Virus record (IMG/VR): IMGVR_UViG_3300041411_000271
Location: 1 to 32,490 of that record
Reading direction: 5' to 3' (one strand)
Source: a virus
Length of the DNA: 32,490 nt
Made by a program: the position numbers and the translations under genes. A model generated the notes under the pieces. It searched no databases, was not told the origin of the DNA, and worked only from the letters and a program-made list of their open reading frames with translations. Shown here piece by piece: positions 1 to 32,490 of the stretch (its first letter is position 1; each line of letters opens with the position of its first letter).

Positions 1-84
1 CCCCAGATAAACAATTAGCACGATCACCATTGCCGCACTAATAGTTAATATTGATATCATAACCTGAGTTACTATTATTCCCAT
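1..84 (-). CDS. Possible start of a membrane protein, cut by window edge
   Basis: A reading frame opens with ATG at 84 and stays open for 28 codons to the left edge. The visible peptide is almost wholly hydrophobic (Ile, Val, Leu, Ala rich), as expected for a first membrane segment. A GGGAGG stretch lies about 13 bases upstream, which is far for a ribosome site, and the frame is short, so this may be chance. I do not recognise the protein. If real it is read leftward, the same direction as the chemotaxis gene. Confidence 0.3.
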   Translation of the reverse strand, partial: MGIIVTQVMISILTISAAMVIVLIVYLG

Positions 85-754
85 CGGAGGCAAACATCCT
101 CCCAATTCATAACTCAGGAATATGACAGTAAAGCCGTGTTGCACCCTGCTTTGATTGGATTATGAATCGTGATTGATTACCCTAAATTTTATTATGTACA
201 CCGGTATGTACACAAAACAACATAATGGCCCTCTGCTTAAAACTAAACTGTAGGTGACGACGATTCGTAAACATCCATGACGAGCACCATCACTTCTCTA
301 GCAGTATTCTCCCCTTAGGCCTTCCCCTTCGATCGTCCTTCCGTCATGAGATTTATCCACTAAATAACCACCTTGCCATTTATTTTTATCGCGAGCTGGC
401 GAGCTTGAACTCTACCAGATGCCAAGCTAAACCTCGGACGTCCGGTCAACTGACATGTATCCTTAAGGCGTGTTAATGCACATCATATTTGTCGGATTTG
501 CCATCATCGTGCGATTCGAGATGGCTTTAGCTGCTTTATAATGCAGCTACGGTCTGCTAAGAGCGAAAAGCGGACATTTGAAAGTGATGATATGTAACAA
601 ACAGAGGCGTCGACTGATATCAGTGCGTATTAGTTAACAGTGAGCAGTTTAGACTGACTCAGCATCATAAAAAGGCCTCTGCCGCCTTACCGATACATTT
701 CCTGAAGGATGTAGCCAGATGACGTTAAACACCCCTCTGGCTGCTGGATAATTG
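85..754. other. Non-coding stretch left of the chemotaxis gene
   Basis: I see no convincing gene here. It contains two copies of TATGTACAC spaced 12 bases apart (193-201 and 205-213), each with the palindrome TGTACA. Around 551-578 there is an imperfect GTCTGCT...AAGCGGACATT motif that resembles one arm of the perfect hairpin at 3951-3980. A small hairpin that could end transcription of the chemotaxis gene is at 669-688. Confidence 0.6.
669..688 (-). terminator. Weak intrinsic terminator after the chemotaxis gene
   Basis: Read on the minus strand: AAGGC, a 7-base loop, GCCTT, then TTTAT. It lies about 65 bases beyond the stop codon of the receptor gene. The stem has only 5 pairs, so it would be a weak terminator. 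Confidence 0.4.
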
Positions 755-2671
755 TCAGAAAGTTTCCCAGTTTGCTTCCGACACCCTGACTTGTGATTGA
801 GGCTTTAACACGGGCGTGGCCACCTGAACCTTCGGCGTCACCAATCCGGCAGAAGGCACACGGAAAACGGCAACGGTTTTCTCAAGCTCGAGTGCCTGCT
901 GTTCAAGACTGCTGGCCGCTGCGGATGACTCCTCAACCAGCGCAGCATTCTGCTGGGTTGTGGTATCCATCTCCGTCATGGCCTGCGCAATCTGAGTAAT
1001 CCCGCGATTCTGTTCGTCCGACGCAGCGGCAATTTCGCCCATGATATCCCTCACCTGCGTCACGGACCTGACGATATCCTCCATCGTATTGCCGGCACGG
1101 TTAACCAGCTCGGTACCGTTACTTACCCGGCTCAGCGACTCACTTATCAGCGTCTCAATTTCTTTTGCAGCAAGCGAACTGCGCTGCGCAAGGTTGCGGA
1201 CTTCACCGGCAACCACGGCGAATCCACGCCCCTGCTCGCCAGCCCGGGCCGCCTCGACCGCGGCGTTAAGCGCAAGAATGTTCGTCTGGAAAGCGATACC
1301 GTTAATGACGGAGATGATTTCGCCGATTTTACCTGAACTCTGACTTATTCCACCCATTGTGCTAATCACGTCACTGATGATATCCCCGCCACGGCTGGCA
1401 TTGTGTGATGCGTCGGTGGCCAGCTGGCTGGCGTGATGCGCGTTCTCCGCATTCTGCTTAACAGTAGATGTCAGTTCTTCCATGCTGGCAGCAGTCTCAA
1501 CCACGGCAGCCGACTGCTGTTCTGTACGTGAGGACAGATCGGTGTTACCGGCCGCAATTTCAGAGGAGGCACGGGCGACGTTATTCACGCCGTCCCTGAC
1601 CCGGGAAATGATGTCACGCAGGCTCTGGTTCATGGTTCCCACGGCAGTCATCAGCTCGCCAAGCTCATCGGTGCGGGAGCTGGTGATTTCTGACGTCAGG
1701 TCACCTTCAGCAATACGCTTTGCAGACGAAAGCGTTTCCCTCAGAGGAACGGTGATGCTCCGCGTCATTCGCCATGCAATAATTAGGCTGAGAATGATAC
1801 AGGCGAGGGTTGCCAAACCAATCTGCCAGAGTGCGGTGTGGATATACTTCTGAGCCATTTCTGACTGAAAGAACGCGAGCCCTGTGATGGCGCTATTCAG
1901 TTTGCCTGCCGCTGCGGTCATTTCCTCTGAGGCCAGGCTTTCAGCCCGCACCGAAAGGAGATAATTATTTAACAGGGCGGAACCCGATAACGTTTTCTGG
2001 TCCACTTCCGCCAGTATTGCAGCGAGCGCATTGTCAGAATCGCCTTTGAGCTGGTTAACAAGCGGAGAAATCGTGTCCCTGATCCCAGTAAATTTATCCA
2101 GCGCGACAGACTCTGGCTTTCTGATAAAGGCCTGGATATAAAACGCTGCCTGCTCTGTTTTGAAACTGAGAGAAAGCAGGGGCGCAGCAATCCCTGCGGG
2201 GAGAGAAGCCTGACTGGAAGCCAGTTTTTCAGCCAGTGAGGCCAGATCCATCGTGTTTATCTGACTCAACGCGAGTGCAGCCCTGTCACTGCTCTCAAGA
2301 AAGGCCCGACGTTTTTCCTGATACTGCGTCAGAACCACGCCCAGGAGAGAAAGCCTCTCACTTCCTTCGGCTGACCACGAGTACTTATCGAGGCTGGTTC
2401 GTAAAGCAAACAGCTGATTCATCGCCTCGCCGTTAATGTCGATAAACTTTTTATCCCGGGTGTACTGAAAAAGCGTGCGGTTAAGCCTGGCTTTTGCCAG
2501 CGTGTCCAGCATCTGAACGGTAACATCTCGTTTGGCTGAGTTTTCCTGAATACTTAAAAAACAGCGAAACGCCAGCGCTGATATGATAACAGAGGCCAGT
2601 ATGACCAGCGTGAACCCTAACCCCAGCTTGCCGCCTATTTTTAAATTCGTTACTTTTTTTATAATAATCAT
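755..2671 (-). CDS. Methyl-accepting chemotaxis protein, Tsr/Tar type
   Basis: Inner-membrane chemoreceptor of 638 aa. It senses a periplasmic ligand and controls the CheA-CheW kinase complex. In order: a membrane helix at about residues 12-34, a helical periplasmic domain to about 275, a second membrane helix at about 277-302, a HAMP linker, and a long cytoplasmic coiled coil. The conserved hairpin tip around 458-505 includes [20 protein letters not shown]. The last five residues are NWETF, the tether that binds the methylation enzymes CheR and CheB, so the receptor should be methylation-competent. The ligand cannot be told from sequence. The start is supported by GGGGG about 9 bases upstream, and a sigma-28-like promoter lies 60 bases upstream. 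This is probably a host gene, outside the phage. Confidence 0.95.
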
Positions 2672-2730
2672 TTGAATACCCCCGGTGTGAATAATACCCT
2701 GCCCCTGATATTTTCTCAGAGTTCAATACT

Positions 2731-2757
2731 GTATCGGTCAAAAATACGCATTGTTTA
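2731..2757 (-). promoter_or_regulatory. Candidate sigma-28 (FliA) flagellar promoter
   Basis: On the minus strand TAAA (2757-2754) is followed by exactly 15 bases and then ACCGATAC (2738-2731). The enterobacterial flagellar class-3 consensus is TAAA, 15 bases, GCCGATAA, so 6 of 8 bases match in the -10 part. It sits about 60 bases before the chemoreceptor start, which is the expected kind of gene for this promoter. Confidence 0.6.
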
Positions 2758-3548
2758 TGCCCGCATTGAAAATCTTTGAAAAAATAAATTATTTATTGAC
2801 CTGAGTCGTTAAAGTCCTACTTTCAGCTCATGCCTGACATTTAAGGAGTTGATAATCTTTACAGTTATCGTTTGGTATCTAACTTATTTTTTAGCGAAAC
2901 GCTGATTTTTAGATTAAGTGAATATGCTTTGTGACCTGAGTCTGCTGACATTTACTCCAGTAACTTAAGAGGTGTAAACCAGTTGATCCGGATGAAAAAA
3001 GAATCAGGCTTGTATTCATCATGTTCACCAACGGTATGAATCAGCAAAGCCATGAACAAGCGATTGAAATATATAACTAAATGACATAAGACTTATAACT
3101 AACCCCCATCCTCAGTCACCGCACAGGCTGAACAACTGTGAATGTCTCTTATCACAAGTTAAGCACGATACCCCCCCTTTTTTAACGACATAAGCCTTTT
3201 ATTGCGATAGTTAAAAACGCCGGATTTACCTTAAAGCTTAGGGGCTTAATGACGATAAACTATTACAGGCAGGCCTGCAGCAGGAACCCTGATAAAAATC
3301 AGCTAAACAGACTCATCAATACGGCGCTTCATGGCTATTTTTTTAAAAGGATAATTCCTTTATTTCCTAAAGAGAAAGTTTATAAGCTAGTTTCATAGCA
3401 TTTTGCGAAAGGCATACTGCAAATATAAAGAGGTTGTTACGCTTAAGCTCTCAATTTGAACAGATTTCTGAAGGTTGTTAGACATACATTTTTCCAGAAC
3501 CACCAGGGTGAGCACTGATATTACTAAATTTAACTTGCGGAGATGACT
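2758..3548. other. AT-rich intergenic region without a clear gene
   Basis: About 790 bases with stops in all frames and no recognisable RNA gene. TGACCTGAGTC occurs twice (near 2797 and 2932). It separates the leftward chemoreceptor from the rightward 83-aa gene, so it should hold divergent promoters. Only the sigma-28-like one next to it is clear enough to call. Confidence 0.5.
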
Positions 3549-3800
3549 ATGTCACTACGAGATGAAAACAGAGGGCACGTCATTATTAGCGAAGCCGCAC
3601 TGCATCTGGCTCTGGCTGAAAAGGAAATAAACGTTAATGCCCTTTTGAATGAACTGGGACTCATGGCAACAGACAATTGCCACGACGATCGCCTGAGCAA
3701 AATCTGTACAGCTAGGGCATGGCTGAGAGAATTTATTACTCCGGGACTTGCGGAACAGCGTGCACTTTACCTGCAGATCCTTACAGGTCTGAATGAATAA
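3549..3800 (+). CDS. Small helical protein, possibly YmgB/AriR-like regulator
   Basis: An 83-aa protein, predominantly helical by composition, with no signal peptide or membrane segment. Two ATG codons are in frame at 3543 and 3549. GGAG at 3539-3542 abuts the first but is spaced 6 bases from the second, so 3549 is the better start. The pattern of a helix, a short Asn/Gly turn, then a helix rich in Leu and Asp loosely recalls the YmgB/AriR/YcgZ small regulator family of enterobacteria, which act as Rcs connectors. That resemblance is from memory and weak, so 'hypothetical protein' is the safe name. No partner gene is adjacent, and a 7-bp inverted repeat (3802-3832) follows the stop. Confidence 0.65.
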   Translation: MSLRDENRGHVIISEAALHLALAEKEINVNALLNELGLMATDNCHDDRLSKICTARAWLREFITPGLAEQRALYLQILTGLNE

Positions 3801-3878
3801 AAGAGCCGTTAAATAAGGCTAAATCCGGCTCTGGTACAATGACATCTTGCAGAAATAACCACATCAGACTCAGACGGG

Positions 3879-3899
3879 TTTATACCGATACGGTATAAA
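3879..3899. repeat. Palindrome, operator-like
   Basis: Perfect arms TTTATACCG and CGGTATAAA around a 3-base centre. The size and symmetry suit a dimeric repressor site, but no gene starts close by, so the role is unknown. Confidence 0.5.
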
Positions 3900-3950
3900 A
3901 ATGTAATACTGTTGACCTGCTTTCGCCGTTTAGATCATTCCGGTTTTAAC

Positions 3951-3980
3951 AATGTCCGCTTCTGGCACAAAGCGGACATT
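3951..3980. repeat. Perfect 11-bp inverted repeat (hairpin)
   Basis: AATGTCCGCTT, an 8-base loop, AAGCGGACATT. An imperfect relative is near 551-578. It looks like a dispersed intergenic repeat unit rather than a terminator, as no T run follows. The 94-codon open frame across it is not a gene. Confidence 0.6.
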
Positions 3981-4607
3981 GAGAGCTTTTTTTATGATAG
4001 AAACTTCAACGGAATACTCCGCTCGCGGGCGCTTTTTAAGCATTCCGCAGCACTGATAGCGCAATGCTCGCAGCTAGGCCATCATGCTGCTCTGAGAGCA
4101 CCACAATTTTTCTGGCGATGGCATACGGCGTCTTTTGATCCCCCTGCTTTAACTGATTGCCAGGCATCCTTCCCCATTGCCATGCATGCTGTCTGACACA
4201 CCTGCTCCTCAAATTCCCTTTTTATGCTTCAGCTCTTGCCTAAAGGAAGCAGAATCTAAACCATTCTGCTGAACCGAAAATTCAGTGGTCTTGATTATGG
4301 AACACGCCTTCCAGATTCCCGCTGGCTTTCCTGTGAAGAGCCTGGACGTTAGTCCAGCTACGAACAAAGCTGCCGTCGCTTCACATAAAATCCATTCTAC
4401 GACATCCCACGATGAACTGTATTACTACCCTTAACTCACTTTTTGCATGCTCCGCAATTAACCCGGCAGCTCCGGAAAAATCAAATGTAACAGACTGAAA
4501 AGACATACTTAATTTTCACTTTTCTGAATTGTACCTGACTGAAAATGGCCTCCTCTAAACGGTTGTGCATGCCGAATCATGCATCCCACTTTTAAGCAGG
4601 AGTTCAG

Positions 4608-5213
4608 ATGTTATTCAGAAAAGCGTCCATGGCTTTGCTGGCCACCACAATTTTGTGTACCAATGCGATGGCTGAGGATACGGATGTAAGGCCTACCATG
4701 TCTTTTGGTTACCAGCGTGGCCATATTAAAGATTTTGGTGAAATTCAGGGCGGAAACTTCAGGTTTCAGTATGAGACATCATCACCGTGGGGTTTCATGG
4801 GATCTGTATCGGTGATGAAGAAGAACTGGCAGGATGCTGATACTGAGTGCAGAAGGAGTAATGCACAATGCAAAGAGGATTATAATGCAAAACATCGGTT
4901 AGACAGACAGGCAGAATATTACTCTGCTCTGATCGGCCCGACCTATCGCTTCTCAGAGAAACTCAGCGTCTTTGCCTTAGGGGGGATTTCGCATACGAAA
5001 GTAGATAATCCATTAATCTTAGATGATCGCAACAACTCTCAGATGAAAAATGGTTCCACTTCATCCAACCAGTTTGCATACAGCACAGGGCTGACATTTG
5101 ATGCAACCGAAAATCTGGCATTAACTGTGGGCTTTGAAGGATCTCAGGCCGCATTTGCATCAAAAAAACATAAGATGACCAGTGTCTTCGTCAATGCGGG
5201 ATATCGCTTTTAA
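4608..5213 (+). CDS. Ail/Lom-family outer-membrane beta-barrel protein
   Basis: A 201-aa protein of the OmpX/Ail/Lom family: small eight-stranded outer-membrane barrels tied to serum resistance and adhesion, and in lambdoid phages expressed by the lysogen (Lom). A signal peptide with Ala-Met-Ala precedes the mature start at about residue 23. Alternating strands follow (for example SFGYQRGH, NFRFQYETSS, YYSALIGPTYRF, FALGGISHTKV). The last residue is Phe in GYRF, the usual C-terminal signal for barrel assembly. Length matches the family (about 180-210). AGGAG lies 7 bases before the ATG. The gene converges on the phage fibre genes across a shared hairpin, so it may be lysogenic-conversion cargo at the prophage end or a host gene just outside. 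Confidence 0.88.
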   Translation: MLFRKASMALLATTILCTNAMAEDTDVRPTMSFGYQRGHIKDFGEIQGGNFRFQYETSSPWGFMGSVSVMKKNWQDADTECRRSNAQCKEDYNAKHRLDRQAEYYSALIGPTYRFSEKLSVFALGGISHTKVDNPLILDDRNNSQMKNGSTSSNQFAYSTGLTFDATENLALTVGFEGSQAAFASKKHKMTSVFVNAGYRF

Positions 5214-5223
5214 GTATTAATTC

Positions 5224-5250
5224 AGTGGCTCGTTCCGGACGAGCCACTTT
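5224..5250. terminator. Intrinsic terminator between convergent genes
   Basis: A perfect 10-bp stem AGTGGCTCGT/ACGAGCCACT with a 5-base loop, 11 bases past the Ail/Lom stop and directly against the fibre-chaperone stop. The stem can work in both directions, although the T tract after it is short. Confidence 0.75.
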
Positions 5251-5675
5251 CAACTCTTGCCTGGTACTGCTGGCCAGTCTATTTTTTTCATTACACTTGC
5301 ATTCAGCCTGTATACTTCAGCTAAATGTTTTTTCCAGGCGTCGAGTTTCTGTTTCTCTTCTTCATTTAGTCCGTATACATCCTGCACTACCGCCAGCATG
5401 CGTATTTCGGTATCGGCCTTTTCCAGCAACGCATTCTTTATTGCCTGATTATCCTCAATGGTGCTGTATTCCTGTTCAGGGATATCCGTCCAGACGGGCA
5501 TTCCTTCCTTGCCAGACCCACGCTGTTTCCCTTCTGGGGGGGTACCGGTAAACTGTTGCCAGACTTCATCAGAAACAGGAATAATATCCTCCTGCCAGAT
5601 ACCGTTTCCTCTGTAAGCGGCCTCCTCATCCAGAAAATAAAAGGCATTACTTTTTGCACTGAAACCCATCTGCAT
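5250..5675 (-). CDS. Tail fibre assembly chaperone
   Basis: A 141-aa protein of the tail fibre assembly (Tfa, caudovirus tail-fibre chaperone) family. It helps the fibre fold and trimerise, and sometimes stays on the tip. Visible family features are the N-terminal AKSNAFYFLDE-type segment, the middle WTDIPEQE region and a C-terminal helical WKKHLAEVYRL segment ending in a tryptophan-containing tail. The ATG at 5675 has GGGG 9 bases upstream; an earlier TTG at 5681 is less likely. It starts just inside the end of the fibre gene, the usual fibre-chaperone pairing. It is the last gene of the late operon. Confidence 0.88.
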   Translation of the reverse strand: MQMGFSAKSNAFYFLDEEAAYRGNGIWQEDIIPVSDEVWQQFTGTPPEGKQRGSGKEGMPVWTDIPEQEYSTIEDNQAIKNALLEKADTEIRMLAVVQDVYGLNEEEKQKLDAWKKHLAEVYRLNASVMKKIDWPAVPGKS

Positions 5676-5677
5676 AA

Positions 5678-7096
5678 TCAATACCCCATAGCCAGCCAGT
5701 AGAATGCGGGTTCACCATTGCCGGCGTGCAGGGTAAAGTTTAATTGATTAACATCTGATATAAATGAATTGTCTTTACTCATTTTATGTCTGCCACATTG
5801 CGTAATTAATACGAGGGAACAGTAGTTGGGAAAAGCTGCCGGGTAATTAATTTCGCCTTTGCTTGTTTCATGCAGTCCTCCCTGAATAACGAGCTTACTG
5901 ACCGGATCTTTCCAGATGAAAGGGAAGCCTTTTGTCTTATGAACAAATGATGCTGAACGGCCTGCCAGCCATGAATGCAGACTTCCGCCGCTCCATGCTT
6001 CTCCAGCAATATCGCCTTTAGTAGTGACTTCTGCTTTCCCAATCTTCAATGGCATGTCGGTGCTCAGTGAGCCTTCAACGTTTAACGGACCTTTTACTTC
6101 CCCGCCGCTTACGGGAATATAGCGGCGATCAAGCTCACCCCAGTCAATATGCTGCTGGTTATTACACAGGACCCAGGCATTCAGGGTCGCATTCCACTCA
6201 ACTTCATTTTGCTGGCAGCTGCTGAGGGTACCCTTCCTGAGCTCTCTGGCGTCATCGTCTAAGACCGGACAGGCCGGGAAATCACCGACACGGAGTTTGC
6301 AAGCCCCAGCATTAGTCGCCTGTGTGCGAAAGAACAGACGCATGCCATCGGTGAGCTTTGTAACGGGTGGCTGGCAGATCAGATGAAAGTTATCATCCTC
6401 GCTTTTAACTTTGCCGCTGTTAAGACGTCCCTGCTGCACAGCAGCAATGATGCCATCCTCAGGAAGAAAAGGCGCATGCTCAGCCATATGTATCGCTGAA
6501 GCATCAATGGATATTGCGCCGTTATCTACGGTAATTACCCATGCTGCCGTATAACCGGGATCCGATGTCGGGGATATCTGTTCACCTTTTCGGGCGGCCA
6601 TACCCGCTTTTAATGAGACATGACAGCCACCGGATCTTACCGTGTTTTGTGGTGCGCCGCTGTTATCTGGTCCGCTGAAAGCGATCGCCGGATCAGCAGC
6701 ATTGTAATATGGCAGCACAGCGGGCCCCGTGTCGGTGTCGGCATAAGCCACCTGGATGAGGTAGTTGATGCTGTGACCCTGCATGGCGGGTGCATCAAGC
6801 CTGAAAAGGCAGGGTGCCAGACTCAGACCCTGCTTCAGAATAGTATTGATGTTATCGGCAGCCAGTGACGAGTAAGGCGTGCCATCAATATGCTGCAGGG
6901 AATAAATCTGCCCCTCCCCGACCTGAACAGTCATGGAAGCCGGTGCGGAAGGCTTACATACCAGACCACATAGCCAGGTACTCTCACCCAGAAAGGCTGA
7001 CGCCAGTTTCGCCAGCCCTGTCATGGCGAATTTATTGGTATTAAGCAGGTCGGTTTCGAGCGGAATAGCGCCCGGATAAACAATCTGACGATCCAT
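5678..7096 (-). CDS. Phage tail fibre protein
   Basis: A 472-aa receptor-binding fibre. The N-terminus beginning MDRQIVYPGAIPLETDLLNT is a common attachment region in enterobacterial myophage fibres. The C-terminus (INYPAAFPNYCSLVLITQC ... FYWLAMGY) resembles the gp53-like C-terminal receptor-binding domain. I place the start at 7096 because GGGTAAC lies just before it, while the upstream ATG at 7108 follows the T run of a terminator and has no ribosome site. Its chaperone follows directly. The C-terminal part is the likely host-range determinant. Confidence 0.88.
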   Translation of the reverse strand: MDRQIVYPGAIPLETDLLNTNKFAMTGLAKLASAFLGESTWLCGLVCKPSAPASMTVQVGEGQIYSLQHIDGTPYSSLAADNINTILKQGLSLAPCLFRLDAPAMQGHSINYLIQVAYADTDTGPAVLPYYNAADPAIAFSGPDNSGAPQNTVRSGGCHVSLKAGMAARKGEQISPTSDPGYTAAWVITVDNGAISIDASAIHMAEHAPFLPEDGIIAAVQQGRLNSGKVKSEDDNFHLICQPPVTKLTDGMRLFFRTQATNAGACKLRVGDFPACPVLDDDARELRKGTLSSCQQNEVEWNATLNAWVLCNNQQHIDWGELDRRYIPVSGGEVKGPLNVEGSLSTDMPLKIGKAEVTTKGDIAGEAWSGGSLHSWLAGRSASFVHKTKGFPFIWKDPVSKLVIQGGLHETSKGEINYPAAFPNYCSLVLITQCGRHKMSKDNSFISDVNQLNFTLHAGNGEPAFYWLAMGY

Positions 7097-7109
7097 AAAG
7101 TTACCCATT

Positions 7110-7133
7110 AAAAAAGGCCACCTTCAGGGTGGC
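7110..7133 (-). terminator. Intrinsic terminator before the fibre gene
   Basis: On the minus strand GCCACC, a 5-base loop, GGTGGC, then C and six T. It sits between the gp48-like gene and the fibre start, only about 14 bases before that start. Fibre expression would need antitermination or read-through. Confidence 0.75.
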
Positions 7134-7164
7134 TATCGCGTGATTGTTAACGAAGGAAGTAAGG

Positions 7165-7827
7165 TTAATGAATTCTCACCCAGACCAGTGTGCCTTCCGG
7201 TTTGACGGCTTCGATCGCAGCATAAATCTGTGCATCCGTAACACTGCCCGTAACCATTCCCCGGGAGACATATTGCGCGCGCGAAGCACTGCCATAGCCC
7301 GCTGTTGAAATTCCGTAGCCTGCCACCCGGGGGATGCCCTGACCGCGCGGACGACTGACGTCCACAAATGCCTGGTAAGGCAGATAACGTGATCCATATC
7401 CACCCGCAGCACCATAACCGATTGCCGGCCCGCCATACGCGCCTGTATCTGCAGGGCGTGACGGCTCGAACACGACTGGTGTGTTCCCGGTCAGCATCTC
7501 AATAATGTTGGTAACGGCCTGACGCGTACCCCGCTCGCGAAGCAGATTCATTTTTATCTGGATCCGGAAGGGGTCATCAGACATACCTGCACGTCTGGTA
7601 AGGCTAGTGCCAAAGAAGTCATAGGCTGCAACGTCCAGCCAGCCATCGCTCGCCGTGGAGATGCGAGTCTGCTTACGTGCGTAGCGATATAGGGTGTCGC
7701 ACCAGGATAACGCTGTGGCACAGGCTGAAAGCACACCTTCGAAAATCGGTGTGTCATCACTGAACCAGCCTGGCGGCAGCAGCGCATGAAACCGGTTGAG
7801 AAAGTCGTTCCTGTCACCTTTAGCCAT
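7165..7827 (-). CDS. Baseplate protein, Mu gp48 / P2 gpI-like
   Basis: A 220-aa structural protein in the position held by Mu gp48, between baseplate J and the fibre. The N-terminal half (LLPPGWF, DVAAYDFFGTSLTR, RERGTRQAVTNIIEMLTG) is typical of this tail family. A Gly/Tyr/Ala-rich middle (about residues 127-180, repeats of YGG/YGA/GYGS) is probably an extended linker. The start ATG follows the J stop immediately (TGAATG), with GGTGAG upstream, which indicates coupled translation. It probably joins the baseplate edge to the fibre. Confidence 0.8.
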   Translation of the reverse strand: MAKGDRNDFLNRFHALLPPGWFSDDTPIFEGVLSACATALSWCDTLYRYARKQTRISTASDGWLDVAAYDFFGTSLTRRAGMSDDPFRIQIKMNLLRERGTRQAVTNIIEMLTGNTPVVFEPSRPADTGAYGGPAIGYGAAGGYGSRYLPYQAFVDVSRPRGQGIPRVAGYGISTAGYGSASRAQYVSRGMVTGSVTDAQIYAAIEAVKPEGTLVWVRIH

Positions 7828-8937
7828 TCAGCTCACCGTAATCTGACCTTTGCGAATAACCTGTTTTGACGAGGCCGCAAGGTCAGCTTTACCGTCATTG
7901 AGGGTAAGGTATGTCACGTTCGTGACCAGTGGACTGGCCGCATAGGCCACTCTGATGATCCGGGTGTAGGCCAGAAGCTGTCCGGGATGAAGGTCTGCAA
8001 TGTATTGCGATACGGCCGCCTCAATCAGACCGGCCACCTTAGAGTGATCTGCTTCATTATCTGTCGTAAATGAAAGTATGACCTTTGCATAGATGACCAC
8101 CGGCCTGAAAACCCCAAAGGTGATGGTAAATCCGCGCACAGCGTCAATAGCCCTGTATGCACGATCAAGCAATTCGCGTGGCGGCATACCGCTGCCATCA
8201 TCAATAACGGCATAAAAATAGCCCGGCTGTGGTCTACCGTCCCAGGAGACATTCTCGGTCAGGGTATAGCTGACGCCGCGCTGAACATTGCTGAGCGCAA
8301 ACGCAATCGCCGCTCTTGTGGCTTTTGATAATGAAGCGATCCACATTCTGAATCGCGCGCGGAAATCGTCGTCAGATTCAGCGTCCTGACCGCCCACAAA
8401 CGCCGCTGGGTTAGTCACCTTATCGACATATAACACAGAACCCGTAATAAGGGTGACGGTACCCGGCTGCGCATTACCTGCAGCGCCTGCGGTATCTGCC
8501 CTCACCGGTACCTCCAGGGAAATGACACCCGCTGCGATGATATAGCCCGACTGTCCGGGCCGGTCGGCAATAACCGTGTAGCTCTGTGTGCAATCGAGGG
8601 TGGTTATCTTTGTCCCGACCGGGATAAGGGCCTTGCTCGCGGGTGTAAGACGGGAGAACGTCACGTTACCGGCAGCCTGTACAGCAGAGCGACGGAAAAA
8701 ACCAAAGTCTGCCATCCAGCTGTCCAGGTCTTCGCCGGAGCATGTCGCCGCGCGGGTTGTCACCAGCAGCTTTACAATCAGCTGCTGGAGCCACATGACC
8801 ACACCGGCATTGGATTCAGCCAGTGAACGCAGAATGCTCCCGATGGAAAAATCCACCAGCTTTGCTGCCCGAGCCTGTATCGCTGTGACCTGTTCGCCGA
8901 CGAGTTCAGTGAAGGATTTGACGTTGAGCGATGACAT
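7828..8937 (-). CDS. Baseplate wedge protein J
   Basis: A 369-aa member of the baseplate J-like family (Mu gp47, P2 gpJ, T4 gp6), which builds the baseplate wedges that reshape on contraction. The N-terminal pattern SFTELVGEQ...AKLVDFSIGSILRSLAES and the central GGQDAESDDDFRARFR are family hallmarks. I chose the ATG at 8937 because GAGG lies 7 bases upstream, inside the stop region of the gp25-like gene. An in-frame start at 8955 would overlap that gene. It lies between the gp25-like and gp48-like genes as in Mu. Confidence 0.92.
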   Translation of the reverse strand: MSSLNVKSFTELVGEQVTAIQARAAKLVDFSIGSILRSLAESNAGVVMWLQQLIVKLLVTTRAATCSGEDLDSWMADFGFFRRSAVQAAGNVTFSRLTPASKALIPVGTKITTLDCTQSYTVIADRPGQSGYIIAAGVISLEVPVRADTAGAAGNAQPGTVTLITGSVLYVDKVTNPAAFVGGQDAESDDDFRARFRMWIASLSKATRAAIAFALSNVQRGVSYTLTENVSWDGRPQPGYFYAVIDDGSGMPPRELLDRAYRAIDAVRGFTITFGVFRPVVIYAKVILSFTTDNEADHSKVAGLIEAAVSQYIADLHPGQLLAYTRIIRVAYAASPLVTNVTYLTLNDGKADLAASSKQVIRKGQITVS

Positions 8938-8941
8938 CCGC

Positions 8942-9307
8942 TTACCTCGCGACATCGAAGTGGAGAGTTTCTGGCGTGCCGGTCAGGGCATCGGTGTAGA
9001 CAATGGATACGCTGACGCCCCCTTCTATCAGGACCAGTTTCACAACTGGCGGTGGATAGTGCGCGACGGCCTCTTCAAGCAGCATCTGGCCGCTGATGAG
9101 CGACTTCCACTCGCCCGGCTGTACAGCTTCACCGACTTTTTTACCCAGCCCGGCACCGTATTCAGGATGAAACAGATAATCACCGGGGTTGGTCAGCAGT
9201 CGTCGCAGAATACGTTGCTTCGTGCGAACGCTGCCCAGAGCCGTGCGCAGATCGCCCGTAGAGGAGGGCGCAAGATCTCCTCCGGTAAAATGATAAAGGT
9301 CGTGCAT
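8942..9307 (-). CDS. gp25-like baseplate wedge protein
   Basis: A 121-aa protein of the GpW/gp25 family, a small lysozyme-fold-related wedge subunit conserved in contractile systems. Key signs are the size, the LRTALGSVRTKQRILRRLLTNPGDYLFHPEYGAGL segment spanning about residues 19-53 (quoted here only to identify it by its central RILRRLLT and HPEYGAGL parts), and its place before J. It follows the spike gene by 3 bases. No enzymatic role is expected. Confidence 0.88.
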   Translation of the reverse strand: MHDLYHFTGGDLAPSSTGDLRTALGSVRTKQRILRRLLTNPGDYLFHPEYGAGLGKKVGEAVQPGEWKSLISGQMLLEEAVAHYPPPVVKLVLIEGGVSVSIVYTDALTGTPETLHFDVAR

Positions 9308-9310
9308 AGG

Positions 9311-9922
9311 TTACCGTTGCAGAGTGGCTTTGATTTGCTGTTCTGGCGGGGCTGTAAAGTTGCCCTGACCTTTCTCGAGATGTGTGTGACCGCTATAAAC
9401 GGTACGAATATGATGAACCGTGCCATAGCGACCATTGTTGTCGCTGATCTCTTTACCGACCGTCAGATTTTCATCTATCCGGACGTCGCCACCAGTAAAG
9501 TGATGTGCTGGTGCGTCATAAATGAGTTTTTCCTTCGCACTCAGCAGGACGTCCCCGCTGTTGAGAAACTTTAAAAGCGATCCGCCCTGATGCACCAGCC
9601 AGAATTCACCGGAAGGGGGACCCGGGCAGCGGTCTTCATCGTTATAAAACTGCCCTGCCGCCATACCAACCCCGGCCAGGCTGGAATCAAACTCAACCTC
9701 AGCTACGGCACCAATCATCGGCCCTGCCGCAAGCCCCCAGCCGTTTCCTGCCCAGGGAGTGCTGAGGGGGATCCAGCCGGTTTCCTCACATGTCGGCTGC
9801 AGCAGTACCTTCACTGTGTAGTTATCCGGGTCATAAGCCGTGATAATGCCCTGACGTGTGCCACTCTTACCCGCATTGCTCTGGCGCGATGTCGCCGCCA
9901 TGATATTCAGCAGCGCCCTCAC
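9311..9922 (-). CDS. Baseplate spike protein, gpV/gp45-like
   Basis: A 203-aa central spike that tips the tail tube and pierces the outer membrane. It has an N-terminal OB-like domain (RQGIITAYDPDNYTVKVLL) followed by beta-rich repeats. Near the C-terminus SGHTH gives a His-x-His pair, which in P2 gpV and phi92 spikes binds iron at the tip; the same role here is an inference. The ATG overlaps the hub gene stop by 4 bases (ATGA), so the two are translationally coupled. Confidence 0.85.
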   Translation of the reverse strand: MRALLNIMAATSRQSNAGKSGTRQGIITAYDPDNYTVKVLLQPTCEETGWIPLSTPWAGNGWGLAAGPMIGAVAEVEFDSSLAGVGMAAGQFYNDEDRCPGPPSGEFWLVHQGGSLLKFLNSGDVLLSAKEKLIYDAPAHHFTGGDVRIDENLTVGKEISDNNGRYGTVHHIRTVYSGHTHLEKGQGNFTAPPEQQIKATLQR

Positions 9923-11034
9923 CGCTCAACACCCGGCGCCGTGCTGTAGTTCTTACCCGACATCTGCATGGTGTAGCCTGTTTCCCAGCTCAGCGTACGT
10001 CGCACCCGATCACAATGGTAAATCTGGTCGAACGGGCTTTGTGTACCCTCAATACGTACATGCATGTAAGGCATGAGCAGGTTGTCACCTGCCGTTGATC
10101 CGCTGACGTTCATCTCGTGCTGTATCACCTGCCGGTAGATGGACTGTGCCAGCGCATGGGCTGCTTCAGGCGTTAATCCGTTACGTATGACACGATAAAT
10201 CTGAGTGTCAGATGAGGCGCTTCCGGGAACTGTTCGCTTACCAGGGTTTGGGTAAGAGGCACTGAACTGTTTATTCTTGCACTTTGCATTCCAGCTGAGC
10301 ACCTCAACCGACACTCCCCTGGCAATTGTCAGCGCACGTGAAAATGTCAGGTCATCGGAGACATGGCAGCGGGGATACGCCTGCTCACCGGGAGGCTGCC
10401 AGCGGATAACATAATCGTCATCACCGGCAGGGTCGCGTCGGGGTTGGAAATGCAGGCTGTCACCTTCCACATAAACCGAAAAGTTTTCGATGCCCGCCAG
10501 GCTGGTTATCAGGTCCCATTCCGTCTGTTCGCCTGTCAGGTGTGTCGAATCGATCTGATAGTATTCACCGACGCGCTGTGTCGTCGCCGTCACAACCGGT
10601 GTCAGGCCGTGACGCTGCGCCAGCGTGGTGACTATCTGTGAACTGGTGAGATTTTTAAAGCTTTCACCCGGTGTCTTCGCATCAATCAGCTTTGCGGTGA
10701 AATCGCGCCCTTCTGCTGAAATCTCAAAGCGTGCCGGTTCGTAATGCCAGGTATCAATGCTGCCTGTGATGTGTCTTTTCTCGTTAACACCGGTCTGGGT
10801 TACTATCGAAATGAACAGTTCTGTCCTGATCGTGGTCTGAACCGCCCACCAGTTAAGCAGTTGCATGTCCGGCGGCAGCGCTGAAATCGCCAGCGTGAGC
10901 TCAAACGTCCCTGCACCACGAAAGGCATTGTTGTCAACGCTGAATGATACAAATGGCACGTCTGTGCCATTTAAAACACAACGCCCGCTGACTTGGCGGG
11001 TGCCCGATTCGGTAATGGGGTTGCTGACGTTCAT
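9919..11034 (-). CDS. Baseplate hub protein, gpD / Mu gp44-like
   Basis: A 371-aa hub protein that links the tail tube to the spike (P2 gpD, Mu gp44, T4 gp27). Supporting features are the N-terminal FVSFSVDNNAFRGAGTFELTL segment (its central part only), the middle TSSQIVTTLAQRHGLTP helix typical of late-control D proteins, and the position between the LysM protein and the spike. It ends over the spike start by 4 bases. No lysozyme domain is present. Confidence 0.85.
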   Translation of the reverse strand: MNVSNPITESGTRQVSGRCVLNGTDVPFVSFSVDNNAFRGAGTFELTLAISALPPDMQLLNWWAVQTTIRTELFISIVTQTGVNEKRHITGSIDTWHYEPARFEISAEGRDFTAKLIDAKTPGESFKNLTSSQIVTTLAQRHGLTPVVTATTQRVGEYYQIDSTHLTGEQTEWDLITSLAGIENFSVYVEGDSLHFQPRRDPAGDDDYVIRWQPPGEQAYPRCHVSDDLTFSRALTIARGVSVEVLSWNAKCKNKQFSASYPNPGKRTVPGSASSDTQIYRVIRNGLTPEAAHALAQSIYRQVIQHEMNVSGSTAGDNLLMPYMHVRIEGTQSPFDQIYHCDRVRRTLSWETGYTMQMSGKNYSTAPGVER

Positions 11035-11036
11035 CG

Positions 11037-12026
11037 CTAACTCGCCGGGCTGGTGGGTATTTTCAGCGTGTGAATGCCGCTCAGCTGCGGATCGGCCAGG
11101 TCATTGGCATCGGCAATACTGGTCCATAAAGAGGCGTCCCCATACTGCTCTGATGCCACCTTATACATATTGCCACCGGACAACGTTACCGCTCTGACGC
11201 CATTGGCGGCCTGACCTGAATTTACATTTTTGTTAAGCCTGCCCAGCACATTCTGAAGATGATACAGGGCCGGAATGCGGGTCGCGTGGTCTGACTGAAG
11301 AAGCAGGTTACTGACGGTTTTTGATATGGGATTGCCGGGTACCAGTCCACCCAGCGAGGTAATCTCCAGTGCCGCAGCCTCGAGCAGTGCCAGCTCATGC
11401 TGAATGATGTTCCGGGCTGCAATCAGGGGTCTGACAACGGACTGAATCTGCGCAACAGTAGCATGCGCAAAGTCCGTTACCTTCTTAACCGCCTGATGCA
11501 GATTTCTGATTGCCTGCGTAACGGCATCAACGTTGATGATACTGGCAAGGCCCAGCGCGCGGCCCAGGTCGCTGTCAATCAGCTCCCGCAGCGCCCCGGT
11601 CAGGGCATCCACTTTCGCTGGCGAGCCCTCATTGCGGACAACCGCGACCTCAATGGAATAGGGGCGGCGCCAGACATATTCGTAGACCGGACTGAACGCG
11701 GTGATGACCACCGTGAAACGATAGTCATCGAGCGTCAACAGAACCGGGTGCCCGGCATCCCGCATGCGTTCAAGCGCGCTCACCCGCTCACCCGCCTGCG
11801 AGCCCGTGATGATGCCAGACCAGGTCAGTGGCTCATACTCCGTGCCCAGCACATCAATAATGCGGTGGCCGCCAATCAGCTGATGCTGGACGGTTTTCTG
11901 CCTGCCGTGAATGACAACCTGTTCGGGGACTTCAAACTCCATGAATTCGAAGTCGCCTAACATCAGGCGGGTCACAGTCGGATCAATGCCCGGCGCAAAC
12001 TGCGAAAGAGAATTCAGAAGGGACAT
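11037..12026 (-). CDS. LysM-containing hub protein (Mu gp43 position)
   Basis: A 329-aa protein. The N-terminal beta-rich domain (GDFEFMEFEVPEQVVIHGRQ) resembles tail proteins that cap the tube near the hub. A central helical stretch follows. A C-terminal LysM-like fold occupies about residues 283-326 (MYKVASEQYGD...WTSIADAND...LKIPTSP). In Mu this slot holds gp43, formerly called DNA circularisation protein N. LysM modules in baseplates bind tail parts or peptidoglycan. The ATG at 12026 gives the family-like start but has no good ribosome site; the frame is open to 12092. The gene is separated by 153 bases from the DsbA-like gene, unlike its tightly packed downstream neighbours. Confidence 0.75.
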   Translation of the reverse strand: MSLLNSLSQFAPGIDPTVTRLMLGDFEFMEFEVPEQVVIHGRQKTVQHQLIGGHRIIDVLGTEYEPLTWSGIITGSQAGERVSALERMRDAGHPVLLTLDDYRFTVVITAFSPVYEYVWRRPYSIEVAVVRNEGSPAKVDALTGALRELIDSDLGRALGLASIINVDAVTQAIRNLHQAVKKVTDFAHATVAQIQSVVRPLIAARNIIQHELALLEAAALEITSLGGLVPGNPISKTVSNLLLQSDHATRIPALYHLQNVLGRLNKNVNSGQAANGVRAVTLSGGNMYKVASEQYGDASLWTSIADANDLADPQLSGIHTLKIPTSPAS

Positions 12027-12132
12027 ACTGCGAGTGCCTGTTTCAGATATGACTGACAATGAAAATAGGAGCCGCCATCTGTCGGGAGGCATGCGAATTT
12101 ACAGGGCCTGACCGTTCAGGCTGCCTGCAAAA

Positions 12133-12146
12133 GATGTCCGGACATC
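12133..12146. repeat. 14-bp perfect palindrome beside the DsbA-like gene
   Basis: GATGTCCGGACATC, followed on the minus strand side by a 7-base T run at about 12159-12165. It lies in the unusual 153-base gap between the DsbA-like gene and the LysM hub gene. It could be a regulatory site or a junction mark; the sequence alone does not tell. Confidence 0.4.
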
Positions 12147-12179
12147 AAATATGGTGCAAAAAAAGCTCCTACCCAGACG

Positions 12180-12872
12180 TTATTCAGTCCGGATTTTATT
12201 CTGCTGCAGGTCAGCCAGATGATGACTGTTATTTATTTCGGCCAGTGCGATGTTGACGGCCTCTTCCAGCGAGTCATAAGTAACCTCGCCAGGCAGCACC
12301 CTGTCCCCGATGATGGTTGTCGGCGTACCTGTGTAATGAAGCCGTCTCATTAACGCCTTATTCACTTCGATAATGTTCTGTGTATCAAGCGGATAAGTTG
12401 TGACTTTCATTCCGGCAGCATGCAGGGCTGAATAAATACGCAGGTCGTCACCCATACCGCTGTCTGACATCAACGCATGGTGAAAAGCATGGAATTTTTC
12501 AGGTTCTTCGATCCAGACGGCAAGCGCCATGCGCGTAACAGCGGTTGACGCTTCCGGACCGTATGAAATCAGTTTGTAGATGATCGCAATCTGAGGATAG
12601 GCCTTTAAAAGCTTTTCCAGATTACTGTCCAGTCGTTTGCAATGAATACAGTCGTAGTTCACGAAACTGACAATTTTCAGTACAGGTTGCTCAGCACCGA
12701 CGACAGGAGAGAGCGGATCGTTCAGCAGTTTATTTCGCATGAGTGCATCTGTCTGCGATGGACGCTGCGGCTGTTCTGCAGTAATGCCAGTGTTTGCCTG
12801 ATGATGCGCCACCCCGGCAGTTGCCTGCCCTGCGCCCATGAGCATCAGCAATAAAACGAATTCATTAAGCAT
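12180..12872 (-). CDS. Secreted DsbA-like thiol oxidoreductase in the tail operon
   Basis: A 230-aa protein with an N-terminal signal peptide (FVLLLMLMGAGQATAG, cut near residue 20) and a thioredoxin fold with an inserted helical domain, the DsbA/DsbG/Com1-like class. The active site is CIHC at residues 75-78, and the matching cis-proline loop is TGTPTTIIGD at 181-190. It should therefore make or shuffle disulfides in the periplasm. The ATG has GGAG 8 bases upstream and overlaps the end of a short open frame. Tail proteins assemble in the cytoplasm, so an exported oxidoreductase here is odd. It may serve the lysogen, a secreted partner, or genome entry. No transmembrane partner like DsbB is nearby. 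Confidence 0.85.
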   Translation of the reverse strand: MLNEFVLLLMLMGAGQATAGVAHHQANTGITAEQPQRPSQTDALMRNKLLNDPLSPVVGAEQPVLKIVSFVNYDCIHCKRLDSNLEKLLKAYPQIAIIYKLISYGPEASTAVTRMALAVWIEEPEKFHAFHHALMSDSGMGDDLRIYSALHAAGMKVTTYPLDTQNIIEVNKALMRRLHYTGTPTTIIGDRVLPGEVTYDSLEEAVNIALAEINNSHHLADLQQNKIRTE

Positions 12873-12960
12873 TATCCTGCTCCACAGATAATCTCACAGT
12901 TGCCGTAACGGAACGCAGTGACTGCGATTTTCGAAAAGCCTTAAACAGTGAAATCAGCAT
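12865..12960 (-). CDS. Possible 31-aa peptide overlapping the DsbA-like gene
   Basis: A short frame starts at ATG 12960, encodes a hydrophobic stretch followed by basic residues, and ends in TAA inside the DsbA-like start, an 8-base overlap typical of coupled genes. The same frame is open back to the tape measure stop (about 13065) through a hydrophobic Leu/Pro-rich segment, but no ATG, GTG or TTG is found there. It could be a small membrane protein, or the tail of a longer gene whose start was lost. I do not recognise it. Confidence 0.3.
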   Translation of the reverse strand: MLISLFKAFRKSQSLRSVTATVRLSVEQDNA

Positions 12961-13068
12961 GGCCAAAGCGGCGTTCAGAATTCTGAATACCGGCAGCTGT
13001 GAAAGCAGTTGAGGAAGAAGAGGCAGATAAGGCCTGCCCGCAGGAGTGTGAATTAAACCAGGCTGTCA

Positions 13069-15351
13069 TCAGGGCAGAGAGAGGCTGCCAGCCTGACCGG
13101 GATACACCATCAGCATGGATGGATCGAAGGTGCTGGTGGATGACGGTGCTCTGGCTGCCTGCTTACTGATGCCACTCATGACAGTGGCCACCAGTACCTG
13201 TCGACCTTCATGCGTCATCAGCAGATTTACGGGCTGCCCGTTATTAACGCCAGAAACTGGCGGTATCGGGGGATACCTGCCGGTTTTACGAAACGCCTGC
13301 TCACGAAGATGCTGTCTGTCGAAGTCCGCCTGGGCAGGCATCCAGGGTTTATAGGCAACGCCGTGGTCAAGCGCATTCTGACGTGCCAGTCTGCCACGCT
13401 CTGCCATTTCCCGGCTCTGCGATACCGTGCTGCCAGGATACAGGGCGGCAAGCGTTACGGCAGAGATTATGCCCGGCAGACCGGTCAGCGCGGCGGTGAG
13501 TCCTGTCAGACCAGTAGTGGCGCTTCTGCCAATAAGCAGGTCAATGCCCCAGCCCGCCAGTTTAAGTGGTGTCAGCAGTGCGCCCGCAGCATGTCTGATG
13601 AGCCAGAATCCGCCACTGATGCCTGCAAGGCCGGTCACGGCCAGCGCCGCCTGCCCCGCAAACTTCGCCATCTCAGGATGCCGGTGCGCAATGTCTGCCA
13701 TCTGCTGAAGAGAGTGCGTGAGCATGTCTAGACCCTGTGTGAAGGTGTCCAGCAGGCCGCCATCTTTCCCCATCACCCGCTGCAGGTCCTGCCATTTCTT
13801 GTGAAAGTCGATCGCTTTGCCGTTGTAAGTGCTGCCGACCGCACTATAGGCATCATTCAGGCCGCGCGCGACTCCGTAGGCATCAATGCGGTGATGAATG
13901 GTCTCAAGCTGTTTGTCGATGAGACTGAACATCTTGCCGCCGGTACGCCCGAATATCAGGGCGTTCTCACGCTGCTTCTGTTCTTCGGTGTAATGGTGCC
14001 TGCGGTAGAGTGGCAGGATGACGTTTTCATAGTATTCGACAGGCGACTGGCTGAAGAGCTGCGCGTTTATAAGTGGATTGCCCCGGAAACGCTTCACGCC
14101 GCCCAGGCTGTTTAGCTCTATCTTGCTGGCATCCCAGATGCCCATCGTCATCAGGTCGTGGGTGACCTGATTAGGCAGCTTCACAATCCCGTTTAACCGG
14201 TTGTAAGCAGTCATCAACGCATCACCCGCTGAACTGCCCTTCAATTCACCGATAATCGGCTCCAGCTCAGCAAACAGGGCTTTATTGCTCAGGTTAAAGG
14301 CCGAGGTGCCCGCTTTGGCCGTAAACTGACGGTACTGGGTGAAATCGACATTGCCGCCTGAAGACTGAATGGCACGGAACGCCGCGTCCATCAGTTCATT
14401 AAAACGCTCCGGGCTTTTCAGTCCACCCGCCGTCTCGGTGAAGCGCAGCATATCCATCTGCTTCGCCGTGCTGGCCTCACGCTGATGCTCATCCAGCCCG
14501 CGGGATGCGAAGGTGATACGCGCCATCACCGGCGCCGCCAGTTTCGCTGCGCGCAACTGCTCATCCAGCGTTTTTGCACCCGATTCGCTGAATACCCCCT
14601 GCGCTTCCACCAGATATTTCAGCATATCTGTGGCCGAAGAGCCCCGGACCCGGGTAGTTTCAGCAAAACGCAGTGCTTCATCTGTCGCCGCCTGACCCAT
14701 GCCGAACTGCCTGAACTTCTCGGTCATGGTCTGGTAGCGGGCTGCCTCATCAACAAAGCCCTTCAGCAGTCTGAAACCCAGATAGCCGGTGGCCAGATTG
14801 GTCATACCCTCTGAATATGTGGCTCCGCCCGGTAGCCGGCCATTACCGCCGCCGTGGCCAGAACCGCCACCACCCCATCCACCAGGGGGGACGCCATTAT
14901 GCCAGCCATGCCACCAGCCACCCTGTCCTGAAGGCGGAAGCAGTGCGAGTCTCCGGCCATGGGTGCCATATCCACCGCTGCCACCTGCAGCGGCGGCCCC
15001 CGCTGCCAGAACGGGCAGTGTCATGGCTGCACCGTAACCACCCGCCAGCAGCGGGGCATTACGCGAGGCCCGGTTGATACGCTGTGTCTGGTCAGCAATC
15101 TCGCGGATGGCACCGGCATATTCACGCGCACCGCGGGACGCGCCAGAGAACTCATTATTGAGGGAGCGATTGAGTGCCCGAAGTGCGGATGTTGCTTCAC
15201 GGGCCGCACGGGTCAGTGCTTTGATGTTCCTGGTGATGGTGACGAACTTCTTATTCAGTTCAATCGCATCACGGCTCACCTGCAGCAGGTTGCGCGTAAT
15301 CTGGTCATCCAGCGCCAGCCGCACGGCTACGCGGTAAGCCTGAATATCCAT
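13069..15351 (-). CDS. Tail tape measure protein
   Basis: A 760-aa tape measure that sets tail length and is ejected ahead of the DNA. The N-terminal 100 residues are helical and charged, as expected for the coiled coil inside the tube. Residues about 102-173 are extremely rich in Gly, Trp and His (for example PPGGWGGGGSGHGGGNGR), which is unusual. A family-like domain follows (YLGFRLLKGFVDEAARYQTM), then hydrophobic Ala/Leu/Gly segments at about 600-670. The start at 15351 has GAGG upstream; the frame's earlier 23 codons run through a terminator hairpin and are not used. It ends in tandem TGA TGA. The gene follows the SIR2 cargo, not the chaperone as in Mu. Confidence 0.9.
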   Translation of the reverse strand: MDIQAYRVAVRLALDDQITRNLLQVSRDAIELNKKFVTITRNIKALTRAAREATSALRALNRSLNNEFSGASRGAREYAGAIREIADQTQRINRASRNAPLLAGGYGAAMTLPVLAAGAAAAGGSGGYGTHGRRLALLPPSGQGGWWHGWHNGVPPGGWGGGGSGHGGGNGRLPGGATYSEGMTNLATGYLGFRLLKGFVDEAARYQTMTEKFRQFGMGQAATDEALRFAETTRVRGSSATDMLKYLVEAQGVFSESGAKTLDEQLRAAKLAAPVMARITFASRGLDEHQREASTAKQMDMLRFTETAGGLKSPERFNELMDAAFRAIQSSGGNVDFTQYRQFTAKAGTSAFNLSNKALFAELEPIIGELKGSSAGDALMTAYNRLNGIVKLPNQVTHDLMTMGIWDASKIELNSLGGVKRFRGNPLINAQLFSQSPVEYYENVILPLYRRHHYTEEQKQRENALIFGRTGGKMFSLIDKQLETIHHRIDAYGVARGLNDAYSAVGSTYNGKAIDFHKKWQDLQRVMGKDGGLLDTFTQGLDMLTHSLQQMADIAHRHPEMAKFAGQAALAVTGLAGISGGFWLIRHAAGALLTPLKLAGWGIDLLIGRSATTGLTGLTAALTGLPGIISAVTLAALYPGSTVSQSREMAERGRLARQNALDHGVAYKPWMPAQADFDRQHLREQAFRKTGRYPPIPPVSGVNNGQPVNLLMTHEGRQVLVATVMSGISKQAARAPSSTSTFDPSMLMVYPGQAGSLSLP

Positions 15352-15373
15352 GAGAACCTCGTTTTTCGGCCAT

Positions 15374-15394
15374 AAAAAAACCCGCCTGAGCGGG
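15374..15394 (-). terminator. Intrinsic terminator in the tape measure leader
   Basis: On the minus strand CCCGC, loop TCAG, GCGGG, then seven T, about 23 bases before the tape measure start. It is the second of two terminators between the SIR2 module and the tape measure. Confidence 0.75.
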
Positions 15395-15420
15395 TGAAAT
15401 TGAAATCTGAAGACACACAT

Positions 15421-15448
15421 AAAAAACCCACCATAAGGTGGGTTTTTT
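15421..15448. terminator. Strong terminator ending the SIR2 module
   Basis: A perfect 12-bp inverted repeat, AAAAAACCCACC and GGTGGGTTTTTT, with a 4-base loop. On the minus strand the T run follows the stem directly. It begins one base after the stop codon of the 26-aa peptide gene, so it closes that transcription unit. Confidence 0.9.
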
Positions 15449-15449
15449 G

Positions 15450-15530
15450 TTACTTGTTAAAGATTTTCTTTAGTAAATTCAGGGTCTCTTCGTTTAAATC
15501 TCTTACTTTGCTTGATACTGTTTGTTTCAT
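15450..15530 (-). CDS. 26-aa peptide gene downstream of the SIR2 gene
   Basis: A short gene with ATG at 15530, a good ribosome site (GGAG 9 bases upstream) and a TAA stop right at the terminator. The peptide is charged with leucines spaced as in an amphipathic helix and has a Lys-rich end (LLKKIFNK). No signal peptide or known family is evident. It starts 49 bases after the SIR2 stop in the same transcript and shares its AT-rich base use. It might be a regulator or partner of the SIR2 protein; this is inference from position only. Confidence 0.6.
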   Translation of the reverse strand: MKQTVSSKVRDLNEETLNLLKKIFNK

Positions 15531-15579
15531 GAAAATCTCCATATCAGATGGGAAAACTGTCTAAAGTTTCGATAAACCG

Positions 15580-17514
15580 TTATTTTTCATTAGTTTGTAG
15601 TTCATCTTCCACTTCAATACTTAATGGCTCTTGGTTAGCTACATCTATGGTAGTTAGTTTAGCTAACTCTTCTGTGCTTGCAGTGCTTTCGCTGTCAGTT
15701 TCGGAAAAATGCTCTTCATTTTTAGGTTCAGGATATGATGCAAAATCAACGTTTTCATTGAGTTCTTCAGGAACGTCAAATCCCTTTTTAGTAGCTAATT
15801 GAGTCAATTTTTCATAAACATCAGAGTTTATCAAGGTAAAAATTGGCATGGTGTGAGTCAAAACAGCGTTCATCTCATGTTCACTAAGTAAATCTGCAAG
15901 CGCCATTATAGCATCACTATTTTCACTTAAAATAGCATAGCCAAAAGCTTCCCAAGTATTTTTGCTTTCTCCAGCTTTAAGAAGTTTTGATTCCACTAAC
16001 TCGACTAACTCAGGAGTAAGTTTAATTTTCTTTAATTTGTAACAAAGCACTTTATTTAGGAATATAAAGCTTTTATTGCCTTCAGTTGAGGACTTTTTGT
16101 CCAACCATTCTAATAACTCTAGAGCTTTCTCATAATAACCATCTTCAATTAACTCTACCGATGAACTTATAAGCTCGCGTACTTCATTTTCAATCACTGG
16201 ATGGTACGCATGAATCTGTGTTAATGCTTTATTGATATCTTCAATGCTGCTTAGTTTGGAACCGATTTTTACATATAAGGCCAAGACAGATAAAGAAGGT
16301 GTATTTACTAAGGCATTTTCAATATGATGTAGCGCTTCAGCATATTCTTCGTTATAAAATGCACCACGCGCCAAAAGTATGCTGGGCGTAGCAAAAATAT
16401 GCAGTTGCTCACCATCTTTTGTAAAATTAGCATCTCGCACTAAATTTAGTAATGCATTAGTAACACCATCAGGAGGAAGATCTATAACGAGATTTTCTAC
16501 CTTTTTACTAAGCTCTTTTAATGACGACAGTACCGCATCAACTCTTCTCACCTGACTCGCCAAAAGATTCATATCAGCTTTGATGATTTCACTGTCGTCA
16601 TCTGTTTCATCCGGATCAGTATATTGCGGGAAATATTTATCAAGTTTTTTTGCAAGAGCTTTGTATGGGTTAGCAACTTCATCCTGAAGCTTGCAACCCA
16701 AAGCATTATGAAGCTCGGCCATAAAATCGTCAAAGCTACTAATTTCAATGAGATGGAATCTAGGAAACCTTGCTAGATTAGTTAACTCCTCTGAAAGGAC
16801 TGTATCCTTTCGAACACACCAGTAAATTCCATGGGGAAAGGATGAGTCTGAATGCAGCAAAGTATTCAACGTATCCATTATTGACCTGTCATTACCCGCA
16901 TAACCAATGACTATCATTCCAAACTCACTGGCATACTGACGGAACTTAGATCTCATATTGTCTTCTAAAGACTCAAGTTCCCGTATTGTGTTCTTAATGT
17001 TATCGAAGAGAAAGTCACCATGAACCTTTATTATTTTTGGACGATTGGAAGTCAATCGAATGCTTTTAATACTAGAATCATGAGCACACACCACCGGCCT
17101 TAGATTAGTTGAAAACGTATAGCACGCCTCATTAATAAGGTCATCAAAATTAGTGGTGAATATCGTATTAAAATGTTTTAACTTAAGGAGATTTACAAGA
17201 TAAACATACCCCCAAGATGGTACACCTTGAACGATACAGTTCTCTATAAATTCACGCCTCTGTGTAGGTTGGTCGTAGAGCCTCTCGAAAAGCTCTGAAT
17301 ACTCGTTGTTTTTATCAAACCAAGGCTGCGCTTTGAGATGCTTTTCACCATACATTGAAACGAATACAGAACGCCACTCTTTGATAAGTTGACTCCCACC
17401 CTTAATACCACTTGTTACACTCGCACCAGCGCCTAAGAAAAGTGTAAAATTTGGATGGTGATCTTTTGTTGACAATAATATATTAATTAGATGCTGTTGA
17501 GGTTTAGTGTCCAT
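15580..17514 (-). CDS. SIR2-domain, TPR-like protein; probable phage defence effector
   Basis: A 644-aa protein. The N-terminal 270 residues form a SIR2-like NAD-binding domain: FLGAGAS (26-32) for the dinucleotide loop, TTNFDD (120-125) with the catalytic-type Asn122, KVHGD (163-167) with the catalytic-type His165, and GYAGND (204-209). Residues about 310-345 are charged and coiled-coil-like. Helix pairs resembling tetratricopeptide repeats lie at about 376-410 and 453-490, and the last 60 residues are strongly acidic. SIR2 domains in systems such as DSR, Thoeris ThsA and SIR2-HerA destroy NAD+ when phage infection is sensed, with the other domain acting as sensor. The same role is inferred here. 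AT-richness and an own promoter and terminator mark it as cargo within the late operon. No second large partner gene is adjacent. Confidence 0.82.
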   Translation of the reverse strand: MDTKPQQHLINILLSTKDHHPNFTLFLGAGASVTSGIKGGSQLIKEWRSVFVSMYGEKHLKAQPWFDKNNEYSELFERLYDQPTQRREFIENCIVQGVPSWGYVYLVNLLKLKHFNTIFTTNFDDLINEACYTFSTNLRPVVCAHDSSIKSIRLTSNRPKIIKVHGDFLFDNIKNTIRELESLEDNMRSKFRQYASEFGMIVIGYAGNDRSIMDTLNTLLHSDSSFPHGIYWCVRKDTVLSEELTNLARFPRFHLIEISSFDDFMAELHNALGCKLQDEVANPYKALAKKLDKYFPQYTDPDETDDDSEIIKADMNLLASQVRRVDAVLSSLKELSKKVENLVIDLPPDGVTNALLNLVRDANFTKDGEQLHIFATPSILLARGAFYNEEYAEALHHIENALVNTPSLSVLALYVKIGSKLSSIEDINKALTQIHAYHPVIENEVRELISSSVELIEDGYYEKALELLEWLDKKSSTEGNKSFIFLNKVLCYKLKKIKLTPELVELVESKLLKAGESKNTWEAFGYAILSENSDAIMALADLLSEHEMNAVLTHTMPIFTLINSDVYEKLTQLATKKGFDVPEELNENVDFASYPEPKNEEHFSETDSESTASTEELAKLTTIDVANQEPLSIEVEDELQTNEK

Positions 17515-17548
17515 ACTCTATTACATGCTAAGGAAATTAGATGTTAAC

Positions 17549-17577
17549 ATTATCGGCAATAAATGTTAAAACTTCAA
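17549..17577 (-). promoter_or_regulatory. Candidate sigma-70 promoter of the SIR2 module
   Basis: On the minus strand TTGAAG (17577-17572), 17 bases, GATAAT (17554-17549), about 35 bases before the SIR2 start. Both hexamers are close to consensus. Overlapping AACATT/AATGTT repeats and a palindromic ATGTTAACAT at 17541-17550 could be an operator. This would allow expression in the lysogen, independent of the late promoter. Confidence 0.65.
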
Positions 17578-17724
17578 TGGATTTTATGTTTTTATACATA
17601 TTCATACTTAGCTTTCTGCCTGACTCCTAACGTCTCCAGAGCTCAAATAAAACCAATGTGTTAAAATTTACTTCTTCCGCATTACCCATCTTAATGTGTT
17701 TGTTCTGAGCGATGCTTGACGCTT

Positions 17725-18162
17725 TCATAAAGCATCAAAACTGCTTGATATCACCACGCCAATCGCCTCCATCAGCGGATCAATCTTCCTCACATATGCC
17801 GGTCCAATGAAAGGCCGCGGCGGTATGTGCTTAGTGCCAACCTCCTGCCAGAGCCCGATTTTACTCTTCGTTCCCACAATAGCCGCCAAGCCCACTACTT
17901 CACTTTGGATGGATTCTCTGAGCTCGCCAGAGCGCAGTAGCGGCTCATCTTCGCTGTAACTCTGGCGTATGCGGTCGGCTTTAGTCGATTCAGCCAGCGG
18001 TGCCCAGGCATCAAACGGCCCGTAAGCGGGCTGGTATACGCCAATTTCCTCTTTCGCCGTTTCCTCAATCTCTTTGACGATAACACGGAAGCTGGACTCC
18101 AGCCCGGTGGCGATTCTGGCTGAGGAAGACGACAATTCACGCGCAAACTGCTCAAGGTCCAT
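17725..18162 (-). CDS. gp10-like tail completion protein
   Basis: A 145-aa protein of the HK97 gp10-like / virion morphogenesis type. Typical features are the helical N-terminus, PFDAWAPLAESTKADR, the LLRSGELRESI motif (about 75-86), and the VGTKHIPPRPFIGPAY segment (about 108-123) that marks this family. These proteins act at the head-tail joint or tail end. The ATG shares its A with the stop of the frameshifted chaperone product (TAATG), so the two are coupled. Downstream, where the tape measure would be expected, the SIR2 cargo begins. Confidence 0.8.
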   Translation of the reverse strand: MDLEQFARELSSSSARIATGLESSFRVIVKEIEETAKEEIGVYQPAYGPFDAWAPLAESTKADRIRQSYSEDEPLLRSGELRESIQSEVVGLAAIVGTKSKIGLWQEVGTKHIPPRPFIGPAYVRKIDPLMEAIGVVISSSFDAL

Positions 18163-18715
18163 TATTTATTATCCTCCCACCTTCGTGTGATCCAGTTGTA
18201 AGTGCCACCTTCAAGCTCGCCGATGACCACACCCATGGCGATGCGCTCATGGGGCATCAGCGCTGTCAGGCCCGGGAAAATCACGCTGAACGGAACCCCG
18301 GCTTTCATCAGCCAGCACTGGTTTATAAAGGCGGGGTTCTGCGCTAGTTTTTTGCGGCGGTCTCCGTAGCCTCATCTTCGTTGTCTTTGGACCTGGCACG
18401 AAGAAAGGCGCTCACCGCTTTAAGTCCACTTTTGCCCAAAATAGCGAGCATGCTTTCAATCTGCTTCGGGTTCTGCGGCACCGGGTATTCTTCGCCGTCT
18501 ATGTCAGCCACGGCCGCTGCCGGAAAGGCGTACATGTTCATGTACATCACGTTGATGGCCATTTCAGGGCCGACAGCTACAGTCAGCCTGGATTCCTGCA
18601 CCGGGTCGAGCTCACGCAGGGTGATGACGCGCCCGCTGGCATCCCGGACCTGGTCGGATTTGACCGCAGACTCTGCCACGGCGGGCGGCGTTTCATGCAC
18701 TCTTACCTGCACCAT
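18162..18715 (-). CDS. Frameshifted tail assembly chaperone (long form)
   Basis: Predicted 184-aa product made when ribosomes slip back one base at the slippery site near the end of the short chaperone. After the slip the frame avoids the TAG and continues for 61 more residues (includes WLMKAGVPFSVIF and ends RRWEDNK) to TAA at 18162-18164. In lambda (gpG/gpGT) and many tailed phages, the short and long forms coat the tape measure and recruit tube protein. The arithmetic fits exactly: 554 bases plus one re-read base makes 185 codons. Confidence 0.8.
18344..18715 (-). CDS. Tail assembly chaperone (short form)
   Basis: A 123-aa protein directly downstream of the tube gene, where Mu has gp41 and lambda has gpG. 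It contains a repeated Met/Ala helical region (PEMAINVMYMNMYAFPAAAVAD) visible as a mostly helical fold, and ends ATETAAKN. Its last two sense codons are AAA AAC, part of the slippery heptamer. It keeps the tape measure soluble during tail building and is absent from the mature virion in relatives. Confidence 0.82.
   Translation of the reverse strand: MVQVRVHETPPAVAESAVKSDQVRDASGRVITLRELDPVQESRLTVAVGPEMAINVMYMNMYAFPAAAVADIDGEEYPVPQNPKQIESMLAILGKSGLKAVSAFLRARSKDNEDEATETAAKN
18347..18353 (-). promoter_or_regulatory. Slippery heptamer for -1 frameshift
   Basis: A AAA AAC read in the chaperone frame, immediately before its TAG stop. This is a canonical X XXY YYZ site. The -1 frame beyond is open up to the start codon of the next gene, as expected for programmed frameshifting in tail chaperones. 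Confidence 0.85.
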
Positions 18716-18725
18716 GATTTGTTCC

Positions 18726-19157
18726 TCAGTTCACTTTTTTACGGCGGCTGGCTGTCCATGACAGGGTCTGGCTCACCGTTTTCTCGCCCTGCTTGTTACC
18801 GGCATCGGTGAGGTGAAACGACACGCCCTCGTAGCGGTACACGCTGATGGTGCCGTTTGCCTCGGTTATGGTTTCGGTAATGGTGCCGCGGGGCTGATCG
18901 ATGCCGTTATAGTAGTTGTCTTCCCACCTCGCCCAGAAATCATCGAGCGTGGCATCCATACGTTCAGCCGTGATGGTGCCATTCCAGCCGACGGGGATCT
19001 GCAGTTCGTCGGTAATGCCGTTGAGCGGCGTGATTTTATGGGTCGAGACCTGCGGCTTAGAGTCAAAGCTCATGATTTTGGGAATGCGCAGTTTTCCCGT
19101 CGGCGTATTGATATCGACGGCAATATCACGCCCGACGGTATAGCCAAGGGTTGGCAT
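18726..19157 (-). CDS. Tail tube protein
   Basis: A 143-aa tube protein forming the inner channel of the contractile tail. Supporting evidence is its size, beta-rich composition, the ITPLNGITDELQIPVGWNG segment, and its location between sheath and chaperone as in Mu gp40. C-terminal TLSWTASRRKKVN is basic. The gene is 36 bases after the sheath stop and has its own GGAG ribosome site. Confidence 0.85.
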   Translation of the reverse strand: MPTLGYTVGRDIAVDINTPTGKLRIPKIMSFDSKPQVSTHKITPLNGITDELQIPVGWNGTITAERMDATLDDFWARWEDNYYNGIDQPRGTITETITEANGTISVYRYEGVSFHLTDAGNKQGEKTVSQTLSWTASRRKKVN

Positions 19158-19193
19158 GGTTTATCTCCGGAGTAATGAGGAGTGAGGCACAGT

Positions 19194-20747
19194 TCAGCGC
19201 GACAAACTGTCTGAGACGGAGATGGACACGCTGCCGCCCCCTTCCAGATTCACCAGGAAGTAGCGCACCACATTGAGGTATTTCACCTGCACATCGGCGG
19301 TCATGTAGCCCAGTGCCACGCGCGCATCCGGGTTATTAGCCGCATCGAGGCGCACCGCAAAGGCTGGTCCGCCATTCGGGTCGCCAATCATCTTCAGCGT
19401 TTCCAGGTTCGACAGGAAAGACTCAAGCGTGCTTTTGGTTTCCCGGCGCAGGTCCGTGGTCTGATTGTCACCCACCACACTGCCGAAGCTCGCCGCTATG
19501 GTCAGCGACAGGAAGTTGGTCATGCGGGTGTAAGTGTCATCGTTCTGGGTCGGATTCGATGAGGTATTACGCCCCGAGCGCATGCCGAAGTAACTGCCGC
19601 CCGGACAGGGACTGGTGATGACGTCAAGGCGGGCTGAGTTTATGGCTCCGATTTCCGGCACGGAGTAAGGACGCCCCGCCAGTTGCCGCTCGGTGGCAAT
19701 GATGCCGGGGATACGTTTGTTGAGCGTGGAAACATGGGGTGCCCGGGCGGCAATATTCGCTGCCTCAAAGGTCGCGGGCGCAATCATGCGGTTTGTGCCG
19801 TTTGCGGTGTCCTTCCAGTAAGGCCAGTCACCCACAATCAGCTTGAGATGCCAGTCGTCCACGCCAGAGCTGTTGAGTGCTTCTGACACCGCCTTGCATC
19901 CTGCGGAGGCCGGGCCCTGGGCGATGGCATAGGAACCTTCGGAGCGCGCAAACGCTGCCATGGCGGGCCAGCACGCTTTATCGGTCACATCGGTAAGGTT
20001 GATGACCTGTGAATTCGTGCCACGCAGGGCATACATGCCCTTACGGGGAGCGTCGGTGCCATCCGTCCCCAGGAGCGTGGCATCCGTGATACCGGTCGCG
20101 CCGTCAGTGCCACCACTGAGAGTAACCTCTTTAACCGCGGCCTGTGCGGGCGCTTCATTTTCAGTGACTTTCGCACGTACCAGCTGGCTGGGACCGCGGA
20201 TATTCATCTGGCCGTGATTTACGGCCTCTGCCATCGCTTTCCACAGCGCATCCCCTTCACCCTGCAGGTTATCAAAGACTTCGGCACTCACGCCCGGCAG
20301 ACTGAGGGTCAGTTTTTTCGAATTCACGGCGGTACCGCTGCCGATACCTGCAATTATCTGGTTTCCCCGCGTCCCGCTGTAGAGTGCGGTCAGCAGCAGG
20401 CCTGACTTACTGCCATTTTCACAGAGCCGGCCACTGGCGGCTTTATCCTGACCGTTTGTCACACGTACACAGTTCAGGTTCGCCGCACCGAGCTGAAGTG
20501 AAATGGCAGCCGCTGTCGCCAGGTCATACTTACGGTTTTCAGGCGTGCCCAGAAAGAATGCCATGTCGTTATCTGACGTGATACGAAAGGCGCTGTTTAC
20601 CGGCGCCCAGCCTGCCACACCCACCAGCCCCAGCCCGTCGGTGGGTACACCGTTAATGTAACGGGCCCGGGGCGGGACAACCTGGACATAAAGGTCAGGT
20701 GCCGTGAGTGCAGACGTGTTGAGGTCGCCGGTTGAATAAATCGGCAT
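19194..20747 (-). CDS. Contractile tail sheath protein
   Basis: A 517-aa sheath subunit that surrounds the tube and contracts on adsorption. Recognisable parts are the N-terminal VQVVPPRARYINGVPTDGLG, GVAGWAPVN near residue 43, the middle RNTSSNPTQNDD (residues 393-404) and the C-terminal LGYMTADVQVKYLNVVRYFLV (central part), typical of Mu gpL-like sheaths. Length fits the family (about 480-520). GGAG lies before the ATG. The sheath proves the phage is a myovirus. Confidence 0.92.
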   Translation of the reverse strand: MPIYSTGDLNTSALTAPDLYVQVVPPRARYINGVPTDGLGLVGVAGWAPVNSAFRITSDNDMAFFLGTPENRKYDLATAAAISLQLGAANLNCVRVTNGQDKAASGRLCENGSKSGLLLTALYSGTRGNQIIAGIGSGTAVNSKKLTLSLPGVSAEVFDNLQGEGDALWKAMAEAVNHGQMNIRGPSQLVRAKVTENEAPAQAAVKEVTLSGGTDGATGITDATLLGTDGTDAPRKGMYALRGTNSQVINLTDVTDKACWPAMAAFARSEGSYAIAQGPASAGCKAVSEALNSSGVDDWHLKLIVGDWPYWKDTANGTNRMIAPATFEAANIAARAPHVSTLNKRIPGIIATERQLAGRPYSVPEIGAINSARLDVITSPCPGGSYFGMRSGRNTSSNPTQNDDTYTRMTNFLSLTIAASFGSVVGDNQTTDLRRETKSTLESFLSNLETLKMIGDPNGGPAFAVRLDAANNPDARVALGYMTADVQVKYLNVVRYFLVNLEGGGSVSISVSDSLSR

Positions 20748-20792
20748 GAGAGAGACTCCGGATGAGTGAGCTGATGCTGGAAAAAAAAAGGG

Positions 20793-21596
20793 TTATCGCG
20801 TGGTCTGGTGCCCGTTCAGGGTGACCTCAAACTGTGTCACCTCAGGTGCGGTGATGGTCCGGGTGGTGGCGTAATTCACGCTGAAAATCAGGTCGCGCCG
20901 GTAGACATGCCAGTTCTCTGACCTGTCGGAATCAAACTGCCGGGTATAAAGGAGCTGCGCGGGCGCGCCGTCGCTGAGGTCGATGTGACACTGTTCAGAG
21001 AGCGCCGTATCAATGGCACTGCCGATGCGGTCTCTTAGGCCAGGCGTGGGTGCCCAGACAGTAACCTGGAAATCTTTTATCTGCCTGCGTAGCTCCCTGA
21101 CGGCAGTACCCGCGGTCGAGACGGAAAGACTGATGTGTCTCACCAGCATAATGCAGAGACTGCTGCTTATAGTGAATGACCGGGGCAGTCTGACAGAGAG
21201 AATATAAAGTGCCTTTTCGGCTGTAGTGCCTGCCTGGAAGTGGAAGGTGTATGTTTTCCCGTTAAGGGTTATCTGCACGTTAGTCAGTGCCGACGCCACA
21301 CCGGCAACACTTATCGCGGTGCCGTTCACTGTGAACTGCAGCGAGGGTTTGCCCTTCGCCATCACACGGAACGGCCTTCCAAGCGCCGTGCTGATTTTAC
21401 GCTCAGCCGGCAGCGGCCAGATGGAGACATGTACGCCACCGCTGTTGATATCCTGCTGAAGTGTGCCCGGCACCGGCCAGCCCGGATAGATTTTCACTGC
21501 GGCGTTAATGATGCACGGAAGCCCGCTGCCAGCGGGGTAGACTGCATCTGAAACACGCCCTGCCAGGTAACGGGCAACATCATCGGTACTTGCCAT
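20793..21596 (-). CDS. Probable tail terminator / neck protein
   Basis: A 267-aa protein between the connector genes and the sheath. It begins MASTDDVARYLAGRV and has a central beta-rich domain (LQFTVNGTAISVAGVASALT). The C-terminal part (GSAIDTALSEQCHIDLSDG...WHVYRRDLIFSVNYATT) looks like the strand-helix core of tail terminator proteins, which stop tube growth and join head to tail. The family match is from pattern and place only. It follows the neighbouring gene by one base and shares the high-GC base use of the structural genes. Confidence 0.55.
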   Translation of the reverse strand: MASTDDVARYLAGRVSDAVYPAGSGLPCIINAAVKIYPGWPVPGTLQQDINSGGVHVSIWPLPAERKISTALGRPFRVMAKGKPSLQFTVNGTAISVAGVASALTNVQITLNGKTYTFHFQAGTTAEKALYILSVRLPRSFTISSSLCIMLVRHISLSVSTAGTAVRELRRQIKDFQVTVWAPTPGLRDRIGSAIDTALSEQCHIDLSDGAPAQLLYTRQFDSDRSENWHVYRRDLIFSVNYATTRTITAPEVTQFEVTLNGHQTTR

Positions 21597-21597
21597 G

Positions 21598-22239
21598 TTA
21601 CACCGTCACCCGAAGCGCTGTCAGGCGCCAGCCCATGTCTGTGAGTTCCGTGCCACTGACGACATAACGCTGCCCGGCTTCATCCGTCACAAAATCTCCG
21701 GCATGAAAAGACAGGCCTCTGAATGCAGGCATGAGAATATTGTGCCAGGCACCGCGCGTCTCACCCGGCAACTTAAGCGGGCTGTGCTCACCGCCACGGC
21801 TGAGCAGAATACTGGCAGGCCAGCCGGACATAATGAGTTTTTCATTCGCTGCAGTGGTGCCCCCGTAATCCTGCAGTCCGGCGTCACTGCCCGCCGGGGT
21901 GGTACGCCGGACGCTGACAAGCCGCTCAGCCCTGACACACAGAATGGGCTGTAATAGCGGCATGGCGGCCACATAAAAGGTCCCCTCCGCAGATACCAGA
22001 ATATCGCCCACTTTAAACCCTGCCGCATCAAAGATGCCAATACGTATGGCATGTCCAAACCGGGCTGCACGCATGTACCCGTAATCGGTGGTGAATGAGG
22101 CCGACAGCTGTCGCAGCGGTTGAGCATCCAGCGGACTGAACGGTGATGCTGCCCGGTAATGACGGGCCGTACTGCCCAGGCGTTTCGCGGCCTTCCCATT
22201 CCCCTGGTTCACCTTCGCCGCCAGCTGATGTGCGTCCAT
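21598..22239 (-). CDS. Head-tail neck protein, function uncertain
   Basis: A 213-aa phage protein between the connector and the tail terminator-like gene. The sequence is beta-rich (FKVGDILVSAEGTFYVAAM, FHAGDFVTDEAGQRYVVSG) with two similar 'GD...V.AEGTFYV' and 'GDFVTDEAGQRYVV' elements, suggesting a duplicated small barrel. The order suggests a head-closure or neck role as in Mu-like phages. I cannot name a family. Start and stop abut both neighbours (1-base gaps). Confidence 0.6.
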   Translation of the reverse strand: MDAHQLAAKVNQGNGKAAKRLGSTARHYRAASPFSPLDAQPLRQLSASFTTDYGYMRAARFGHAIRIGIFDAAGFKVGDILVSAEGTFYVAAMPLLQPILCVRAERLVSVRRTTPAGSDAGLQDYGGTTAANEKLIMSGWPASILLSRGGEHSPLKLPGETRGAWHNILMPAFRGLSFHAGDFVTDEAGQRYVVSGTELTDMGWRLTALRVTV

Positions 22240-22240
22240 A

Positions 22241-22633
22241 TCAGCACCGTGTCACAGTTGATACGCCATTGCCCAACGACGGGCCCGGCGGGATACCGAG
22301 CAGTCCGCAGAGCTGACGCCGCCACTGATTGTAGAGCCGCGTGCGGTCTGACACTTCTGACCGGTTGCGCTGCCAGACAGCCGCTTTATCCGTATCAAGA
22401 TTTTCAGCAGCGCCGGCAATTCCGCTCTCCAGCCCTGCCAACGTAATGAGGTAGTGCGCCACAATCTGTTCCTCCTCATCCCGCAGCGTGTTCAGTCGAT
22501 GCGCCAGCGTCTGATAGCGTCCGGAGGTGACCTGTGCGTAAGCCACATCTGAGCGATCGTCCGGAGTGGTATCACCCAGCATTGGATAACCCATGTACCG
22601 GCGTGCATCAGCCTGCTGTTGTGGATTCAGCAT
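22241..22633 (-). CDS. Probable head-tail connector protein
   Basis: A 130-aa helical protein downstream of the coat gene, in the slot of head-tail adaptors. It starts MLNPQQQADARRYMGYP, a start common in connector proteins of enterobacterial phages. The remaining sequence is mostly long helices (AHRLNTLRDEEEQIVAHYLIT). I choose ATG at 22633, with GAG 8 bases upstream; in-frame ATGs at 22645 and 22660 are alternatives. Confidence 0.6.
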   Translation of the reverse strand: MLNPQQQADARRYMGYPMLGDTTPDDRSDVAYAQVTSGRYQTLAHRLNTLRDEEEQIVAHYLITLAGLESGIAGAAENLDTDKAAVWQRNRSEVSDRTRLYNQWRRQLCGLLGIPPGPSLGNGVSTVTRC

Positions 22634-22679
22634 GAGATATCTCATTAAGTGAATTGCCATTGAAGACGTCAGCTAAGAA

Positions 22680-23810
22680 CTAGCTTAAGAGCAGTGCGGT
22701 GTGTTCTGGTTTGATGTTCTGACAGCCCCATGCTGCGGCGATTTCGTAGCGTACACGACGGTACTGTCTGTACATGGAGACTTCGAATGACATGTTGGTT
22801 CGTGGGTCGGTAATCATGATGCGGTCATCGGCCATATCCCCCTCTTCAGGCAGCGCGGGCGCACGGGTAGCGAGGATGATCGCAGAACGGCTGAAAGCAA
22901 AGTTGGCCGTGAACTTACCGACGACTTTCAGCTCGGTCCCTTTCAGTATCTCTTCACGTACGCCAGGCGCAAAAATATGCACCCCCTTTTCTGAGTCCAC
23001 CTTAGCAATGAGATATTTATGATTGCCGGCGACAAGAACATCACCCGGGGAAGCCTGTTGGGATGTGATCGCTAAGGGGATAAATGTGGAACCGACAGCA
23101 ATTTTTTCATCCCCGGCCAGTTTAGAGGCTGCACCTGCCTGGCCATTCAGTGAAGCCACCCCCGCCGACTCACGAAGGGTAAAGCCATGCAGTTCGAGCA
23201 GTGTGCCCTGCGCACGCAGCGATGTGGTGCCCGCTTCGTTGGCTTTGGTCAGCTGCGCCATGGTGCGCAGTGCTGCACCTGCAGTCGTGTCGATTACACA
23301 TTGCAGGTCACTGAGCGGTGCACCGTTGTCCGTCAGGATCTTACGCACCTGCGCCGTATCGGTAAGCGTGTCTTTGAAAGGCGTTTTACCCGCCTCACCC
23401 GCCGCACGTGAGGCGCGACGGAAGAGCTGTCCCAGGTCGACTTCGATTTCATTAACCAGCGTACGCATCGCCTGAGTGACCTGGTCGCGGCGAATACCGT
23501 GGTAGCCTGGTCCCGATTTGATGCCTTTCTGTTGCTCCCCTTCCCAGCGGAACGGCACCATGCGGGATTTGGTGATTGTCAGCGGCACGTTATCAATAAT
23601 CTGATCACCGTCATCCGGCGGCAGCTGACCGGGCTTAACATCTTCAGCGTCTGAAGCCGGCGTCACAGGGATACGAATCGGCTGATTCAGCGCTGCACGC
23701 TCTGCCGTGGCGTCCAGTGTAACAGAGGGAATGAAACCGCAGAGTTCGCGCGAGACGATATCCAGCGACTGGTACAGGTCGGGAATGAGTTGAGTCAGGG
23801 TATTAGACAT
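22680..23810 (-). CDS. Major capsid protein, P22 coat-like
   Basis: A 376-aa coat protein. The N-terminus (MSNTLTQLIPDLYQSLDIVSRELCGF, of which LIPDLYQSLDIVSREL is diagnostic) and the repeated beta segments (DVLVAGNHKYLIAKV, RRVRYEIAAAWG) match the P22 phage coat family, an HK97-fold protein with an inserted domain. It follows the scaffold-like gene by 14 bases, the normal order. It builds the icosahedral head. Confidence 0.88.
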   Translation of the reverse strand: MSNTLTQLIPDLYQSLDIVSRELCGFIPSVTLDATAERAALNQPIRIPVTPASDAEDVKPGQLPPDDGDQIIDNVPLTITKSRMVPFRWEGEQQKGIKSGPGYHGIRRDQVTQAMRTLVNEIEVDLGQLFRRASRAAGEAGKTPFKDTLTDTAQVRKILTDNGAPLSDLQCVIDTTAGAALRTMAQLTKANEAGTTSLRAQGTLLELHGFTLRESAGVASLNGQAGAASKLAGDEKIAVGSTFIPLAITSQQASPGDVLVAGNHKYLIAKVDSEKGVHIFAPGVREEILKGTELKVVGKFTANFAFSRSAIILATRAPALPEEGDMADDRIMITDPRTNMSFEVSMYRQYRRVRYEIAAAWGCQNIKPEHTALLLS

Positions 23811-23824
23811 GCAGGGTTATCCAG

Positions 23825-24577
23825 TTAATCGGTAATCTGTACACCCGCACAGGCGCGTTCGCTCTGCTCGTGAGGGCTGAGTGATTCGAACTGTGCACGG
23901 GTAAGTGTGTCTGAGCTGCTGTTGCCATTTCCGCCGGATGAGCCACCGCCTGATGCGCCGGTGCCCTTGAGGATCTGGTCTTTATACGGGTAGTGCTCAA
24001 CGAGAATGCTCAGCGCTTCATCAAACCCCGCCGCTTCACCGGGTCTGGCCGCACTGAAGATTTTGTTTCCGTCGCGATCAAACGCCGTGACGGCGTCACC
24101 GACTACCTGAAAGTTGCTGCCGAACCGGGCTTCCACCAGGTCAGCCGGAATACTCATTTTCTCGGCAATGAATTTTGAACGGGCGAAACTGCCGCCAATT
24201 TTCTCCGCCGTAAGCTTCAGGCTCAGGTCGTCGCGCTCTTTTACGATGGGCGCATACTTCTCTTCCAGTGCACGGACGGCTTCAGTGCGGACCTTCTCGA
24301 CTTCACCGGCATCCACCAGCGTTTTGTCTTCCAGGTTCTTCACGGTGTCCAGTGCTGCCAGCGCCGCTGACGGATCATCAATCCCTTCAAAGGTCTTAAG
24401 CAGCGTTTCTGCACTTTCCGCACGTTCACGGTGCGACTTTGCTTCACCGTTAAGACGCGAGATGGTCTGCAGGGTGCCGGGGGCATCAAACGCCAGCTCT
24501 TTGCCGTCATCCTGTACGTACACGGGTTTGCCATCGTTTACGACCACATGGCCGTTCTCATCGAGTTTCAGTTTCAT
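23825..24577 (-). CDS. Scaffold-like protein
   Basis: A 250-aa protein upstream of the coat gene. It starts with short strands (MKLKLDENGHVVVNDGKPVY), then a long charged helical region (about residues 40-135, EVEKVRTEAVRALEEKYAPIV), a compact middle, and a flexible Gly/Ser stretch (GASGGGSSGGNGNSSS, about 208-223). That layout is typical of internal scaffolds that guide head assembly and then leave. Two ATGs are possible (24586, 24577); GGAT 9 bases before the second favours it slightly. Confidence 0.75.
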   Translation of the reverse strand: MKLKLDENGHVVVNDGKPVYVQDDGKELAFDAPGTLQTISRLNGEAKSHRERAESAETLLKTFEGIDDPSAALAALDTVKNLEDKTLVDAGEVEKVRTEAVRALEEKYAPIVKERDDLSLKLTAEKIGGSFARSKFIAEKMSIPADLVEARFGSNFQVVGDAVTAFDRDGNKIFSAARPGEAAGFDEALSILVEHYPYKDQILKGTGASGGGSSGGNGNSSSDTLTRAQFESLSPHEQSERACAGVQITD

Positions 24578-24683
24578 CAGGGTCATCCAACCTTATAAGA
24601 GCCATCCGGCCCGTGACGCCGCGCTGCATCCGCAGCGGCCGGCAATAAAAAAGGCCCCTGCATCTGCACGAGCCCGGAGAGCG

Positions 24684-26087
24684 TTAAACCGGCGGTGTGG
24701 TGATCGGCTTAACTGGCAAAGGTGGTGGCATGGCGCGTATCCGCGCCTGCTCTTCCGACCAGCGGAGCTCGCTGTTGATGAGGCCGCGGCGCTGTATCTC
24801 GTTGAACAGCGTTTCGTCGGACAGTGCCCGCGTTTTATACATGTCCACCAGGAAGTCAGCCGAGGCTTCAGCCAGCGTGGTAGCACCAAAGTCACTGAAG
24901 ATAGTGACGTGTCCGCCTTCGGACTCACCAATCCACTCCGCCAGATACTGCAGCGCCAGCCGGGCCGCATCGGTGAGGTCACATACCATGCGCTGCAGGG
25001 CGCTGGTGCTCGCTTCGTTATCGGTCAGCGTCTGCACCACGGTACGATGGCCGGGTTTTACCACCAGCAACTCGGCTCCTATCTGACGCATTTTCTCTTC
25101 AAGGTCGATGATGTCTGTGCGCCCGGCCTCGATGGCCCTGCCGCTGTGCTCCACATAACGCAGGTCTGCTTCATCCTCTTCTGACAGGATGGCCGATGCC
25201 GCCCCCACCGAAATCGGGCCGTCGCCAAGTTTTTTGCCGAACAGCACCGGTACGCGGGCGACATGCAGGATGGTCTGCTGGTCACTGCGGGACTGCCAGT
25301 GTTCGACGTTGATCCAGGCCAGTTCAGCCAGCGGCGGCCGGCCGTTCATAAAGCCGCGTTTGTCGCCATAGACCGGAACAAAGGTTATTTTCTTCAGGCT
25401 GGTAGTGCCTTCGTCATGCAGCTGCCACTCCAGCACCCCGCTCGTTTCATTCAGCTTTTCGCGATAAATCCGCCAGCGGCCGGGATTCAGCACCCTGACC
25501 TGCTCAATATTTTTCACGACAAATTCATTCTGCGGGTCGCGCTCACTGACCGTCTCGACGAAGCGCAGCAGCGTAAACGTCTCCTGTCCGTCGACCCGCT
25601 CTGAGTCGTAATCGAGGAGGCTGGTGGCATTCACCCTGGCGAAATAAGGCCGCAATCCGCGCTGGCGCTCTTCAGCCAGAGAGAGCTGTTTATCCGCAGG
25701 TGGGTGCTCGACAAGGATGCCGCAGAGCCCGTAGGCCATCGCTTCCTCAAAAGTGTCAGCCAGAAAGGAGTGCAGGTTAGTGCCCTGCAGGTCCACATCC
25801 CCGAACATTTCACGTATGCGTACGGGCACCGCTTCTTCATTCCAGGTGACCGGGCGGGAAAAGGGTTTGCCACTCAGCACCTCGACCGTACGCGAAAACG
25901 CCGGAAACAGCGTCGCCACCGACAGCCGGTTCTGGTAAAACGCCTCTTCTTCACTGGGCCATTTAGGCAGATACGTTTTGCCCGCAGCACGCATGGCGGC
26001 AGTGCCGCCCAGCAGCGTGCTGATCATCGGCCAGCATCCGGCCATCGATTCGATTTTGGGCGACCGCTTCCGGACGTCGTTGCTCAT
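24684..26087 (-). CDS. Portal protein, DUF4055 family
   Basis: A 467-aa portal through which DNA enters and leaves the head. The N-terminal KTYLPKWPSEEEAFYQNRLSV... with LFPAFSRTVEVLSGKPFSRPV is typical of the DUF4055 portal group. Its place between large terminase and scaffold agrees. A C-terminal Pro-rich tail (PPPLPVKPITTPPV) closes it. The portal ring is expected to be a dodecamer and to dock the terminase. Confidence 0.85.
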   Translation of the reverse strand: MSNDVRKRSPKIESMAGCWPMISTLLGGTAAMRAAGKTYLPKWPSEEEAFYQNRLSVATLFPAFSRTVEVLSGKPFSRPVTWNEEAVPVRIREMFGDVDLQGTNLHSFLADTFEEAMAYGLCGILVEHPPADKQLSLAEERQRGLRPYFARVNATSLLDYDSERVDGQETFTLLRFVETVSERDPQNEFVVKNIEQVRVLNPGRWRIYREKLNETSGVLEWQLHDEGTTSLKKITFVPVYGDKRGFMNGRPPLAELAWINVEHWQSRSDQQTILHVARVPVLFGKKLGDGPISVGAASAILSEEDEADLRYVEHSGRAIEAGRTDIIDLEEKMRQIGAELLVVKPGHRTVVQTLTDNEASTSALQRMVCDLTDAARLALQYLAEWIGESEGGHVTIFSDFGATTLAEASADFLVDMYKTRALSDETLFNEIQRRGLINSELRWSEEQARIRAMPPPLPVKPITTPPV

Positions 26088-26099
26088 AATGATGTTCTG

Positions 26100-27572
26100 T
26101 CAGGCAGAGAATGGACGGACTGTTGTGCCCTTCGGCTGGAACAGTTCTGTGATGGCCCAGACCAGCGCATCCAGGCGGTCCGGTGATTTCTTCGCGGTAG
26201 CGGGCACGTATTCCAGCAGCTGATTTTCGAGCTGGTAGAGGTTGCCGCGGTGCGCCACCCGCCCCTGCTCATACAGCGCAGAAATGGGCTCAGCCCGGGC
26301 AAACTTACCCTTACTGGCATGGACACGGACGATGCGCCCGCGGAAGCCTGCATTGCGCAACGTATCTTCAGCCATGTCGCCGCCCTGGTTAGTTTCAATG
26401 ACGATGGCTTCAGCGTGGTGCTCTTCATAAGCCCGGACTGCCCGCTTCGCCCAGCCGTTCGGCGAGTATTTCCCGGAGTAATCCGCGTCAGCCGAGAACA
26501 GCCGGTCATTACCGCGCCCGTAACTGCTTGCTACCACAATCCCGGTTTCATCACTGTCTTCGCTGTTGGTCGCCTGCGGGTCAATGGCAACGACCGTCCG
26601 GGACGGCAGCAGGGTGATATCCAGCACACGCGCACCGGACACCATCGCTTCGGTCCAGAGCGCGCCGTCGGCATTAAACCGGCGAGGCCGCTGCATATAC
26701 TGTGCTTCGGCTGTGCGCCGGTGTGAAAACAGTGAGGTGCGATGCGATTCGTTATGCTTGTAGGGCCATAGCCAGCCGTCAGGCAGACCATGTTCAATGG
26801 GTATTGCGTGTAAGTTTTCCGGGTACACCAGCGAATACTGTTCGCTGTTATCAATCAGCACCGGCAGGTTCAGATGATGCCACTGTTCGCCACTCCCACC
26901 GCGCAGCAGATAGCCACTCAGGTCGTGGTAGTGAATGCGCTGCATGATGACCACAATGGGCGTGGTCTCAATGGCCAGACGGGAACGGATGGTTTCGTTG
27001 AAGCGGGTGTTAACCCCGACGCGTATGGTTTCGCTGTAAGCGTCGTCTGGCTTTACCGGGTCATCAAGAATCAGACAGCCCTGCCAGCCCGACTCCATAT
27101 GCCCGGCACGAAAGCCGGTGACCTGTCCGGCAGCCGATGAGGCATACACCCCGCCGCCGTATTCTGTCCACCACATGGCTTTACTGTCGGCATCGTCGCG
27201 CAGCGCCATCGGCCACATAGACTGAAAGGCAGCAGACTTCACGATGCTCCGCGTAGTTGATGAGTTCAGTAATGCCAGGTTGTGGGAATAGGACAGATGC
27301 ATGAAGCGTGCCCGGCGGTTCAGCGCCAGCCCCCTGCCCATCATGTTAATGGTGGCCAGTTCCGTCTTGGTGTAGCCCGGGGGCACATTGATGATGAGTC
27401 GCCGGATGTCGCCATCAATCACCCGGTCCAGCGTCCGCTGTATCACCTGATGATGAGGCGCGACAATCATTCTGCTGCCGCTGCGCTGCTTAAAGAAGTA
27501 ACGGGTAAAGTAGAGTCCGTCCTCTTCACATTCTATACGGCGTGCAGCGGTCTTAAAATCAGCAGTCGTCAT
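26100..27572 (-). CDS. Terminase large subunit
   Basis: The 490-aa motor that cuts and packages phage DNA. The ATPase has the Walker A-like VPPGYTKTE (63-71) and Walker B CLILDDP (166-172). The RNase H-fold nuclease has AIDPQ with Asp331, VIETN with Glu393, and SPDRLDAL with Asp465/Asp468 as metal ligands. I start at ATG 27572, giving MTTADF, with a 14-base overlap with the small subunit; the open frame before it covers the small subunit gene and is not used. All catalytic residues appear intact. Confidence 0.93.
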
Positions 27573-28131
27573 CCTCCAGCATTTCCCGGCGCGCCTGCCG
27601 GTATTCCTCGCGTGAAAGCAGCGCAACCTCAAGCGGGCCGCCGTCTTTGCCTGTCAGTGATGTCGTAGCCTGTTCGCGGAATGCCTGCACGGAAATGTGT
27701 TTGCCGAGCAGTTCCAGATTCCTGACTTTGTCCGGCCACTTAATCTTTTTCAGGATACCGACCATCTCGCGCTCTTCGCCCCGGCCTTCAAACATCTCAG
27801 CCAGATCGAATCCGCTCAGGTATCGGCGCCATGAGGCTGGCCATTGCGATACAGGTTTGATGCGCATGTCATCTGTCATGATGTCGAGCACGTCCATCTG
27901 GTCAATCTCGATCAGGCGGTTAAGAACATAAGCAGCATCAATGTTTATTTGTTCGTTACGCTGTAATTTGAGATCTGAAATACGGTTCTGAATACTAATC
28001 TTTGATAAGTTCTGAGCACCCTGCACGTTCGCGGCCTTTGCACTATACCCCGCCCGGATAGCAGCCTGCGTGGCGTTTAAATCGATGAGGTACTCGCGAC
28101 AGAACATTTCTTGTTTGTCAGTGAGTGCCAT
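27559..28131 (-). CDS. Terminase small subunit
   Basis: A 190-aa DNA-recognition subunit of the Terminase_2 type. The N-terminal helix-turn-helix region reads [20 protein letters not shown] (3-22) followed by [12 protein letters not shown], the classic motif. The C-terminal part contacts the large subunit. It binds the packaging site, which is often inside or near this gene. This is the first head gene of the operon after the cargo block. Confidence 0.9.
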
Positions 28132-28156
28132 AGTTTCAGCTTATAAGTGAGTTTTT

Positions 28157-28420
28157 ATGAAAATGATGATTAAGGAATTAGATAGTCACTCTCTCTATTT
28201 CAATTTTGACACTACTAAAGACAGCAAACTCAGAAGGGTTAGCTTTAGAGCCTGTATATTGGACGATGAAAAAATTGTTCAGACTAAAACCGCCCATTTC
28301 AGCACATCAACATTGGAAGATGCTCGGAATAAGCTAGAGGAATTCTTTGAGTTTGAGAATGAAGCTACGCGCAATGAGGTGATGAAGCCATTAATTGACC
28401 ACTTTTCGGCTAAGCTTTAA
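28157..28420 (+). CDS. Unknown 87-aa protein against the operon direction
   Basis: A small AT-rich gene read rightward, while all the surrounding phage genes are read leftward. The ATG is preceded by AAGTGAG 5-8 bases upstream. The protein is soluble, about half charged or polar, with a strand-rich first half (SLYFNFDTTKDSKLRRVSF) and helical second half (EDARNKLEEFFEFE). No family recognised. Orientation and composition suggest a moron expressed from the prophage. It begins 25 bases before the small terminase start, so the two promoters or transcripts would be divergent. Confidence 0.65.
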   Translation: MKMMIKELDSHSLYFNFDTTKDSKLRRVSFRACILDDEKIVQTKTAHFSTSTLEDARNKLEEFFEFENEATRNEVMKPLIDHFSAKL

Positions 28421-28476
28421 TTCTTACCATCCAGTTAAGGGATTCTAACCGTTGTGTGGCCTTACGCGACACAGCC

Positions 28477-28656
28477 CTAATATGAAGATTCCAGCACATA
28501 CTCCATCTTAAGCACATCATCCGGCGCGAGGTATACCCAAGCGCCATCCACCCGAGCAACGCTAATGAAGCCATTAACCATCTCAGCCTGTAATAGGTTT
28601 ATCAGGCCATCATACATTTCACCCTATTTGGTGGCCACTGTGATACGGTAATCTTC
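28477..28656 (-). pseudogene. Broken small phage gene with in-frame amber stop
   Basis: Minus-strand frame that reads coherently as EDYRITVATK, then TAG (28626-28624), then GEMYDGLINLLQAEMVNGF... to LESSY and TAG at 28477. The two halves together look like one small protein of about 60 residues, but there is no start codon for the first half and a stop in the middle. The downstream half (46 aa from ATG 28617) might still be translated, although its ribosome site is poor. The family is not recognised. Confidence 0.45.
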
Positions 28657-28695
28657 GACCCTAATTTATCTAGGCAACAAAAACGCCCGGGGCAG

Positions 28696-29229
28696 TTAGG
28701 CTCTTTTAATGATGTCTAATACTTCCGGGGCTGGTTTTATAAATTGCTTATCCATGGTTCCCAAATTGACTACCATCCGTAACTTATCTATTTTGCCATG
28801 ATTTTCGAGTATAAAATTTTTAACATCATGAGCCCATAGTATGTGCTCGTCATTTTCAATAAAGAAAAAAGCCGACTCACCATGCTCCAACTTCTTAGGT
28901 AACTTATGGCTGCCCGGAGCAAAATCATGCATAAAAGTGCTTTTACCAGCAAAATGCCATACCAAGCCTGTAATATTTATTGGCAATTGCCCTATATTTG
29001 CTACGGAAATACCAATTCCATTTTGCCAGGACATTTTCTTCATAGCTGAAATTATTATTTCACCCCTAATTCGTGGTTTTGGTCGCGTCTTGGCAAGATA
29101 TAACGAAGTAACGACTGCTGCCACTGTGGCAAATCCTGACAAAAAAGATCCAATCATCGCCCAAAATGCCCACTCAGCTGAATTCTTGGCTGCCATTAAT
29201 GCTTGAATCGCAATCTCGTTATCTGTCAT
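28696..29229 (-). CDS. Unknown membrane-anchored protein
   Basis: A 177-aa protein. Residues about 18-46 form one membrane helix (WAFWAMIGSFLSGFATVAAV), followed by basic KTRPKPR and a beta-rich domain on the cytoplasmic side by the positive-inside rule. GGGAGGGGG precedes the ATG. AT-rich relative to the terminase and lysis genes that surround the block. No family recognised. Position, single membrane helix and composition are compatible with a lysogen-expressed exclusion protein, but nothing shows that directly. Confidence 0.7.
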   Translation of the reverse strand: MTDNEIAIQALMAAKNSAEWAFWAMIGSFLSGFATVAAVVTSLYLAKTRPKPRIRGEIIISAMKKMSWQNGIGISVANIGQLPINITGLVWHFAGKSTFMHDFAPGSHKLPKKLEHGESAFFFIENDEHILWAHDVKNFILENHGKIDKLRMVVNLGTMDKQFIKPAPEVLDIIKRA

Positions 29230-29254
29230 ACCCCCTCCCTATGAGAATGACAGT

Positions 29255-29460
29255 TTACCTCAAACACTGCTCTCTGATGTTATGTTGCAGGCCCGCTATT
29301 TGCTTTCCGACGATTTCGGTTCGCTCTCTAAGGGTGAAATAATCCCGCTGAGCGGCGTTAGTAAGTCGGGCGCTGGCTGCATCATCCGAACTGGCATTGC
29401 CGGTGCCGCATTGCGTCGCACAGGTGACGTGGAGCTACAGCCGAAGCCAGTCTTGAAAAA
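29255..29460 (-). pseudogene. Relic of a lambda-type Rz spanin (C-terminal part)
   Basis: In one minus-strand frame the C-terminal half of lambda-like Rz is plain: NASSDDAASARLTNAAQRDY, FTLRERTEIVGKQIAGLQ and a terminal cysteine-containing IREQCLR, then TAA. The inner-membrane anchor and most of the coiled coil are missing, and a TAG (29437-29435) interrupts the upstream remainder. Homology stops at about 29455, where the 127-aa cargo gene ends. This shows that the cargo replaced the front of an older spanin pair. Confidence 0.8.
29295..29460 (-). pseudogene. Relic of Rz1 lipoprotein nested in the Rz relic
   Basis: In a second frame of the same DNA: GC followed by SSTSPV, then VRMMQPAPDLLTPLSGIISP, clearly related to the lambda Rz1 end (IMQPPPDWQTPLNGIISP). 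The lipid-attachment cysteine is present but the signal sequence and start codon are gone. Both nested frames of one ancestral Rz/Rz1 pair are thus preserved. Confidence 0.75.
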
Positions 29461-29844
29461 TCACTTTTTGCTAAATTCAACACTATCTGTCGTGCAGTCC
29501 AGCATGCCAAAGTATTCCCCGATAGCTGACTGGCCGTTACGCTGAGTAAAAGGCACTAACCAGATATCGCTCCCGAATGTCATCTGCCCATAATCGATAA
29601 GGATCCCATTCTTTTGAGCTGCGTCCTGAGCGTCAGAGAAACTTTTCCATTCAGTCTGATCTCCGGTCTTAGCTCGAATAACCTTAGTCATGATGGTCTG
29701 ATTATCATAATGCCGGCAGGCTTCAGCCTGGGCGGCATCAACTTTCGAAGGCCTGAATGATAATATGAGAAGTATCATTACAGCTAATGCGAGCACTGCA
29801 AGAGCTGTAATGGCGATGACTAAAATTTTGACGAACCTTCTCAT
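29461..29844 (-). CDS. Unknown inner-membrane-anchored or exported protein
   Basis: A 127-aa protein with an N-terminal basic start and long hydrophobic segment (residues 7-30, VIAITALAVLALAVMILLIL), then a soluble periplasmic domain with two cysteines (C43 and C116) that could form a disulfide. GAGG 8 bases before the ATG supports the start. Not recognised. Its end abuts the Rz/Rz1 relic, so it arrived by recombination. A link with the DsbA-like enzyme of the same phage is a guess. Confidence 0.7.
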   Translation of the reverse strand: MRRFVKILVIAITALAVLALAVMILLILSFRPSKVDAAQAEACRHYDNQTIMTKVIRAKTGDQTEWKSFSDAQDAAQKNGILIDYGQMTFGSDIWLVPFTQRNGQSAIGEYFGMLDCTTDSVEFSKK

Positions 29845-29936
29845 ATTATCCTCATCCTGAGCTATTTAGATGAGAATCATACCTGATGCTCCATGTAATG
29901 ATCACGCTGCCTTGCACGACAGGTGCACTGCATTGC

Positions 29937-30194
29937 TCACAGATACTTAATCGCCAGTGCTTTCACATCGTCCTTTGCGGCTTCGCCCAGCAGAGCAACC
30001 CCACTTTCAACAAACGCCAGCGCAGCTTCAAAATCATGAACGCCCACTTTGACTTCAGCTGATTGGGGCATCTGCGCTGCTTCGGCAGAGAATCCGGACT
30101 GTTCAACAACTTCGTCATTCATTGATTCTGACATTTCATTACTCCCTTCTTCAGGATGAATAAACTGGCCTTTTAGCCAGCTGAGGATGTTCAT
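29937..30194 (-). CDS. Small protein coupled to Rz1
   Basis: An 85-aa protein starting at ATG 30194, which overlaps the Rz1 stop (ATGA). A further start is possible at the later MSESMNDE (residue 21). The C-terminal part (VGVHDFEAALAFVESGVALLGEAAKDDVKALAIKYL; central HDFEAALAFVESG) is an acidic helix bundle. Small proteins of this kind follow the lysis genes in many lambdoid prophages, but I know no function. Confidence 0.65.
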   Translation of the reverse strand: MNILSWLKGQFIHPEEGSNEMSESMNDEVVEQSGFSAEAAQMPQSAEVKVGVHDFEAALAFVESGVALLGEAAKDDVKALAIKYL

Positions 30195-30493
30195 TTCTGC
30201 CGTTCCCGTTCGATTTGCCGGATCGCGGCCTTGTCGTGGTTGCACTGCTCCAGAGCGTTAAGCAGACGCTCATTCAGCTCCAGGCTGTCTCCCCAGGTCA
30301 ACGGGTCAGGAATCAAAGGCACAGCGCAGTCAGCCAGCAGACTCACCGGTATCGGTACTGGCGGAACTGGTACGTACTTTGTCCCGGTGCGCACGCAGCT
30401 GGTCAGCAGCAGGACGAGGCACAGGTTCAGTGGCACAGCTGTTACCCCTGACCAGCTTTTGTATAACCACCACCCTGCGCTCACTCTCTTCAT
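30191..30493 (-). CDS. Rz1-like outer-membrane spanin lipoprotein
   Basis: A 100-aa lipoprotein encoded largely inside the Rz gene in another frame. The lipobox is LLTSC, with Cys at about residue 33, followed by a Pro-rich stretch (KYVPVPPVPIPVS) typical of Rz1. I chose ATG 30493 (AGG upstream), which gives the positive charges needed for export. A GTG at 30436 with AGGGG upstream would give a shorter leader without charges. It pairs with Rz to fuse inner and outer membranes in the last lysis step. Confidence 0.78.
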   Translation of the reverse strand: MKRVSAGWWLYKSWSGVTAVPLNLCLVLLLTSCVRTGTKYVPVPPVPIPVSLLADCAVPLIPDPLTWGDSLELNERLLNALEQCNHDKAAIRQIERERQK

Positions 30494-30731
30494 CGCCTGC
30501 CTGATTTGCATCCTGAGTTGCCCGGGCAATGTCGCTGAAGAGGGCTGTTGCCCTGAGGACATTAGTCGCGAGCATCTCTGCTGAAGCTTTTTGCTGCGCC
30601 AGCTGCCTGTTCTGCTGAGTGATCACGACCTTCGATAAGGACTGAAGCTTCAGGGCGACGCTTAGCGCGATGACCAGCAGTAGCAGGCCTGTGATGGTAA
30701 CGGCACCCCACTTAACGCGGCTTAAGGTCAT
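30330..30731 (-). CDS. Rz-like inner-membrane spanin
   Basis: A 133-aa i-spanin. One N-terminal membrane helix (WGAVTITGLLLLVIALSVAL) is followed by a coiled-coil periplasmic domain (VVITQQNRQLAQQKASAEML) and a charged end. Start ATG 30731 lies inside the endolysin end (20-base overlap), with GAG upstream. It is unrelated in sequence to the lambda-type Rz relic at 29255, so two spanin lineages met in this locus. Confidence 0.78.
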   Translation of the reverse strand: MTLSRVKWGAVTITGLLLLVIALSVALKLQSLSKVVITQQNRQLAQQKASAEMLATNVLRATALFSDIARATQDANQAGDEESERRVVVIQKLVRGNSCATEPVPRPAADQLRAHRDKVRTSSASTDTGESAG

Positions 30732-31224
30732 CGCTGCTCTCCGACAGGCAAAGTGCACGTTCAGTTTCGCGGCGTTTCATCAGCCCTCTCCACCTCCTGC
30801 CACCGGCAAACACCCAGCGGCGCAGTTCATTGCAGGCACCTGTCGTATCGCCTGCGTTGAGTTTTCTCAGAAGGGAAGATCGGGAAAAAGCGTCAGTACC
30901 GGTGTTATAGGTAAAGCTGTAGAGTGCAGCGCGCTGGTAATCGCTGAGGGGGACAGTGACCAGACTGTCAACAGCTGCCTGAACGGGTTTCAGGTCTTCA
31001 CGCAGCAGGCTGTCGCACTCACTGTTGGAATAGGTTTTGTTACTGACAATATCGGGGCCGGTGTGACCATCACAGACGGTGAGCACACCAGCGACATCCC
31101 GATAGGGAACATAACGACGCCCTTCCAGACCATCCGGACCGCCGAGCAGCGTAATTGCCAGAGTCAGGGCACCCGCACCGGCTGCAGCCAGAAGTCTGTT
31201 ACGCAGCGCGGACGATATCACCAT
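30712..31224 (-). CDS. SAR endolysin (glycosidase, P21 R type)
   Basis: A 170-aa muramidase related to the P21 endolysin. The N-terminal Ala/Gly-rich weakly hydrophobic segment (LLAAAGAGALTLAITLLGG) is a signal-anchor-release domain, which lets it reach the periplasm inactive until the holin opens the membrane. The catalytic region GLEGRRYVPYRDVAGVLTVC contains Glu34 and Asp43, followed by Thr48 and DGHTG, the E-D-T triad of this family. It cleaves the glycan strands of peptidoglycan. Confidence 0.9.
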   Translation of the reverse strand: MVISSALRNRLLAAAGAGALTLAITLLGGPDGLEGRRYVPYRDVAGVLTVCDGHTGPDIVSNKTYSNSECDSLLREDLKPVQAAVDSLVTVPLSDYQRAALYSFTYNTGTDAFSRSSLLRKLNAGDTTGACNELRRWVFAGGRRWRGLMKRRETERALCLSESSDDLKPR

Positions 31225-31226
31225 TT

Positions 31227-31448
31227 TCAGCGAGGCTCTTCAGGGCAGGTGCAGCGCAGCGCCCTGATTTCTGCCAGTGTCGCCTTGCGCCGGTAATACC
31301 AGTTAATGATGCAGGTGATGGTCGCAAGGCTGATGCCGGCAAGAACGCCGACGGCGCTCCACTCTTCCGGACTGAAAAAGGTCAGGACGCCATGGACAAC
31401 TTCGCCTGCGGATACGCTGTAAGCGACCCCGGTTGTGAGTTTGCTCAT
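31227..31448 (-). CDS. Class II holin, P21 S-like
   Basis: A 73-aa protein with two hydrophobic segments (about 5-25 and 32-50) and a basic end (WYYRRKATLAEIRAL). The start MSKLTTGVAYSVSAGEVVHG matches the P21 S type pinholin pattern (xxTGIAYGTSAG). It makes small holes that collapse membrane potential and release the SAR endolysin; pairing with a SAR endolysin agrees. ATG 31448 is chosen because the upstream part of the frame runs through the leader terminator. Confidence 0.82.
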   Translation of the reverse strand: MSKLTTGVAYSVSAGEVVHGVLTFFSPEEWSAVGVLAGISLATITCIINWYYRRKATLAEIRALRCTCPEEPR

Positions 31449-31526
31449 CAGGATTTGCCGCGCAGAATAGGATAAAGGTAGCCGGAGCCGGTGGATGAGC
31501 AGGATACAGTGACGGCATCCGGTCAT

Positions 31527-31556
31527 AAAAAAAGCCCTGACAAAAATGCCAGGGCT
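31527..31556 (-). terminator. Late leader terminator (tR'-like)
   Basis: On the minus strand AGCCCTG, a 10-base loop with internal CA/TG pairing, CAGGGCT, then six more T. It lies between the candidate late promoter and the holin, as tR' does in lambdoid phages, and is the site that Q antitermination must overcome. Confidence 0.85.
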
Positions 31557-31598
31557 GAATAGAAATCTCTCGAGGGTCATTTACCCATCGTTGGAGCC

Positions 31599-31626
31599 AA
31601 TCTAACACAAAAAATGGAAAAGTAAA
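31599..31626 (-). promoter_or_regulatory. Candidate late promoter (pR'-like)
   Basis: On the minus strand TTTACT (31626-31621), 16 bases, TAGATT (31604-31599) with TGT in front, an extended -10. It lies between the Q gene and the leader terminator, exactly where the late promoter is expected. Transcription would begin near 31592, about 35 bases before the terminator. Confidence 0.6.
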
Positions 31627-31670
31627 TAGCGAGCTATAACATCGCTACATGAATTATCGCTCGCTATTTA
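31623..31670. promoter_or_regulatory. 12-bp inverted repeat upstream of the late promoter
   Basis: Perfect arms TAAATAGCGAGC (31623-31634) and GCTCGCTATTTA (31659-31670) separated by 24 bases. The right arm overlaps the stop codon of Q and the left arm overlaps the -35 element of the late promoter. GCGAT/ATCGC copies also lie in the spacer. A binding site for Q or another regulator is plausible. Confidence 0.5.
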
Positions 31671-32365
31671 GTAATGCGCGATAACATCTTCTCGGCCCAG
31701 GCTTCTTCCCGATGCAGCTCGGCGACCAGAAACTCCAGCAGCTGCTTCACGCTTTTGTTCCACGTATCCAGCGTAACAGCCTGCGTGACCTGACACACCG
31801 TCCTGAACACAACAGCGGAAGGGATACGTTCAAAGCCGCGCCCGGAACACCGCTTACAGGGCTGATAAACCGGCACACCCTGAAATCGTGTCATCACACG
31901 GTTAACGGATTCCCCTCGCCCTTTGCAGTCCTTGCAGGCAGCCCGCACGACACCTTTTCCGTTACATTTGCTGCAGCACTTTCCGTTGCACAGGCCTGTG
32001 CCGTCACAGGCATGGCATGGCGATTCGGTATCCGGGCTTCGCGCATAATCGAGAAAGGCATAGCCCGCAATGATCGTGATGACGGCCATGCGCTCTTCTT
32101 CGGACAGTTTTGTGAGCGCAGGATAACGTGAGGATGCCTGCAGGCCTGTCATCGCCAGCAACCGTATGGCGCGCGCTCTGTCCTGACCGGAGACATTCAT
32201 TTTTCCAAAAAAGGCAGAGTACCCGAGCGGAGCACGTTTCTGTGTCATGCCCAGCGCAGCCATTACATCGCTGCCGGACATGGCATCAGGTGACAGGGAT
32301 GACTGACAGACGATTGGGGTAACGGAACGCGGGGAATGGTACTTAACAACACTTTCAAGTTTCAT
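31664..32365 (-). CDS. Q: Antitermination protein Q, phage 82 type
   Basis: A 233-aa late-gene antiterminator. It binds near the late promoter and modifies RNA polymerase so that it ignores terminators through the lysis, head and tail genes. The N-terminus (MKLESVVKYH...VMAALGMTQ) resembles phage 82 Q. Four CxxCxGxG zinc-binding repeats lie at 117-124, 131-138, 144-151 and 170-177, the DnaJ-like zinc module of this family. AGGG precedes the ATG, under a hairpin. It is the top gene of the visible late unit. Confidence 0.9.
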   Translation of the reverse strand: MKLESVVKYHSPRSVTPIVCQSSLSPDAMSGSDVMAALGMTQKRAPLGYSAFFGKMNVSGQDRARAIRLLAMTGLQASSRYPALTKLSEEERMAVITIIAGYAFLDYARSPDTESPCHACDGTGLCNGKCCSKCNGKGVVRAACKDCKGRGESVNRVMTRFQGVPVYQPCKRCSGRGFERIPSAVVFRTVCQVTQAVTLDTWNKSVKQLLEFLVAELHREEAWAEKMLSRITK

Positions 32366-32377
32366 GGTAAAGACCCT

Positions 32378-32402
32378 GTGCCGGTAAGAATGTCACCGGC
32401 AC
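32378..32402. repeat. Hairpin in the Q leader
   Basis: GTGCCGGT and ACCGGCAC, 8 bp with a 9-base loop, ending about 12 bases before the Q start codon and close to its ribosome site. It could limit Q translation. Confidence 0.5.
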
Positions 32403-32417
32403 TATGAGTCGTGTCAG

Positions 32418-32468
32418 ATTCATTTTTCTGAATGCCTGCAGGCACGTTCTGACGAATGAAAAATGAAT
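32418..32468. repeat. Nested inverted repeats upstream of Q
   Basis: Outer arms ATTCATTTTTC (32418-32428) and GAAAAATGAAT (32458-32468) are perfect. Between them is the 12-bp palindrome TGCCTGCAGGCA (32433-32444). The size suits a strong RNA fold or a two-part operator just before Q. Confidence 0.5.
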
Positions 32469-32490
32469 TTCTGCACAAATTTTTCTCTGG

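Follow-up and report, generated by a model that had tools for sequence, protein, structure and literature searches.

The window analyzed here, i.e., the whole stretch of 32,490 bases held as an IMG/VR virus record, is a prophage of Pantoea type that combines a P22-like capsid with a contractile tail and carries a gene for a thioredoxin-fold protein of the ScsC type between its tape measure and hub genes. In our judgment, this is probably an accessory ("moron"-like) gene whose product, a stalkless ScsC-type enzyme, serves periplasmic thiol or Cu(I) chemistry. A single capture would have brought it to the ancestor of a Pantoea prophage family, in which it would since have occupied a cargo slot between the two tail genes. 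Of this reading, the analysis shows directly the identity and fold of the protein, its conserved cysteines, the purifying selection on its gene, the dispensability of the gene, the single clade formed by the phage copies, and their co-divergence with the tail genes.

Identification of the ScsC-type protein

The window codes for a P22-like coat protein, a portal, a terminase, a contractile sheath, baseplate parts, Rz/Rz1, a lysozyme, and a P21-type holin. The gene of interest, its motifs, and its two neighbors lie as follows:

12180..12872, minus strand: ScsC-type thioredoxin-fold protein of 230 amino acids, ATG start (reading frame, Pfam, structure matches, model)
12639..12650, minus strand: codons of the CIHC active site, residues 75 to 78 (sequence, alignment with relatives)
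12318..12329, minus strand: GTPT, residues 182 to 185, the Thr-cisPro loop of ScsC type (sequence, alignment)
13069..15420, minus strand: tape-measure-like protein, upstream neighbor, no Pfam or PHROG match
11037..12092, minus strand: LysM/hub-like protein (phrog_21362), downstream neighbor; the conserved start MSLLNS lies nearer 12026

The reading frame, the CIHC motif, the cis-Pro loop, and the location between tape measure and hub genes, all reported in an earlier note on this DNA, were confirmed in the sequence, while the description of the product as DsbA-like proved too broad, its relatives in both sequence and fold being ScsC proteins. In particular, Pfam returned Thioredoxin_4 (E 1.6e-11) and DSBA (E 2.3e-11), both above the Pfam cut-offs, and the protein had no match in PHROGs at 1e-3 or in NCBIfam. 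A sequence search against solved structures placed Salmonella ScsC (4gxz, 3.3e-36) and Proteus ScsC (4xvw, 1.9e-33) at the top, with E values (3e-36 to 3e-33) far beyond chance, whereas DsbA chains reached only an E of 0.005. The AlphaFold2 model, built with 14 phage sequences as input, had a mean pLDDT of 80.8, with residues 10 to 32 below 50, and its best fold match was again 4gxz (rmsd 1.7, TM 0.93 by target, 39% identity). Given its closest fold, its CXXC, and its Thr-cisPro loop, the protein belongs to the ScsC catalytic-domain family. DsbA proper, whose marks we take to be CPHC and Val-cisPro, was ruled out by CIHC, Thr-Pro, and the poor E value of the DsbA chains.

Ahead of the catalytic domain, the model contains only helices 3 to 11 and 40 to 50 and the low-confidence stretch between residues 10 and 32. 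Query residue 34 pairs with residue 10 of the Salmonella chain and with residue 43 of the Proteus chain, an offset from which we conclude that the N-terminal stalk is missing in the phage protein.

Comparison with known ScsC proteins

The catalytic fold, the CXXC, the Thr-cisPro loop, and the lack of an N-terminal trimerization stalk are shared with ScsC of Salmonella Typhimurium (4gxz), which is described in an extract of PMC8900818 as a monomer that binds Cu(I), is held in the reduced state by ScsB, and is neither an oxidase nor an isomerase. Different from it, the phage protein presents CIHC instead of CPYC with a dipeptide that varies among copies, is borne by a prophage, and has no scsB beside it. 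The ScsC proteins of Proteus mirabilis and Caulobacter (4xvw and 7rgv), which are trimeric disulfide isomerases, share the catalytic domain, but the phage protein is without their long N-terminal trimerization helix or stalk. BcfH of Salmonella (7jve) is a fold relative and an ScsC-like protein encoded inside another operon, presumably a fimbrial one. However, BcfH is bacterial and, according to the same extract of PMC8900818, trimeric.

The chromosomal ScsC of Pantoea, encoded in the order scsB-scsC-scsD, belongs to the same family (37 to 41% identity), yet it forms a separate clade, is about 240 amino acids long with an N-terminal PFTPEQE extension, features CVFC, and is encoded beside a DsbD_TM protein in the inspected loci. 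No ScsB/DsbD-like gene was found beside the phage gene or among the window proteins scanned, and its neighbors are tail genes.

The active periplasmic thiol oxidoreductase proposed in the earlier note thus stands as to the fold and the cysteines, both of which are present in 26/26 intact phage copies, but the likely chemistry differs from that of DsbA, as the protein is of ScsC type and Salmonella ScsC is described as neither oxidase nor isomerase. For the latter reason, we would not expect the protein to complement a dsbA mutant.

Distribution among related prophages

The survey of viral contigs was anchored on the hub protein, since an ScsC query would have picked only carriers, and it returned 42 loci (designated L; Pantoea genomes are designated G). 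Three of them (L029, L033, and L055) stop short of the slot, leaving 39 informative loci; some contigs are near-duplicates, so that the counts refer to contigs and not to independent events. The same gene, which the earlier note had suggested looking for in tail operons of related prophages, is intact between tape measure and hub in 28 of the 39. In the remaining loci, it is cut by the contig end (L016), diverged and upstream of a different tape measure gene (L053 and L054, where it is only partly in view), deprived of its 5' end by a deletion (L036 and L042), truncated next to a signal peptidase gene (L061), or absent (five loci). In the last case, the slot holds either a 98-amino-acid exported protein with four cysteines (L045, L046, L059, and L063) or a 392-amino-acid protein (L043). 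Furthermore, all five distant relatives (L026 and L113 to L116) are without a slot, their tape measure and hub genes lying side by side.

Broken or truncated copies also occur in L025 and L065, as in L061, and a truncated one in the plasmid prophage of Pantoea JZ29; the decaying copy of L110 retains a 215-amino-acid frame with CIHF instead of CXXC and no GTP loop. Among 61 Pantoea genomes, the hub protein matched nine, one match (G300) being a fragment only. The other eight comprise two genomes with intact ScsC in place (G001 and G343), two with broken copies (G002 and G339), one with an intact but displaced copy (G316), one with only the 98-amino-acid gene (G326), one with no slot (G346), and one in which the slot is not in view (G338).

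Because the slot contents vary and distant relatives have no slot, the gene is dispensable cargo and not a part of the tail. It is not present in all members, as expected of a virion structural gene, being absent from 5/39 informative loci. The relatives in which it is missing, broken, or replaced show that it is not an assembly factor, in line with the earlier note, where it was considered not an obvious one.

The slot is also occupied by other genes. The 98-amino-acid exported protein, with its four cysteines (VCACPF...SSCGRR...PICY), is found with or without ScsC, and its L045 copy had no match in Pfam, NCBIfam, or the phage collection:

L045:7463-7759, L046:7465-7761, L059:7405-7701, and L111:5414-5710: 98-amino-acid four-cysteine protein

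Exported proteins of about 120 amino acids with a GTCT..TCPPGT cysteine pair are encoded near the tape measure gene (L053:414-785 and L113:5099-5461; longer in L110). A signal peptidase S26 gene is inserted directly after the broken ScsC copy in L061 (4926-5810) and also in L110. In L053, the tape measure and hub genes have between them a Clp-protease-like gene of the other strand (7347-7889, minus strand), and comparable genes occur in L054 and L061.

Upstream of the tape measure gene, the window carries a gene for a 644-amino-acid SIR2-domain protein (15580-17514, minus strand; GC, 36.8%), which matches phrog_23427 over nearly its full length as well as the SIR2 Argonaute-associated and PDC-S65 defense models; elsewhere this slot holds HipA-kinase and DUF3037, AAA ATPase, or DUF4760 genes. 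A methyl-accepting chemotaxis protein gene (755-2671, minus strand) lies beside the prophage end, and similar genes occur near the prophage in L017.

Large Pantoea plasmids carry copies with identities of 99.6% (one P. agglomerans record), 96.5% (two further records), 74.1% (Pantoea sp. Lij88), and 60.0% (P. dispersa), and four of these five records were inspected; in each of the four, the gene is preceded by the tape measure gene, or by what remains of it, and followed by the hub gene. In L017 (P. agglomerans pMMD61212-C_A), a prophage remnant that has lost its head, sheath, and tube genes, the lysis genes immediately adjoin the end of the tape measure gene; ScsC is intact at 99.6% identity.

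Outside these sets, 3 of 50,697 phage records matched, with no convincing phage locus among them: one is a 1.6-kb unverified contig whose product is nearly a copy of Salmonella ScsC, and the other two are fecal contigs with the gene among DsbD, redoxin, and FAD-oxidoreductase genes. In a broader scan of IMG/VR, 30 loci were retrieved, and none of their copies falls below 49% identity with the window protein; 28 were already in the sets typed here, and the 2 additional ones have the gene after the same tape measure gene. Because these scans rely on a handful of short motifs, they may overlook distant cases. A search of genome contigs with the single protein returned no relative, E. coli genomes gave no match, and the literature listings obtained contained no description of such a prophage-borne ScsC/DsbA-type gene, the "DsbA" in an extract of PMC7824862 being an unrelated DNA-binding protein. 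In the collections searched, there is no clear case outside this Pantoea prophage family.

Evolutionary history

A tree was built from 34 proteins, in which all 19 phage rows group together (99/95) and 8 chromosomal ScsC proteins of Pantoea fall outside this group; L109 is on a long branch, and its placement is unsure. The gene was probably captured once, by the ancestor of the Pantoea prophage family, as the tree topology suggests. The ScsC distances correlate with those of the hub (Mantel r, 0.775), gpD (0.826), gpV (0.798), and tape measure (0.616) proteins over 18 taxa, with 0/2,000 permutations in each test, and the tail neighbors correlate with one another about as well. The mean pairwise distance is 0.378 for ScsC versus 0.135 to 0.223 for the neighbors, i.e., ScsC diverges about twice as fast.

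The dN/dS of ScsC is about 0.17 to 0.25 in five moderately diverged pairs (W-L011, W-L019, L010-L011, L038-L039, and L047-L052, where W is the window), and that of the hub gene in the same pairs is 0.09 to 0.13; in particular, ScsC versus hub values are 0.246 versus 0.088 (W-L011), 0.207 versus 0.102 (W-L019), and 0.168 versus 0.110 (L047-L052). Two very close pairs gave ScsC values of 0.92 and 1.47 at a dS of 0.019. The single clade, the co-divergence, and the low dN/dS fit with one capture followed by long residence, during which a function would have been kept under looser constraint.

A host ScsC was found in 21 of the 61 Pantoea genomes, prophage copies and weaker DsbA-type matches being left out; in each of three inspected loci, its gene is flanked by scsB- and scsD-like genes. 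The genomes with intact phage ScsC in place (G001 and G343) show no second ScsC match and only a weak (35 to 36%) ScsB match, those with broken phage copies (G002 and G339) have host ScsB and host ScsC, G316 has host copies besides its displaced phage copy, G338 has host copies, and G326 has neither ScsC. This comparison covers seven genomes and is confounded by species, so it is a weak lead.

Variation of the active site

The earlier note had named two findings that would speak against its reading, a structural gene fixed in all relatives and present in virions, and active-site cysteines that are not conserved. The gene is absent from some relatives, as described above, and both cysteines of the CXXC are kept in all 26 intact phage copies. 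The dipeptide between them occurs in seven forms (IH, LE, TD, IQ, SH, MD, and KA), while in the host ScsC of Pantoea it is VF in 16/17 rows and QF in one, several rows being incomplete. Between 70 and 90% identity, the dipeptide differs in 23/78 phage pairs versus 0/71 host pairs, and between 60 and 70% identity in 157/161 phage and 14/15 host pairs, the pairs not being independent. Such wide variation argues against one fixed redox role. Moreover, acidic residues next to the second cysteine are unusual for an oxidase, and we therefore lean away from a DsbA role. It is possible to hypothesize, though we hold it improbable, that the cysteines are fixed while the dipeptide is repeatedly retuned, so that each prophage lineage would set its own periplasmic redox potential, e.g., against rival phages or to suit its hosts; if true, phages would possess in this enzyme a means of editing the thiol chemistry of the periplasm.

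Export signal and expression

The features that bear on export and expression are the following:

12816..12872, minus strand: putative signal peptide, about residues 1 to 19 (read from the sequence, relatives compared)
12873..13068, minus strand: 196-base gap from the tape measure gene to the ScsC gene, no sigma-70-type promoter match
12093..12179, minus strand: 87-base gap from the ScsC gene to the hub gene, cargo slot in some relatives
12974..12987, no strand assigned: 14-base perfect palindrome TTCAGAATTCTGAA; the surrounding stretch, downstream of the tape measure gene, is conserved

The signal peptide claimed in the earlier note is plausible as to its hydrophobic core followed by ATA|G, but it has no positive start: the first residues, MLNEF, have a net charge of -1, and the charge over the first six residues is zero or negative in 19/26 intact phage copies. 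Export of the protein, read from this leader, is therefore putative.

The palindrome TTCAGAATTCTGAA, which resembles VFRILNAALAML in one frame, was rejected as an operator of the ScsC gene. It is located behind the tape measure gene, and loci that lack ScsC have it too (exactly in L043, with one mismatch in L045 and L111, and with two in L046), and hence it is not tied to ScsC.

The lom and bor genes of lambda are phage morons. The phage ScsC gene resembles them as an extra late-region gene, lying between genes that adjoin in 5/5 distant relatives, with a GC content (49.1%) different from that of its two neighbors (56.4% and 58.5%) and dispensable among relatives. However, a scan of 11900-13200 did not reveal a promoter or terminator belonging to the gene: it gave 0 promoter matches versus 1.4 expected by shuffling and a single terminator-like match, at 13021-13039 and thus upstream of the gene, with 1.0 expected. 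The two gaps around the gene exceed most gaps in the operon. Since no promoter was found, the gene may be expressed solely as part of the late operon, and this would fit poorly with a benefit to the lysogen.

Proposed role and alternatives

According to the reading we favor, that of an accessory ScsC-type enzyme, the protein would be exported by Sec and would act in the periplasm through its CXXC, by thiol-disulfide exchange or by binding Cu(I) or thiols, with electrons that may be drawn from host DsbD or ScsB, and it would serve the envelope of the infected or lysogenic cell and not the virion. As to the benefit, tolerance of the lysogen to periplasmic copper or thiol stress ranks first, if tentatively, ahead of help in the folding of exported phage proteins late in infection, which is somewhat less likely, and of the exclusion of other phages, which is doubtful; the evidence for this order is thin. 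Against the favored reading stand the failure to find a promoter or an ScsB-like neighbor, leaders mostly without a positive start, the decay of some copies, the two dN/dS values of 0.92 and 1.47 in close pairs, and the varying dipeptide.

Two sets of lysis genes came into consideration as clients:

30712..31224, minus strand: phage lysozyme, presumably with a SAR-like N terminus, with four conserved cysteines; possible, not dedicated client
30191..30758, minus strand: overlapping spanin genes Rz and Rz1, whose periplasmic cysteines are conserved; possible, not dedicated clients

The strongest rival, which we regard as possible but clearly the less likely explanation, is that the protein is a late helper made with the tail operon, which would oxidize, reduce, or isomerize the cysteines of endolysin and spanins in the periplasm and so tune lysis. 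The lysozyme was matched in 24/24 records, with Cys 51, 70, 131, and 159 kept in 22/24, and Rz in 18, with Cys108 kept in 18/18; the lack of a promoter of its own would suit such a helper, and an extract of PMC13412088 cites a moderate delay of lambda lysis upon dsbA disruption. However, prophages in which ScsC is not intact (records behind L025, L043, L045, L046, and L059) have the same cysteines, from which it follows that lysis does not need ScsC, and a link between ScsC status and endolysin cysteines was rejected. Furthermore, most phages with such lysis genes are without ScsC, the three matches in 50,697 phage records being unconvincing. The exported protein of 127 amino acids, suggested in the earlier note as a substrate, was likewise rejected as a dedicated partner: it is found in 8/24 prophage-bearing records and does not follow ScsC, since the slot of one of the eight (behind L043) is without ScsC, while no match was obtained in several records whose ScsC is intact. 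Another of the eight matches, that in G361, contains internal stops.

An unlikely alternative is that of a superinfection-exclusion or entry factor, which would alter a periplasmic protein needed by incoming phages or act on parts of their tape measure or hub. The gene adjoins the tape measure and hub genes and co-diverges with them, a different type of tape measure goes with a strongly diverged ScsC (40 to 44% identity) upstream of it (L053, L054, and L109), and host dsbA affects some phages, as stated in extracts of PMC10249906 and PMC13412088, the latter reporting it to be a partial host factor for several phages of Klebsiella. However, linkage alone suffices for the co-divergence, since the neighbors correlate with one another as well, and L053 and L054 show only part of the ScsC gene.

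Still less probable is a passenger under decay without present use, to which the six broken or truncated loci (L025, L036, L042, L061, L065, and L110) and a selection looser than that on the tail genes would point; dN/dS is well below 1 in the moderately diverged pairs, both cysteines are kept in every intact copy, and the gene is intact in the remnant L017, which lacks head and sheath genes. Lastly, a fixed tail or virion gene with an incidental redox fold, suggested by its place in the tail operon of 28/39 informative viral loci and its divergence with the tail genes, is highly improbable and was rejected, the gene being absent in 5, displaced in 2, and truncated or broken in 3 of the 39, without a slot in 5 distant relatives, and endowed with a putative export signal and conserved catalytic cysteines.

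Implications

Cargo slots flank the tape measure gene on both sides in these phages, which makes them a useful hunting ground for accessory genes. If active, the ScsC-type protein would be a phage-borne enzyme working on periplasmic disulfides or copper, and it would allow a direct inquiry into a possible adjustment of the host's envelope redox state by prophages, for which the variable CXXC dipeptide provides a ready natural series.
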